From positions 1 to 61,535 of the forward strand of contig NZ_JALHQJ010000006.1 of assembly GCF_022842015.1 (NCBI RefSeq): DNA of 61,535 nt, read 5' to 3'. This document shows positions 1 to 61,535 of the stretch, piece by piece. How positions within the stretch are numbered: the first letter of the stretch is position 1; every line of letters begins with the position of its first letter. The DNA is from Nitrosomonas sp. GTDB taxonomy: Bacteria; Pseudomonadota; Gammaproteobacteria; Burkholderiales; Nitrosomonadaceae. The notes beneath the pieces are model-generated. The model had not been told where the DNA came from. It made no database searches and saw only the letters and a program-made list of their open reading frames with translations. Both the position numbers and the translations under genes were made by a program.

Positions 1-35
1 TCGACCTTGGGGTTCAAAGTCAAGTCATTTGTCAT
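1..35 (-). CDS. Start of a gene running off the left edge
   Basis: Only the first eleven codons are inside the window: ATG at 35-33 followed by an open frame reading MTNDLTLNPKV to the edge. A good ribosome binding site, GGAAGG on the minus strand (43-48), lies seven bases before the ATG, which supports a real start. It is on the same strand as the upstream helicase-nuclease gene, about 125 bases after that gene's stop, so it may belong to the same transcript. The product cannot be recognised from eleven residues. Confidence 0.5.
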   Translation of the reverse strand, partial: MTNDLTLNPKV

Positions 36-84
36 AAAATTACCTTCCAAAACCCATGGCCTCTCCTCCCCTTTTCACCCTTTT

Positions 85-111
85 CCCCTTTACTCACAAT
101 AGCTAAAGGGG
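85..111. other. Stem-loop after the AddA-like gene
   Basis: CCCCTTTA at 85-92 and TAAAGGGG at 104-111 form a perfect 8-bp stem with an 11-base loop in the gap between the AddA-like stop codon (162) and the next minus-strand gene. Neither side carries a clear T run, so it is not a textbook intrinsic terminator. It could still act as an RNA-processing or 3'-end structure. Confidence 0.35.
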
Positions 112-161
112 TAATCAATGCTTCTCCAAATTTCTTGGAAATATTTCTGAACTCCACACAA

Positions 162-3100
162 TTACTCCCACTCACGCCAACCTTTAATAAGCGGAAGATA
201 AATTCCTAATTTAATTGGTCGCGAATCAATTTGTCGCATCATTTTTGCATAACAATTCAATTGTTCCTGATAACGAATCTGTTCACAATTTAGAAAATTT
301 TGAATATCTGATCCCTCATGACTACTAGTTTTGTAATCAATTATCCACCTAATTCCCGTAGAATCATTGAACGTTCTGTCAATCACGCAACTCATGAGCT
401 TATTATCAACAATTCCAACAATCTTCAATTCATTTTTTGCATCCTGCTGATCCCTCAAAATCCACTGTCCTCGTTCATCACTGATTGCATTGATTAATGC
501 TAGAATCACGCGATCGATCGCGTTTTCCACTTCCTTATCGTCTCCGCTCATACCATCAGCAAGCAAATTTTGTTTAAAACAACTGCGCATCATCTGTATG
601 CGAACAGCATCCCAGCCACGCAACTCATCTTCAGCAATTTTCCTTAACCAACGATGCACTACATTACCAACGTGACGAGCCATTTCTCCCGCCCATGAAA
701 ATTCAATCGCTTCCAGAATTTTTTTAGCTTCGTATACTTCCTTCCAAACCATCGATTTTGGAGCATCTGGTAGCGTCCATCCTTCCTTCAGCCTATATAT
801 GCCTTGATTGTTTATATCACCGACAATTACTTCAAAATCTTTGTTTTCAAGCTTAAGGTTATCATTTATCGAATTTTTTTCAGCTGCTTCATAATAAATT
901 GATTGCACAGTAGGCCATAGCTTATTTAACAATGAACTCGCCGCTGGCTTTTTAGGTATATATTCCCTTTCTTCATTCTCGACTAAGCACACATCACCTA
1001 ACAAATGCAAAAATTTCCTGGCACGTGTCGCAGCCACATATAGCAAACGATCCGCTTCATGCTGCTCTTTATCACACTCAATTTTCTCCATCCACCTATA
1101 AATCGGATCAGAACTTAATCCTGTTTCCTGGATGGGCGCGAGTAATAACTCTGGATTAACTAACTTGTGTCCGACTCCAATACAATCAAGTGGTTGCTCC
1201 ATCCATCTCAACAATTGCTTATCACTTCTGCGCTGTTCCCGACCAAGCCCAGGTATAATGACTGTATCAAACTCAAGCCCTTTAGCTTTATGAATCGTCA
1301 TAATCTGCAAGGAATCATCTACTATTAGATCGTGTGATGCATAGAGAGTATTTAATCCTTTCTCAAAGCTTGCCAGATCCCGAATCGTACCGACTTCTTC
1401 CTGTCTCTCTAGATAATTCAGAAAGATCATGGCATCGCCCCAGATTGTTGCAATTTCACTCTTATTTTTTCCAACGGGATTAATACACCCTGGTCCGCCC
1501 AAAACTTGCCAGACTGCTTCAACCGTCATACGTAGCGACTGACGTTGCCGATGAAATATACAAGGTATTAGAGTTTCGCGTAGTCTTTCTAATCGCATCT
1601 TTGCATCAGCTGAAATGTACCGCCAACAATTTTTGTCATAAATTAACTTCCATATGATTGTTTCTTTGGCAGTTGTATCACAATTTTTTCCTTTCTGTTC
1701 GTTGCCGGCTTTAAATAAAGCATCAATGTCTTTAAGCAAAAGCCCACACCACGGCGCACGTAATAACGCAGACCAAGCTATCTGATCCATCAAATTTATC
1801 AAGGCACGGGTAAGTATAAGCAAATCTTGAACTACTGGCTTGTAATGCAGCAACTCAATATCAATGGCACGGAACCGCAAGTCAGATTCTTTTAACTTCG
1901 GAACAATCGCTTGCAGATGACTGCGGTTACGCACCAAAATTGCGATGGTTCCTGACGGATAATCAAGGCGAGTTTGCTTAATAATTTCTACAATCTGTCT
2001 GGCCTCAGCAACCTGATTTCTATCAAACAGAGGATATACCCGTACTGCAGCCTCAGTAAGTTTAGGGTGTACCGCAGCTGAAGGTGTAAAAACCACTGCG
2101 CCGGATTGAATCTCTTCACAATCAGGCATAATTTGCGCAAAGGTTTCATTAACCCAATCAATAATGCCTTGTTGCGAACGGAAATTAGCACTGAGGGTGA
2201 TCGGTTGCAGAATCAGTTGACCAATCCCAGAATTTCTAGCTTGTAAAAAAAGCCCTACTTCCGCTTCCCGAAAACGATAGATGGATTGCATCGGATCTCC
2301 CACAACGAATAGGCTACGTCCATCTCCTACTTCCCAGCCGGCAATAAGTTTTTCAATTAGCTTAAACTGACTGATCGAAGTATCCTGGAATTCATCGATT
2401 AGCAAATGTTGAATACGATAATCCAATGCCAACGCCAGGTCCGTAGGGAATTCGGAATCCCCCAATGCAAGCAATGCGCGCTGCGTAACCTCCGAGAAAT
2501 CCACAAAACCACTGGCTTGAAAAATAATCTTAAGTTGTGCGACGGCATACGGTAATAATCTTGTTATTGCACCAAGAATCCTCCATTGTTGATCCGTATA
2601 GTTTACTGGTGGCAGTAGGCGTATATCTTGCAGCGCTTGTCGGAAAATTTCCTCTGAGCCAAGCGTAGTGATCAAAGTACTCCAACGGTTTTTCCAAACT
2701 CTTGCTACACTTTTCTCAATCTTGCTGTCGCCAGACGGAAAACCTTCGTTAACAGAGATTTTTTTTCTCCAAGAACCTTCTCGAGTAAGTAGCAATTCTG
2801 CAACTCCATGCCAATATTCAATATCAGCCGGAGTAATGTTATCCATTTGATTAAAAAATATTATGGGTGATTCTCTGTCATCAGAAATCAGATTTGCAGC
2901 AGCATAATGCAACAAATCCAGTAGCTCGTTTTCTAATAAGTTTGGAAATTGCAATGAAACATATTGCAATGCACGATAGCGCAATTTTTGTAAAGATTTT
3001 TCTAGCTCTTGTCGGGTTCTACCATGTATATGGCGTAGCCAGTGATCACGACGTGCCAGCATCTCGGTAAGTAAAGATTCGAGACGCCCCACGTCGTTAT

Positions 3101-3647
3101 CCAAATGCTCAAGCAACTGCTCCACATCATCAGCAATTGCATGGTCTTGCTGCATCGATTCTAGGGTAGCTCGTACCGCTTTCAAATAAAAATTGGTAGC
3201 GTCCTCAATCGTCTCAGGCTGCGCCCCGAATTCTGACAGCAAAGGCATCTGTCGTGTCAAGGAAGCGCACAATGAATCAATTGTCTGTATCTGCAATCGC
3301 TCGGGGTGCTCAGAAAGATGCCAACCAGCCTGCTGATCACGCAATAAAACAGCCGCTGCCAACTCCTGATTCAGTTTTTCATAAGAAGTTCGAACTTCTT
3401 TAGTTGGATTGCATGCAATTTCAAACTCGGCTAGAACCCGAGTACGCATTTCTGCTGCAGCTTTGCGCGTAAAGGTAATAGCCACAACCTCTTCAGGCAT
3501 ATCGACACAAGCAAGTAATTTGAGATAGCGCTGGATAAGTAGCGCCGTTTTGCCCGACCCGGCCGGTGCCTGAACGATGAATGACTGAGCTGGGTCAAGT
3601 GCTTGATAGCGTTGCTCTGCATCAGGAGTCAACTTAAAATCAGTCAC
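162..3647 (-). CDS. AddA-like UvrD-family helicase with C-terminal nuclease
   Basis: A 1161-residue superfamily 1A helicase fused to a PD-(D/E)XK nuclease, the architecture of AddA, which processes double-strand DNA ends for recombination. Visible motifs are Walker A APAGSGKT (residues 27-34), the DEFQDT Walker B near 417, VVGDPMQSIYRFR, the HKAKGLEF motif and the motif VI region YVAATRAR. Near the C-terminus a VIDRTF...WIIDYKTS segment supplies the nuclease Asp and Asp-Tyr-Lys residues. The start overlaps the end of the AddB-like gene by eight bases, so the two are translationally coupled and should form one heterodimer. No RecBCD genes are seen here. In betaproteobacteria this pair is often annotated only as helicase plus probable repair protein, so no symbol is assigned. 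Confidence 0.9.
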   Translation of the reverse strand: MTDFKLTPDAEQRYQALDPAQSFIVQAPAGSGKTALLIQRYLKLLACVDMPEEVVAITFTRKAAAEMRTRVLAEFEIACNPTKEVRTSYEKLNQELAAAVLLRDQQAGWHLSEHPERLQIQTIDSLCASLTRQMPLLSEFGAQPETIEDATNFYLKAVRATLESMQQDHAIADDVEQLLEHLDNDVGRLESLLTEMLARRDHWLRHIHGRTRQELEKSLQKLRYRALQYVSLQFPNLLENELLDLLHYAAANLISDDRESPIIFFNQMDNITPADIEYWHGVAELLLTREGSWRKKISVNEGFPSGDSKIEKSVARVWKNRWSTLITTLGSEEIFRQALQDIRLLPPVNYTDQQWRILGAITRLLPYAVAQLKIIFQASGFVDFSEVTQRALLALGDSEFPTDLALALDYRIQHLLIDEFQDTSISQFKLIEKLIAGWEVGDGRSLFVVGDPMQSIYRFREAEVGLFLQARNSGIGQLILQPITLSANFRSQQGIIDWVNETFAQIMPDCEEIQSGAVVFTPSAAVHPKLTEAAVRVYPLFDRNQVAEARQIVEIIKQTRLDYPSGTIAILVRNRSHLQAIVPKLKESDLRFRAIDIELLHYKPVVQDLLILTRALINLMDQIAWSALLRAPWCGLLLKDIDALFKAGNEQKGKNCDTTAKETIIWKLIYDKNCWRYISADAKMRLERLRETLIPCIFHRQRQSLRMTVEAVWQVLGGPGCINPVGKNKSEIATIWGDAMIFLNYLERQEEVGTIRDLASFEKGLNTLYASHDLIVDDSLQIMTIHKAKGLEFDTVIIPGLGREQRRSDKQLLRWMEQPLDCIGVGHKLVNPELLLAPIQETGLSSDPIYRWMEKIECDKEQHEADRLLYVAATRARKFLHLLGDVCLVENEEREYIPKKPAASSLLNKLWPTVQSIYYEAAEKNSINDNLKLENKDFEVIVGDINNQGIYRLKEGWTLPDAPKSMVWKEVYEAKKILEAIEFSWAGEMARHVGNVVHRWLRKIAEDELRGWDAVRIQMMRSCFKQNLLADGMSGDDKEVENAIDRVILALINAISDERGQWILRDQQDAKNELKIVGIVDNKLMSCVIDRTFNDSTGIRWIIDYKTSSHEGSDIQNFLNCEQIRYQEQLNCYAKMMRQIDSRPIKLGIYLPLIKGWREWE

Positions 3648-6408
3648 TTTCCTTGCTCAGCTCGGTAATACCATCATCAATCCGCTCACGAATTCGACAA
3701 AATAACTGCATGTCACAATACTTACACGTTACAGGAAAATTTTTGGGATTTACTTTGGCATCGCCATTGCAAAAACCTGTTGCAAGATTTGTCAAATGCT
3801 GTCGCCAGGCTTCAATCAAATCCTCCCACGTATCAAACCGCTTGCATCTATCTAATTGCGAAAAAGCTTTTATGCCTGGCAATAGATCCGACTCCCGCAA
3901 AATCGCAGCAAACCCCATTTCACCTCGCTTTATAACAGCAAATGCGGCACCTGCAGCTTGTTGTCCAATTTCAGTCATTACCAGATATAAAGGTAGTTGC
4001 GGCTCATCTAGACGCTCTCCTATCATCGATTGAATAGAATTTTTACTTGTTTTGTAATCAATAACAATACGTTGCCCACCCTCCAACTCATCGACTCGAT
4101 CTAAGCGTGCGCTCAAGATCAAATCGCCTACTTGGATGGTTCGCTTTTGTTCAACAGCAATTACCTTAAAATAACCACGCTTTTTCTCTTCCATCAGCCA
4201 TTCAAGCGCCAAACGAAATAAACGTCGTTGTTCAATTTGTGCAAAACGCCCCGAAAGTACTGTAGATCTAAATTGCTGTATTTCTGAAATGGCGCTGTTT
4301 ATAATATCTTTCAACATACGGCCAAGATTGTGATCATCGATGCCATCAAGCGCCTCCTTGGTTTTCAATTGTTGCCATAACTGGGCTAATACCTGATGCA
4401 CCAACGAGCCTCTTTCTACTGCATTTAGGCCTGTATGCGGCACATCCAAACTTGTGATAGACAATCGATGCTTAGCCCAAGCACGAAATGGGCATGCAGC
4501 ATAATCCTTGATTACCGATGTGCCTCCCTTTATGCCTTGCTTGACGATTTCTTTATCCAGTGGTGGCGATTCACAATCTACTATGTATTCCATTTTGCAC
4601 GATTGAATAATCCGGTCATGATGCTGTTCCATATCGGGAAATACCGGCGGTCTACTGAGTGGTATCGATTGAATCAATGGGCTGGGCTTTAATTCATGCC
4701 CATCACGATCATCACTATATTGAGGATGACTTAAAACAATATCTCTGGCACTAGAAAACCACTTCTGCGTCAGTCGTTGGCAGTAGGCAGATGACTCCAG
4801 TGTTGATCCCAAGGGCAATTTTGCTTTGCGTTGCATCTCTAACGGCAAAAAAGGATTCGGACGGGATCGCAAAGGCCATTGCTCATCAGATAACCCCATG
4901 ATCCATAGGTGATCAAACTCCATTCCGATCGCTTCGAATACACCGATAATTTGCACAGGCACATTAGGTGTTTCAGGCTGAAACAACGTATTGTCAGCCA
5001 TTTGACTCAGCCGATTGATGGCTCCATGGTAACTGGTATTTGCATTGACTTGATCGAACGCTGCAAAATTTGCGACAAGTGTCTGCCACTTTTTAAGTGT
5101 CTGATACTCATTGGAATCCAAAGTACGCTCTCCAGGGAAACCCAAAATTTGCAATACCTCGGACATAATTCTGGCGTATACAGTATGACTGGTCGATTCC
5201 GGAAGCTTAGTTTGACGAAATATCCTTAACACTGACAAACACTGCAGCAAAATTGGGCATTTTTTTTGCCCACCTGCTTGCAATACGAGTGCGAGTAATC
5301 GCTCTAAAGAGATCTCAGGTTCAGTATAACGGCGTATTTGTGCATCTAGAAGCGCGCGTTGATCCATTTCAGTTTCGCTTCCTGCAAGAAACGGCGAACA
5401 CAACCAATGACTAATACGATTAAATTCCATTTTTTGATCCAGTAATGCCAAGCTTACAAAAGCTGCATCAATCAATGGGTAAGTTGTTAGTGCCAAACCC
5501 AACGAAACATTAAACGGGACAATACTATTTTTTGCTCCCGGTAGCGCAAATCGGATATCTGGTTCCATCACCTCATTAAAAACACGAATCAGCTCATTGC
5601 GATAGTTGGGCAGCGCCGGCACCACGATACCCACACGCACACCATAACTTGCTGTTTCAATTCTGGACCGCGCCCATATTGCCGCTTGACGAATTTCCTC
5701 TTGACTATTCACATATTCAAACCGCTGAATGTTCGCCAGCGATTGCTGGTATTGTGTAGCTGGATTAGCCATCACCACTTCACAACCGCAATCGCTCATT
5801 TTCTTTAAGAAGGTGATTTGCTGTGGTGTAATAACATCGAAGCCATAACAAACCATTAAAGATGGTTTATCTATACCAAGAAATTCATATTGTTCTGTAA
5901 TCAGATCACAAATACGCGCTTGATCTGTTTGCCGGTTAAATGCCGTTATATCTTGATAAGTTTTTGCCCAACCTAGAAACACTTTAACATCTTCGTTTGG
6001 TACAAAATCGCCTAAACCATGGATCAATCGCCAAGCGTGTGCGAGATGCCATGCTTCACTGACTGAACGTGCTGTTTGTGAAACTCTCAATAATACTTTT
6101 CCATCTTTTGAGGATAGAATAATTGATTCCCAAAGCATTTGCTCCTGATACACCGACAATAGCGAAGGTAATATAGCTGCTGCTTTAGCATATAATGATT
6201 CGAGATGAATTCGCTCAATTAGCGATGAAAATGGCAGGATATCTGCCGGATACCACGCAGCTTTTTTCTGGTTGATTTGTTCTTGATTAAATTTTTCATT
6301 AAGCGCCAATGCAAGCCTCCGGTTAGGTGTAACCACCAAACTGCTAGCATTTATGCGCTTAGAAATTTCATCAAAGGGAATCTGTGGGAATTGTGAAGAA
6401 TCAAGCAT
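3640..6408 (-). CDS. AddB-like PD-(D/E)XK nuclease / repair protein
   Basis: A 922-residue protein resembling the betaproteobacterial 'probable DNA repair protein' family (TIGR03623 type), the AddB-like partner of the downstream AddA-like helicase. The N-terminal half looks like an inactivated helicase, with no convincing Walker A. The C-terminal nuclease shows SARLDRVDE...IVIDYKTSK. Four cysteines that would hold an iron-sulphur cluster are present: one in AACPFRAW near residue 639 and three in CKYCDMQLFC near the end, the pattern known from AddB and Cas4. It lies 28 bases after fdxA and overlaps the next gene by eight bases, giving a compact three-gene operon. Function as an end-resection nuclease subunit is inferred from family and context. 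Confidence 0.88.
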   Translation of the reverse strand: MLDSSQFPQIPFDEISKRINASSLVVTPNRRLALALNEKFNQEQINQKKAAWYPADILPFSSLIERIHLESLYAKAAAILPSLLSVYQEQMLWESIILSSKDGKVLLRVSQTARSVSEAWHLAHAWRLIHGLGDFVPNEDVKVFLGWAKTYQDITAFNRQTDQARICDLITEQYEFLGIDKPSLMVCYGFDVITPQQITFLKKMSDCGCEVVMANPATQYQQSLANIQRFEYVNSQEEIRQAAIWARSRIETASYGVRVGIVVPALPNYRNELIRVFNEVMEPDIRFALPGAKNSIVPFNVSLGLALTTYPLIDAAFVSLALLDQKMEFNRISHWLCSPFLAGSETEMDQRALLDAQIRRYTEPEISLERLLALVLQAGGQKKCPILLQCLSVLRIFRQTKLPESTSHTVYARIMSEVLQILGFPGERTLDSNEYQTLKKWQTLVANFAAFDQVNANTSYHGAINRLSQMADNTLFQPETPNVPVQIIGVFEAIGMEFDHLWIMGLSDEQWPLRSRPNPFLPLEMQRKAKLPLGSTLESSAYCQRLTQKWFSSARDIVLSHPQYSDDRDGHELKPSPLIQSIPLSRPPVFPDMEQHHDRIIQSCKMEYIVDCESPPLDKEIVKQGIKGGTSVIKDYAACPFRAWAKHRLSITSLDVPHTGLNAVERGSLVHQVLAQLWQQLKTKEALDGIDDHNLGRMLKDIINSAISEIQQFRSTVLSGRFAQIEQRRLFRLALEWLMEEKKRGYFKVIAVEQKRTIQVGDLILSARLDRVDELEGGQRIVIDYKTSKNSIQSMIGERLDEPQLPLYLVMTEIGQQAAGAAFAVIKRGEMGFAAILRESDLLPGIKAFSQLDRCKRFDTWEDLIEAWRQHLTNLATGFCNGDAKVNPKNFPVTCKYCDMQLFCRIRERIDDGITELSKESD

Positions 6409-6436
6409 GCGGTATCTGAATTACCGCCATTTCAAC

Positions 6437-6760
6437 TTAGCGTTGCAGTTGATCCAACTTGCCTTTAACACTAGCCCAGTCATCTGCATCAGGCAATGCA
6501 TCTTTTTTCTCAATAATCGGACGCCATGTTTTAGATAATTCGGCATTCAGCGGAATAAAGTCCGCCTGGTCATCGGGTACATCATCCTCAGCGTAAATAG
6601 CCTCCACCGGACATTCTGCAACACATAATGTACAATCAATACACTCATCCGGATCTATCACTAAAAAATTAGGGCCTTCACGAAAACAATCTACCGGACA
6701 CACATCCACACAATCCGTATACTTACATTTAATACAATTTTCAGTTACAACATAAGTCAT
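6437..6760 (-). CDS. fdxA: 7Fe-8S ferredoxin FdxA
   Basis: A 107-residue FdxA-type ferredoxin, a small cytoplasmic electron carrier with one [3Fe-4S] and one [4Fe-4S] cluster. The N-terminal cysteine pattern [17 protein letters not shown] and the second set in [12 protein letters not shown] are intact. The start chosen is the ATG at 6760 (MTYVV...), because AAGGAAG lies seven bases before it. A start 21 bases further upstream would place that ribosome binding site inside the gene. The C-terminal tail after the second cluster is the usual length for the family. It is the first gene of an operon with the AddB-like and AddA-like genes, an unusual neighbour for a ferredoxin. Confidence 0.93.
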
Positions 6761-6982
6761 GACAACTTCCTTGCTTAACACTTTTATAGAATAGTATATT
6801 TTAGCAGAATTCCAAACAGTAACGCCATCATCAAAACTACTAGAAACTCATATTTTAGTAGTGATACGCGAATAAACCTTTTCTTTTGCTTGATAGATTA
6901 AGAAACTAAGAAACTGTCAAACTACCCCGGCGTTCATCTTGATTACCTATTGGCTATCGCTTGCGCACCCAAATCCACGTAA

Positions 6983-8404
6983 TCAATATGCATTATCTTT
7001 ACGCAAGACGATCAAGACGGTCTTAAGAATGATCCAAAGGTCGAGCCAGATGGACCAGTGCTTGAGGTAATATAAATCGTGTTCAATACGCGCTTGCATT
7101 TTTTCCAACACTTCGGTCTCGCCACGCCACCCATTAACCTGAGCCCACCCGGTAATACCGGGTTTGGCTTTATGTCGTAGCATATAGCCTTTGATTAATT
7201 TGCGATAGAGCTCATTATGTGCAACTGCATGAGGTCGCGGGCCTACGATGCTCATGCGTCCTTGCAACACATTAAAAAACTGAGGCAACTCATCCAATGA
7301 TGTGCGACGCAGGAATCCACCAATTTTTGTGAAACGTTGATCGTTTTCTTGTGCCTGTTGAATATTTACGCCGTCTTCAATAACCGTCATGGAGCGGAAT
7401 TTATAAACAGTGATTTCTTCACCGTTAAGACCGTAACGTCGCTGTTTAAAGATAATTGGGCCTGGTGAAGTAAATTTAACTGCTAATGCAATACATGCCA
7501 TCAAAGGAAACAGCAAAATAAGGATGAGAAACGCAAGCACAAAATCGCTGATAGATTTAACTACACCATCGATACCGGTAAAGGGTGATTCATTCATGGC
7601 GACTACGGGAATATCACCAATATATTCAAACCGCGCCTGCATCAAATCAAAGATATAAATATCCGGAAGAAAATATATAGAAGTTGTTGTATCCGGCAAT
7701 TCATCCATCAATTTCTGAATTCGTGGCTGTGATGACATTGGCAAGCTGATAAAAACCATATCAATGCTATGCTTTTGAACATAAGGCACGACACCCTCCA
7801 ATCCTCCCAAACGCGAGCCAAAGTTGACTGGTTGGGTAACCGAATCCATTGCATGAGATTGAAAGTTATCCGGGATTCGTGTGCTACCACGTTCATCGAA
7901 AAAACCTTGAAAATTGATTAGAAAAAAAGGATGCTCCGCAATATGTTTGATGAAGTGTAAACTGTTCTCGTTGATACCAATAACTATCGCCGAACGCAAC
8001 TTGCCTTTGTGATACAGATTGGCGACGATGCGATGCACAGTAAAATGACTTGCTATCAGCATCAAAGGCGTGACAATAAACCAAGTCAGCAACACTTCCC
8101 CAGAAAATTGGTTATGAAATTTAGTGGCATAACCCAGAAATATCAGGATAGTGACAATAATTAGCCAACCCATCACGGTATCTCGCATATAAGCAAGCAA
8201 GCGGCCCTTGCGCCAGTTGCGGTAAACGAGGATACGCTCAAAAATGTAAGAAGAAATAAAAAAAGTAATAATGACTAGTATCAAATAGTAACTGGTGAAA
8301 TCTTCTTGATAGAACCAGGTTGTCAGTATCAGCATGCTCCATATAATGAATGGATCAAGCAGATGCTTGAAAAAGGCTACTATGGGCAAATCATTAACTG
8401 TCAT
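6983..8404 (-). CDS. Undecaprenyl-phosphate glucose phosphotransferase (WcaJ/EpsB type)
   Basis: A 473-residue polyprenyl glycosylphosphotransferase. It transfers a hexose-1-phosphate, usually glucose, from a UDP-sugar to undecaprenyl phosphate at the inner membrane, the first step of exopolysaccharide repeat-unit assembly. Hydrophobic segments fill the first ~125 residues, followed by a CoA-binding-like middle domain. After one more membrane segment near residue 270-300 comes the conserved bacterial sugar transferase domain, with FKQRRYGLNGEE, VYKFRSM, LRRTSLDELPQ and GRMSIVGPRP. Its start overlaps the end of the EpsL-like gene by four bases (ATGA), so the two are co-translated. The remaining exopolysaccharide genes are not in the window. 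The exact sugar is inferred from the family only. Confidence 0.9.
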   Translation of the reverse strand: MTVNDLPIVAFFKHLLDPFIIWSMLILTTWFYQEDFTSYYLILVIITFFISSYIFERILVYRNWRKGRLLAYMRDTVMGWLIIVTILIFLGYATKFHNQFSGEVLLTWFIVTPLMLIASHFTVHRIVANLYHKGKLRSAIVIGINENSLHFIKHIAEHPFFLINFQGFFDERGSTRIPDNFQSHAMDSVTQPVNFGSRLGGLEGVVPYVQKHSIDMVFISLPMSSQPRIQKLMDELPDTTTSIYFLPDIYIFDLMQARFEYIGDIPVVAMNESPFTGIDGVVKSISDFVLAFLILILLFPLMACIALAVKFTSPGPIIFKQRRYGLNGEEITVYKFRSMTVIEDGVNIQQAQENDQRFTKIGGFLRRTSLDELPQFFNVLQGRMSIVGPRPHAVAHNELYRKLIKGYMLRHKAKPGITGWAQVNGWRGETEVLEKMQARIEHDLYYLKHWSIWLDLWIILKTVLIVLRKDNAY

Positions 8405-9759
8405 CGCTGTCCGTAAGTATATTGCAGATTGACATTGGCGCCATTGGCGTTAAAGCCACCAAAAAAAGCATCTGATTTTAAATCAGCATGATAAGCTGAG
8501 GCACTAAGCTCGAGACCAAGATAAGGGTTATATACGAATCTGACAGTAGCATTGCGGATTCTATTGTGCACACCTATAGCATTGGATAAATCAGGATCAG
8601 TAAGGAATGGGTTTATACGGTTACCAAAATTGCGTGTTTCATATGAGAAATCTCCCTCCATGCGTACTTTTTCTGTGATATTCCAGAAGGGAATTAAGCT
8701 TACGCCAGTATTTAGACTGAAGCTTGCGGTCAGATTTTGCCTAGCCGAGGTTTCGCGCCAGCCACTAACAGTCAATCCCGTTTTATCTGTAGGGCGCCAT
8801 TGAAAGATGCCACGCGCATTGAATCCGCTAAAGTCGCGCTGTGCAAAGCTGGCATTTTGGCGATCTACCCACCCTCCACGCACTTGGAAACTGGTTTTAC
8901 TGGTTACATCCCAGTTAATTCTGGCCATAACCTCTTTTTGATTGTAATCATTATTGACAAATGCTGATGAAGGCTCAAAAGGAAAATTACCATCTATGTA
9001 GCGAAAAAGCACGCCGATCGTATTTCTACCAACTGTTCCGCGCGAAGAAACATAGTCAACTCCCCCTTCAAACTGATTTTCAGTACGTTCAAGGAATCTT
9101 AAACGCGGAACATCAGGGGGAGCTTTAATACCAAGATCATAGCGCGTAAATTCACCATTCAATCGCCACCTTGGATGAAATCGCCAAGCCCCGTTAATAT
9201 ATTCTATCAACTCGGTGCGAATAGATTTAATACCCGGCTGAAACAAGAAAGGCGCCAGCGATTGTGTATAACTGGCACCCATATTACCTTCCAACTGATT
9301 GCCTAATAACCAGTTCCAGTTGCCGCTGAAGTTTTTCAGATTGTTGTCCATTATACTAAATCTGTCGAACTGGACGCGACTATAGTTAAAGTTAGCGCTT
9401 AACCGCTGCCGACTGATTTCCTTCTGAAAAATAACACCGCCAGTAAATCGATGTGACATATCAAAAAGATCTCTCTGAACAATTGCATTACGAATAGTTC
9501 CATCAGGGAGGTTGTCGGTCGGCTGCTTGTCCCTAATGCGCAATATATTGTCATCAGCGGTATAAGAATAGCTTCCGAAAGGCTGTATCACTTTGCCAAA
9601 GGTCTGCTGTGCATGAGTAGATGAGTTAAAAAAAACCAACATCACACATCCTGAAAAAAAAGACCCGAACCGAATGGATCGTAACAAGCCAATCACGCTG
9701 GACATATGACGACACTGACACATGTACGTAACGGTACTTTCACTAAACAGATATTTCAT
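8401..9759 (-). CDS. EpsL-like outer-membrane beta-barrel protein
   Basis: A protein of about 450 residues with a hydrophobic signal segment ending near STHAQQ and a body of alternating polar and aromatic strands, ending in Gln-Tyr-Thr-Tyr-Gly-Gln-Arg. This is typical of the outer-membrane proteins called EpsL in exosortase/PEP-CTERM exopolysaccharide loci. The frame is open from 9843. The ATG at 9759 is preferred because GGAAG stands six bases before it, and another ATG at 9705 would give a shorter, more ordinary signal peptide. It overlaps the sugar transferase gene by four bases. A role in polysaccharide export or anchoring is inferred. The match to EpsL rests on context and beta-barrel character. 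Confidence 0.75.
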   Translation of the reverse strand: MKYLFSESTVTYMCQCRHMSSVIGLLRSIRFGSFFSGCVMLVFFNSSTHAQQTFGKVIQPFGSYSYTADDNILRIRDKQPTDNLPDGTIRNAIVQRDLFDMSHRFTGGVIFQKEISRQRLSANFNYSRVQFDRFSIMDNNLKNFSGNWNWLLGNQLEGNMGASYTQSLAPFLFQPGIKSIRTELIEYINGAWRFHPRWRLNGEFTRYDLGIKAPPDVPRLRFLERTENQFEGGVDYVSSRGTVGRNTIGVLFRYIDGNFPFEPSSAFVNNDYNQKEVMARINWDVTSKTSFQVRGGWVDRQNASFAQRDFSGFNARGIFQWRPTDKTGLTVSGWRETSARQNLTASFSLNTGVSLIPFWNITEKVRMEGDFSYETRNFGNRINPFLTDPDLSNAIGVHNRIRNATVRFVYNPYLGLELSASAYHADLKSDAFFGGFNANGANVNLQYTYGQR

Positions 9760-9843
9760 CAACTTCCAATTCTCAGAGTTCGCATTATCATTACCTGAAT
9801 ATCGCAGATATTTGACAGAATCGCCTTTCCTTTCCCATAGCAT

Positions 9844-10201
9844 ATTCTCATAAAATTATTTTTAACAACAATTTTTCTATAAGAAAAGTTGCCTTTTTGA
9901 TCCATTCTTACCTAAGTGTCGCTATTTTTAACAATTAGGTTTAAATTAATGATACAAAATGTTCTATATGTGTTACAGAAATTTAAAGCAATAGAATTAC
10001 GACACAATCTCCAATAACATTAGAACAGAATGAATAGATGTCAATCACAACAGAGAGGGGCGACAAATATAATGATGATGTCGAGGGAAGTGAAAATTTA
10101 ATTTGAGTCTTGCAGACTTGATTATTGAATTGACTTCTCTGCTTGTTTGGTTGAAAAATCAGTTGGGTAACTCGACTGGCAATGATCACTAGGAGAAACT
10201 G
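9844..10201. other. Divergent intergenic region
   Basis: This AT-rich stretch separates the minus-strand exopolysaccharide pair from the plus-strand hybrid kinase, so promoters for both should lie here. A short stem AGTCT/AGACT is visible near 10104-10116. A weak TTGACT box near 10131 has no convincing -10 partner. No gene or RNA gene is seen. Confidence 0.4.
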
Positions 10202-13200
10202 ATGAAATTCACTTCACTTACACAGCGTTTTGCTGTCTGGTTTACATTGGTTTCTTTACTACCAATATTGTTCATTGGCAACAGCTTACTGCATACATTT
10301 GAAGCCGAGATAAAGAAATCAGCTATTCAGAATGTCTCTGCTATCGCTGACAAGAAGGCCGAGCAAATCGACTATTACCTTCAAGAACGTTTGCTTGATG
10401 CTTATTTGGCAAGTGGCACAAGTACAACCCATGAGGCAATTGTTAAATTCTCCACAACTTTTGAACAACATGGAGTCGACTCCGATGAATATCACCAGCT
10501 GGATAAGATATATCGTGAAAGCTACAAACGCTTTTTGGACAATGCCAAATATTACGATCTATTTTTGATTTCAACTCAAGGGACAATCGTTTATTCTCAG
10601 GCACATGAATCTGACTTTGCAACTAATCTTCAGACTGGCCCCTATCGTAACACCGGTTTAGGTAAAGTCGCCCGACATGCGCTGGACAACTTAGAAAGTA
10701 GTATTTCAGACTTTGAATATTACGAACCATCCAAAGGCGCTATAGCCGCGTTCGTTGCGACACCTATTATTATTGAGGGTAAAATTAAAGGAGTGCTAGC
10801 GTTACAAATCTATAGTCAACTTGTGTTTTCAGTAATTTCAAATAACGTGGGTCTTAGAAATAGCGGAGAAACAGTCGTTGCACGACTTGAAGATGATCAA
10901 ACCGCTTTAGTAATGGCTCCAATGAAATATGATCCTGATGCTGCATTAAAACGAAAAATACCTCTTGATAATCCACCATTGTCCACAGCAATCCAATATG
11001 CCCTAGATGGCGATTCTGGTGGCGCATTAACTGTTAATTACCGTGGCAAGGAAGTTGTGGCGGCATGGCGTTATTTGCCGCGCTTGAAGTGGGGTATGGT
11101 GGTAAATATTGACGCTGATGAGGCATTCGCTTCTGTTTATCATGTACATTTTATTGGTGTAGTGATTGTTATCCTAACCTTTCTTGCCGCTTTATTCGGG
11201 GCCTTTTTATTTAATCGCCGTGTTGTCGATCCTTTGAAGCACTTGAACCAGAGTGCACTGGAAATTTCGGCAGGTAACTTACATCAGCGTGCCGCGATTG
11301 AAGGCTGGGATGAAATGAGGCAACTTGCGCAAACATTTAATCTTATGGTGGAACGGCTAAACGCTAGTAACCTCGAGCTTGAAAATAGAGTTGCCGCACG
11401 CACAGACGATTTGCAACGGGCAAATTCTGCTTTAGCGATTAAAGAAGAAGAAATGCGTTCTATTGTTGAACACATGGTTGATTGCGTGGTAACCACCGAT
11501 GAGATAGGCACAATTCTTTCCGTCAATCCAGTAATGGAAAAGCTATTCGGTTATAGCCATGATGAAATGATTGGGCAAAATGTATCGATCATCGTGCCTG
11601 AGCCTGATCGTAGCCGACATATCAGTTATATGGAAAATTATTGCCGCACTGGGCATGGCCAAGAATATGTCGGTCGCCCTTATTTGTCTGGATCGCATGG
11701 CATTGGGCGCGGACGTGAAGTAGAAGGCATTCGAAAGAATGGCGAACGAATTGAATTATATTTGGCGGTCAGTGAATATTTTGTGGGCGAAGAGCGACAC
11801 TTTACCGGTGTGCTGCGGGATATCCGTGAGCATGTGCGCATTATGAATGACTTACGGCAAGCACGGACTGAGGCAGAGCAAGCTAATAAAGCTAAATCGG
11901 CTTTCTTAGCCGCTATGAGCCATGAAATCCGCACACCGATGAATGGTGTAATTGGCATGATTGACGTACTTAGGCAAACCAGTTTGACTGGTTATCAAAT
12001 GGAAATGGCTAACTTGATACGCGATTCTGCTTATTCGCTGCTTTCCATCATTGAAGATATTCTTGATTTTTCTAAAATTGAGGCCGGTAAGCTGGAAATA
12101 GAAAAGATCCCAATGTCATTAGCAAGCATTGTAGAAAACGCTTGCGGTATGTTGGCACACGTCGCTCTCAGCAAGAAAGTAGAACTAACCTTGTTTATTG
12201 ATCCAGAAATTCCAGAAAATATGCTAGGTGATCCCTTGCGACTCCGCCAAGTATTGGTAAATATTATCAATAACGCAATTAAATTTTCCAGTAAGCAGGA
12301 AAAGCAAGGCAAAGTATCGGTGCGAGTATTATTGACTGAATCTAATCCCGATCAAGTAGTGGTAACTTTCCAGATCACCGATAATGGTATCGGTATGAAT
12401 AAAGAGACTCAGGAGAAATTGTTCAAATCCTTCTCTCAAGGTGATCCTTCTACCACACGGCGATTTGGTGGAACCGGACTCGGTTTGGCAATATCGCATC
12501 ATCTGGCAGAATTGATGGATGCAGAAATTACGGTACAAAGCGAACCTCAGCATGGCTCCACTTTTATTATACAAATGCCTTTTAAGCCTTTAACCAAGAT
12601 TTCATATGCCGATCACAAGATTGATGATCTCGAAGGCATGAACTGCTTGATATTAGGTGAAAATGATGGATTAAGTAGTGATCTGGCTGTTTATTTAAAA
12701 AGTGCAGGCGCCATGGTCGAGCAGGTATCCAATCTCACAAACATTGATCATGTTATTCAAAAGCTTGCTCCTGGTTTATGGCTTGTTGTTATAGATGCCG
12801 GAGAGCAAGTGCCTTCAATTGAAACATTACGCGCTGCGTTTAACGCCCGCTCTGAGGTTATAAAAAAAGACGCTGATACAGGCTTGTACCAACCGCAACC
12901 TTATATAGAGCCTCGATTTATTGTGATTAAGCGAGGTCGCCGGCGGCAAGCGCGTATCGAAGATATCGACATTATTACGTTGGATGGCGATGTCATGTAC
13001 CGTCAATCGTTATTTCGCGCGATGGAGATCGCTGCCGGAAGAATAGAAGCAGAAACAGAAGAAGCGCCTCCTCTGAACATCATCACATCAGCGCCTAAGC
13101 CCATTTCACGTGAAGAAGCCTTAAAGCAGCGCATGTTAATTCTGGTAGCAGAAGATAACGATATTAACCAGAAAGTAATTCGCCAGCAACTCAATCTGCT

Positions 13201-13915
13201 GGGATATGCGGCAGACATTGCCAGCGATGGTAGAGAAGCATTGAAACGTTGGCAAAGTGGCGATTATAATTTGTTATTGACTGATTTACATATGCCTGAA
13301 ATGGATGGATTCGAGCTGACAAAAGATATTAGAGCAGTAGAGACTAATCAGAAACATATTCCTATTGTTGCCTTGACAGCGAATGCGCTAAAAGGTGAAA
13401 AGGAACGTTGCCTGCAAGCTGGAATGGATGATTATCTGAGCAAACCGGTTCAGCTTGACGATCTGCGTTCGATACTTGAAAAATATCTACCCAATCAGCA
13501 ATCAATTGAAGCTATCAAATCTGCCTCTCGACCTGATTTATCCAACAGCAAAGCTAAATCCGAGTTAGCCGAAACACCGCTCAATATCCATGTTCTCGAA
13601 GAACTGGTTGGAGATGATCCAGTAATGATTAAGGAAATGTTGCTGGAATTTCGCGTCAGCGCGGAAAAAATTGCGTCGGAGCTCCATGCCGCTTATCAAG
13701 CTGGCCAATTAACAACAGTCGGTTCATTGGCGCACAAACTCAAATCGTCGGCACGTTCTGTCGGTGCACTTGCACTAGGTGAATTATGCGCACAAATGGA
13801 GCAAGCAGGTAAAAACAGCGATGCAGAAACACTAGCTGTATTCCTTACAGCATTTGATGCGCAATTGACAAGTATCAAAACTTATCTGAGTACTTTATAT
13901 GCGAAAGATGAGTGA
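10202..13915 (+). CDS. Hybrid sensor histidine kinase (Cache-HAMP-PAS-HisKA-HATPase-REC-Hpt)
   Basis: A 1237-residue membrane-bound hybrid kinase of BarA-like layout. Order: membrane helix 13-32; a large periplasmic double-Cache sensor (~40-300); second helix ~315-337; HAMP ~338-390; PAS ~410-540; HisKA with the phospho-acceptor His574 in MSHEIRTPMNG; and a HATPase with DNGIGM and FGGTGLGLAIS. A degenerate receiver-like region follows (~815-935), then a proper receiver with phospho-acceptor Asp1028 in LLTDLHMPEMDG and the KP motif. The C-terminal Hpt has His1178 in LAHKLKSSARS. AGGAG just before the ATG supports the start. The signal sensed is unknown. No cognate response regulator lies next to it, so it probably feeds an unlinked regulator. 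Confidence 0.93.
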   Translation: MKFTSLTQRFAVWFTLVSLLPILFIGNSLLHTFEAEIKKSAIQNVSAIADKKAEQIDYYLQERLLDAYLASGTSTTHEAIVKFSTTFEQHGVDSDEYHQLDKIYRESYKRFLDNAKYYDLFLISTQGTIVYSQAHESDFATNLQTGPYRNTGLGKVARHALDNLESSISDFEYYEPSKGAIAAFVATPIIIEGKIKGVLALQIYSQLVFSVISNNVGLRNSGETVVARLEDDQTALVMAPMKYDPDAALKRKIPLDNPPLSTAIQYALDGDSGGALTVNYRGKEVVAAWRYLPRLKWGMVVNIDADEAFASVYHVHFIGVVIVILTFLAALFGAFLFNRRVVDPLKHLNQSALEISAGNLHQRAAIEGWDEMRQLAQTFNLMVERLNASNLELENRVAARTDDLQRANSALAIKEEEMRSIVEHMVDCVVTTDEIGTILSVNPVMEKLFGYSHDEMIGQNVSIIVPEPDRSRHISYMENYCRTGHGQEYVGRPYLSGSHGIGRGREVEGIRKNGERIELYLAVSEYFVGEERHFTGVLRDIREHVRIMNDLRQARTEAEQANKAKSAFLAAMSHEIRTPMNGVIGMIDVLRQTSLTGYQMEMANLIRDSAYSLLSIIEDILDFSKIEAGKLEIEKIPMSLASIVENACGMLAHVALSKKVELTLFIDPEIPENMLGDPLRLRQVLVNIINNAIKFSSKQEKQGKVSVRVLLTESNPDQVVVTFQITDNGIGMNKETQEKLFKSFSQGDPSTTRRFGGTGLGLAISHHLAELMDAEITVQSEPQHGSTFIIQMPFKPLTKISYADHKIDDLEGMNCLILGENDGLSSDLAVYLKSAGAMVEQVSNLTNIDHVIQKLAPGLWLVVIDAGEQVPSIETLRAAFNARSEVIKKDADTGLYQPQPYIEPRFIVIKRGRRRQARIEDIDIITLDGDVMYRQSLFRAMEIAAGRIEAETEEAPPLNIITSAPKPISREEALKQRMLILVAEDNDINQKVIRQQLNLLGYAADIASDGREALKRWQSGDYNLLLTDLHMPEMDGFELTKDIRAVETNQKHIPIVALTANALKGEKERCLQAGMDDYLSKPVQLDDLRSILEKYLPNQQSIEAIKSASRPDLSNSKAKSELAETPLNIHVLEELVGDDPVMIKEMLLEFRVSAEKIASELHAAYQAGQLTTVGSLAHKLKSSARSVGALALGELCAQMEQAGKNSDAETLAVFLTAFDAQLTSIKTYLSTLYAKDE

Positions 13916-14101
13916 GGTCGTCGGCAGCAATTTTTTCGTTGTTAAAGCAAGACGATTAGGCGGATTCTGTATCTGTATAAATCATGCTGCGAATCTGTGT
14001 TTGGAATAGAGAAGCAGACAATGGGATATAGTGGAAATAATTAAACACCATGCATACTTGCCGAGATAAATCTAGAATCAGCAGTAGATTACTACCAAAC
14101 T

Positions 14102-15826
14102 ATGACTTATCTGTTCAATAATCCAGAAAATTTTGCAGACGAGCTGATTAATGGATATGTTGCGGCACACCGCAATCTAATACACCTGGTTGATGGTGGC
14201 GTGATTCGGAAGCATAAGGCTCAACCAGGTCAAGTCGTACTTGTTATTGGCGGCGGTTCTGGACATTATCCGGCGTTTGGTGGGTTTGTTGGCTCGGGAT
14301 TGGCACACGGCGCAGCCATGGGGAACGTCTTTGCAGCGCCATCGGCACAACAGATTTGCAATGTGGCACAGGCTGTGGATGCAGGTGGCGGCATTTTATT
14401 TTGCTACGGCAATTATGCTGGAGATGTACTTAATTTCAATCAAGCGCAGGAACAGCTTTGCGCGATAGGTATTGACGTCCGGACAGTCATCGTAACCGAT
14501 GACATTGCTTCTGCACCTTTGACTGAAAAACATAAACGCCGCGGTATTGCCGGCACTTTCCCGGTTTTCAAGGCTGCTGCTGTTGCCGCAGATTCTGGGA
14601 AATCGCTTGATGATGTTTTTCGCATCGCAACTGATGCCAATGATCGCGTACGAACACTCGGCGTGGCATTTTCTGGTTGCACTCTGCCTGGTGCCAATAA
14701 GCCACTGTTCGAAGTTGCAAATGGAAAGATGGAAGTTGGTATGGGGATTCATGGTGAACCCGGTCTCTATCGTATCGATGCGCCAACTGCCGATGGTCTG
14801 GCAGAAATGTTGGTCGACAAGCTGCTCACTGAAACTCCTTCAACCATCGTCAATGGTGATAGCGCACGTATCGGCGTGATACTTAACGGCCTTGGTTCTG
14901 TGAAATACGAAGAATTATTTGTGGTCTATCGCCGGGTTGATCGCTTGCTATTCGAGCGCGGATTGACCATCATTGATCCCATAGTGGATGAATTAATCAC
15001 AAGCTTTGACATGGCAGGCATCTCACTTACGTTATTCTGGATGAACGATGAGCTTGAGAAAACCTGGATTGCGGCAGCAGACACGCCCACATTCCATAAG
15101 GGTAATATCGTTCGTTCCAATATAGACACGCCCTCAGCCAGTCAAATCAAAGAAAAATCTCCATTAGAAATTGGCTCTATGGACTCACAATCCGCTGCAG
15201 CAATAGTTTTTGTGGCGCTTAAGGCCGCTTGCAAAGTGATTACCAAAAAGAGCGAGGAACTTGGAAGATTGGATGCTATTGCTGGAGATGGCGATCACGG
15301 CTTAGGTATGCAGCGTGGAATCACCGCAGCGGTTGTAGCGGCAAAAGAAGCGCTTGATGCCAAAGCAGGTGCTGGAACACTTCTTACAGTTGCTGGCGAC
15401 GCTTGGTCGGATCGAGCTGGCGGCACATCTGGCGTCCTATGGGGTGTTATCCTCCGCAATCTAGGCAATGCTCTGGGTGATGAGGCCACACCCCAAGCAT
15501 CAACAGTTGCTGTCGGCATTGCTTCGGCACTTCGCGATGTAACCAATCTTGGGAAAGCACAGTTAGGCGACAAGACGCTTGTTGATGTTCTATTTCCATT
15601 CTCATCAGCGCTTGCTGCAGCGGCATCACAAGGGCTTTCGATTGCCGATTCTTGGGCCGTTGCAGCCGATATTGCAAATGGAGCAGCTCAATCCACCAAG
15701 AATCTTCTACCTAAAATTGGCCGCGCGCGTCCTCATGCGGAGCAAAGTCTCGGCACACCCGATCCAGGTGCTATTTCGATGGCTCTGATCATTAGCGCGA
15801 TTGGGAAAACCATTAACTTCTTGTAA
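14102..15826 (+). CDS. dhaK: Dihydroxyacetone kinase, fused DhaK-DhaL
   Basis: A 574-residue ATP-dependent dihydroxyacetone kinase. The N-terminal DhaK domain (to ~340) carries the substrate-binding histidine, His217, in MGIHGEPG. The C-terminal DhaL domain has the nucleotide/magnesium loop AGDGDHG (~394-400) and the SWSDRAGGTSG-like segment. Length fits the fused Citrobacter-type enzymes that use ATP rather than the phosphotransferase system. It phosphorylates dihydroxyacetone, and often glyceraldehyde, to feed triose phosphates into central metabolism. In an autotroph this could salvage dephosphorylated Calvin-cycle trioses, which is inference. No glycerol dehydrogenase or regulator is adjacent, and no strong ribosome binding site precedes the ATG. 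Confidence 0.92.
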   Translation: MTYLFNNPENFADELINGYVAAHRNLIHLVDGGVIRKHKAQPGQVVLVIGGGSGHYPAFGGFVGSGLAHGAAMGNVFAAPSAQQICNVAQAVDAGGGILFCYGNYAGDVLNFNQAQEQLCAIGIDVRTVIVTDDIASAPLTEKHKRRGIAGTFPVFKAAAVAADSGKSLDDVFRIATDANDRVRTLGVAFSGCTLPGANKPLFEVANGKMEVGMGIHGEPGLYRIDAPTADGLAEMLVDKLLTETPSTIVNGDSARIGVILNGLGSVKYEELFVVYRRVDRLLFERGLTIIDPIVDELITSFDMAGISLTLFWMNDELEKTWIAAADTPTFHKGNIVRSNIDTPSASQIKEKSPLEIGSMDSQSAAAIVFVALKAACKVITKKSEELGRLDAIAGDGDHGLGMQRGITAAVVAAKEALDAKAGAGTLLTVAGDAWSDRAGGTSGVLWGVILRNLGNALGDEATPQASTVAVGIASALRDVTNLGKAQLGDKTLVDVLFPFSSALAAAASQGLSIADSWAVAADIANGAAQSTKNLLPKIGRARPHAEQSLGTPDPGAISMALIISAIGKTINFL

Positions 15827-16134
15827 AATGCATACAAGTATCCAATAAAAAACAATAATGCTATTTCCAGGATAACGGTGACTATGGCTGAAGCTGATGT
15901 CGTAATTGGTTTGCTTCCTTCTCGCGAAGAAACTCCATTGATTATTTCGAATGTCAACAGCGCTCAGTTAACACAAGATGAACAACTTATTTATTGGACA
16001 GGCAAGATTTAATTTATCGTCATGAGCGTTTTTTGATCATTCTATTTCAACACTTCCAATCAATTATCGCAATACTCTGGAAAGGGGCATTGTTGAACGC
16101 ATACCAAAAAAGTAGAGAGGAATTCTATTGATCT
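15827..16134. other. Gap between dhaK and ndvB with a doubtful 42-codon ORF
   Basis: The two flanking genes converge here. A plus-strand ORF at 15884-16012 begins MAEADVVIGL and ends at TAA. It is preceded by a GGA-rich stretch but matches no family I can name, and may be a chance ORF or a gene remnant. No clear terminator hairpin was found, although one would be expected between convergent genes. Confidence 0.3.
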
Positions 16135-19100
16135 TTAACTTAAGTGCGCCTCAACGTAGTGATCACGGTGATCGTCTGCAAGTGGAATCATACATTGTGA
16201 TCGCCCTTTGTCATCGGTAACTAAGTTATTGATCGCGATGCCGTCTAATGTAACATGGATCTCATGACCTGGCTTCTCATCGTTGCATTTGACAGTGATG
16301 TGGTAGAAAGTCTCGCGGAAGCGATAGTGGATAATGTACCCGCTCCAATGAGTCGGGATACACGGCGTTATGCGTAGATGGTCTGCTTCCAGCTGTAGAC
16401 CCAGAATCGTTTCCACGGTTAGTCGATACATCCAACCCGCTGCCCCAGTATACCAGGTCCAACCACCTTGACCAATGTGTGGCGCTACACCATAGATATC
16501 CGCACACATGACGTATGGCTCAACCTTATAGCGCTCGACTTCCTCGGGTGTTCGACCGTGATTGATAGGATTGAGCATGGTAAACAATTCCCAGGTACGC
16601 TTCCGGTCACCTAACATGGCAAACGCCATTGCGGACCAAATAGCAGCATGGGTATATTGGCCGCCGTTCTCACGAATGCCTGGTACGTAGCCTTTAATAT
16701 ATCCGGGCTCAAGTTTTGATTTATCGAAGGGTGGATCGAACAATTGGATCAACTGCGTATCGCGCCGTATCAAGTATTTGTCTACCGCAGCCATCGCTTG
16801 GCTTGCGCGTGCAGGATCTCCACCCCCGGAAATGACTGACCAACTCTGGCTGATCGAATCAATTTTACACTCATCATTACTGGACGAACCCAAAGGTGTG
16901 CCGTCATCGAAATAGGCCCGCCGATACCATTTGCCGTCCCAGGCATGGGCTTCGATATGCTCGCACAACCGTGCAGCCTGTTGCTCACAAATATTGGCAA
17001 AAGCTTCGTCTCCCCGGCTCTGTGCCAAGTTGGCAAACATTTGAAGGTTCGCGTACAAAAACCATGCTAGCCAAACGCTCTCGCCCTTGCCGTTACGGCC
17101 GACAAGATTCATGCCATCGTTCCAATCGCCACACCCCATCAACGGCAAATGATGATCGCCAAAGCGCAAACTATGTTTAACGGCACGGACGCAATGTTCA
17201 TAGAGACTTGCCTCTTCCAGGGAGCGTTGCGGCTGGTCGTAGTAAGCTTCCTCTTCCGAATATAACTCGCGCCCTTCCAGGAAGTGAATCGACTCATCAA
17301 GCACGCCGATATCGCCAGTCGCCAGCACATAACGGCAGGTAGCATATGGCAGCCACAGATAGTCATCGGAAAAATGAGTACGCACACCTTGTCCGTTAGG
17401 TGGATGCCACCAGTGTTGCACGTCACCTTGGAGAAATTGCCGTTCGGCGCAGCGGATTATTTGCTCACGAGCTAACCAAGGTGTCGCATGGATTAGTGCC
17501 ATGGTGTCTTGCAATTGGTCACGGAAACCGTAGGCACCACCGGACTGATAATATCCGCTACGACCCCAGAATCGGCAAGATAGTGTTTGATAGATAAGCC
17601 AACCATTGGTTAATACGTTCAAAGCGGGATCTGGTGTTTCCACATACACCGCGCCCAATGTGTGGTTCCAATACCCCCATACCGCTTCCAATGCTTGCCG
17701 GGCGCCTGAGAGTCCACCGTATTGCTGAATAAACTGATGCGCTTCATCGACACTGTGAGCTGCGCCGAATATAAATAAGATTTCGCGATCTTGTCCTCCA
17801 GCCAGTTCGAGATGTGTTTGGATAGCTGCGCACGGATCGAGGCCAGCCCCGATCTTTCCTGACAAGCGCTTGCGCCGCATCGATGCTGGGTTGGATAGTG
17901 AGCCATTGCGACCGATGAACTCGGTACGATTCCCAGTTACTGAACGCTCTTGTTCGCTCACTTTTACAAAGACGACTCGCTTGGCGTATTCGCGACCATA
18001 AGCATTGCGAGCAAACAGCGCTCCACTGTGTGGATCCATCTCAGTCACTATGTGCATCTGATTGGTGTGACGCCATTCACCAAGCACCAATTCCCAGTAG
18101 CCGGTCAATGACAATCGCCTTGTGTGCTTGGAATGGTTGTGCAGCTTGATCAGCACGAATTTCACTGGCGCGTCCATGGCTACGTAGGTATGCAGTTCCG
18201 AAGAGATTCCAGCCTGGTAATGTTCGAACACGCTATACCCAAACCCATGGCGGCACACATATCCGGATTGACCACGGGTTGGCAATGGTGTTGGCGACCA
18301 GAAAATTCCTGTATCTTCATCACGGATGTAGAACATCTCACCACTACTGTCACTCAATGGATCATTATGCCAAGTAGTCAATCGGAATTCATGCGCATTG
18401 TCCACCCAGGTATACGCACTACCACACTCACTAACAACCGTGCCGATATGCGGACTGGCGATTACATTGGCCCACGGCGCAGGCGTATTTTTGCCTGGCT
18501 CTAGAGTAATGACATACTCGCGCCCATCGGGCGTAAATCCTCCCAAGCCGTTGTAGAAAATCCGCTCACGCGTTGCTAATGGACTGACTAGTTCAGAGAC
18601 CGGCAGCAGCAACCGGGGTTCAAGGAGATCAGAACTACGTTCAGACGATGTGCGACGTTCCAATGGCTCGATCAATGTTTCGGCTGTATCGCTAAACACG
18701 ATGCGCGCGACCGTTTGGAGCAAGACCCTCTCATCTTCGGAAAGTTCTTCGACACGCCGTACAAAAACGCCTCCTGGCTTCTCGATTATTTGCGCGTCAG
18801 CCCCTGCATTAATCAATCCTATGATCTGATCATGCAAATCTGCCCTATAGCCTGAGAAATCTTCGTTTACGATTACCAGATCAGCAGACAACCCCTTCAT
18901 TCGCCAATAGGCATGGGCCTGAATCGCTTGTTTTATCAGATCGATACGATTCAGGTTTCCGATTCGTATCAGTATAATTGGCAAATCACCCGAGATGGCA
19001 AAACGCCAAAGTCCGGATTGACCCAGTTGGTTGCGCACAATGACACTAGGAGCAGCGCGACGCAAAGCGTTGCTGAATATGACGGAACTGGCAAGACGAC

Positions 19101-22100
19101 CATAGATTTGAGCATCGGCTTCGGTGATATTGAGATGACGTAGCACTTCCTGACTTTGAAACCACGCCATTTCAAAGGCACGTTCCACAAAGTGCCGGTC
19201 ACAATAGTTTTCCAACAACCCCAAGGCCGCTTCGCGCGTGCTGGCGATTCCGGAGATGATTTGCACCGTGGCTGATTCATCTGGCAATAATGTGATAGTG
19301 CGACGGATTGCCACGATCGGATCAAGCACCGAACCATCCGTGTTCGACAAAGTTGATATATGATTTCCGGTATCTAACATCACAGGATTTGCCGGCGTTC
19401 GTCCCCGCCCGATGAATTGAACTCGATCCGTTTCATAGGACGGTTCATCAATCACTGCGCCCGGAGCCGCTAACAGATGAAACATCCATGGTGTCTGTTC
19501 TTCCATCGTGCGGCGACGCCGTGTGCAGAGGATCGCCTGCCGATCGTGAACAATTTCCGTTTGCACGAACAAATTACTGAAACTACGATGAGCCAAGTCG
19601 GAATTCAACGGCGCCAAAACCACTTCTGCATAACTGGTTACTTCAATATGACGGATGCGGGGAGACTGGTTAGTGAGTGTAACACGGCGAATCTCGACAT
19701 TGTCTTCAGGTGAAACACAGATCTCGGTGTGCGTTTCTATCGACCGATCGCGGCGACGGTATTCCGCACGTGCTTGGACAAAAATCGCCTCATAGTGATC
19801 GGCCTTGCACAGAGTAGGTTGATATGAGGTGGACCAATAATGCCCGGAATCACGGTCTCGCAAATAAATAAAGGTGCCCCAACCATCAGAGGTGGCATCT
19901 TCGCGCCAGCGGGTGACAGCAAAATCGCGCCAGCGACTGTAACCGCCTCCGGCATGAGTCGCCATCACGTGGTACTGTCCGTTGGATAGCAGATGCACTT
20001 CCGGTATCAGTGTGTTCGGATCGGTGAACACACGCATGATCTCGCCGGCTTCTGCGACTGCCGGGCGCGCAGCGGCATTGACTTCCGCCGCGTGCGGATG
20101 CAATGTTGCTCCTTTTTTCGGTATACGCTCCTGCAGCAACAATTTCGTCGCCTGAATAAGCGGGTCCGACATAAAACGACGCTGCATCGGTTGATTAAGC
20201 AATATATGCTCAAAAGCCAGCAGGCTCATCCCCTGATGATGCGCCATGAAGGTACGCACAATGACGCTGGACTTGCCACGCGGCACACGTGCTGGCGTAT
20301 AATCGACAGCTTCATAGAACCCATACGCACCAAGCAAACCGTTGGCGACTAGTGTTTGTAAATTATGACATGATTCATGCGGCATCACCGTCAGCGCCAG
20401 TGCGCTGGCGTAGGGCGCAATAACCAGATCGTCTCCCAATCCACGCTTGAAACCGAGTCCTGGCACTCCGAATGCCCGGTATTGATAGATTTGGTTTATA
20501 TCGGTGGCGTTATAACAGGATTCAGAAATACCCCAAGGAACATCGCGTTGCCGACCGTATTCGACCTGACGCAACACTGCAGCTTTGCATGTTTGCTCCA
20601 ATAAGGTGTTTTCGTAACTTGGCATAATCAAGCGCGGCATGAGGTATTCGAACATCGAACCACTCCACGAAATCAGACTTACGTCTCCGCCATGGCTGGT
20701 CAAAAGCCGGCCAAGTGCAAACCAATGCTTTTGAGGAATTTTTCCCTGTGCAATCAGTAAAAAACTTGCCAGACGCGCTTCGGATGCCAGCAGATCATAG
20801 CATGACTGATCTCGGCGTCGCTCGCCTACGTCATAACCGATAGCCAGCAAATCACGCGCTGCATCGTAGAGAAATTCAAAATCCATTATTGCAAATTGGC
20901 GACAACGATTCACCAGAGCATTGATCGTTTTAATCCGCTCCTGCGCACTTCTAGTTGACACCCTCGTTTCCGTGCCTGCAGATGCCAATTCAGCGAGAGT
21001 CGGAATATTATTTAAGTGTTGTGGTTCGGATACCAGATATCTAAGGTCCTCTTGAAATGCGCTGATTTGCAGAACAAATGTCTGCGCCCAATAATACAGT
21101 TCGCCGTCGATATCGATATCTGTGGGCAGACAAGCAATCATCTCCTTACCAATACGCTGCAACTCAACCAGAAAACTATCGGCGATCACCAACGTTTGTA
21201 CAGATTCGTCCAATGTGAGCATGTGCAGATTGTGTTCTAGATCCTTTATTTTCTTTGCCATATCCGAAGCAAGTAATTCGGGTACGTGTTCGGCAAGTAC
21301 ACGCAAAGTATCCTGCAATCCTTGAAAAGTATTGGTTGACAGAATCGATTGATCTTTCAATTCGATTAATCCAGCTTGTAAGGTGAGCAAGCTACCGGCA
21401 AGATTTCCACTGTCCACTGAAGATACGTATTGCGGGTGTAACGGTTTCAGTGTTCGCGTGTCGTACCAGTTGTAAAAGTGGCCAAGGTAGCGTTCCAGCT
21501 TTTCCATCGTGTCCAGTGTGTTTTGAATTCGACACAAAAACTCACCAGCGGAGATGTAACCAAAATCATAGGCAGCCAAATCAGCCAGCAAAGCCATACC
21601 AATATTCGTGGGTGATGTGCGTGTGGCAATGATTTCGGTCGGGTATTCCTGAAAATTGTCCGGCGGCAGCCAATTATCCTTTGGACCGACAAACTGCGCG
21701 AAGTAACGCCATGTTCGCCGCGCCGATTTACGCAGGAATACACGTTGATCCATCGTCAGTTGGGGTAACGGGGATACCAGTGGTTTACTGATCCACCAAC
21801 CGACAACAGGGGACAAGAACCATACAAGCAATATAGGTGCACAAAACAGCAATTCCGATAATTGTTTACTTTCTAACAGCAGGATCAGCAACACTGACAA
21901 AACAGGTCCGATCCACATCTCCTTTACAAAATCGGCCAATGTGTGGCATGCATTGCGACGTGCATAGGATGGTAGATGCCACAGCATCAAGCTACGTCGC
22001 GTAAATAACATGCGAAAACCCGAGTACATAATGGCACTCAGGCTAATTAGCGCGTCATAGGGCAATAAAATCAACGTCAGTAACGACAGTGCAATATGGC

Positions 22101-24807
22101 GACCGGCTGACTTGCTGGTCAGACTAAAGTGCACCAGCCAGTCACGATCTTCCGGTTTACGGATTAATTCGATCACGCTTCCCACTAAACCGGGCAAGAA
22201 CACCACGCTAACAACCAGCAAAATCCAGAACCAAGCTGGCCCTGGGCCGAATAACCACCCCCCCACCAATAATGCCAGTAGCGACAGCGCCACGAGGCTA
22301 CGTCGAAGATTATCAAATATTTTCCACATTAACAAAGAATTGAGTGGATTTGGTCGCCGTTTTTCTTTCGATTCATTGGAATCAGGTGGTCCGGGAACAC
22401 GCGGAAGCAACCAACTCGCAAGCTGCCAATCACCGCGTATCCAGCGGTGTCGTCGACTAGCCTCTATGGCGTAACTGGCTGGATGCTCTTCAATGAGGTC
22501 GACATCGGTCACCAGTGCACAACGCGCATATCCACTTTCCAGCAAATCGTGACTGAGAATAAGATTCTCGGGAAAACATCCATCAACAGCCTGACGAAAG
22601 GCATCTACATCGTAAATGCCCTTACCAATGAATGATCCTTCGCCAAAAATATCCTGATAGACATCGGATATTTCACGCGAATAGGGATCAATACCCGACT
22701 CGCCCGCGAATAATTTAGTAAATCGCGTTTGACTTGCACTGGTTAGGCTGATTGAGACGCGCGGCTGCAGAATTGCATAGCCTTCGACAATGCGGCGTTG
22801 GTCAGCATCGTATATCGGCCGATTGAGCGGATGGGCCATGTTACCGATCAAAGTACGCGCTGCATCGCGGGGAAGTTGTGTGTCGGTGTCAAGGGTTATG
22901 ACATATTGGATGGACGAGAGAATAGACAGCTCTCCAACCATATCCGAGAACATTGTTTTTTCCCCGCCGCGCAGCAAGGCATTGAACTGTTCTAGTTTGC
23001 CGCGCTTGCGTTCGTATCCCATCCACACCTGTTCATGTGGATTCCATACGCGTGGCCGGTGAAACAAATAGAAAATGCATGACCGATCGTCTTGATAGGT
23101 AACGTTAAGCGCCTCGACCGCAGCCCGTGCATGAGCCAATAACGCATCATCCTCTGGTTGCGTACATTCCAGTGCATCACGAAAATCTGTTAGCAGAGCA
23201 AAGTACAAATTGGGATCACGATTACCAAGATAGCGGATCTCTAAAGCGCTAAGCAGCTCATCAACATCCTGCGGTTTACTCAGTAAAGTTGGAACCACAA
23301 CCATGGTGCGGTGAACCGCCGGGATTCCCTGCGAGAAATCCAGTCGCGGTAAGATACGTGGAGGCAAGCACAACGTGACCAGCAGATTAATCAGTGAAAC
23401 TGCCAACGCCGAGGCACCTATAACGCCAACAATCGCAAAAAACCAGAAGCGCCAATCACCCGGATTAAGGCTTTCGAATGATAAAAGAGCAACCGATGCC
23501 GCCAATGCGGTAAGCATCAGGATCGGGCCAAGATAAAGAATCAGGTTGAGATGCTGACTGGCGCGGCTGATTTTTAATTTCCACGGCATTTGGAAACCGA
23601 CTTTACTTTCCAATATTGGCCGGCCCTGATCAATCAGATAATATCCAACATGCGCTGTACGATTGTGAACACCCAATTGTTCAGCTGCGGTCTGTGCCAA
23701 AGCAATGACTTCACGGGTCACCGCCAATTCACTATACGAACTTCTTCTCGCCACATCCTCAATGACATGCCGATAGCGATCGCGCGTGGCAAAATCTTGC
23801 AAAGCATGCATTCCCGCTGGATCTGCCCGCAAAGTTTCTTCGACAATACTCAGCGACTCGACGAAATTCCTCCAGTCCATGGTGCTGATAAAACGCAAAC
23901 TCCCGATACTATTGGCAATGGAAATTTGATTGGCGGCACCAGTTCGACCAGATGCTTCTGACAATTGGGCTGCCGTTATTCCCTGCTCCAGCAATTTTTG
24001 CTCGACCCAAGTTTGAACGAATGCCATTGCTGATCCTTGAGCCTGCAGCCGGGCATAAAATTCCTCCACAAAAGGTGCAGTCAAAGGCACGTCGGCATTA
24101 GCAAACTCCGACAGCAGCTGAATAAGTTGTTTCGGTTCCCTTTCAGCGGCTGCAAGCATCCGATCTGCCCAGATGATGGCTGCATTGAGTTCTTCACGTC
24201 GACGGGCAATACGTAATGCAGCGCGGCGAATATTCTCTAATAACGCCAATTGCAACATGATCGGAAATGCCCATAACTCACCTAGCTTTAACGGCTCAAC
24301 GGTCTGGTAGGCAGCGACAAACTGGATAAGGTTTTCCTTGTCGACGCGGCCATCCATGTGGGAAATGAGCTGCAAAGCCAAGTCATAAATGCGGGGGAAA
24401 CCAGCTGATGAGCCATTCGCCAATCGTGGTAATTGACGGCTGTACCCGCGTGGTAAATGCCGACGTGCTTGATTGATCTGCTGTTCGATGAGATAAAAAT
24501 TATCCAGCAACCAAGCCTCTGCTGGAATGATTCGTTGTCCCGGTGCTACTGCGACAGTCACAACGTCATAAGCCGCTATAAGCACGCGTTCATTATCTGC
24601 GAGCCGTGGTAATAACCGGTCCGGTCCGGGATGTGGGTCGATCTTGTACTGCCCTGCCAGCATCGCCCCTTGACGTTTCAATTGCTCAATGCTGAACAAC
24701 TCGGAACGAAGTAATTCCGTATCACGGGCATTACGGAGTACATTCGACGTTTGCGCTGAGAATCCGAGTACCCTGATGTTGATAGCATTCTCCTTGTTCA
24801 AATTCAT
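16135..24807 (-). CDS. ndvB: Cyclic beta-1,2-glucan synthase NdvB/ChvB
   Basis: A 2890-residue inner-membrane enzyme, full length for the family. It polymerises UDP-glucose into beta-1,2-glucan, cyclises it and trims chain length, making osmoregulated periplasmic glucans. Hydrophobic segments occur near 425-480 and 830-1000. Between them lies the GT84 transferase domain, with Asp-rich TLDTDTQ (~639) and the RHRWIRGDW motif (~787). A glycoamylase-like region with AHHQGMSLL lies near 1522. The C-terminal third is a GH94 phosphorylase-like region with GAYGFRDQLQD and catalytic GDWNDGMN (~2561). It stands alone, convergent with dhaK. Sampled lines run near 50% GC against roughly 40% around it, and a decayed transposase lies just upstream, so acquisition by transfer is possible. 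Confidence 0.93.
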   Translation of the reverse strand: MNLNKENAINIRVLGFSAQTSNVLRNARDTELLRSELFSIEQLKRQGAMLAGQYKIDPHPGPDRLLPRLADNERVLIAAYDVVTVAVAPGQRIIPAEAWLLDNFYLIEQQINQARRHLPRGYSRQLPRLANGSSAGFPRIYDLALQLISHMDGRVDKENLIQFVAAYQTVEPLKLGELWAFPIMLQLALLENIRRAALRIARRREELNAAIIWADRMLAAAEREPKQLIQLLSEFANADVPLTAPFVEEFYARLQAQGSAMAFVQTWVEQKLLEQGITAAQLSEASGRTGAANQISIANSIGSLRFISTMDWRNFVESLSIVEETLRADPAGMHALQDFATRDRYRHVIEDVARRSSYSELAVTREVIALAQTAAEQLGVHNRTAHVGYYLIDQGRPILESKVGFQMPWKLKISRASQHLNLILYLGPILMLTALAASVALLSFESLNPGDWRFWFFAIVGVIGASALAVSLINLLVTLCLPPRILPRLDFSQGIPAVHRTMVVVPTLLSKPQDVDELLSALEIRYLGNRDPNLYFALLTDFRDALECTQPEDDALLAHARAAVEALNVTYQDDRSCIFYLFHRPRVWNPHEQVWMGYERKRGKLEQFNALLRGGEKTMFSDMVGELSILSSIQYVITLDTDTQLPRDAARTLIGNMAHPLNRPIYDADQRRIVEGYAILQPRVSISLTSASQTRFTKLFAGESGIDPYSREISDVYQDIFGEGSFIGKGIYDVDAFRQAVDGCFPENLILSHDLLESGYARCALVTDVDLIEEHPASYAIEASRRHRWIRGDWQLASWLLPRVPGPPDSNESKEKRRPNPLNSLLMWKIFDNLRRSLVALSLLALLVGGWLFGPGPAWFWILLVVSVVFLPGLVGSVIELIRKPEDRDWLVHFSLTSKSAGRHIALSLLTLILLPYDALISLSAIMYSGFRMLFTRRSLMLWHLPSYARRNACHTLADFVKEMWIGPVLSVLLILLLESKQLSELLFCAPILLVWFLSPVVGWWISKPLVSPLPQLTMDQRVFLRKSARRTWRYFAQFVGPKDNWLPPDNFQEYPTEIIATRTSPTNIGMALLADLAAYDFGYISAGEFLCRIQNTLDTMEKLERYLGHFYNWYDTRTLKPLHPQYVSSVDSGNLAGSLLTLQAGLIELKDQSILSTNTFQGLQDTLRVLAEHVPELLASDMAKKIKDLEHNLHMLTLDESVQTLVIADSFLVELQRIGKEMIACLPTDIDIDGELYYWAQTFVLQISAFQEDLRYLVSEPQHLNNIPTLAELASAGTETRVSTRSAQERIKTINALVNRCRQFAIMDFEFLYDAARDLLAIGYDVGERRRDQSCYDLLASEARLASFLLIAQGKIPQKHWFALGRLLTSHGGDVSLISWSGSMFEYLMPRLIMPSYENTLLEQTCKAAVLRQVEYGRQRDVPWGISESCYNATDINQIYQYRAFGVPGLGFKRGLGDDLVIAPYASALALTVMPHESCHNLQTLVANGLLGAYGFYEAVDYTPARVPRGKSSVIVRTFMAHHQGMSLLAFEHILLNQPMQRRFMSDPLIQATKLLLQERIPKKGATLHPHAAEVNAAARPAVAEAGEIMRVFTDPNTLIPEVHLLSNGQYHVMATHAGGGYSRWRDFAVTRWREDATSDGWGTFIYLRDRDSGHYWSTSYQPTLCKADHYEAIFVQARAEYRRRDRSIETHTEICVSPEDNVEIRRVTLTNQSPRIRHIEVTSYAEVVLAPLNSDLAHRSFSNLFVQTEIVHDRQAILCTRRRRTMEEQTPWMFHLLAAPGAVIDEPSYETDRVQFIGRGRTPANPVMLDTGNHISTLSNTDGSVLDPIVAIRRTITLLPDESATVQIISGIASTREAALGLLENYCDRHFVERAFEMAWFQSQEVLRHLNITEADAQIYGRLASSVIFSNALRRAAPSVIVRNQLGQSGLWRFAISGDLPIILIRIGNLNRIDLIKQAIQAHAYWRMKGLSADLVIVNEDFSGYRADLHDQIIGLINAGADAQIIEKPGGVFVRRVEELSEDERVLLQTVARIVFSDTAETLIEPLERRTSSERSSDLLEPRLLLPVSELVSPLATRERIFYNGLGGFTPDGREYVITLEPGKNTPAPWANVIASPHIGTVVSECGSAYTWVDNAHEFRLTTWHNDPLSDSSGEMFYIRDEDTGIFWSPTPLPTRGQSGYVCRHGFGYSVFEHYQAGISSELHTYVAMDAPVKFVLIKLHNHSKHTRRLSLTGYWELVLGEWRHTNQMHIVTEMDPHSGALFARNAYGREYAKRVVFVKVSEQERSVTGNRTEFIGRNGSLSNPASMRRKRLSGKIGAGLDPCAAIQTHLELAGGQDREILFIFGAAHSVDEAHQFIQQYGGLSGARQALEAVWGYWNHTLGAVYVETPDPALNVLTNGWLIYQTLSCRFWGRSGYYQSGGAYGFRDQLQDTMALIHATPWLAREQIIRCAERQFLQGDVQHWWHPPNGQGVRTHFSDDYLWLPYATCRYVLATGDIGVLDESIHFLEGRELYSEEEAYYDQPQRSLEEASLYEHCVRAVKHSLRFGDHHLPLMGCGDWNDGMNLVGRNGKGESVWLAWFLYANLQMFANLAQSRGDEAFANICEQQAARLCEHIEAHAWDGKWYRRAYFDDGTPLGSSSNDECKIDSISQSWSVISGGGDPARASQAMAAVDKYLIRRDTQLIQLFDPPFDKSKLEPGYIKGYVPGIRENGGQYTHAAIWSAMAFAMLGDRKRTWELFTMLNPINHGRTPEEVERYKVEPYVMCADIYGVAPHIGQGGWTWYTGAAGWMYRLTVETILGLQLEADHLRITPCIPTHWSGYIIHYRFRETFYHITVKCNDEKPGHEIHVTLDGIAINNLVTDDKGRSQCMIPLADDHRDHYVEAHLS

Positions 24808-25097
24808 GGCAGTCAGCGTTACACCGATTTTTATGACCCTTGATTGCCAATAACTGTCTTGAGTCGGCTCGACTACTCCGGAGACTTATCAATTTGAGTC
24901 ATGCTGTACCAGTTGACTCCTCCACTTGGTGATAATACGCTCTTTCAAATTCAATCGGAGAGAATATTCTTACAGCCTCCAGTAGCTGACGATTAATGAA
25001 CCAGGTATCGGAAGTCCTTTTAGCTGAAAATGGAATGGATGTGACTGTGGCAAATCAAGTTTGTGCCAAAAAAATGTTAGAAAGTTGCGGCACCAAC

Positions 25098-25129
25098 ATC
25101 AGGGATAAGTGAATACACTCATCCTTGAT
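25098..25129. other. Long imperfect stem-loop
   Basis: Arms 25098-25111 and 25116-25129 pair over 14 positions with one mismatch and one G-T wobble, closed by the loop AATA. An A-rich stretch follows on the plus strand. It sits between ndvB and the transposase remnant and could be a relic terminator or part of the element's end. Confidence 0.4.
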
Positions 25130-25174
25130 AAAATATTTGTGATAACTCAAAGCAAACAAATGATTTAGGGGTGA

Positions 25175-25418
25175 GCGATGGGCCAGAACGGCAAAGTGGA
25201 CGATATCTTGCTGCAGGCGACTCGAGATAACAAAGCACTACCAAGCAATACTTAAACAATTTCTCAAAAAATGTCGAAATGAGCCGAGGAAAATGCTCAC
25301 TGATAAGTTGAGAAGTTAGGGTGTTGCTCTCTAAAAATTTAGCCCTGACTTTTTCACACCAACAGACGATAACTCCAATGTTGAGCACTTCTTGACAGTT
25401 AGCTTGACAGTACCTGCA
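25175..25418 (+). pseudogene. Decayed IS6-family transposase fragment
   Basis: Two plus-strand frames read as pieces of an IS6/IS240-type DDE transposase. Frame one (25175-25252) gives GQNGKVDDILLQATRDNKA, the region after the first catalytic Asp. Frame two (25233-25418) gives KQFLKKCRNEPRKMLTDKLRS, then stop codons and more related sequence. The TDKLRS block, normally followed by a Tyr-Gly, marks the second catalytic Asp and is highly characteristic. At least one frameshift and two in-frame stops are present and both ends are missing, so it is inactive. A 102-codon minus-strand ORF over the same bases is only its shadow. The assignment is by motif recognition, not by a search. Confidence 0.7.
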
Positions 25419-25469
25419 TAGCTTCATAACGCATTGTTTATTGTATTACGGAGCCGTATTTGTTCAAAT

Positions 25470-25530
25470 GCCCCCGTTGAGAATTTTTATGTTCTCTCAC
25501 CGTAAATTACTTGATTACAAACACGGGGGC
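25470..25530. other. Inverted repeat with nested hairpin
   Basis: GCCCCCGT at 25470-25477 and ACGGGGGC at 25523-25530 are perfect inverted arms. Inside, GAGAA (25479-25483) pairs with TTCTC (25492-25496). It lies immediately after the stop of the small minus-strand peptide gene and just beyond the transposase remnant. It may be that gene's 3'-end structure or a remnant of an element boundary. Confidence 0.4.
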
Positions 25531-25546
25531 GCGATCCATATCAGAT

Positions 25547-25756
25547 TTAACCTGAACTACCATTTCTCACTACTTGAAGATTATTAAAGTTATTTGTTTC
25601 CATCTTGGCGATCTGATGCAAGGCTTGCGGGCTACTTATCGCATTACCAGTAGACGTCGTTACAACTGCCGCCAAGGTGAACGTGATTGCATAAAGGACA
25701 GTAATTGCATAAACCACAATTAATTGAGGTGCTTTTATTAACTCTGTAGTTTCCAT
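25547..25756 (-). CDS. Small single-helix membrane peptide, unknown function
   Basis: A 69-residue ORF with one strongly hydrophobic segment (about residues 11-34, LIVVYAITVLYAITFTLAAV) and a polar Asn/Ser-rich tail. It matches no family I can name. What supports it as a gene is a strong Shine-Dalgarno AAAGGAG eight bases before the ATG, plus a divergent LysR-type regulator at 26079 about 320 bases away, a layout in which the regulator often controls its neighbour. A structured inverted repeat follows the stop codon. Its proximity to a decayed insertion sequence means it could also be a passenger or a remnant. Confidence 0.5.
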   Translation of the reverse strand: METTELIKAPQLIVVYAITVLYAITFTLAAVVTTSTGNAISSPQALHQIAKMETNNFNNLQVVRNGSSG

Positions 25757-26078
25757 TGATTTTACTCCTTTTATTGGTCATCTTTGCAAGTAGCATAAAT
25801 GTCCGATTGTCTTGCAGAAATAACCTCATTAATAATACGCTCTTAATGGTTGACAATAAAATACTCGCTGGAGAACCAACAGCACATTACCTTAAGTGAT
25901 CAAGAGCGAACTCATTAAGGCTCGATACCGATTGGTTATTTAATTACAATAACAAACCTAACCATTTCGTGGACGAATATAAATATCTCACCTTGGAACA
26001 CATATTACAGAGTGGTAGCGGCTGAGAGAAGTCCCAAAAAACGAAACATTTTGTTTCCATATTGGATACAATAATATT
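25757..26078. other. Divergent intergenic region (small peptide / LysR)
   Basis: It holds the start signals of the minus-strand peptide and the LysR gene. A perfect TTGACA hexamer lies at 25850-25855 on the plus strand, but no good -10 stands 16-18 bases after it. No palindromic LysR-type T-N11-A site could be fixed with confidence by eye. Confidence 0.3.
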
Positions 26079-26990
26079 ATGCAAGATCTCAATCTTTTCG
26101 TAATCTTTGCTCGAGTTGCCGAAGCAGGAAGTTTTTCGGAAGCGGCGCGGCGTATGGATATCTCTCGTGCAGCGGTGAGTAAGGCCATTGCCAAACTTGA
26201 GAAAGATCTCAGCACCCGATTATTTCTCCGCAGCACTCGGCATCTTAGCTTGACCGAGACAGGTATCGCGCTTTCAGAGCATGCTACTCGCATCCTGGAG
26301 GAAGCCGAACATGCCGAACGAGTGGTCAATAGTCTTCATGCTGAGCCGCGCGGGACACTCAAAGTGAGTGTATCGAGCTCTTTCGGAACGCGTCATGTCG
26401 CTCCAGCACTCCCATGTTTTCTTGCTCGTTACCCTAAGATCAAAATTGACTTGACTATTACCGATCATCCAGGTGACCTGATTGAAGAAGGGTATGACGT
26501 ACAAATTCGCGTGACAAACGAGCCTGATCAGAATCTGGTGGCTCGCAAGATTGCACCTGTGCGTCGCATATTGTGCGCGACCCCTCAGTACTTTCAACAA
26601 TGGGGCATGCCAAAAACACCTGAAGATTTAGAGAAATATAATTGTCTTGATTGCGCACTCTCAGCCGAGCAAGGCTACTGGCGCTTAAACGGACCCGAGG
26701 GCAAAATCAAGGTTCCAATATCAGGAACCTTACGTATCAATGATAATGACGCGCTTGCACAGGCGGTTCTTCATGGATTAGGAATTGCTTTGCTACCCAC
26801 TTATACAATTGGCCTGGAATTACAAAAGGGACGACTCCAAACGGTGCTGCCGGAATACCTATCGGTGGAGCGTCATATTTATGCCTGCTACCTCCCTAGC
26901 AGACATTTGCCCATAAAGATACGCCTTTTTATTAATTTCCTGTCAGAATACATTGGAGATACACCTTACTGGGATAAGTCTCTAAAATAG
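26079..26990 (+). CDS. LysR-family transcriptional regulator
   Basis: A 303-residue LysR-type regulator. The N-terminal winged helix-turn-helix (about residues 1-60) contains FARVAEAGSFSEAARRMDISRAAVSKAIAKLEKDL, given here only as its location and character, with the typical ARLFLRSTR-like wing. The rest forms the periplasmic-binding-protein-like effector domain. It resembles the subgroup close to DmlR/AaeR-type regulators, but the effector cannot be told from sequence. It is divergent from the small membrane peptide gene and 52 bases ahead of bolA on the same strand, so it could control either. The ribosome binding site is weak. Confidence 0.92.
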   Translation: MQDLNLFVIFARVAEAGSFSEAARRMDISRAAVSKAIAKLEKDLSTRLFLRSTRHLSLTETGIALSEHATRILEEAEHAERVVNSLHAEPRGTLKVSVSSSFGTRHVAPALPCFLARYPKIKIDLTITDHPGDLIEEGYDVQIRVTNEPDQNLVARKIAPVRRILCATPQYFQQWGMPKTPEDLEKYNCLDCALSAEQGYWRLNGPEGKIKVPISGTLRINDNDALAQAVLHGLGIALLPTYTIGLELQKGRLQTVLPEYLSVERHIYACYLPSRHLPIKIRLFINFLSEYIGDTPYWDKSLK

Positions 26991-27042
26991 ATCAACTACT
27001 GCCCAACCAACTCCATTTTTGACAGCACATGTCAGTTAAATT

Positions 27043-27354
27043 ATGAATATAAAAAATTCAATCGAGATCAAGCTGCTATCATTGCAACCACGATTTCTAG
27101 AAGTGATCAATGAAAGTCACAAGCACAATGTGCCAGAAGGATCCGAATCTCATTTCAAGGTGACGATCGTTTCTGATGAATTTAATGGGAAAATACTTCT
27201 AGCTCGCCATCGAATGATCAGCAGCATTCTGGCTGATGAGCTTCATTCTATTCATGCACTTGCTATGCATACCATGACCACAGAAGAGTGGATTAAAAGA
27301 AGCGGGAAGTTAAACGAATCCCCTCCGTGCCTTGGCGGCTCAAAAATCGAATAA
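27043..27354 (+). CDS. bolA: BolA family protein
   Basis: A 103-residue BolA-type protein. BolA proteins bind monothiol glutaredoxins and take part in iron-sulphur trafficking and stress-related regulation. The class II KH-like fold is recognisable from HFKVTIVSDEFNGK, LLARHRM and the invariant HAL in SIHALAMHTMT. The tail SPPCLGGSK is typical of longer proteobacterial BolA proteins. It lies 52 bases after the LysR gene on the same strand and may share its transcript. No glutaredoxin gene is adjacent. The start has no strong ribosome binding site but fits the family N-terminus. Confidence 0.9.
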   Translation: MNIKNSIEIKLLSLQPRFLEVINESHKHNVPEGSESHFKVTIVSDEFNGKILLARHRMISSILADELHSIHALAMHTMTTEEWIKRSGKLNESPPCLGGSKIE

Positions 27355-27472
27355 CTTTGCAAAAACATTTTTTCTTACAATAAATAGTTAATCGATTCAG
27401 CAACCCAAGCTTCTAGCGTAGCTCGACAGAATATCTAAAGTTAATTGTTGACCGCTTCCTGAGATACACACC

Positions 27473-27487
27473 ACCATTTAAAATGGT
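27473..27487. promoter_or_regulatory. Perfect 15-bp palindrome, possible operator
   Basis: ACCATTT and AAATGGT flank a single A. It lies about 120 bases after bolA with nothing annotated close by. It could be a protein-binding site, or chance in an AT-rich region. Confidence 0.25.
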
Positions 27488-27620
27488 ACATCAATAATTT
27501 ATTCTGCAACCACCATCCCGACAAAAAAACATATGGATACATTTACATTTTCGATCAAAATGAGCATTAAAAAATCTGCTGTCTTCTTAAAATAAATTTG
27601 CTCCGCGCGCCCTGCATCTA

Positions 27621-27643
27621 TCCCCGCGGCAAGACCACGGGGA
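27621..27643. repeat. GC-rich REP-like hairpin
   Basis: TCCCCG (27621-27626) pairs with CGGGGA (27638-27643), with two more G-C pairs inside across a mismatch. This GC-rich palindrome stands out in an AT-rich intergenic region, as REP elements do. Only one copy was noticed in the window. Confidence 0.3.
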
Positions 27644-28002
27644 ATCGGAGTTCAAGCATATTTTCTTTTCCCGTGTCTGGATTCTCGCTTTTGCACTTGC
27701 CCTACTTTGCTTGAAACGAAAAGATTCGTTATCGGTTTCTAAGACGTGGCAATGATGACACGGGCCTCGAACTCATGAATTCCGAAAAACTAATGTAACA
27801 ACAATGCCGCACCTGACAGGGAAAATGATAGAAAAAGTCCAGTTTACCTTGTCAATTGAAACGATCAATTCTGAAACATGCACAATTTAATCCTTAACTC
27901 GAAGTAAAAAGTTTTACGTGATGAAAAATATCGCTTTGCTTGTAAATATCAAATTGCTTGGAACCATCAATTCTTGCTAAAAAGCCGCTAATCCAACGTT
28001 GC

Positions 28003-28043
28003 CTGGAGGTTTTTTTGTTATCGTAGTAAAACTTTTGAGGTTG
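28003..28043. repeat. Upstream element shared by both propeller genes, copy 1
   Basis: A GGAGGT followed by a T-rich gap and then the 19-mer AGTAAAACTTTTGAGGTTG (28025-28043). The same 19-mer is exact at 30721-30739, again preceded by GGAGGT. It lies about 215 bases before the first propeller gene's ATG. Confidence 0.7.
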
Positions 28044-28256
28044 TGAAGATGTCCTATAGCGTGTATATTTATACAAAAATAATAATTATAACTTATTGTA
28101 TAATTATACATTTACATTAATCTCAGCCTCTAGTTTTGATACCAATTAACTACACAGACACAGAGATTCAGTCTTTATCAATAAACTCGTAACAAAAGCT
28201 TCATTCATTCAATGAAGTCAATAAATAATAAGCAATTAAAGCTTGAGGGATTAAAC

Positions 28257-30398
28257 ATGTTAGTCAATATAAAAAAAATTCAAACTAGTTTCATTCGGCG
28301 AATTGCCGTAATTACTGCATTTTTCTTGGCAATTGCCGCCACCGGCATGAATACGCACGCACACACGCCTCATGATATGGTGCTTGCATTTGCTGCATCA
28401 CCAGACTATGCCAGTGACAAAACGATGTTTCTAGTAACCGATGGCGCATACACTGGCTGGCGTTACGATGAAATTCTGCGCTCAACTGATGGGGGACTTA
28501 ACTGGACCAATATTCCAAACGGAATGGATCATGCCTTCGAATATAGCGTTCTTCGCGTTTCACCAAAATTCAGTACCGACCAAACCGTATTTGCTGGTCT
28601 CAAAGGTAAAGGCGGCATTTATCGATCAACCAATCGCGGCGACTCTTGGGAGTCCTATAACACAGGACTCGCCGCTTCAAATTTGATTGTAAGAAAAATG
28701 GAAGTTGCTGAATCCAGCTCGGGTTATGTCCTTTTTTTCGCTGATGCCAACGGATCCCTTTTCCGCCGAACCAATACCAATGCAAATTGGGTTCAAGTAC
28801 TCGATAAAACTAATAAAGTGACTGTCATTGCGATCTCACCGGACTACGCCACCGATAACACTTTGGTGGTTGCAAGCGATACTGGTTACTTACGAAAATC
28901 CACCAACGGAGGTAATGACTGGACCGAATTAGGGAATCCGACAGGAACCATCATATACGATATGGCCATCGCACCAGGAAGCGCCGCGGAAATGTTCCTG
29001 ACCACCCCTAGCTTTGGGATTTTTTATAGCAGCGACGGTGGGAGCACCTTTATCAACAAAGGAAACAATTTACCTAACGAAGCGATCAATAATATAGCGA
29101 TTTCACCGAACTACGCGATTGATCGCACTGTGTATTGCACCAGCTTAAGGCAATCGGTATTTAAATCCACGGATAAAGGCAATAACTGGACACTGTTTAA
29201 TTCGGGAGCCAAGGTCACTCAACAAACTGGATTACTCAATGAAATGACGGATTTGCAAGTATCCCGAACATATGCAACCGATAAAACCGTTTTTTTACCG
29301 GTATTCGACGGACTATTTATCTCGAAAAACAGTGGCACTACCTGGCAGCAAAGACAAACGCGCATGGGCCTGATGACGGGACTTGCGTTATCCACTAGTT
29401 TCAACAGTGATCAAGATATGATTGCCACAACATATGTCGGCAGGGGAATAGCCATTTCTGCTAATGGCGGTACAACCTGGTCTACCAGTGGCTGGCCCAA
29501 CCCATCGGGGCGGAAGATGAATTTTTTCGATTCACAGATCGTGAAAAATCCCAACGGTAGTCAAACTGTGGTTTCAGCAACCAATAGTTACGTAGGAAGT
29601 TCTTTAGATTTCGGAGCGAGCTGGACAGTCAAGTTTGTGCCTCGATTTCCTGCCATAAACCCAGACCTTGTTACTTTTACCAGTCTAGCCGCATCACCTA
29701 ACTTTGCTAATGACAAAGAGATTTATCTTGGCTCGAGATTTCATGGCGTACTGCACACAAAAGACGCTGGAAAAACTTGGCAGCTGCAGCGTGGCGTACC
29801 ACTGACTAATCCAGTTACAAACATAGGAGTGTCGCCTAATTACGCTAATGACCGCACTACATTTGTCGCCACACGTTCAGGTCAGGTATGGCGCACTCAG
29901 AATGGCGGAGATACTTTCTTGCGAGTAGGCACTAGCTCAATCATATCCACCGGATCGGTTGGACAAAGGTATACGTGGGTTGCAGTATCTCCGCAATTCG
30001 CGACTGATAATCTTGTTCTTGTTGGCACAAATAATGGTATTTACCGCTCAATTGATGGCGGCACCACCTGGACAAAAGAAATCCACGCTTCAGTTGGATC
30101 AAATGCTGTCGTTCAACAAGTGGAATTTTCGCCAAACTTTGGTACTGATCGAAAAGCCTTTATTAATGTCCGTGGTAAAGGTTTATTTCGCGTGAATTTG
30201 AATGGAGGTGGAGCAGTAGTATCTTCACTGAACACGACTTTATCGTTACTTACAAACGAAAATATTCAGTTTACTGAATTTCAGGTATCGCCCACTTATG
30301 CGGTGGATTCTACGATTGTAGGCGCTGCCAGAAAAAGTATCTATAAATCAACCAATGGTGGATCAACCTGGGCAGTAGCAGGATTTCCCGACAATTAA
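28257..30398 (+). CDS. Secreted Asp-box beta-propeller protein, paralogue 1
   Basis: A protein of about 713 residues starting at the ATG at 28257, where GAGGG stands seven bases upstream. The frame is open to 28212 but without a site there. A Sec signal peptide ends at THA, predicting a mature N-terminus His-Thr-Pro-His. The body has about twelve Asp-box (BNR) signatures of the Ser-x-Asp-x-Gly-x-Thr-Trp kind, alternating with 'SPxYAxDxT' segments. That is the repeat pattern of Ycf48, GH74 and sortilin-type propellers and suggests two propeller domains. No catalytic residues can be assigned, so function is unknown. It is a tandem paralogue of 31205-33349 and ends at a large hairpin. Confidence 0.85.
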   Translation: MLVNIKKIQTSFIRRIAVITAFFLAIAATGMNTHAHTPHDMVLAFAASPDYASDKTMFLVTDGAYTGWRYDEILRSTDGGLNWTNIPNGMDHAFEYSVLRVSPKFSTDQTVFAGLKGKGGIYRSTNRGDSWESYNTGLAASNLIVRKMEVAESSSGYVLFFADANGSLFRRTNTNANWVQVLDKTNKVTVIAISPDYATDNTLVVASDTGYLRKSTNGGNDWTELGNPTGTIIYDMAIAPGSAAEMFLTTPSFGIFYSSDGGSTFINKGNNLPNEAINNIAISPNYAIDRTVYCTSLRQSVFKSTDKGNNWTLFNSGAKVTQQTGLLNEMTDLQVSRTYATDKTVFLPVFDGLFISKNSGTTWQQRQTRMGLMTGLALSTSFNSDQDMIATTYVGRGIAISANGGTTWSTSGWPNPSGRKMNFFDSQIVKNPNGSQTVVSATNSYVGSSLDFGASWTVKFVPRFPAINPDLVTFTSLAASPNFANDKEIYLGSRFHGVLHTKDAGKTWQLQRGVPLTNPVTNIGVSPNYANDRTTFVATRSGQVWRTQNGGDTFLRVGTSSIISTGSVGQRYTWVAVSPQFATDNLVLVGTNNGIYRSIDGGTTWTKEIHASVGSNAVVQQVEFSPNFGTDRKAFINVRGKGLFRVNLNGGGAVVSSLNTTLSLLTNENIQFTEFQVSPTYAVDSTIVGAARKSIYKSTNGGSTWAVAGFPDN

Positions 30399-30456
30399 TT
30401 GTAATTGACAATTACAAGAGTTCTAGACTAACAAAAGAAAGTTAGTCTAGAACTCT
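30399..30456 (+). terminator. Two overlapping perfect hairpins right after the stop codon
   Basis: TTGTAATT/AATTACAA (30399-30406 and 30410-30417, 3-base loop) is followed by a perfect 16-bp stem, 30417-30432 with 30441-30456, around the A-rich loop AAAAGAAA. The two stems share one base, so they abut or compete. There is no T run after the large stem. It should at least protect the 3' end and may terminate in either direction. Confidence 0.6.
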
Positions 30457-31204
30457 CAGTGAATCCCAAATTGTAAGCAGAGTAAACCCAATTATTATCC
30501 AATAAGGTCGCTTTGTAGCGCCTCCGAAAAAGCTGGCCGCTGAGTCATACGGTGATTTAAAAAGAAGATGACAATAATTATCCATCAAACCGTGTTATTG
30601 CACAGATTCTTAAAACTCTTAACTGCCTAATCTTCATAAATATTTACGCGGCAGTCTCCAAGTGATGTGATGTGATAAAGCGCATCTCCGGTGTAATCCG
30701 GAGGTTTATCCAGTTACCACAGTAAAACTTTTGAGGTTGCACGCAGGTCGTATGAGTTCAGGGATGAAATACAACACAACTAAATTGATGTGACCAATAC
30801 GAATTGACGCGCTGATTTGCTGTGCACTCAGAATTTCTGAGAACTGCTTTCATATCTGGGAAGCTTACATCTTTTGGAAACGCGCATTCTCAGAATATAC
30901 AATGAAAATTAAAAATACCTGTTTAGTTATTTGTAGTAATAGCTTCAGTAACAAATAAAGGCACGCAACGTATTGTATTTTATTTAACAATTCATCCAAA
31001 AGATCCTGTTGTTGGGATATATGTACTAGAAAAAAGGTCACAATGACCTATTGGTATATAGAAGCATTTCCACTACCCTTAATCTTCACCTTACGAGATT
31101 AATCTACTACGAAGAGATTCAGGGCTTATCAATTAATTCGTAGCAAAAACTTCATTTGATGGAGTCAATAATCAATGAGCAACCAAAACTTGAAGGATTA
31201 AACA
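30457..31204. other. Noncoding stretch between the two propeller genes
   Basis: About 750 bases without a convincing gene. It contains a perfect 6-bp stem-loop (CTCCGG/CCGGAG, 30686-30703), the second copy of the shared upstream element (30698-30739), and from about 31100 a region alignable with that before the first propeller gene. Compared with the first leader, roughly 250 extra bases lie between the shared element and the aligned proximal region. Confidence 0.5.
30698..30739. repeat. Upstream element shared by both propeller genes, copy 2
   Basis: It carries GGAGGT and the exact 19-mer AGTAAAACTTTTGAGGTTG (30721-30739) seen before the first propeller gene. In this copy the GGAG also forms the right arm of the hairpin at 30686-30703. 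Confidence 0.7.
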
Positions 31205-33349
31205 ATGCTATTTAAATTAAACAAAATTCAAATCAATGTCACGCGGCAAATTGCCGTGATTACCGCATTTTTCTTGTCAATTGGTATCATCGGCATGAAT
31301 GCGCATGCGCACACGCCTCATGATATGGTATACGCATTTGCCGCATCACCTAATTATGCCAACGATGGAACGATGTTTCTTATAACCGATGGCGCATACA
31401 CTGGCTGGCGTTACAATGAAATTCTGCGCTCAACTGACAGGGGACTTAGCTGGACCGATATTCCGAATGGAATGGATCATCCCTTCGAATATAGCGTTCT
31501 TCGCGTCTCACCGAAGTTTGCTAGCGATCAAACTGTTTTTGCGGGCCTCAAAGGCAAAGGCGGCATCTATCGATCAACAACACGGGGTGATTCCTGGGAG
31601 CCCTATAACACCGGACTTGCTGCTTGGAACATGATTGTAAGGCAAATGGAGGTTGCTGAATCCAGCTCGGGTTATGTGCTTTTTTTCGCTGATGCCAATG
31701 GAGCCCTTTTCCGCCGCGCCAACACCGATGCAAATTGGGTTCAGGTACTCGACAAAACCAATAAAGTAACTGTCATTGCGGTTTCACCGGACTATGCCAC
31801 TGATAACACTTTAGTGATTGCAAGCAGTACGGGTTACTTACAAAAATCCACCAACGGAGGTAATGACTGGAGCGTGTTAGGGAACCCAACAGGATCCATC
31901 ATCTACGATATGGTCATCGCACCAGGAAACGCTGCTGAAATATTCTTGGCTACTCCAAGCTTTGGGATTTTTTATAGCAGTGATGGAGGAAGTACATTCG
32001 TTAACAAAGGAACTAATCTCCCCAATGAAGCGATTAACAATATAGCGGTTTCACCAAACTACGCGATCGATCGCACAATATTTTGCACCAGCCTGACTCA
32101 ATCGGTATTCAAATCCACAGACAGCGGCGATAATTGGACGCTGTTCAATTCTGGAGCCAAAATAACCAAACAGACATCATTACTCAATGAATTAACTGAC
32201 TTGCAGGTATCTCGAACATACGCAACGGATAATACCATTTTTTTACCGGTATTCGATGGACTATTCTTATCGCAAAATGGTGGCAGCACATGGAAGCAAA
32301 GACAAAAAACACGAAGGGGCATATTGACTGGGCTTGCGTTATCTTCAAGTTTCAACAATGATCAAAAGATGATTGCCACAATGTATGTCGGAAGAAGCAT
32401 AGCCATTTCTGGTGATGGCGGCACAATGTGGTCTACCAGTGGTTGGCCAAATCCAAAAGGACGGAAGATGAATTTTTTCGATTCTCAGATCGTAAAAAAT
32501 CCCAACGGAACCCAAACAGTCATTTCTGCAACCGCTGGGCGTGTGGGGAACTCCACCAATTTTGGGGACAGTTGGACCGTTAAATTTGTGCCCCGATTTC
32601 CTGCCATAAATCCGGGTCTCGTCACTTTCACGACGCTGGCAGCATCACCGAACTTTGCTAACGATAAGGAGATTTATCTCGGCTCGAGATTTCATGGCGT
32701 ACTGCAAACAAAAGACGCTGGAAAAACCTGGCGCTTGCAACATGGCGTTCCACTGAATCATCCAACTACAAGCGTGGCCGTATCACCCAATTATGCCAAC
32801 GACCGCACTGCATTTGCCGCTACCCGCAGTGGACAAATATGGCGCACTCAGGATGGCGGAGATACGTTCTTACGCGTAGGCGCTAGTTCAATCATATCGA
32901 CTGGATGGGTTGGGCAAAGATATACGTGGGTTGCAATATCTCCGCAGTTCGCAACCGATAATCTTGTACTTGTTGGTACAAATAATGGCATTTACCGCTC
33001 AATTGATGGCGGCACCACCTGGACAAAAGAAACCCATACTTCAGTTGGATCAAATGCCGTTATTCAACAAGTGGAATTTTCGCCAAACTTCGGCGCTGAT
33101 CGAAAGGCCTTCGTTAATGTCCGTGGCAAAGGCCTATTTCGCGTGAACCTGAATGGTGCAGGAGCAGTAACTGCTTCTCTGAACACGACTTTATCACTAC
33201 TTAAAAATGAGAATGTTCAATTCACCGAGTTCCAGATATCGCCCACCTACGCAGCGGATTCTACAATTCTAGGGGCGGCAAGAGAACGCATCTATAAGTC
33301 AACAGACGGTGGTTTAACTTGGGCAGTAGCAGGACTCCCGGATAATTGA
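31205..33349 (+). CDS. Secreted Asp-box beta-propeller protein, paralogue 2
   Basis: A 714-residue protein with AAGGA eight bases before the ATG. It matches the upstream paralogue along its whole length, with roughly five of six residues identical by eye, and the match includes the signal peptide, the predicted mature start His-Thr-Pro-His after AHA, and the Asp-box series. Differences are spread evenly, and one extra residue occurs in the middle (QKTRRG against QTRMG). This suggests an old duplication kept under selection rather than a recent copy or a decaying one. Substrate or binding partner is unknown. The mature protein should be periplasmic or extracellular, with no visible anchor at the C-terminus. 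Confidence 0.85.
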   Translation: MLFKLNKIQINVTRQIAVITAFFLSIGIIGMNAHAHTPHDMVYAFAASPNYANDGTMFLITDGAYTGWRYNEILRSTDRGLSWTDIPNGMDHPFEYSVLRVSPKFASDQTVFAGLKGKGGIYRSTTRGDSWEPYNTGLAAWNMIVRQMEVAESSSGYVLFFADANGALFRRANTDANWVQVLDKTNKVTVIAVSPDYATDNTLVIASSTGYLQKSTNGGNDWSVLGNPTGSIIYDMVIAPGNAAEIFLATPSFGIFYSSDGGSTFVNKGTNLPNEAINNIAVSPNYAIDRTIFCTSLTQSVFKSTDSGDNWTLFNSGAKITKQTSLLNELTDLQVSRTYATDNTIFLPVFDGLFLSQNGGSTWKQRQKTRRGILTGLALSSSFNNDQKMIATMYVGRSIAISGDGGTMWSTSGWPNPKGRKMNFFDSQIVKNPNGTQTVISATAGRVGNSTNFGDSWTVKFVPRFPAINPGLVTFTTLAASPNFANDKEIYLGSRFHGVLQTKDAGKTWRLQHGVPLNHPTTSVAVSPNYANDRTAFAATRSGQIWRTQDGGDTFLRVGASSIISTGWVGQRYTWVAISPQFATDNLVLVGTNNGIYRSIDGGTTWTKETHTSVGSNAVIQQVEFSPNFGADRKAFVNVRGKGLFRVNLNGAGAVTASLNTTLSLLKNENVQFTEFQISPTYAADSTILGAARERIYKSTDGGLTWAVAGLPDN

Positions 33350-33366
33350 TAAGCTGATGATAAAAC

Positions 33367-33400
33367 ATAATCCCAAACGGTCTAGGCCGGGAGGGATTAT
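33367..33400. terminator. Stem-loop between convergent genes
   Basis: ATAATCCC (33367-33374) pairs with GGGATTAT (33393-33400) around an 18-base loop. It lies between the second propeller gene and the convergent uvrD gene. No T run follows, so it is a probable but not certain terminator. Confidence 0.45.
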
Positions 33401-33451
33401 CCGTAACTGAGTTTTTGTTGAAACTACACCTGCACAACAAGCGTTCCTTGT

Positions 33452-35653
33452 CTAAACTACCGTCAACTTTGCATATTCAAGCAATAACCATTTCATTCCA
33501 ACGTGATCAAAATTTACCTGCACTCTCGCATCGCTGCCGCAACCTTCACAACTGACAATAACACCGACACCGAATTTCGCATGCATCACGTTCTGTCCGA
33601 TTCTCCACGCGCTGCTAGCGGATCTTGATTGGATATTTGACGAAGCTCTTAATACGTTTGCAGCGGTTTGGTTGGCCGAATTTGAATAATAGGACGTATT
33701 CAGGCTCCTCGGTGTTGGCTGCAGCCACTTAAGGCAGCTTTGCGGAATTTCATCGAAAAAACGTGATGCAATGTTATATCGAGTTTGGCCATGTAACATT
33801 CGGCTTTGCGTAAAACTAAGATATAGCCGACGACGTGCGCGTGTCATGGCGACATACATTAAGCGCCTTTCCTCCGCGATACCATTACTTTCATTCAGGC
33901 TGTTTTCATGTGGGAAAAGCCCTTCCTCCATTCCACTCAGAAACACAGTGTGAAACTCCAGTCCTTTGGCTGCATGAACGGTCATCAGTTGCAGCGCATC
34001 CTGGCCGCTGCCGGCCTGATGCTCACCTGCTTCCAGCGAAGCATGCGCCAGAAACTCGGACAGACTGTCATTTTCAGCTTCATGCACAAAACTGGTTGCT
34101 GCGTTGATTAACTCATTTAAATTTTCTCGCCTTTCCTCACTTTCACGCTCTTTGGCGTAATGCAGCAATAACTCACTATGATTCAGCATCTGCTCCACAA
34201 TCTGAGGCAACTGTAATTCGCCGCAGCTTTGACGCATCGTCACGATCAAAAATACAAACTTGGCAATGCCTTTTAAGGATTTCTGCGGTTCTTGCAGCAA
34301 TGTCGTTTCACCACCACATTTTTGCAACGCCGCCGCCCACAGACTACTACTTCGGGCTTTGGCATCATCTTGTAATTGCTCCAGGCTACGGGCACCTATA
34401 CCGCGCGCCGGAAAGTTAATGACGCGCAATAAAGCGCTATCATCATCAGGATTAGCAATTAAGCGTAAATAGGCTAATGCATGCTTGATTTCCTGGCGGT
34501 CAAAGAACCGCATGCCCCCATAGACACGATAGGGTATTGCAGCATTAAACAAGCTGTGTTCAAGCACCCGAGATTGCGCATTGGATCGGTACAGTAGCGC
34601 CATTTCTGATAAACCGATACCCTCCGCATGCAAGGTTTTGACTTCCTCAACAATAAATGCAGCTTCATCGAAATCATTTGACGCGTTGTAGACGCGCAAC
34701 GGCTCGCCTCTTCCTTCTGCAGTCCAAAGATTTTTCCCCAGACGCTCACTATTATTTTCAATCAATGCATTAGCTGCATCCAAGATATTGCCATGTGAAC
34801 GGTAATTTTGCTCCAGCTTGATAACTTTGGTGATACCGAAATCATGCTCAAACTCTTTCATGTTACCGCTGTACGCGCCGCGGAACGCATAAATACTTTG
34901 GTCATCGTCACCGACCGCAAAGACTGCTGCAGCATTCTTGGTTCCTGTTCCTGCCAGCAATTTCAGCCATTTATACTGCAATGGATTAGTATCCTGAAAT
35001 TCATCCACCAAAATATGATTGAAACGCTCTCGGTAATGCTGGCATAAGATTTCATTGCGGCTCAGCAATTCATAACTGCGTAGCAGCAATTCGGCAAAAT
35101 CCACAGCACCCTCTTTATGACATTGCTGCTCATATGCTTGATAAAATTCAAACATTTGGCGCGAGAAAACATCATCGATCGTGACATAGGCAGCCCGCAA
35201 TCCAGATTCTTTGGCATTATTGATAAACCACTGTACTTGACGCGGCGGGAATTTCTTATCGTCAGCGGACAAACTTTTCAGAATACGCTTAATTGAAGCT
35301 AATTGATCAGCAGAATCCAGAATCTGAAACGCCTGAAGCAAACCTGCATCTTGATAATGGGTACGCAACATGCGGTGACACAGCCCATGAAATGTTCCGA
35401 TCCACATTCCGCGCGGATTAATCGGCAGCATAGCTGTAATCCGCGCCAGCATCTCCTTGGCGGCTTTATTGGTAAACGTTACAGCTAGAATGCCATGCGG
35501 ATTTACTTGCCCTGATTGGATCAAATGTGCGACGCGCGTTGTCAATACGCGTGTCTTGCCGCTACCAGCGCCAGCCAGAACCAATACAGACTGGTGCGGC
35601 AGCGTAATCGCCTCCAGTTGCTGCGGATTCAGGTCGGACAATAGAGAAGTCAT
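33452..35653 (-). CDS. uvrD: DNA helicase II, UvrD/PcrA type
   Basis: A 733-residue superfamily 1A 3'-5' DNA helicase acting in nucleotide excision repair and mismatch repair and in clearing proteins from DNA. Visible motifs are Walker A AGAGSGKT (residues ~27-34), AVTFTNKAAKEM, VDEFQDTN, GDDDQSIYAFRGA, QNYRSHGNI, TVHAAKGLEF, GMEEGLFPH and VAMTRAR. The C-terminal segment VMHAKFGVGVIVSCEG through the end is the small Tudor-like domain found in UvrD and PcrA but not Rep, which supports the name. It is monocistronic and convergent with the propeller genes. Its start is ordinary, with a weak ribosome binding site. Confidence 0.93.
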   Translation of the reverse strand: MTSLLSDLNPQQLEAITLPHQSVLVLAGAGSGKTRVLTTRVAHLIQSGQVNPHGILAVTFTNKAAKEMLARITAMLPINPRGMWIGTFHGLCHRMLRTHYQDAGLLQAFQILDSADQLASIKRILKSLSADDKKFPPRQVQWFINNAKESGLRAAYVTIDDVFSRQMFEFYQAYEQQCHKEGAVDFAELLLRSYELLSRNEILCQHYRERFNHILVDEFQDTNPLQYKWLKLLAGTGTKNAAAVFAVGDDDQSIYAFRGAYSGNMKEFEHDFGITKVIKLEQNYRSHGNILDAANALIENNSERLGKNLWTAEGRGEPLRVYNASNDFDEAAFIVEEVKTLHAEGIGLSEMALLYRSNAQSRVLEHSLFNAAIPYRVYGGMRFFDRQEIKHALAYLRLIANPDDDSALLRVINFPARGIGARSLEQLQDDAKARSSSLWAAALQKCGGETTLLQEPQKSLKGIAKFVFLIVTMRQSCGELQLPQIVEQMLNHSELLLHYAKERESEERRENLNELINAATSFVHEAENDSLSEFLAHASLEAGEHQAGSGQDALQLMTVHAAKGLEFHTVFLSGMEEGLFPHENSLNESNGIAEERRLMYVAMTRARRRLYLSFTQSRMLHGQTRYNIASRFFDEIPQSCLKWLQPTPRSLNTSYYSNSANQTAANVLRASSNIQSRSASSAWRIGQNVMHAKFGVGVIVSCEGCGSDARVQVNFDHVGMKWLLLEYAKLTVV

Positions 35654-35800
35654 GGACCAATAAAGTCTAGTATAGCCTGAGCATATTTGAAGACAACTGT
35701 ATGAATTGAATTTCTAACACTTTGACTAATCCAGAATCCGATAAATGAATATCAACATATTATCGCGACTCATGAATTAATCGAAGTTGATCAAAAATTG

Positions 35801-36670
35801 TTAGGCTCTACTTTTAGCGACAATATTCAGAATTACTGGTGTCAGTATGAGTTCAATCGCCATACCCATTTTCCCACCGGGAACAACAATAGTATTCGGA
35901 CGCGACATGAACGAGTCATGAATCATTCTCAACAAGAAAGGAAAATCCGCCATCCCTGGATTTCTAAAACGAATTACAACGAGACTTTCATCCAGCGTTG
36001 GAATTTCACGTGCAATAAACGGATTGGACGTATCAACCGTAGGTACACGTTGGAAGTTGATATGTGTTCGAGAAAATTGCGGTGTGATGTAATGCACGTA
36101 ATCATGCATACGGCGCAGAATGGTGTGAGTTACTGCTTCCGTTGAATAACCTCGCGCACTGGTGTCGCGAAATATTTTCTGAATCCATTCCAGATTAACA
36201 ATCGGAACCACGCCAACTAGCAAATCCACGTACTTGGCAACATCGGCCGAATCACTTTTAGCGCCACCGTGCAATCCCTCATAAAACAATAAGTCGGAGC
36301 CCGCTGGAATCGGTGACCATGGAGTAAACGTACCAGCTTTTTGCTGCCATGGACTGGCTTCTTCATCGTTATGTAAATATAGGCGCGTCTGGCCGCTGCC
36401 GTTATTGCTATATTCCTTAAATAACGCTTCCAACTTCTCAAATTCATTGGCTTCCGGGCCAAAATGACTGATCGGACGCCCATTATTTTTTTCTGATTCC
36501 GCCACAGCTAATTTCATCGCATCGCGATCATAGCGATGAAAGCTATCGCCTTCTACAATAACCGCTTTTAGTTTCTCGCGACGGAAAATATGTTCAAAAC
36601 TGGATTTTACCGTTGAGGTGCCTGCACCTGACGATCCGGTAACGGCGATAACCGGGTGTTTTTGCGACAT
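35801..36670 (-). CDS. cbbP: Phosphoribulokinase, bacterial class I
   Basis: A 289-residue phosphoribulokinase, which uses ATP to make ribulose-1,5-bisphosphate for RuBisCO in the Calvin cycle. The Walker A loop GSSGAGTS (residues 12-19), the EGDSFHRYDRD segment and the length are typical of the octameric proteobacterial class. AGGAGA precedes the ATG. The gene stands alone, away from any RuBisCO or cbb genes in the window, as happens in several nitrifiers. An inverted repeat at 36701-36716 lies just upstream and an orphan terminator a little further. Its presence is the strongest sign here of an autotroph. Confidence 0.93.
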   Translation of the reverse strand: MSQKHPVIAVTGSSGAGTSTVKSSFEHIFRREKLKAVIVEGDSFHRYDRDAMKLAVAESEKNNGRPISHFGPEANEFEKLEALFKEYSNNGSGQTRLYLHNDEEASPWQQKAGTFTPWSPIPAGSDLLFYEGLHGGAKSDSADVAKYVDLLVGVVPIVNLEWIQKIFRDTSARGYSTEAVTHTILRRMHDYVHYITPQFSRTHINFQRVPTVDTSNPFIAREIPTLDESLVVIRFRNPGMADFPFLLRMIHDSFMSRPNTIVVPGGKMGMAIELILTPVILNIVAKSRA

Positions 36671-36700
36671 TCGAATTTTCTCCTAAAAAATACATTTATC

Positions 36701-36716
36701 GTACCAAGCAAGGTAC
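36701..36716. promoter_or_regulatory. Inverted repeat upstream of phosphoribulokinase
   Basis: GTACC and GGTAC flank AAGCAA, ending about 30 bases before the phosphoribulokinase ATG. It could be an operator or a short leader hairpin. It does not look like a CbbR T-N11-A site. Confidence 0.3.
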
Positions 36717-36784
36717 AGGGTAATTCTATTTTGTGTATGATACTTCTTTCTCGTCTGATTTGGCAGCGAGGATTAAATTTTTTG

Positions 36785-36830
36785 ATGCTATCAGTTCAAA
36801 GCAACCGCATTAAACTGGTAGCATTTTTAT
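36785..36830 (+). terminator. Orphan intrinsic-terminator-like hairpin
   Basis: ATGCTATCAGTT (36785-36796) pairs over all 12 positions, one of them G-T, with AACTGGTAGCAT (36813-36824), followed directly by TTTTTA on the plus strand. No plus-strand gene precedes it, because the phosphoribulokinase gene upstream runs the other way. It may therefore end a small RNA. Confidence 0.5.
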
Positions 36831-37218
36831 CAAGCTAGGTTAACTGTGCACTAATAACAAGTATATTGTATACCAAGAGTCCACAGTAATCGTCGTCTGC
36901 GGCCACTTATATTAGAAGGACATGTAAAGTATAGCGGCCGTTGATTATCATTTTATTCCCCTTTTTATAAGGAATCCGGTATCAATGATTTTGCATCGAC
37001 TGAAACTTTTATATGATATCTGACATGAAGAAACCACAGCTTCAATGAACAGGATTATCAAACGAATAATAACTCAGTATCATTTTGAGCTAGAATATAT
37101 AATCAGGCAGGACTATTGAATCGTCTTTCATCAAAAATCTTGCGCAAGACAACTGAAATTCAATTTTTTACAACAAGATACATAAACACACATTAAGATA
37201 AGAACATAGGAGTCAACT

Positions 37219-37743
37219 GTGCACTCGATTGTACCTATTACCATGGCACTTGGTGTCATTCTGTTTTCTGTAGGAATAATTGCTCAAACCTGGCTTGGTT
37301 TTCAACGAATTAATCGTATAAAACTGCTCGGAAAAGAATATCAGCGCTGGCGCTTTGTCTTAGCTACAGTGGGTTCCGGTGTAGCATTGATTATGCTATC
37401 AGTAATGCTACCTAAATACATTACCTACGAACCGATACAAGACGAAAAATCAATCCAGCCTGCATTATCTGGTAACCTGAAATTTGAATTGGAGTCCATT
37501 TTATTTAGTCTGAACCTTAATGAAGATGGCATACTGAAAGCCATTAATCGTTTCCAAACGGAATATCAGGAAGCGTCGCAGCGAAATGATAAAAGCACGA
37601 TGGATCTCCTGATTCTAGAAATGGCTTATAGGATCAGAACAGAGCTACAAAAACGTGATTATCCGGAGCAACAGATCGAACGCGAAATTGAGAAAATTAC
37701 AAACGTTCTGAAACAATCAACCAAAGTGGAAAACCGCAAATAG
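37219..37743 (+). CDS. Two-helix membrane protein, unknown function
   Basis: A 174-residue protein starting at GTG, chosen because AGGAG stands six bases before it. The next ATG, 24 bases on, has no site. Two hydrophobic segments lie near residues 5-25 and 46-64. The remainder (about 85-174) is charged and helical in character and may form a coiled coil. I recognise no family. It is 64 bases ahead of the TIGR04073-type gene on the same strand and may share a transcript with it, which would hint at an envelope or exosortase-related job, but that is inference. Confidence 0.7.
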   Translation: MHSIVPITMALGVILFSVGIIAQTWLGFQRINRIKLLGKEYQRWRFVLATVGSGVALIMLSVMLPKYITYEPIQDEKSIQPALSGNLKFELESILFSLNLNEDGILKAINRFQTEYQEASQRNDKSTMDLLILEMAYRIRTELQKRDYPEQQIEREIEKITNVLKQSTKVENRK

Positions 37744-37807
37744 AAAACCTTTATTTCTGTACAATAAATGTTGCATATTCAAATAACTTTCTTAAGGAAT
37801 CATTATC

Positions 37808-38170
37808 ATGAAAAAAGTAATTCAGATGCTGATAATCACATTTGCGATTTCACTGACTGCAACTAATTCTGCGCTTGCTCATCAGTACCCTGATAAAGTA
37901 GTTGAAAAATTAGGCAATGGTCTTGCGAATGCTGTAACTGGCGTAGCTGAAATACCTAAGACTATTAGTATAGTTGGCAATAAAGATGGTGTCGTCCACG
38001 GCATGACAATTGGATTTATTACAGGCATCGCCAATGCAGTTGGTCGCTCACTCAGTGGTGCGTTCGATATTGCAACATTCCTGATCCCTACGACATCTTT
38101 TGTTAAGCCAGCGTATATTTGGGAGGATTTTAGCCGGGAAACGACTTTCGTTGAAGCAAAAATGCGCTAA
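37808..38170 (+). CDS. Exosortase-system-associated small protein (TIGR04073 type)
   Basis: A 120-residue exported protein with a clear signal peptide ending at ALA-H and the features of the TIGR04073 family: LGNGLANAVTGVAEIPKTI, GMTIGFITGIANAVGRSLSGAFD and a C-terminal PTTSFVKPAYIWEDF segment. Members occur in genomes with PEP-CTERM/exosortase systems, but their role is not known. AAGGA precedes the ATG. The family fits the PEP-CTERM protein at 52957 and the exopolysaccharide pair at 7-9.8 kb, although the exosortase itself is not in the window. Confidence 0.82.
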   Translation: MKKVIQMLIITFAISLTATNSALAHQYPDKVVEKLGNGLANAVTGVAEIPKTISIVGNKDGVVHGMTIGFITGIANAVGRSLSGAFDIATFLIPTTSFVKPAYIWEDFSRETTFVEAKMR

Positions 38171-38483
38171 TGCAACTTTGTTCATCTATCATGGCTAACC
38201 AAAGTGGCAACTGGCCATGATAGAACATAGAAAACTAGGCACTTAGTCGCCGACTCAGATTTATTACCACTAAATTCAGAATTAATTAAGGTTAAGAATC
38301 ATTGGTATTGAATTTTTCATAAAAAATACAAAAGCCGCAATTAAACATACGGATTGATCTATACTGAGCTACCAATAATTTGGAAAAATAGCAATTCGAC
38401 TTGTGACTGTTGTAGATGTGCTTCCCAAGGCACAGTCAAATTTATTTTTTGTTCAGTAACAAGTATGCGCGCAGCGCAGAAAT
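38171..38483. other. Gap between convergent genes
   Basis: It holds the strong stem-loop at 38186-38223 and then about 250 AT-rich bases in which nothing is recognised. Confidence 0.4.
38186..38223. terminator. Stem-loop after the TIGR04073-type gene
   Basis: CTATCATGGC (38186-38195) pairs perfectly with GCCATGATAG (38214-38223) around an 18-base loop, 15 bases after the stop. No T run follows. It is likely a 3'-end structure. Confidence 0.5.
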
Positions 38484-38933
38484 TCAGATCGAATCTCCAA
38501 TAGTTGCCGGTGGTGAATCTGCAACAAGACATTCACTGAATTCATAACTACCCATCCCTTCAGCTAATCCATCACTTTCAACTAGAACAAAGCTTACACA
38601 ATCTTTCTTTTTGGAAAAATACTGATACTTATCCGGGCGTCCTTCTTGCGGCAAAGCAACTTCATAAAAAAGGCCTCCCTTCACCCACCATCTACCTGAT
38701 TCAGTAAAACTCTTTGTAGTGTCGTCTAGCTCGGTAAAACTGAAATCAATCGTATATGTACCATCAGCATTTCGTATTTGAGTCCATTTCTTTACAGTTC
38801 CACTTTCTTCCACATACTCACCTTCCCATACTCCAATCAGCTTGACATCAATAAATGAACGTTGATTTATAGCCGTGATGGCGTTACAACCAAGCAAACT
38901 TATTGTTAGAAGCATTAAAAAGAATCGTTTCAT
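38484..38933 (-). CDS. Putative lipoprotein, unknown function
   Basis: A 149-residue ORF with a lipoprotein signal peptide: basic start, hydrophobic run and lipobox LLGC at residues ~13-16. The mature part has a GVWEGEYVEESG...ADGTYTIDF pattern reminiscent of small lipocalin-like or DUF-type beta-barrel domains that measure 'GxW' folds, but no family is named with confidence. It runs convergently to the TIGR04073-type gene and has no strong ribosome binding site. The intact lipobox and a plausible folded body make it a likely real gene. Confidence 0.62.
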   Translation of the reverse strand: MKRFFLMLLTISLLGCNAITAINQRSFIDVKLIGVWEGEYVEESGTVKKWTQIRNADGTYTIDFSFTELDDTTKSFTESGRWWVKGGLFYEVALPQEGRPDKYQYFSKKKDCVSFVLVESDGLAEGMGSYEFSECLVADSPPATIGDSI

Positions 38934-39221
38934 TACTGCGTATATTTTGAATTAAAAACCATTTGCCCTATCACCGTGACATTACTAGCAAGTTCGAATA
39001 CTTAATCTACCAAGTATAGAAGGCTCTCTGTCGTCTTTTGTGTAGGATATCAAAAATGATTTTTAATAGTGCAAATAAATAGTAGTGAAACATCAGAAAT
39101 CTTATGGATTGAACATAACATAATGTAGAACATAATAGCTTTGAGTGTTGTTCATCGATAAAAGACTGTACCATCCATTACGCTTCTGTTTGGGAAATAC
39201 AATTACATTTAGAACATAATC

Positions 39222-39656
39222 TTATTTATCGTCTCGCCATTTCCAAAGAAGCCAGACTCTTAATTTTCTATGCATATCAACATCAATACCATCGGGTAAT
39301 ATCACAACACTACAGGGAAAAAATTCACCTTCAGGCTGAAGGTTTAACACCACTAAATAAGGCGCAACAAAAGTACTTCCCAGTACACCACAAGTAGTCG
39401 TTTTGCCGGACCGGGTGGTCAACGTACATCGCATCTTTTCAGATAGCGTAAAAGAAATTACAGCCTCATTGGCACAAAGCAAAGCATCACGGCACAAATA
39501 ATAAGCCAGACTAATCACCAGTAAGATAACAATGAACATTTTGACTCCCAAGGAAAGTAGCAGCGGCCACAATAAAATAGCTGTTGCAATATGAGCCAGA
39601 CTCAACATCGCTGCAAGCCAAAATGAGGATTTACGGTGAATAGTTAAAACCGCCAT
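39222..39656 (-). CDS. ygfX: YgfX-like membrane protein (CptA family)
   Basis: About 144 residues from the ATG at 39656. The frame is open to 39746, but the family N-terminus and a GAGGG site, somewhat far upstream at 13 bases, favour the shorter form. Two adjacent membrane helices lie near residues 12-50, followed by a small beta-rich cytoplasmic domain ending in LRVWLLWKWR, as in YgfX. In enterobacteria YgfX is encoded with SdhE and was described as affecting cytoskeletal proteins. Here no sdhE gene is adjacent. The gene is divergent from ygfZ with 117 bases between them, the same neighbourhood as in other proteobacteria, which supports the assignment. Confidence 0.7.
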   Translation of the reverse strand: MAVLTIHRKSSFWLAAMLSLAHIATAILLWPLLLSLGVKMFIVILLVISLAYYLCRDALLCANEAVISFTLSEKMRCTLTTRSGKTTTCGVLGSTFVAPYLVVLNLQPEGEFFPCSVVILPDGIDVDMHRKLRVWLLWKWRDDK

Positions 39657-39773
39657 ATTGATTACGTAACCCTCAATTATTGATGAGTAATAACAATTCC
39701 ATTCGCTGCTTCTTGAATCAACCTGGGCACGATACCGTATAATCAAGCCTATATTTATTTTTGAACTATTGGT

Positions 39774-40814
39774 ATGAATCCTGTTTGGCGAATTTATTTA
39801 CATGATCAGCATGCTGTCATTGAGAATAATCACGTATTGCATTTTGGCGATATTGCTATTGAACTTAGCGATACGCAAAACAAAACGATTATGACAGATC
39901 TTTCACATCGCGGATTAATTCAATTCTCCGGAGATGATGCAAAAAATTTTTTACAAAGCCAGCTTAGTTGCGATATTCTGGAAGTCAGTGAAGAAATAGC
40001 GCAGTACGGAAGTTATTGCACCCCTAAAGGCCGAGTTTTGGCAAGCTTTTTACTTTGGCAAAAAAAACAAGATGTGCTTATGCAATTACCTGCTAACTTG
40101 GTTGCTGCCACGATAAAACGTTTATCTCCTTATATACTACGCTCAAAAGTACAGCTGACCGATATGAGCAATACCTGGATTCGAATTGGTATCGCTGGTC
40201 CCAATGCTTCTACATTAGCAACCGAACTTTCCCGATCTGCAAATAATTCGGATCAAATAATTGATGTCACACATACAAAAGAAATCAACTTGTTTCATGT
40301 TGCACATAACCGTATGGAACTGATCACATCGATTGAAAATGCACCTGCTGTTTGGGAGCGTCTTAGTCAAAATGCCAAACCTGTTGGCACAGCTTGCTGG
40401 GATTGGTTAGATATTCAGTCAGGTATTCCGGTTATTCTGCCAGAAACCCAAGAAGCATTCTTGCCGCAAATGATCAATCTGGATGCAATTGGTGGGGTCA
40501 GTTTTAAAAAGGGCTGTTATCCCGGGCAAGAAATTGTTGCACGAACACGGTATCTCGGCAAGCTTAAACGTCGTATGTTTCTAGTACATTTAGCCACTAC
40601 GGAAACAATTAAGGCTGGCGATGCGCTCTATAGTGCAGACATGGCTGACCAGCCCTGCGGCAATATTGTCAATATCGCACCATCGCCGTGCGGAGGACAT
40701 GATGCGTTGGCGGTCATCCAGCAAAATAGCGCGGATATCAGCAATATTCATTGGCAATCATTGCAAGGTCCGATACTAGAAATCAAATCACTGCCTTACA
40801 CATTGCCAGCATAG
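39774..40814 (+). CDS. ygfZ: tRNA-modifying/Fe-S assembly protein YgfZ
   Basis: A 346-residue folate-binding protein of the GcvT-like YgfZ/Iba57 family, which helps build or repair [4Fe-4S] clusters of enzymes such as MiaB. The signature KGCYPGQE lies at residues 246-253 with the essential Cys248, followed by VARTRYLGKLKRR. The N-terminal half has the FSGDDAKNFLQSQLSCD segment usual in the family. It is convergent with the DUF502 gene, 30 bases away, and divergent from ygfX. The length is normal for the longer proteobacterial form. Confidence 0.9.
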   Translation: MNPVWRIYLHDQHAVIENNHVLHFGDIAIELSDTQNKTIMTDLSHRGLIQFSGDDAKNFLQSQLSCDILEVSEEIAQYGSYCTPKGRVLASFLLWQKKQDVLMQLPANLVAATIKRLSPYILRSKVQLTDMSNTWIRIGIAGPNASTLATELSRSANNSDQIIDVTHTKEINLFHVAHNRMELITSIENAPAVWERLSQNAKPVGTACWDWLDIQSGIPVILPETQEAFLPQMINLDAIGGVSFKKGCYPGQEIVARTRYLGKLKRRMFLVHLATTETIKAGDALYSADMADQPCGNIVNIAPSPCGGHDALAVIQQNSADISNIHWQSLQGPILEIKSLPYTLPA

Positions 40815-40844
40815 AAGAGGGTGCCGAAATATTCGTGCTGTTTA

Positions 40845-41549
40845 TTAAAGGTTGTCAGAGTGTTCGGATTGCTTTTTTTGAGAGAATCGTAAGCTTTCTG
40901 GTGCAGTGGTGCCTCCAGTGACAACAAAAGTCATAGCTTCTTCTGTTGTCCAGTCTGTCATTATGACATCCTCTACCGGCAAGATTTCAATATAGCCTGA
41001 TGTGGGATTAGGTGAAGTCGGAACATAGACAATAGCTAATTTCTTATTGCTACCCTTATCCTGCATAATTTTGGTAATAAAACCAATCGCCTTCATTTCT
41101 GAAGATGGGAAATTAATTAATACAACGCGTTGCCCGGTAACAGCCGGTTGACTTATAGTATTTAAGAATCGCTTGGTGGCACCATAAATCGTTTGCACCA
41201 AAGGCAATCGCGCCAATATCTTTTCATAAATATCAATAACTTTCTTACCAAGAACAAAAGACGCTAACAATCCGATTCCATATAGACTGATTATTGTTAA
41301 CAATGCGGCAACTGCATGCTGAAAATAGAAATCCAGCAACCAGCTAGCAGCAGTATCTGAAAATGGGCGTATAGCACGTGCCGTGGCTTTTAATAGAGGA
41401 GCTCCGATCTGCGCCAACAAATTCAATAAAAAATCAAACACCAACCAAGTAACCCACAACGGCGCCACTGTAAGGAAACCTATTAATATATAACGACCTA
41501 GATGTGCAGAGCGCACTTCACCTCGTTCGCGATTATTTTTCATCGCCAT
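40845..41549 (-). CDS. DUF502 family inner-membrane protein
   Basis: A 234-residue DUF502 protein. Visible features are two membrane segments (about 20-45 and 70-95), the conserved GRYILIGFLTVAPLWVTW start, the LPLVQTIYGATKRFL block, and the C-terminal VYVPTSPNPTSGYIEILP segment that is the family hallmark. The function of the family is unknown. An ATG two codons downstream is a possible alternative start. The octamer microsatellite at 41633-41704 lies 84-155 bases before the start, where a promoter would be, so expression may vary with repeat number. Confidence 0.88.
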   Translation of the reverse strand: MAMKNNRERGEVRSAHLGRYILIGFLTVAPLWVTWLVFDFLLNLLAQIGAPLLKATARAIRPFSDTAASWLLDFYFQHAVAALLTIISLYGIGLLASFVLGKKVIDIYEKILARLPLVQTIYGATKRFLNTISQPAVTGQRVVLINFPSSEMKAIGFITKIMQDKGSNKKLAIVYVPTSPNPTSGYIEILPVEDVIMTDWTTEEAMTFVVTGGTTAPESLRFSQKKQSEHSDNL

Positions 41550-41632
41550 GTTTCAAAATTTCCCATAGTTGAAAAACAAGTTCTCCTAAAACTTTTTAAC
41601 CTGTAATGCACCACAAATAACCAGAGCTCAAT

Positions 41633-41704
41633 CGAATCCTGGAATCCTGGAATCCTGGAATCCTGGAATCCTGGAATCCTGGAATCCTGGAATCCTGGAA
41701 TCCT
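41633..41704. repeat. Octanucleotide microsatellite (GGAATCCT)n
   Basis: Eight perfect head-to-tail copies of GGAATCCT (41641-41704), preceded by one copy with a single change (41633-41640). It lies in the upstream region of the DUF502 gene. The unit is not a multiple of three. Simple repeats of this length are prone to slippage. Confidence 0.97.
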
Positions 41705-42037
41705 TATTAGGTCATGAGATAATTTCAATTTCTAAAAATCAAGTATCAATATTAAGAATATGATTTACTGACAAGCTATCATTGTTCTTGATAGAATCAC
41801 GAGGTCAGCCGTTTTCGATTAACATTAAGTCTGCATTAATGCGTTTAACTCAGTGCGATGTGAGTATCTTTTTACTGTGTGTATATAGAATAGTCCAGTG
41901 AACTTGCATTCCTCTTATAGAAGTTCAAATAACTCATTAGAAAAAGTTAATTACAGACAAGCAAAATGAATTTACTAAAATTCATCATCTATTACATGCT
42001 CAGAATACACTTTTTATAAAAACGAAAAGGGATTGTT
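41705..42037. other. Divergent intergenic region
   Basis: AT-rich bases between the microsatellite and the GTPase gene. A small stem CTATCA/TGATAG lies at 41776-41794. No gene is recognised. The promoter of the GTPase gene should be here, but no strong boxes were fixed by eye. Confidence 0.35.
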
Positions 42038-43501
42038 ATGTCACACAACTCGACCCAAATTAATAAGCACCTGAAAAGTCTACAAAAACACCTTGTCGAT
42101 GAACACCCAGACAATCCGACTCTGGCCAATGCGGTAAAAAGTTTCAGGAAAATGGACTATGTAGGTCAAAGCATGGGGCTGATTAATAAAGATGAATCTT
42201 ATGCGACATGTGTGACATGGTGGCCCATGATTGCAGTATTGGGTACATTTTCTGCGGGCAAATCAACCTATATTAATTCTTACTTGAATATGCCGCTGCA
42301 ACGTACTGGCAATCAGGCTGTTGATGATAAATTCACAGTAATTTGCTTCAGCCGCCACAATGAAGCAAAAACTCTTCCTGGTATTGCACTTGATGCAGAT
42401 CCACGATTCCCATTTTTTCAGATTAGCCGCAGTATTGATGAGATATCTGAAGCCGGGCAAGAACGTATCGATGCTTATTTACAATTAAAAACCTGTCCAT
42501 CTGAAAACATACGCGGGAAAATTATCATTGATTCTCCAGGTTTTGATGCTGACAATCAGCGTGCGTCTACATTGCGCTTAACTCAGCACATCATCAATTT
42601 ATCAGATCTTGTGTTGGTGTTTTTTGATGCACGCCACCCAGAACCCAAAGCCATGCAAGATACATTGGCTTACCTAGTATCTGCCAGTGTAAACCGGGCT
42701 GATGCTAATAAATTTCTATACATTCTGAATCAAATCGATGTTACCGCACAAGAAGATAATCCTGAAGAAGTTGTATCAGCTTGGCAACGCTCTCTCGCAG
42801 AAGTAGGGCTAATCAGTGGACGATTTTATCGTATTTATAATCCAAGCGCGGCTGTTCCAATCGCTAATCAGCATGTTCGAGAACGCTTTGAGAAAAAGCG
42901 TGAAGAAGATATGGCGGATATCGATGCACGGATGCACCAAATCGAAGTGGAACGTTCGTACCGAATCGTCGGAAAACTTGAACAAACCGCAAAAGATATA
43001 AAAAATAAAAAGGTTAATAAACTCTCTGAAATGTTAAAACAGTGGAAAGGTAAAGTCATCCTTTTTGATGGATTGGTATTCGGCACTCTGGCAATATTGG
43101 CAGGTACCGTCTTGACTATGAACGAATCTTGGAGTCTTCTCAAAACATTTCAGACTCAACTCATGCAAGGCGAAACCTCAGCAGTTGTTATTGCAGCATT
43201 TCTTTTGATTGGTATCATTTATGTACATTTTTCTATCCGACGTACTGTTGCCAATCGATTGCTGAAAAAACTGGGTAGAGAGTTGGGAAATGACCATGAA
43301 ACATTTAAACAATATCTACATGCATTCAACAAAAGCACAGCAGCATATCGCCCAATGTTGCTAAAAAATCCTGCAGGTTGGAATGAAATTACACAACAAA
43401 CAATTGATGAAGTTATTAACGAAGCTAACGATTACATTCAGGCGTTAAATGATCAGTTCACTAATCCCTCAGGTAATGGAGGTAAAAACTCACAAGCATA
43501 A
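42038..43501 (+). CDS. Dynamin-like GTPase with C-terminal membrane anchor
   Basis: A 487-residue GTPase of the bacterial dynamin/EHD-like class. G1 is GTFSAGKST (69-77). A conserved Thr lies in the switch I region near DKFTVICF. G3 is DSPG (165-168), and the G4-like motif LNQID lies near 230. After a helical section, two hydrophobic segments (~345-365 and ~380-405) form a hairpin anchor, followed by a short helical tail. Such proteins remodel or stabilise membranes. AAAGGGA precedes the ATG. It is a single gene, not the paired arrangement of many bacterial dynamins. Its cellular role here is unknown. Confidence 0.82.
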   Translation: MSHNSTQINKHLKSLQKHLVDEHPDNPTLANAVKSFRKMDYVGQSMGLINKDESYATCVTWWPMIAVLGTFSAGKSTYINSYLNMPLQRTGNQAVDDKFTVICFSRHNEAKTLPGIALDADPRFPFFQISRSIDEISEAGQERIDAYLQLKTCPSENIRGKIIIDSPGFDADNQRASTLRLTQHIINLSDLVLVFFDARHPEPKAMQDTLAYLVSASVNRADANKFLYILNQIDVTAQEDNPEEVVSAWQRSLAEVGLISGRFYRIYNPSAAVPIANQHVRERFEKKREEDMADIDARMHQIEVERSYRIVGKLEQTAKDIKNKKVNKLSEMLKQWKGKVILFDGLVFGTLAILAGTVLTMNESWSLLKTFQTQLMQGETSAVVIAAFLLIGIIYVHFSIRRTVANRLLKKLGRELGNDHETFKQYLHAFNKSTAAYRPMLLKNPAGWNEITQQTIDEVINEANDYIQALNDQFTNPSGNGGKNSQA

Positions 43502-43830
43502 AGATTTGTTGAATTCAGGATCATAGAGAATTTAATGACAGCTTATCTACATCAAGTTTAATTCCATCATCTTTTCTTTATTTATCCGACTAACAAACAA
43601 AAAAATGCTACCCATGTGTACCACGTATTTAATACCGTTGTTACTCAGAATTAGAATTTATTGCAGTGCGCTCCATATAAGTTCTGGAGTATTTTACGGC
43701 ACAGTAATGTTCACTATAAAGTGAGTCAAGAATTATCACAACTTGTCGCTTACTCATGACCATATTTATTTTTGTAATCATCACCGCCAATTATTGTCTC
43801 GAAACTTAGTGCAATATACCTTATCTGGTT
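43502..43830. other. Noncoding stretch upstream of rpsO
   Basis: AT-rich, with no gene, tRNA or clear terminator recognised before the rpsO promoter. Confidence 0.35.
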
Positions 43831-43859
43831 TGGACAAGCGCAATATTAAAGAGTAAAAT
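43831..43859 (+). promoter_or_regulatory. Sigma-70-type promoter of rpsO
   Basis: TGGACA (43831-43836) and TAAAAT (43854-43859) are spaced by exactly 17 bases, each one change from consensus. Transcription would start near 43866, about 34 bases before the rpsO ATG. Confidence 0.65.
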
Positions 43860-43899
43860 TCGGGGCTTTTAAAGAAGGTAATTCCAATCGGAGAAATTT

Positions 43900-44169
43900 A
43901 TGTCAGTTACAATCGACCAAAAAGCACAGGTAGTGCGAGACTATCAAAGAGCCGAAGGAGATACTGGCTCTCCAGAAGTTCAGGTTGCACTTTTAACAGC
44001 CAGAATCAATGACTTGATAGGGCACTTCAAGATTCATGTTAAGGATCACCACTCCCGCCGCGGCTTACTGCGCATGGTCGGTCGTCGTCGCAAGCTACTT
44101 GATTATTTAAAACAACGTAATACAGACACCTATCAAACATTGATAGAACGACTTGGTTTACGTAAATAA
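43900..44169 (+). CDS. rpsO: 30S ribosomal protein S15
   Basis: An 89-residue S15, full length, binding 16S rRNA early in 30S assembly. The [17 protein letters not shown] and [22 protein letters not shown] segments are the conserved rRNA-binding helices. CGGAGA stands before the ATG. It is followed by pnp, the standard proteobacterial order, with a hairpin in the spacer. Confidence 0.97.
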
Positions 44170-44190
44170 ATGTATTTTCATATACTGGGT

Positions 44191-44231
44191 TGGCAGCTAT
44201 CCGAACAAATCGCTCCCCATCTAAGCTGTCA
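44191..44231 (+). promoter_or_regulatory. Hairpin in the rpsO-pnp spacer
   Basis: TGGCAGCT (44191-44198) pairs with AGCTGTCA (44224-44231), with one G-T pair. In other proteobacteria the rpsO-pnp spacer holds a terminator and an RNase III site through which PNPase controls its own mRNA. A similar role is inferred from position only. Confidence 0.45.
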
Positions 44232-44303
44232 TGCAATCAATACGTTGGCTTGCAGGTAATTCAAAATTTGGAAAATTTACTCAAAAGGAAAAAGGATTAT
44301 TAA

Positions 44304-46433
44304 TTGAAATCTATAAAGAAGAGTGTTACCTACGGACGGCATCAACTTACACTGGAAACAGGTGAAATAGCTAGGCAAGCACATGGCGCCGTAGTGGTTA
44401 CGATGGATGATACCGTAGTACTTGTCACCGTTGTGGGTGCAAAAAATGTAAAACCCGGTCAGGACTTTTTCCCACTTACCGTTGATTACCAAGAAAGATC
44501 TTATGCAGCTGGTAGAATACCAGGCAGTTTTTTTAAGCGTGAAGGCCGTCCATCCGAAAAGGAAACATTAACTTCGCGATTAATTGATCGCCCTATCCGT
44601 CCTCTTTTCCCCGAAGGCTTCTATAACGAGGTACAAATAGTAGCCACTGTCATGTCGGCTGACAATGAAATAGATCCTGATATTCCTGCGATTATTGGTA
44701 CATCTGCTGCGCTAACTCTCTCCGGGATCCCCTTTGATGGACCTCTCGGTGCAGCGCGCATTGGCTACGTCAATAATGAGTATGTCTTAAACCCAACCAC
44801 TTCAGAACTTAAAGATACACAATTAAATCTGGTCGTTGCAGGAACACAACATGCAGTTCTGATGGTTGAATCCGAAGCTGTAGAGCTGTCGGAAGATATT
44901 ATGCTTGGCGCTGTAACGTATGGCCACGAGCAAATGCAAATTGTTATTAATGCAGTCAATGAATTTGCTGATGAAGCAGGAGTGACCGCATGGGATTGGG
45001 CACCACCAGAAAAAGACATCGCATTTGAAGAAAGAATTGCTAGTATGGCAGAAGCTGAATTACGACAAGCATACAAGATAAAACAAAAACAAGCCCGTTC
45101 TGAAGCAATCAAAGCAACTAGAGAACGTATATCGAATGAACTTGAGGTCGGCACAGAGAACGGGCCAGAATTACAAGTTTTTATGGAAGCATTTTTTTCA
45201 CTGGAATCAAAAATCGTCCGCAATCAAATACTGGATGGCGAGCCTCGTATCGATGGTCGCGGTACCCGCACAGTCAGAGCTATAACGATTCGTAATGGTG
45301 TATTACCTCGAACACATGGTTCGGCACTCTTTACTCGTGGAGAAACGCAAGCACTGGCTATTGCTACTTTAGGCACCGCGCGTGACGAGCAAAAAATTGA
45401 TTCACTACAAGGTGACTATAACGAACGATTCATGCTGCACTATAATATGCCTCCTTATGCCACAGGGGAAACAGGTCGCGTTGGCACACCCAAGCGCCGT
45501 GAGATCGGTCATGGACGCTTGGCTAAACGCGCTCTTGTCGCCGTTCTTCCCTCGCCTGAAGAGTTCGGTTATTCTTTACGAGTTGTATCTGAAATTACCG
45601 AGTCCAATGGCTCTAGCTCAATGGCTTCTGTTTGTGGCGGCTGTCTCGCACTGATGGATGCAGGTGTACCATTAAAAGCTCATGTCGCAGGTATTGCCAT
45701 GGGATTAATTAAAGATGGAAACCGCTTTGCGGTCCTTACGGATATTCTCGGCGATGAAGATCATCTGGGTGATATGGATTTTAAAGTTGCCGGCACCGAA
45801 AAAGGTATTACCGCGTTACAAATGGATATTAAGATACAAGGCATAACCCAAGAAATCATGCATGCAGCATTGATACAAGCTCATGAAGGAAGGATGCATA
45901 TTCTGCAAATTATGAAACAAGCATTACCTTCAACTCGTGAAGATATCTCGGTGCATGCGCCTCGTATCATTAGACTCAAAATCAATCCAGAAAAGATTCG
46001 TGACGTAATCGGTAAAGGCGGTGCTGTCATTCGTGCGCTTACAGAAGAAACAGGAACCACGATTGATATCACCGATGATGGCCAGGTAACAATTGCATGC
46101 GTCAATGCCGAAGGCGGTGAAATTGCAAAAAAACGTATTGAAGATATTACTGCAGAAGTTGAAGTTGGAAAAATTTATGATGGTGTAGTTTTAAAACTGC
46201 TTGACTTTGGAGCTATAGTGAGTGTCCTGCCTGGTAAAGATGGGTTACTTCATATTTCCCAGATTGCCAATGAACGAGTCAATAACGTTTCTGATCACCT
46301 TAACGAAGGCCAGCAGGTACGCGTTAAAGTTCTTGAGGCTGACGACAAAGGAAGGCTGCGATTAAGTATGAAAGCTGTATCTTCTGATGGAAATCAACCT
46401 GACTCTAATCCTGTTGCGGAAGAAGAGTCGTGA
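44304..46433 (+). CDS. pnp: Polyribonucleotide nucleotidyltransferase
   Basis: A 709-residue PNPase, a trimeric 3'-5' phosphorolytic exoribonuclease and degradosome component. Two RNase PH-like cores are present, with [25 protein letters not shown] and [15 protein letters not shown] in the first and [10 protein letters not shown] and [14 protein letters not shown] in the second. They are followed by a KH domain ([20 protein letters not shown], ~555-575) and an S1 domain (~620-690). The start is TTG at 44304, chosen because AAAGGA lies seven bases before it and no in-frame ATG fits the family N-terminus. A weak start codon agrees with tight post-transcriptional control. A bidirectional terminator follows the stop. 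Confidence 0.97.
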
Positions 46434-46461
46434 GATAAAATTTCTCACTTAAATATACCAA

Positions 46462-46487
46462 AAAACCCTGCATTCTTACAGGGTTTT
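46462..46487. terminator. Bidirectional terminator between pnp and dksA
   Basis: AAAACCCTG (46462-46470) pairs perfectly with CAGGGTTTT (46479-46487) around an 8-base loop, with A runs on the left and T runs on the right, so it can serve both convergent genes. Confidence 0.85.
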
Positions 46488-46530
46488 CATTAACTTACAA
46501 TGACTTAGCTTTATATTATTACTTATTACG

Positions 46531-46956
46531 CTATTTAGCTATCTGTCTCTCACGCATTTCATCCAATGTCTTGCAATCAATACAAAGCGTAGCTGTCGGC
46601 CTAGCTTCAAGTCTTTTTAATCCAATTTCTACACCGCAGCTCTCACAATAGCCATAATCCTCAGAATCAATCTTACCAATAATTTCATCTATCTTTTTAA
46701 TGAGCTTGCGTTCACGGTCACGATTGCGCAACTCAAGCGTCATGTCAGACTCTTGACTTGCACGATCATTAGGATCAGCAAAAACTGTTGCTTCATCCTG
46801 CATAGTATGAACAGCACGATCAATCTCTTGACTAAGTTCAATTTTCATACCTTCCAGTATTTTGCGGAAATGCAACAACTGATCAGGACTCATATATTCT
46901 TCACCTGATTTTGGTTCATAGGGAGTCACTTGTTTACTTTGTAGTTCTTTTGGCAT
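46531..46956 (-). CDS. dksA: RNA polymerase-binding transcription factor DksA
   Basis: A 141-residue DksA, which inserts into the RNA polymerase secondary channel and works with ppGpp in the stringent response. The coiled-coil tip DPNDRASQE has the two essential aspartates. The zinc finger uses CESCG and CIDC. GGAG precedes the ATG. It lies on the same strand as dnaJ, 225 bases downstream of it, probably as a separate transcript. The length and all key residues are normal. Confidence 0.96.
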   Translation of the reverse strand: MPKELQSKQVTPYEPKSGEEYMSPDQLLHFRKILEGMKIELSQEIDRAVHTMQDEATVFADPNDRASQESDMTLELRNRDRERKLIKKIDEIIGKIDSEDYGYCESCGVEIGLKRLEARPTATLCIDCKTLDEMRERQIAK

Positions 46957-47181
46957 CTTTTAAGGCTCCTATCGCTTCCAGTAGTGGTAGTATAAAAATT
47001 TTGTACTAATATCAGAAAACACGTAATATAACAAGTCATTTATCTCTATTCTTCACAAATAATATTTCATCAGTAAAAAATTCAGACAATATGGTAGAAA
47101 ATCAACACCATTACAGATACATCAATCAATTTCTCGGAGTATTTCACACATAGCGGATCTGAATAATTAGATCGCCTTGTG

Positions 47182-48291
47182 TTATTCCGAAAAAAATTCT
47201 CGCGCTTTATCCATCCATGATTTAGCACGAGGACTGTGGCGAGGCCCATCTTTTAGACTGATTGATTCCAGTTCTTCCAATAATTCTTTTTGACGCGCGG
47301 TCAACTTAACCGGAGTTTCTACGGCAACATGGCAAAGTAAATCCCCTTTATCATGGCTACGCACACCTTTGATCCCTTTACCACGCAAACGAAAAATTTT
47401 ACCCGTCTGAGTTTCTTCCGGCACCTTAATCTTAGCGTGCCCATCAAGTGTAGGCACTTCAATTTCTCCTCCTAATGCGGCCACTGTATAACTGATTGGT
47501 ATTTCACAGTGCAAATTATCCCCATCACGACGAAAAACAGAATGCGCCGATAGGTGAACCACTACATAGAGATCACCCGATGGACCACCATTCACACCAG
47601 CTTCCCCTTCTCCAGAAATACGGATGCGATCACCATCATCGACACCCACCGGTATTTTTACATTGAGTGTTTTTTGTTGTTTAATTCGTCCTACCCCATG
47701 ACACGATGCACAAGGATTCGCTATTACTTTTCCGCTGCCATGACATTTAGGGCAAGTTTGCTGAATAGAGAAAAAACCCTGTTGCATTCTTACCTGTCCA
47801 TGACCATTACAAGTAGAACAGGTTTTCGGCGAGCTCCCCGGCTTGGATCCGCTGCCATGGCAAGTATCACAATTTTCCATCGTCGGAATACGAATTTTCG
47901 TTTCAGTCCCATGTGCAGCCTGCTCCAAAGTAATTTCCAGGTTATAGCGTAAATCGGAACCACGATGCATATTTGAACGCGCGCTACGGCCACCAAAAAT
48001 ATCCCCGAAAATATCACTGAATGCATCACTGAAACCTTGTGCACCGCCTCCACCAGCTGCATTCGTATCGACACCCGCATGACCAAATTGATCATAAGCT
48101 GCGCGTTTATTCGAATCTGTCAATATTTCATAAGCTTCCTTGGCTTCTTTAAACATTTCTTCCGATTTAACATCGCCTGCATTCCGATCGGGATGATATT
48201 TCATTGCCAACTTACGATAAGCTTTTTTTATTGTATTTTCGTCGGCATCACGACTGACACCGAGAACATGATAGTAATCGCGCTTACTCAT
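47182..48291 (-). CDS. dnaJ: Chaperone protein DnaJ
   Basis: A 369-residue type I Hsp40 co-chaperone. It has the J-domain with HPD at about 31-33, a Gly/Phe-rich linker (~75-110), four CxxCxGxG zinc repeats (~138-205) and a C-terminal substrate-binding region. It stimulates DnaK ATPase activity and delivers clients. AGGAA precedes the ATG. It is the third gene of the grpE-dnaK-dnaJ series, 148 bases after dnaK. The spacer contains a hairpin, so mRNA processing or partial termination could lower its level relative to DnaK. Confidence 0.97.
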
Positions 48292-48369
48292 ATTGATTTC
48301 CTGCCGCTGTAATTAATTTCATGGAGTTTGAGTTTATACGATGTTTCTAATTTCGCATCAAATACTAAA

Positions 48370-48419
48370 GCGCAGAACACGCAGAAGAGATTCAAAATTC
48401 TCATCATGCGCTTCTGCGC
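48370..48419 (-). other. Stem-loop in the dnaK-dnaJ spacer
   Basis: GCGCAGAA (48370-48377) and TTCTGCGC (48412-48419) are perfect arms. An alternative pairing uses GCAGAAG (48381-48387) with CTTCTGC (48411-48417). It may be a partial terminator or processing site between dnaK and dnaJ. Confidence 0.45.
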
Positions 48420-48439
48420 CCAGTATGTGTTAACAAAAA

Positions 48440-50374
48440 TTATTTCTTATTCTTAACTTCTTCAAATTCTGCGTCTACCACTTCGCCTTCGACAGGCTTT
48501 TCGCTATGGCTAGAAGCAGATTCTGATCCAGCCTGCGCTTGTGGCTCCTGCTGATCTTTTTGCTGATACATCTTCTCAGCCAATTTATGCGCTGCTTCGG
48601 TCAAAGCTTGGGTTTTTGCATCAATTTCGTCTTTATCATCAGTCTTGAGCACATCTTCAGCATCTTTCAATGCAGTCTCAATTTTGGTTTTTTCATCACT
48701 ACCTAACTGATCACCATACTCTTTCAAGGATTTCTTAACAGAATGGATCATCGCATCACACTGATTGCGACTGGAAATCAACTCTAATGCTTTGTGATCC
48801 TCTTCAGCATGCGCCTCTGCATCTTTTACCATCCGATCAATTTCTTCATCCGACAAGCCAGAACTTGCCTGAATTTTAATCTTATTTTCTTTACCGGTCG
48901 CTTTATCTTTAGCAGAGACGTGCAAAATACCATTGGCATCAATATCAAACGTCACTTCAATTTGCGGCATACCTCGTGGCGATGATGGAATATCACTCAA
49001 ATTAAATTGCCCCAAGCTTTTATTGCCAGAAGCCATCTCACGTTCACCCTGTAATACATGAATCGTTACCGCAGTCTGATTATCTTCCGCGGTGGAAAAT
49101 ACCTGTTGCGCCTTAGTTGGAATAGTAGTGTTTTTCTGAATCAGCTTGGTCATTACACCACCCAATGTTTCGATACCCAGTGATAAAGGTGTCACATCAA
49201 GTAACAGAACATCCTTTACGTCCCCTTTCAACACGCCACCTTGAATGGCTGCACCCACAGCTACCGCTTCATCAGGATTAACATCCTTGCGTGGCTCTTT
49301 ACCAAATATTTCCTTGACCTTATCCTGCACTTTTGGCATGCGCGTTTGTCCACCAACCAAAATCACATCGTCGATATCGGAGGCAGTCAGGCCAGCGTCT
49401 TTAATCGCCGTGCGACAAGGTCCAACGGTACGCTCTATCAAGTCTTCTACCAAGCTTTCCAATTTGGAACGAGTGATCTTAACGGCCAGATGTTTTGGCC
49501 CCGAAGCATCAGCAGTAATATAAGGCAAATTGACTTCGGTTTGCTGGCTGGATGACAATTCGATTTTGGTTTTCTCTGCAGCATCTTTCAAACGTTGCAA
49601 TGCCAGCATGTCTTTCTTCAGATCAATACCACTTTCTTTCTTGAATTCATCCACCAGATATTCAATCACAAGCATATCAAAATCTTCACCACCTAGAAAT
49701 GTATCACCATTGGTTGCCAGCACCTCAAACTGATGTTCGCCTTCAACTTCAGCGATTTCAATAATAGAAATATCAAAAGTACCACCACCCAAGTCGTACA
49801 CTGCGATCTTACGATCACCTTCCTTCTTATCCAAACCAAATGCCAATGCTGCAGCCGTTGGCTCATTAATAATTCTCTTTACTTCCAAACCGGCAATTCT
49901 TCCCGCGTCTTTCGTTGCCTGACGTTGTGAGTCATTAAAATAAGCAGGTACCGTGATCACCGCCTCAGTCACCTCTTCACCCAGATAATCTTCGGCGGTT
50001 TTTTTCATTTTCATCAACACTTGCGCGGACACCTCTGGAGGCGCAATCTTCTTACCACGCACTTCTACCCATGCATCGTTGTTTTCGGCTTTGACAATGC
50101 TATATGGCACCATTTTGATATCCCGCTGCACCATATCTTCATCAAAACGTCGCCCAATAAGCCTCTTAACCGCAAATAAAGTATTTTTTGGATTGGTAAT
50201 CGCCTGACGTTTAGCTGAAGCACCCACAAGCACTTCATTTTCTTCAGTGTAGGCGACAATAGAAGGCGTTGTCCGCGTACCTTCCGCATTTTCTATAACT
50301 TTAGGTTTGCCACTTTCCATCACAGCTACGCAAGAGTTGGTCGTACCTAAATCAATACCGATAATTTTTGCCAT
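48440..50374 (-). CDS. dnaK: Chaperone protein DnaK (Hsp70)
   Basis: A 644-residue Hsp70. The N-terminal ATPase domain begins [13 protein letters not shown] and carries [21 protein letters not shown] and VGGQTRMP. The linker [15 protein letters not shown] precedes the substrate-binding domain and the helical lid, and the tail is short and acidic. AAAAGGA precedes the ATG. It lies 69 bases after grpE under the heat-shock promoter there. Confidence 0.98.
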
Positions 50375-50443
50375 ATTTAGATCCTTTTAAAGTGATTGTT
50401 CTGTCTGTCCATTGGTTTAGAAATGGAGATGCCTGATAAAAAT

Positions 50444-51037
50444 TCAAGAACCTTGCGCTTTCGAAACCGAAACAAGTGCAGGACGAATAATACGATCATG
50501 CAACTTGTAGCCTTTCTGCATGACTTGGACGACCGTATTGGGAGCCGAATCCGAATCAACGATACACATTGCCTGGTGCTGATGGGGATCGAACTTTTCT
50601 CCAGCTGGATCAATCACCTTAATATTGAATTTTTCAAATACACTTATCAGCTGTTTTTGGGTTAAATCAATACCATTCTTGAAATTCTCTACACTGGCAT
50701 TTTCAACTGCCAGTGCTGCTTCCAAGCTATCCATTACACCCAACAATTCTGTAGAAAAATTCTCGATGGCATATTTATGTGCATTTGTAATATCACTTTG
50801 TGAACGCTTGCGAATATTTTCCGTTTCCGCTTTTGCACGCATCCAAGCATCATGATGCTCGGCCGATTTGATCTCTGCTTCTTTCAACAACTGCTCGAGA
50901 CTGGGTTGTGGGTCTTTAATTTCACCAGTTTGTATGGTTACATCGCTGGTTATTCCAGGAACATTGACTTCTTCTTTTACATCAGCTGTATCAGCTTGAT
51001 TGCTTTCTGGGTTGTGTGTATTTTCTGGATTTTGCAT
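50444..51037 (-). CDS. grpE: Nucleotide exchange factor GrpE
   Basis: About 197 residues from the ATG at 51037, chosen because GGAGGT stands just before it. The open frame continues to 51091, but that would run into the promoter. A flexible N-terminal region is followed by a long dimerising helix (AEHHDAWMRAKAETENIRKRSQ) and the C-terminal beta domain with FDPHQHQAM and VVQVMQKGYKLHDRIIRPALV. It releases ADP from DnaK. It is the first gene of the chaperone operon, directly behind a sigma-32-like promoter. Confidence 0.96.
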   Translation of the reverse strand: MQNPENTHNPESNQADTADVKEEVNVPGITSDVTIQTGEIKDPQPSLEQLLKEAEIKSAEHHDAWMRAKAETENIRKRSQSDITNAHKYAIENFSTELLGVMDSLEAALAVENASVENFKNGIDLTQKQLISVFEKFNIKVIDPAGEKFDPHQHQAMCIVDSDSAPNTVVQVMQKGYKLHDRIIRPALVSVSKAQGS

Positions 51038-51063
51038 CTTACCTCCAAATGAGTGTGCAGGCG

Positions 51064-51092
51064 ATATTGGGATTACACAATAAAATTTCAAG
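51064..51092 (-). promoter_or_regulatory. Sigma-32 heat-shock promoter of grpE-dnaK-dnaJ
   Basis: On the minus strand CTTGAAA (51092-51086) is followed after 14 bases by CCCAATAT (51071-51064). This matches the sigma-32 consensus CTTGAAA and CCCCATNT with one change. The start of transcription would be near 51057, about 20 bases before the grpE ATG. Confidence 0.8.
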
Positions 51093-51177
51093 CCCTAAAT
51101 GGAAATTTTTTATGCTGCCAGCAAACTCGCTAGAAACAATTTACCAGCCTGCTTCAGGTTTCTATTCGAATTATGGA

Positions 51178-52560
<1,383 letters not shown>

Positions 52561-52666
52561 TTAAATTCTTTTGAAGCCAGGATTTTAGCATGCCTGCTTT
52601 GAACAGAAGAAAATATTCAGACAATTCCAGCAAGTTCTCACCGGTAATATCCTGTCAATTCAAGGT

Positions 52667-52697
52667 GCGACAATTTGCCGCAGCGACAATTTGTCGC
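52667..52697. promoter_or_regulatory. Tandem palindromic operator
   Basis: GCGACAATTTGTCGC at 52683-52697 is a perfect palindrome (7-base arms around T). GCGACAATTTGCCGC at 52667-52681 is the same with one change. Their centres are 16 bases apart. The right arm of the second copy supplies the predicted -35 box of the PEP-CTERM gene, which suggests repression or regulated binding by an unknown protein. Confidence 0.6.
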
Positions 52698-52719
52698 ATT
52701 GTAATTTGATCAATATACA
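52691..52719 (+). promoter_or_regulatory. Predicted promoter of the PEP-CTERM gene
   Basis: TTGTCG (52691-52696) and TATACA (52714-52719) are spaced by 17 bases, each with four matches to consensus. Transcription would start near 52726, giving a leader of about 230 bases. The fit is moderate, and the AT-rich stretch after it offers alternatives. Confidence 0.4.
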
Positions 52720-52748
52720 ATAAAATTAATAAGCAATAGATATAGCCA

Positions 52749-52830
52749 CCCTTGTCGCAAGGCAAGTTCGGAAAGCCTACAGATCTCCCCAAATGAGACG
52801 GCTGGGTTGCCTCCTTTGAATGATGGGGAG
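52749..52830 (+). promoter_or_regulatory. GEMM-like (cyclic-di-GMP-I-like) leader RNA, atypical
   Basis: AGGCAA (52760-52765) pairs with TTGCCT (52807-52812) as the closing stem. Inside, AAAGCC leads a second hairpin, AGCC (52774-52777) with GGCT (52800-52803) and TCTC (52784-52787) with GAGA (52795-52798), followed by GGGTTGCC. Order, bulge and conserved strands match the second half of a class I cyclic-di-GMP aptamer. The first hairpin, normally between GGCAA and the GCAAAGCC strand, is reduced to a few bases. CTCCCC (52785-52790) can instead pair with GGGGAG (52825-52830). Family identity is by eye only. Confidence 0.45.
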
Positions 52831-52956
52831 TCACTGAATCGAAAAGCAAGCAATCGACATCAGATCATCATTCGTCAATCAAATGCCAGAAGCCATCGTT
52901 CATTTATTGATCACATAGCCGACGGTGCAATGTAACTTATTATTGGAGACTCAAAA

Positions 52957-53796
52957 ATGCAAAAAAAACATGCAAAAAAACCAAATATCCTGATTTCAGC
53001 AGCGATTATTTCTATTGCTGCACTGGCTACTGCAAATGCGCATGCTGCAGATGCCGTAGGATTTAAACCTTGGACTGGTAACATTAATGAGCTTAGCTCG
53101 GACGGCAGCATTTCTGCCACCGAGACCGGTCTACAAAGTGCTTATTCGGATAATCCTGCCTTAAATAATTCTGCCTGGGCGCATACCGGAGATTGGTATA
53201 CTTTTAAGAATAGCAGTCTGGCAGATGTCACCGTAACAGTTACCGGAGATAGCGGTTTTGCTCCCGGCGTTACGGTGTGGGCCACTGGAAGTACTGAATT
53301 CGATGGTGGAACCACCAGTTTTGGTGGCGAACTCAGTTCGGCGGGATTTGGCACCCCACATTCATTTAATGCAACGGGAGCCATGGGCGATACCGGTACA
53401 TTATGGATGGCTAACGGCAATGGAGGCAATGTACTAGAAACCCTGGGTTATGCAGTTTCCGGCCCTTCGCACACCACTGGAAACGGATGGGGTGAGACCA
53501 TTCTCACGGGGGCAAATGACATAAGTTTAACAAGCACTTTTGAAAACGGCGTCAGTGGCAGCACTGGAGCTAATTTTGCATCTCTTGTGTTCGATGACTT
53601 AGCGCCAGGCTGGTATGCGATGTACATCGGCGGCACTAACAATGCCACTGCCGGCGGGGCATTTGGTTTAACTGTTGACTCGACTGTTAGTCCAGTACCT
53701 GAACCAGAAACTTACGCTATGTTGCTGGCAGGCTTGGGTCTCGTTGCCTGGCGCTTGAAAAGCCGGGAAAAAACGTTAGATAGCGCTGCAGCTTAA
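52957..53796 (+). CDS. PEP-CTERM sorting domain protein
   Basis: A 279-residue exported protein with a signal peptide (to about residue 32, ANAHAAD) and a classic PEP-CTERM tail: VPEPETYAMLLAGLGLVAW with Pro-Glu-Pro at 248-250, one membrane helix and a basic end. Exosortase should cleave there. The middle is Gly/Ser/Thr/Asn-rich beta structure, as in many matrix-exported PEP-CTERM proteins. TTGGAGA precedes the ATG. The long leader carries an operator-promoter and a riboswitch-like RNA. The next gene encodes a di-haem peroxidase, but a strong hairpin separates the two. Confidence 0.9.
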   Translation: MQKKHAKKPNILISAAIISIAALATANAHAADAVGFKPWTGNINELSSDGSISATETGLQSAYSDNPALNNSAWAHTGDWYTFKNSSLADVTVTVTGDSGFAPGVTVWATGSTEFDGGTTSFGGELSSAGFGTPHSFNATGAMGDTGTLWMANGNGGNVLETLGYAVSGPSHTTGNGWGETILTGANDISLTSTFENGVSGSTGANFASLVFDDLAPGWYAMYIGGTNNATAGGAFGLTVDSTVSPVPEPETYAMLLAGLGLVAWRLKSREKTLDSAAA

Positions 53797-53815
53797 ATAC
53801 TAGTAAAACCATAAC

Positions 53816-53850
53816 AGAACCGAAGCGTTTACCAAAATCTCTTCGGTTCT
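53816..53850 (+). terminator. Hairpin after the PEP-CTERM gene
   Basis: AGAACCGAAG (53816-53825) pairs perfectly with CTTCGGTTCT (53841-53850) around a 15-base loop, 20 bases after the stop. Only a short T-containing stretch follows, but the stem strength makes a terminator likely. Confidence 0.6.
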
Positions 53851-54016
53851 TATCAGGAAGAATACTTTATCTGAATACACAAGAATTCACACAAGATTGA
53901 TGTGAATTGCACGTAATAAATAATTATCAAAACTACTATCAGCACGTACTCAATAAAACACGCACAAGCACCCTGAAGTTCCTTGACGTACATGCCTGAC
54001 ATTAAGGAATATGATC

Positions 54017-56218
54017 ATGCTAAATATTATAAAAAAATTCATAAGCACACTAATCAAGATAGGCTGTCTCACTTTTTTTACAGGCTCACCCTTACAGGCT
54101 GACGGTTTCGGGCCTATTCCCATGACATTAAAAGGTGCACCGGTTCCGGATGTACCCGGTTTGGTCGGTGGCCCCGACCCTATCATCATTAACAAAAACA
54201 AAGCGATCCTGCTAGGCAAGGCCTTGTTCTGGGATATCAATGTCGGAAGCGATGGCGTGGCATGCGCCAGCTGTCATTTCCATGCAGGTGTGGATCGACG
54301 CACTAAAAACCAAATTTCACCGATAGGCAGAAATAGTGATTTGCCTAAGGAATTTGAACTTGCAAGCGACGGAACGCTACGTGGACCCAATGCAATTCTA
54401 AAAAGAAGTGATTTTCCTTTCTTTCAAACCGACAATCCGCTTAATCCCACTGGCATGCCTATTTATAACAGTGATGATGTGGCTTCTTCCTCGGGAAGCT
54501 TTGGCGGCGAATACCGCGATGCCAAATCGATTGCTGCGACAAACGATCAGTGTAATCGCAGCTCCGATCCGGTTTTTCATGTCGGCGCAAAAGGTACGCG
54601 CAAAGTTGAGCCACGAAATACGCCCACTGTCTTTAACGCCGTCTTTAATTTTCGTAATTTCTGGGACGGCCGCGCCAACAATATTTTTAACGGCAGTAGC
54701 CTTTGGGGAGATCGTGACCCCGATGCCGGCGTCTGGGTTAGAAATGGTGATGGTACTGTTGCCAAAGAGCGTTTGAGACTCATCAACTCTGCTCTGGCTT
54801 CTCAAGCTGTCGCCACGGCCTTGGATGACACCGAAATGAGTTGCCATGGACGCACTTTTTCTGACTTGGGTCGTAAGCTATTAGAGCGCAAACCACTTGA
54901 ACATCAACGTGTGCACTGGAACGATAGTGTACTAGGTGGATTGGCACACAGCACACCCAATAATTTGCAGAAAGGGCTAAATACAAACTACTACCAATTG
55001 ATTATGGAAGCATTCAATCCAAAATACTGGGATTATAACCATACTGGCCAATTTGGCGCTCCGCCGCCTAGCTCCGCAACGCACGGCATACCTTATCGCC
55101 AGGTAGAAGCTAATTTTTCTATGTTCTTTGCGCTTGCACTTCAACTGTACCAATCGACACTGATTTCCGACGATTCCCCATTTGACCGCAGCACTGTGGA
55201 TGAACATGGCGTGCCGATTGGATTAAGCGCATCAGCACAACGTGGAATGGACATTTTCCGCGATTCGCACTGCGCGCTTTGTCATATTGGCCCTAACTTT
55301 ACTTCATCAGCTGTGGTAACCAATGGTATTTTGCAAAAATTAAACCCGCATGCTTTCGGCAACTCTGCATTCCGCGTCAGCACGACAACTGTGTTGACCA
55401 GCCTATCTTTAACCGGTGGGATGATGTTTCAAGATACTGGCTTCTCCGGTACCGGGGTGACACCGGTAGAAAATGATATTGGTCTGGGTGGCACCGATCC
55501 CTTCGGCAACCCGCTTTCGTTTTCTGATCAGTATTTACAGCTTCTGGCGGGTAATGCATCTAAGGTTGTAGATCCTTATGTTGCAAACGTGAGGCCCTGT
55601 GATCTGGATACGCAGATTGCAATCGACAGTGACAACCCGCATGCGTTATTTTTCACGCGCGCGGACGGAATACAAAACCAGAAACAAAATACCGTCAATT
55701 GTTTCAATCCGGCAGGCATATTGATTCCAACAGCTAACGCAGCGTTAGCAGAATTGAAGAAACCCAATAGAAGAAAGTTTTTAAGTGCAGCCAAAGGCTC
55801 ATACAAAATCCCCAGTTTAAGAAATATCGAACTGACCGGCCCCTACATGCACAACGGCGGCATGGCAACATTGGATGAAGTATTGGAGTTTTATACACGA
55901 GGTGGTAATTTTGCAACGCCACCAAAAGAATTTGGCAAAATTTTCGCGCTGGTTGACTTACGACTCGCACCGCAAAAACGTAAAGACTTGCTTAATTTTC
56001 TAAAAAGTTTGACGGATGATCGCGTGCGCTATGAAAGAGCGCCCTTTGATCACCCCGAAATACGGATAACGCACGGTCACGTTGGAGACAATTCGTCAAT
56101 CACCAAGTCCAGCCCAATGAATGCGGCGCTTGCAGCCGATCAGTTTCTGTTTATTCCGGCTGTCGGCGCTGAGGGAAGAGCAAAACCGCTGCAACCATTT
56201 GACCGTTTTTTGCAATAA
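54017..56218 (+). CDS. Long di-haem cytochrome c peroxidase family protein
   Basis: A protein of 733 residues from the ATG at 54017, where AAGGA is eight bases upstream. The ATG at 54011 is too close to it. A signal peptide ends near LQADG. Two haem-binding CxxCH motifs are at Cys83-His87 (CASCH) and Cys419-His423 (CALCH), and KIPSLRNIELTGPYMHNGG is the usual C-terminal CcpA/MauG signature. It should be periplasmic, reducing hydrogen peroxide or modifying a protein. At about twice the length of a standard bacterial peroxidase (around 340), it has a large insertion between the haem sites. The substrate is unknown. Confidence 0.88.
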   Translation: MLNIIKKFISTLIKIGCLTFFTGSPLQADGFGPIPMTLKGAPVPDVPGLVGGPDPIIINKNKAILLGKALFWDINVGSDGVACASCHFHAGVDRRTKNQISPIGRNSDLPKEFELASDGTLRGPNAILKRSDFPFFQTDNPLNPTGMPIYNSDDVASSSGSFGGEYRDAKSIAATNDQCNRSSDPVFHVGAKGTRKVEPRNTPTVFNAVFNFRNFWDGRANNIFNGSSLWGDRDPDAGVWVRNGDGTVAKERLRLINSALASQAVATALDDTEMSCHGRTFSDLGRKLLERKPLEHQRVHWNDSVLGGLAHSTPNNLQKGLNTNYYQLIMEAFNPKYWDYNHTGQFGAPPPSSATHGIPYRQVEANFSMFFALALQLYQSTLISDDSPFDRSTVDEHGVPIGLSASAQRGMDIFRDSHCALCHIGPNFTSSAVVTNGILQKLNPHAFGNSAFRVSTTTVLTSLSLTGGMMFQDTGFSGTGVTPVENDIGLGGTDPFGNPLSFSDQYLQLLAGNASKVVDPYVANVRPCDLDTQIAIDSDNPHALFFTRADGIQNQKQNTVNCFNPAGILIPTANAALAELKKPNRRKFLSAAKGSYKIPSLRNIELTGPYMHNGGMATLDEVLEFYTRGGNFATPPKEFGKIFALVDLRLAPQKRKDLLNFLKSLTDDRVRYERAPFDHPEIRITHGHVGDNSSITKSSPMNAALAADQFLFIPAVGAEGRAKPLQPFDRFLQ

Positions 56219-56241
56219 TACTGTGAGAAACGGATTAACGC

Positions 56242-57576
56242 TTAAGGGAGCTTAAAAAACTTATCATGAATGCGTCGTGTGGTACGCCAGACTAGCCACA
56301 CGACGACAGGAATCATCAATCCAGCCACGAGCTCAGGCTGTATCGGTAAGTTAGCCGCTTTGCCTGCCTTAGCCAGATACAGCAACAAACTGATGACATA
56401 ATACGAAATCGCCGCGATCGATAAACCTTCCACTGTGCTTTGTAAGCGCAATTGTAATTCCTGGCCCCGGGTAAGTTTTTCCAATAACTGTTGATTCTGA
56501 GTTTCTGTTTGGATATCAACGCGTGTGCGCAACAAAGCACTGGCCCGTGATACGCGCGCGGAAAGATAGCTCATGCGTTGCTCGGTCGCATCCACGGTTG
56601 CTATCGCCGGAGAAAGTCGCCGTTGCATGAATTCTCCAATGGTTGGCGTACCGGGTATAGCCTGCTCTCTAAGTTCTCTAATACGTTGTATCACCAGCTT
56701 ATTATAAGCTTGTGTCGCTGCAAAACGATAACCATGCTCAACCGTAGCGCGCTCAATGCGTGCAGCTAAATAGATCAACGTATCGAGCAATTCCTGATCC
56801 GAACTTGCCTTATTTTCGAGCTGTGCTGTGATATCAGATAATTGCTGCTCGGCGCTCGTTAATTCAGGAATAACTCGCTTGGCAAACGGCAATCCTTTCA
56901 ACGCCATTAACCGATACGTTTCAATTTCCAGCAGACGCTGTGCAACACGCCCAGCACGTGTCTCGGATACATCAGCCGACATAATCACCAGCATGCGTTC
57001 AAAACCGCTTGAGCGCAACCTAAAATCCGTGACTGCAAGCGAGTGTCCATCTCTGCCCATCAGTGACGCTACCACGCGATTATCGCCAAACCAGTTGCGC
57101 GCTTGCTCAAGCGTTTTGTCCGCTTGACTTATTTCACCCTCCATCATCGCCAATTCGATAGCCGCAAAGGTTCTTCCAGGAATTCCGGCCAACCATCCTT
57201 GCGGTAACACAATATAAAACAGTAATTCGGGATCTGATGCACCTAATTGCACAGTTTCAGGCAAGTGCTGTAATAATGAATAACGTGTAAACTCCGAGTG
57301 GCGCTCCCATCTCACGACATAATCCTGCAAATACAATTGCAAAAAATTATTTTGTAATTGCTCAGGCATCAAAACCTGTTGTCCAGGGAGACGGCGCAAA
57401 TGCTCACATTCTTGTTCGCGCGTAATACCCGCATTGATTACAACAACGTTGATCACCAACGCGGGCAACTGGATGCGCTGACTCGGACGGGCATGTACTT
57501 CATTATGCAGCAACTCACGTTGCGGATCGTTGCCGGGCAACAAATTGGATGAATGTGTATTAATTTCTGGATCCAT
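56242..57576 (-). CDS. DUF3422 family membrane protein
   Basis: A 444-residue protein of the DUF3422 family. The N-terminus has the family block LLHNEVHARPSQRI. The middle is helical with several long amphipathic stretches, and the C-terminus has two membrane helices (about 375-395 and 408-428) followed by a short basic tail. This organisation suggests a cytoplasmic domain tethered by a C-terminal hairpin. The function of the family is unknown. It is convergent with the peroxidase gene, 23 bases away, and divergent from bioA. Confidence 0.85.
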   Translation of the reverse strand: MDPEINTHSSNLLPGNDPQRELLHNEVHARPSQRIQLPALVINVVVINAGITREQECEHLRRLPGQQVLMPEQLQNNFLQLYLQDYVVRWERHSEFTRYSLLQHLPETVQLGASDPELLFYIVLPQGWLAGIPGRTFAAIELAMMEGEISQADKTLEQARNWFGDNRVVASLMGRDGHSLAVTDFRLRSSGFERMLVIMSADVSETRAGRVAQRLLEIETYRLMALKGLPFAKRVIPELTSAEQQLSDITAQLENKASSDQELLDTLIYLAARIERATVEHGYRFAATQAYNKLVIQRIRELREQAIPGTPTIGEFMQRRLSPAIATVDATEQRMSYLSARVSRASALLRTRVDIQTETQNQQLLEKLTRGQELQLRLQSTVEGLSIAAISYYVISLLLYLAKAGKAANLPIQPELVAGLMIPVVVWLVWRTTRRIHDKFFKLP

Positions 57577-57747
57577 AGCTGCGGGAAACGTCGAATTTTA
57601 TTGGAAAGCCTGAATGTACCAAGGATCCAGCACAAGGTCAAAAATACAGAAAAACAGCGGCTCATAGTCTACAATTGTCATTTACGACTGCCGATAACTG
57701 GCAGCAACAATCTCCTGGGATTCACGCATTCCAGTTAACAAATACAC

Positions 57748-59085
57748 ATGACGAAAATTAATCACAGCACCCTCGTAGCCACATCGCCCCTGCAGCAGCG
57801 AAGTCTTGACGCCGTGTGGCATCCATGTACGCAAATGAAACAGCACGAAACTTATCCGCTCGTTCCGGTGGTCAGTGGAAAAGGCATATGGCTTCATGAC
57901 GCTGACGGCAATCGCTATTTGGATGCAATCAGTTCTTGGTGGGTCAATCTCTTCGGCCACAGCAATTCTTATATCAATGCCGCGATTCGTGATCAACTCG
58001 AGAAAATAGAACATGTCATGCTGGCAGGTTTTACTCATGAACCGGTTGTGACGCTATCGGAACGGCTGAGAAACATGGCGCCCGGCACGCTCGGACATTG
58101 TTTCTACGCCAGCGACGGCGCTTCAGCAATTGAAATCGCGTTGAAAATGAGTTTTCACTACTGGCTTTTGCGCGGACAACCACAAAAAAACCAGTTTATC
58201 AGCCTGCAAAACGATTACCACGGTGAAACATTGGGTGCACTATCGGTTACCGATGTAGCCATTTTCAAGCAAACGTATGCGCCATTGCTGCGGCAGTGCA
58301 CACACGTTCCAACCCCCGATTGGCGCTACGCAGAACCTGGCGAATCTGCGCAAGATTACGCCATTCGCGCTGCCACCGCACTCGAACAGCATGTAGCGAA
58401 AAACCACGCGCAGATCGCCGCACTCATTCTTGAGCCACTGGTACAAGGCGCAACTGGCATGGGCATGTACCATCCGATTTATTTGCAGCGCGCGCGGGAA
58501 ATATGCAATCAATATCAAATACATTTGATAGCCGATGAAATTGCGGTCGGTTTTGGTCGAACGGGAACCCTATTTGCTTGCAATCAGGCTGATATTGCAC
58601 CGGATTTCTTATGTTTATCAAAAGGTCTGAGCGGCGGTTATCTGCCGCTTTCGGTCGTTATGACTACCGATACGGTTTTCCAGGCTTTTTATGATGACAA
58701 AATAGCGCGTGCATTTTTACATTCTCATTCACATACCGGCAATGCGTTGGCCTGTCGCGCAGCGTTGGCCACGCTGGATATTTTTGAGCAAGATCAGGTC
58801 ATTAAGACCAACAAGATCAAAGCAGCGTATCTGAATAAAATTGCTGCACCGCTCACAACTCATCCTAAAGTCAATAACTTCCGCAATTGCGGCATGATTT
58901 GGGCTTTTGAAGTTAAAACAAAAGATGCGGATTTTGCCGCAACGTGCTTCCAAGCCGGGTTGAAACAACAACTACTGCTACGCCCATTGGGCACAACCAT
59001 TTATTTCATGCCACCTTACATCATTAATGAGCAGGAAATGGATTTGCTGGTCAATGGCACGCTGCAAATATTGGATTCACTATAA
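57748..59085 (+). CDS. bioA: Adenosylmethionine-8-amino-7-oxononanoate aminotransferase
   Basis: A 445-residue class III PLP aminotransferase that converts KAPA to DAPA in biotin synthesis, using S-adenosylmethionine as amino donor. WHPCTQMKQHE near the N-terminus, ISSWWVNLFGH, YASDGASAIEIALKM and DEIAVGFGRTGTLFA are characteristic of BioA rather than other class III enzymes. The PLP lysine is Lys292 in LSKGLSGGY. No other biotin genes are adjacent. It is 20 bases ahead of the beta-CASP nuclease gene and probably co-transcribed with it. Confidence 0.95.
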   Translation: MTKINHSTLVATSPLQQRSLDAVWHPCTQMKQHETYPLVPVVSGKGIWLHDADGNRYLDAISSWWVNLFGHSNSYINAAIRDQLEKIEHVMLAGFTHEPVVTLSERLRNMAPGTLGHCFYASDGASAIEIALKMSFHYWLLRGQPQKNQFISLQNDYHGETLGALSVTDVAIFKQTYAPLLRQCTHVPTPDWRYAEPGESAQDYAIRAATALEQHVAKNHAQIAALILEPLVQGATGMGMYHPIYLQRAREICNQYQIHLIADEIAVGFGRTGTLFACNQADIAPDFLCLSKGLSGGYLPLSVVMTTDTVFQAFYDDKIARAFLHSHSHTGNALACRAALATLDIFEQDQVIKTNKIKAAYLNKIAAPLTTHPKVNNFRNCGMIWAFEVKTKDADFAATCFQAGLKQQLLLRPLGTTIYFMPPYIINEQEMDLLVNGTLQILDSL

Positions 59086-59105
59086 CTCACTGTAAAAAAC
59101 ATATT

Positions 59106-60503
59106 ATGCAACTGACTTTCTTAGGCGCAGCCGGCGAAGTAACCGGCTCCAGTTATCTCATTGAAACTGGAACAATAAATTTTCTGGTCGATTGTGGTAT
59201 GTTTCAAGGCGGGCGAGAAGCGGATAAAAAGAACCGCACCGCTTTCAAATTCGATCCAAAAGCAATTGATTTTGTATTGCTGACCCACGCTCATATTGAT
59301 CATTCCGGGTTATTACCACGGCTGAGCGCATGGGGCTTTCGAGGCCCGGTATACTGTACTGCAGCAACTGCGGATTTACTCCAAGTCATGCTCAAGGATA
59401 GCGCCTATATTCAGGAAAAAGAAATCGAGTGGCGCAATAAATCGCGCCGTCACAGTCGATTTCCGCAAGATCTCGCGCCGCTTTATACAGTTACTCAAGC
59501 AGAAGCCCTACTGAAGCAATTGCATCGCATTGATTACAATATAGAAATTAACCCTAACCCCGCAATACGCTGCTGCTTTCGCGATGCCGGACATATTCTC
59601 GGCTCTTCCATCATCGAAGTTTGGATAAAACAACATGATGGACACAAGAAAATTGTATTTTCCGGCGACCTTGGCAAACCCGGTCATCCAGTTGTACGAG
59701 ACCCTACAATTATTCAACAAACCGATGTCCTGTTAATTGAATCCACGTATGGCAACCGATTGCATCGCAACATGACCGACACACTTGATGAATTAGCATA
59801 TGCTGTTAACCATACTCTGATTCATAAAGGCGGCAATGTCATCATCCCAGCATTTACGGTTGGGCGTACTCAGGATATTCTGTTTCTGCTGGTCGATCTC
59901 TATCGGCAAGGTAAGCTCGGAGAAATGGAAATTTATGTGGATTCACCCATGGCAAGTGCAGCCACTGAAATTACACTAAAACATCTATCCTTGCTCGACA
60001 AGGAATCCACCAATGCATTGCAATGGATGAACGACAATACACAAAAACCCCGAATTCATTTTGTGCAGGATATTGAAGAATCGATGCAGCTTAACCACAT
60101 GAAACACGGCATCGTCATCATTTCAGCCAGTGGCATGTGTGATGCCGGACGTATCAAGCACCACCTGAAATACAATCTGGGTCGGCCTGAATGCAGCATA
60201 TTGATTACTGGGTTTCAAGCTGCAAGAACCCTAGGGAGGCGTCTCGTGGATGGAGCCAAGCAAGTTAAAATTTTTGGCCAGGAAGTTCGTGTAAGAGCCG
60301 CCATCTATACCATCGGAGGCCTCTCAGCACACGCCGATCAAGCCGACTTACTCAATTGGCTCGGTCACTTCCAGAAAATGCCCGAAAAAATTTATGTCGT
60401 ACATGGCGAACTGAGCAATTCCGCCGCCCTAGTAACTGCAATTCAACAAAAACTCAATTGGACAGCCAATATTCCGGAGCATTTGTCGGTGGCTGTTCTT
60501 TAG
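59106..60503 (+). CDS. Beta-CASP metallo-beta-lactamase RNA nuclease
   Basis: A 465-residue metallo-beta-lactamase-fold protein with the beta-CASP and RMMBL segments of CPSF73-like RNA nucleases. The metal site HAHIDH lies at 61-66. Further motifs are DAGHILGSS, FSGDLGKPGHP, ESTYGNR and SPMA. SASGMCDAGRIKHH and GGLSAHADQ in the C-terminal part complete the site. Such enzymes are common in proteobacteria and are annotated as RNA exonuclease or MBL-fold hydrolase, but their substrates are mostly unknown. It follows bioA by 20 bases. Confidence 0.9.
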   Translation: MQLTFLGAAGEVTGSSYLIETGTINFLVDCGMFQGGREADKKNRTAFKFDPKAIDFVLLTHAHIDHSGLLPRLSAWGFRGPVYCTAATADLLQVMLKDSAYIQEKEIEWRNKSRRHSRFPQDLAPLYTVTQAEALLKQLHRIDYNIEINPNPAIRCCFRDAGHILGSSIIEVWIKQHDGHKKIVFSGDLGKPGHPVVRDPTIIQQTDVLLIESTYGNRLHRNMTDTLDELAYAVNHTLIHKGGNVIIPAFTVGRTQDILFLLVDLYRQGKLGEMEIYVDSPMASAATEITLKHLSLLDKESTNALQWMNDNTQKPRIHFVQDIEESMQLNHMKHGIVIISASGMCDAGRIKHHLKYNLGRPECSILITGFQAARTLGRRLVDGAKQVKIFGQEVRVRAAIYTIGGLSAHADQADLLNWLGHFQKMPEKIYVVHGELSNSAALVTAIQQKLNWTANIPEHLSVAVL

Positions 60504-60880
60504 ATATGAGCGTTATTAGCGCTGTAAATTTTCTGATTGTGTCACAGTAAAATTTAACTATTTGTCTGAACAACAAAATAATGGCTTTGGCAACCAAGAA
60601 CAACTTATTTCTAGTCTCAGGCCGTAGACAGAAGAACCACTGCTCCTAATCTATTGATTCAGCAAAATACAAGCCACAAGCAACGGAAGTGTTTGGATAA
60701 ATGCGGATGAACGCTATTGGAAGCATTGTTTGAAGAACTATTAATTTGGACGAAAAAAAATACATCTCAAACCTAAACTAACAGGCACCTAAAAAACGGG
60801 TAACTATCTAATCAGGTCTGAGTTAGTATAAATAATTCAAGCATAGATCACCTTGTGAGACTTAACTTGTTAATACCAGC
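60504..60880. other. Gap between convergent genes
   Basis: AT-rich, with a short palindrome TTAAC-TT-GTTAA at 60862-60873 just after the PII stop. No gene, tRNA or clear terminator was recognised. Confidence 0.35.
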
Positions 60881-61216
60881 TTAGATGTATTCTTCTCCTT
60901 TTTGTTTGGTTGTGATATCAATAACATCATCAATTGTAGAAATGAAAATTTTGCCATCACCTAAATTGCCCGTATGAGATGCTTCTGTAATTGCTGATGC
61001 TACTTCGTCTACTTTGGAATCCTCAACAACAATAAAAAACGTCAAAACATCATTGTATCGTTCAATGTAACGACCCAGCCCTGGCTGGACGTCTCTAGGC
61101 CCCTTCCCACGACCTTTTCCAGGGGTTACGGTTAGCCCACCAATTCCTAATTTTTGCAAAGCATCTAAAATGTTTTTTTCTCTGGATGCAAGAACAACCG
61201 CCTCTATTTTTTTCAT
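60881..61216 (-). CDS. PII family signalling protein with atypical T-loop
   Basis: A 111-residue PII trimer protein, the 2-oxoglutarate/ATP/ADP sensor that controls nitrogen metabolism or an ammonium channel. MKKIEAVV at the start, GLTVTPGKGRGKG before the T-loop, and TGNLGDGKIFISTIDDVIDI with the B- and C-loops are conserved. The T-loop differs: in place of the usual ELYRG with the uridylylated Tyr51 it reads PGLGRYIERYN, so uridylylation by GlnD at the standard site is unlikely. AAGGAA stands six bases before the ATG. No amtB or glnA is visible, and the upstream neighbour lies beyond the edge. Confidence 0.92.
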   Translation of the reverse strand: MKKIEAVVLASREKNILDALQKLGIGGLTVTPGKGRGKGPRDVQPGLGRYIERYNDVLTFFIVVEDSKVDEVASAITEASHTGNLGDGKIFISTIDDVIDITTKQKGEEYI

Positions 61217-61535
61217 ATATTTCCTTGTTAAGATAGTTTAAAAATGTACTTCTGAAATACTCTAACTCTATATGCGCCAAATGTTGCAAACAAAATATAC
61301 CAAGCTAGGACAAACAATTCAAACAATTTGTATTAGTTACTTTACAAATTCTTAGATTGTCGGAAGACAATGAAAGAAGTTAAATTACCTGCAAATGAAC
61401 CGGAGGCTTACATTAATTAGAGCTTACTCAGAAATTCAGCGATCAGTTATGCGCTGCCAAGTAGAAATTCTGGTTTGAGATGAATTGGCAGGCACGCGCA
61501 AACGGAATTTCTCTGTGCATGCTCTTTTTTGTCAC
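61217..61535. other. Upstream region of the PII gene
   Basis: About 320 bases to the window edge with no recognised gene. A sigma-54 site (TGGC-N8-TTGC) was looked for on the minus strand and not found. A neighbouring gene may begin just outside. Confidence 0.35.

Follow-up and report, generated by a model that had tools for sequence, protein, structure and literature searches.

The closest described relatives of the RNA considered here are class I c-di-GMP riboswitches (c-di-GMP-I or GEMM-I, Rfam RF01051) of the Vc2 type. The names and numbering of the ligand bases G20, A47 and C92 are assumed here to be those of the Vc2 structures, and the closing helix P1 of Vc2 is taken to start at the nucleotide after C92. 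According to PMC9262584, Vc2 needs P1 for ligand binding, whereas Cd1 of C. difficile has no P1 and yet binds c-di-GMP, a disagreement that the authors themselves call a contradiction; given the Cd1 precedent, loss of P1 is not new by itself. Position 20 is termed a selectivity factor in the same paper, and work on 3',3'-cGAMP binding has examined the change G20A (PMC6274999). c-di-GMP riboswitches also precede PEP-CTERM genes in Methylophaga nitratireducenticrescens (PMC12530212), which is the kind of target gene seen at the present locus.

The window, a 61,535-nucleotide stretch of Nitrosomonas sp. DNA, carries a leader that looks like a known riboswitch class in an apparently new architectural variant, as judged from its sequence; the leader, its elements and the genes behind it all lie on the + strand. 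When the whole window was scanned against 4227 Rfam families, RF01051 at 52735-52814 was the sole match over cut-off (38.4 bits against a gathering score of 35, E = 5.7e-4), a result beyond chance that bears out the kinship to class I c-di-GMP riboswitches proposed in the earlier note. In a permissive scan of 52500-53100, the variant family c-di-GMP-I-GGC (RF03167) ranked top with 46.7 bits, above RF01051. Membership in that variant was rejected, as 46.7 bits lies below its cut-off of 59 and its consensus has G at the position of A47, where the window (A52772) and all 42 relatives have A. The c-di-GMP-II models gave no match up to E 10 in the same interval.

Like Vc2-type riboswitches, the leader has two hairpins, a GNRA loop, G20/A47/C92 and a site before a surface-protein gene. 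The first hairpin, P2 (52746-52771), consists of CC/GG (52746-52747 with 52770-52771) and CTTGTC/GGCAAG (52751-52756 with 52761-52766) around a GCAA loop (52757-52760), and the second, P3 (52774-52808), pairs 52774-52787 with 52795-52808. Covariation was analysed in an alignment, A1, of 31 distinct leaders, from which L084 (near-identical to L083) was left out, as was the copy in L093 already present in L087. In P2, 97.3-98.4% of cells are paired and four of the six inner pairs have two-sided changes with pairing kept; P3 is 97.3% paired, with two-sided changes in 5 of 12 pairs. The two side-by-side hairpins and the conserved junction of c-di-GMP-I are thus present, and alignments to the Rfam models also show both hairpins. 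We regard it as practically certain that the leader contains a c-di-GMP-I aptamer.

The putative ligand-contacting bases (52745-52810) map to G52745 (G20), A52772 (A47) and C52810 (C92), and those of the window copy are, by their identity, of the c-di-GMP type. Of 42 distinct leaders, 30 have G and 12 have A at position 20, all have A at position 47, and at position 92 one has U and the other 41 have C; the pair 21-46, G-C in the Vc2 type, is C-G in 41. A20 is the base linked to c-AMP-GMP (3',3'-cGAMP) recognition in GEMM-Ib riboswitches, from which the window copy differs by its G20. A G20 copy and an A20 copy lie on one contig in each of three genomes (G048, G057 and G074). In a leader of G074 (L078), U replaces C at ligand position 92, and the neighbouring copy has A20 and C92.

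The earlier note had read the locus as a leader with its first hairpin nearly absent, and its motifs all stand where it placed them: AGGCAA (52760-52765), TTGCCT (52807-52812), AAAGCC (52772-52777), TCTC/GAGA (52784-52787/52795-52798), GGGTTGCC (52804-52811), CTCCCC (52785-52790) and GGGGAG (52825-52830). Its structural reading has to be revised. The start it gave, 52749, lies inside the 5' arm of P2, a hairpin that is present and covaries. The AGGCAA that it took for one strand of a closing stem belongs to the 3' arm of P2, and AGGCAA/TTGCCT, 88.2% paired across the 31 leaders, shows no two-sided change and does not exceed shuffles. The AGCC of P3, which it paired with GGCT, pairs in the conserved structure with GGTT (52805-52808). 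Covariation among homologous leaders thus favours the two aptamer hairpins and neither AGGCAA/TTGCCT nor the CTCCCC/GGGGAG pairing discussed below. With both hairpins present the aptamer is not minimal, and with G20, A47 and C92 the window copy gives no indication of a new ligand. The departure from the textbook architecture that the note had sensed is real, and the part that is reduced is P1.

In the 31 leaders, the four base pairs named for P1 are 37.9% paired; one of them survives in 23 leaders and another in 17. The pairing score of the flanks at the place of P1 is 5.06 for the leaders, 6.58 for 33 further c-di-GMP-I copies within the family and 9.44 for 25 copies from other families, a comparison made with 58 of 61 comparators (without L154, L156 and L181) that are best-scoring loci and not a random sample. 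Re-dealt flanks reach these scores in 81, 5 and 0 of 200 trials, respectively. As the leader flanks are alike, re-dealing is a weak control for the leaders, and letter shuffling of the 5' flanks was therefore added; shuffled flanks reach the scores in 18, 1 and 0 of 300 trials, and the leaders' score is slightly high against them (5.06 versus 4.40). A full canonical P1 is rejected on the low percentage paired and the low flank score, and a P1 of two pairs may remain given the slight excess over letter shuffling and the two pairs kept. In window-type leaders, P1 thus seems, from base pairing in the alignment, to keep no more than two base pairs, in which they differ from the Vc2 type and resemble Cd1, a c-di-GMP-I aptamer described as without P1 (PMC9262584). 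A P1 score of at least 8 was found in five of nine C21-G46 aptamers outside the genus (found by pattern) versus 2 of the 31 leaders. P1 does not appear in the RF01051 consensus structure shown in the alignment.

At the place of P1, starting at the nucleotide directly after C92, where P1 would start, lies a different helix, S1 (52811-52830), in which CTCCT (52811-52815) pairs with GGGAG (52826-52830). A second stem, S2 (52818-52873), is interlocked with it and joins GAATGATG (52818-52825) to CATCATTC (52866-52873); in the RNA, GAAUGAUG, between the strands of S1, pairs with CAUCAUUC downstream. Within S2 lies an inner helix (52834-52863) of CTGA (52834-52837) and TCAG (52860-52863). In the 31 leaders, S2 is 96.3% paired with three pairs showing two-sided change, and the inner helix is 91.0% paired (five pairs counted), one pair having seven two-sided changes. 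None of 500 shuffles reaches S2 and the inner helix together in the percentage paired, in the covariation score or in the number of cells changed on both sides; in pairs with two-sided change (94/500) and pair types (441/500) they are not above shuffles. All named helices are 96.4% paired, versus 30-50% when partners are slid by one to three columns, with 14 two-sided pairs. In A2, an alignment of 42 distinct leaders that was fitted to P2, P3, S2 and the inner helix and not to S1, they are 95.5% paired, with 21 pairs showing two-sided change.

S1 (CUCCY/GGGAG) is the most constant helix of this downstream module. It is 98.1% paired in the 31 leaders (43-77% with slid partners) and 94.9% paired in the 42 leaders of A2. 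Being nearly invariant, with one pair showing two-sided change, it does not rise above shuffles by covariation when taken alone (49 shuffles in 500 score as high), and its covariation score is 0.114 versus 0.118 with partners slid by -1, so that conservation supports S1 and covariation does not prove it. S1 was lost in L202 and its duplicate in L080, and L202 has no long ORF after the leader. If both stems form, S1 and S2 would interlock as an H-type pseudoknot; that they do so at the same time is our inference. We consider this S1/S2 architecture fairly probable. The simple switch proposed in the earlier note, in which CTCCCC of the second hairpin pairs with GGGGAG, survives in one of its strands: GGGGAG is a conserved partner strand. 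Its pairing with CTCCCC holds in 84.7% of cells and shows a single two-sided change; it is broken at one pair in 13 of 31 leaders and is not above shuffles. The conserved partner is CUCCY right after the aptamer, and not the CTCCCC of P3. In some clades a third hairpin stands before the start codon (alifold groups g1-g3); it is absent from g4 and weak in the window, and we do not count it among the elements of the leader.

The explanation that we favour, at a little better than an even chance, is a class I c-di-GMP riboswitch in which the pseudoknot stem S1 replaces P1. The aptamer with both hairpins would bind c-di-GMP; CUCCY, directly 3' of the ligand-binding C, would pair with GGGAG to form S1, which together with S2 would make up an H-type pseudoknot; and S1, standing in for P1, would stack beneath the ligand and be stabilised by c-di-GMP. 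We infer both ligand binding and the stabilisation of S1. Alternatively, the leader might be a c-di-GMP-I riboswitch of the ordinary kind that, as in Cd1, does without P1; S1 and S2 would then form a conserved expression platform and play no part in completing the aptamer. Cd1 binds its ligand without P1, according to PMC9262584, and S1 is not proven by covariation, both of which suit this account; that S1 starts exactly at the nucleotide of P1 and is the most constant downstream helix speaks against it, and we hold it to be somewhat unlikely.

A reading that we rate as distinctly unlikely makes S1 and S2 alternatives, the ligand choosing between the S1 hairpin and a long S2 hairpin, and the target being an RNA-binding protein, Rho or an RNase rather than the Shine-Dalgarno sequence. 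It is consistent with RNAalifold, which cannot show pseudoknots, choosing P2, P3 and S1 without S2, with single-sequence folds that allow either stem, and with the near-invariance of the strand GGGGAGU, as expected of a protein site; against it, the strands of S1 and S2 do not overlap, so that the sequence forces no choice between them. Decay or loss of function, which the earlier note had also considered, is extremely improbable. The 38.4 bits of the window copy versus the 80-83 bits of the three other copies in its genome would fit decay, but the low score accompanies a conserved subtype (21-46 as C-G in 41 of 42) that is found in 28 genomes and covaries in the 31 leaders.

As to how the leader of the favoured explanation might switch, Cd1 acts via a terminator, whereas no terminator-like site was found between the aptamer and the gene of the window in a scan of 52560-52990, and S1 and S2 are conserved instead. 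An intrinsic terminator after the aptamer was rejected, the only terminator-like match lying upstream at 52683-52697 (one match versus a shuffled mean of 0.5). A Shine-Dalgarno sequence, GGAG, can be read at 52945-52948 and is a possible alternative partner of CTCC at 52811-52814. Without ligand, freed CUCC would pair with this GGAG and mask it; with ligand, S1 would keep CUCC off the Shine-Dalgarno sequence and turn translation of the surface protein ON. With P2, P3, S2 and the inner helix enforced but not S1, the Shine-Dalgarno sequence of the window leader is 0.06 unpaired and 0.91 paired to the CUCC of the S1 strand, versus 0.61 unpaired with S1 enforced. In the unconstrained fold it is 0.32 unpaired, P3 is missing and the Shine-Dalgarno region pairs with the 5' strand of P3; the energy of this fold (-51.7) is lower than that with P2, P3 and S1 (-45.6). 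Across 27 of the 31 leaders (no start was found for L070 and the second copies in L073, L086 and L087), S1 frees the Shine-Dalgarno sequence in nine, does the reverse in three and changes little in 15, for which reason we keep the ON switch as a tentative suggestion, on balance doubtful.

Upstream of the leader, 52667-52698 holds two direct copies of the near-palindrome GCGACAATTTGYCGCA, and stretches like GACAATTTGTC lie upstream of many related leaders; these repeats are possibly a regulator site. A sigma-54 promoter in the repeats was considered by eye and dropped, and a sigma-70-like match at 52699-52726 is no more than chance (one found versus a shuffled mean of 1.2). An upstream ORF, ATGATGGGGAGTCACTGA, was also dropped by eye, L066, L067 and L071 being short of one base.

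At the DNA level, 28 of the family's 125 genomes contain a match to the leader, and every one of these belongs to a single genus, Nitrosomonas. A leader model, R1, was built from A1, so that members of A1 match it by construction; it matches 56 of the 125 genomes at E 0.01 or better and reaches at least 100 bits at 35 places in 28 of them, all Nitrosomonas, with one match in the source genome. R1 also matches 25 of 369 genomes sampled from the class, the best match outside the genus having 64.6 bits. From a set of 28 such loci, L135, L136, L143 and L151 were left out; of the remaining ones, 21 lie outside the genus, and S1 with S2 was seen by eye in none of these. A genome-collection scan with a pattern for the post-aptamer module gave 18 stretches, 15 labelled Nitrosomonas, two labelled Proteobacteria and one from Dehalococcoidia, the last of which (L184) was discounted as it has no Rfam match; the viral collection gave no match to this pattern.

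Six further Nitrosomonas leaders (L204-L209), all matching RF01051 over cut-off, precede other secreted proteins, of two families. By eye, L208 and L209 keep CUCCC/GGGAG with the strands spaced differently, and the CUCC and GGAG of L207 stand more widely apart; UCCCU/AGGGA is seen in L204, and CCC/GGG plus a partial P1 (score 9) in L205. L206 has a P1, GTTAG/CTAAC, without S1 and S2, which speaks for the favoured explanation, and precedes a protein resembling those of L204 and L205. The source genome has four c-di-GMP-I matches over cut-off, the window copy and three on contig 47, as well as 26 GGDEF and 18 PEP-CTERM matches. The three contig 47 aptamers lie inside 1.9 kb (14343-14429, 14586-14672 and 16129-16216, within the stretch 12000-18500) and adjoin two paralogous secreted proteins; as seen by eye, a different pseudoknot-like pair of repeats, such as CAACTC/GTTGAG with TTACTC/GAGTAA, comes after each of them.

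The target gene (52957-53796) encodes an FxDxF-family PEP-CTERM protein of 279 aa (NF038126, 55 bits, cut-off 50; PF07589 over cut-off), so the earlier note was right to place the leader before a PEP-CTERM gene. The protein also matches the CorA-like copper-binding family PF18252 at 21 bits, below the cut-off of 27, and 16 of 21 target homologues share this match at E 0.01. Homologues at E 1e-58 or better occur in 28 of the 125 genomes, 27 of them Nitrosomonas and all 27 with the leader; the remaining one, in another genus (G112), has no leader match. Leader and PEP-CTERM gene are found together in 27 genomes, the leader only in one and the gene only in one. The genome with the leader only, G091 (L070/L211, contig C1), has a conserved leader that the PEP-CTERM gene does not follow, and only a partial gene match elsewhere.

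The next gene (54011-56218) encodes a MauG/MbnH-like di-haem enzyme of 735 aa (PF03150, 62.7 bits, cut-off 25.6; TIGR04039, 104 bits, below the cut-off of 363). Such a gene lies beside the target homologue in 24 of 28 loci (L006-L033), the stretches of the other four being maybe too short, and 52957-56218 is thus a conserved pair of a CorA-like PEP-CTERM protein and a MauG/MbnH-like di-haem enzyme. Pairs of CorA/MopE-type proteins with MauG-like partners are known, and the present pair resembles these.

No paper on a Nitrosomonas c-di-GMP riboswitch and no description of a GEMM architecture with a downstream pseudoknot was found among titles and abstract starts, in a search that most subscription journals lie outside. 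A broader scenario, which we think unlikely, is that a Nitrosomonas lineage of GEMM-I swapped P1 for a ligand-stabilised downstream pseudoknot helix, making the closing helix the expression platform; given the neighbouring G20 and A20 copies in G048, G057 and G074, copies of one surface-protein gene family would then answer c-di-GMP and 3',3'-cGAMP. A natural family with another helix at the place of P1, together with a relative that keeps P1, would allow the role of the closing helix to be tested. If the favoured explanation is true, c-di-GMP would control a conserved pair of proteins, one CorA-like and one MauG-like, in ammonia oxidisers.
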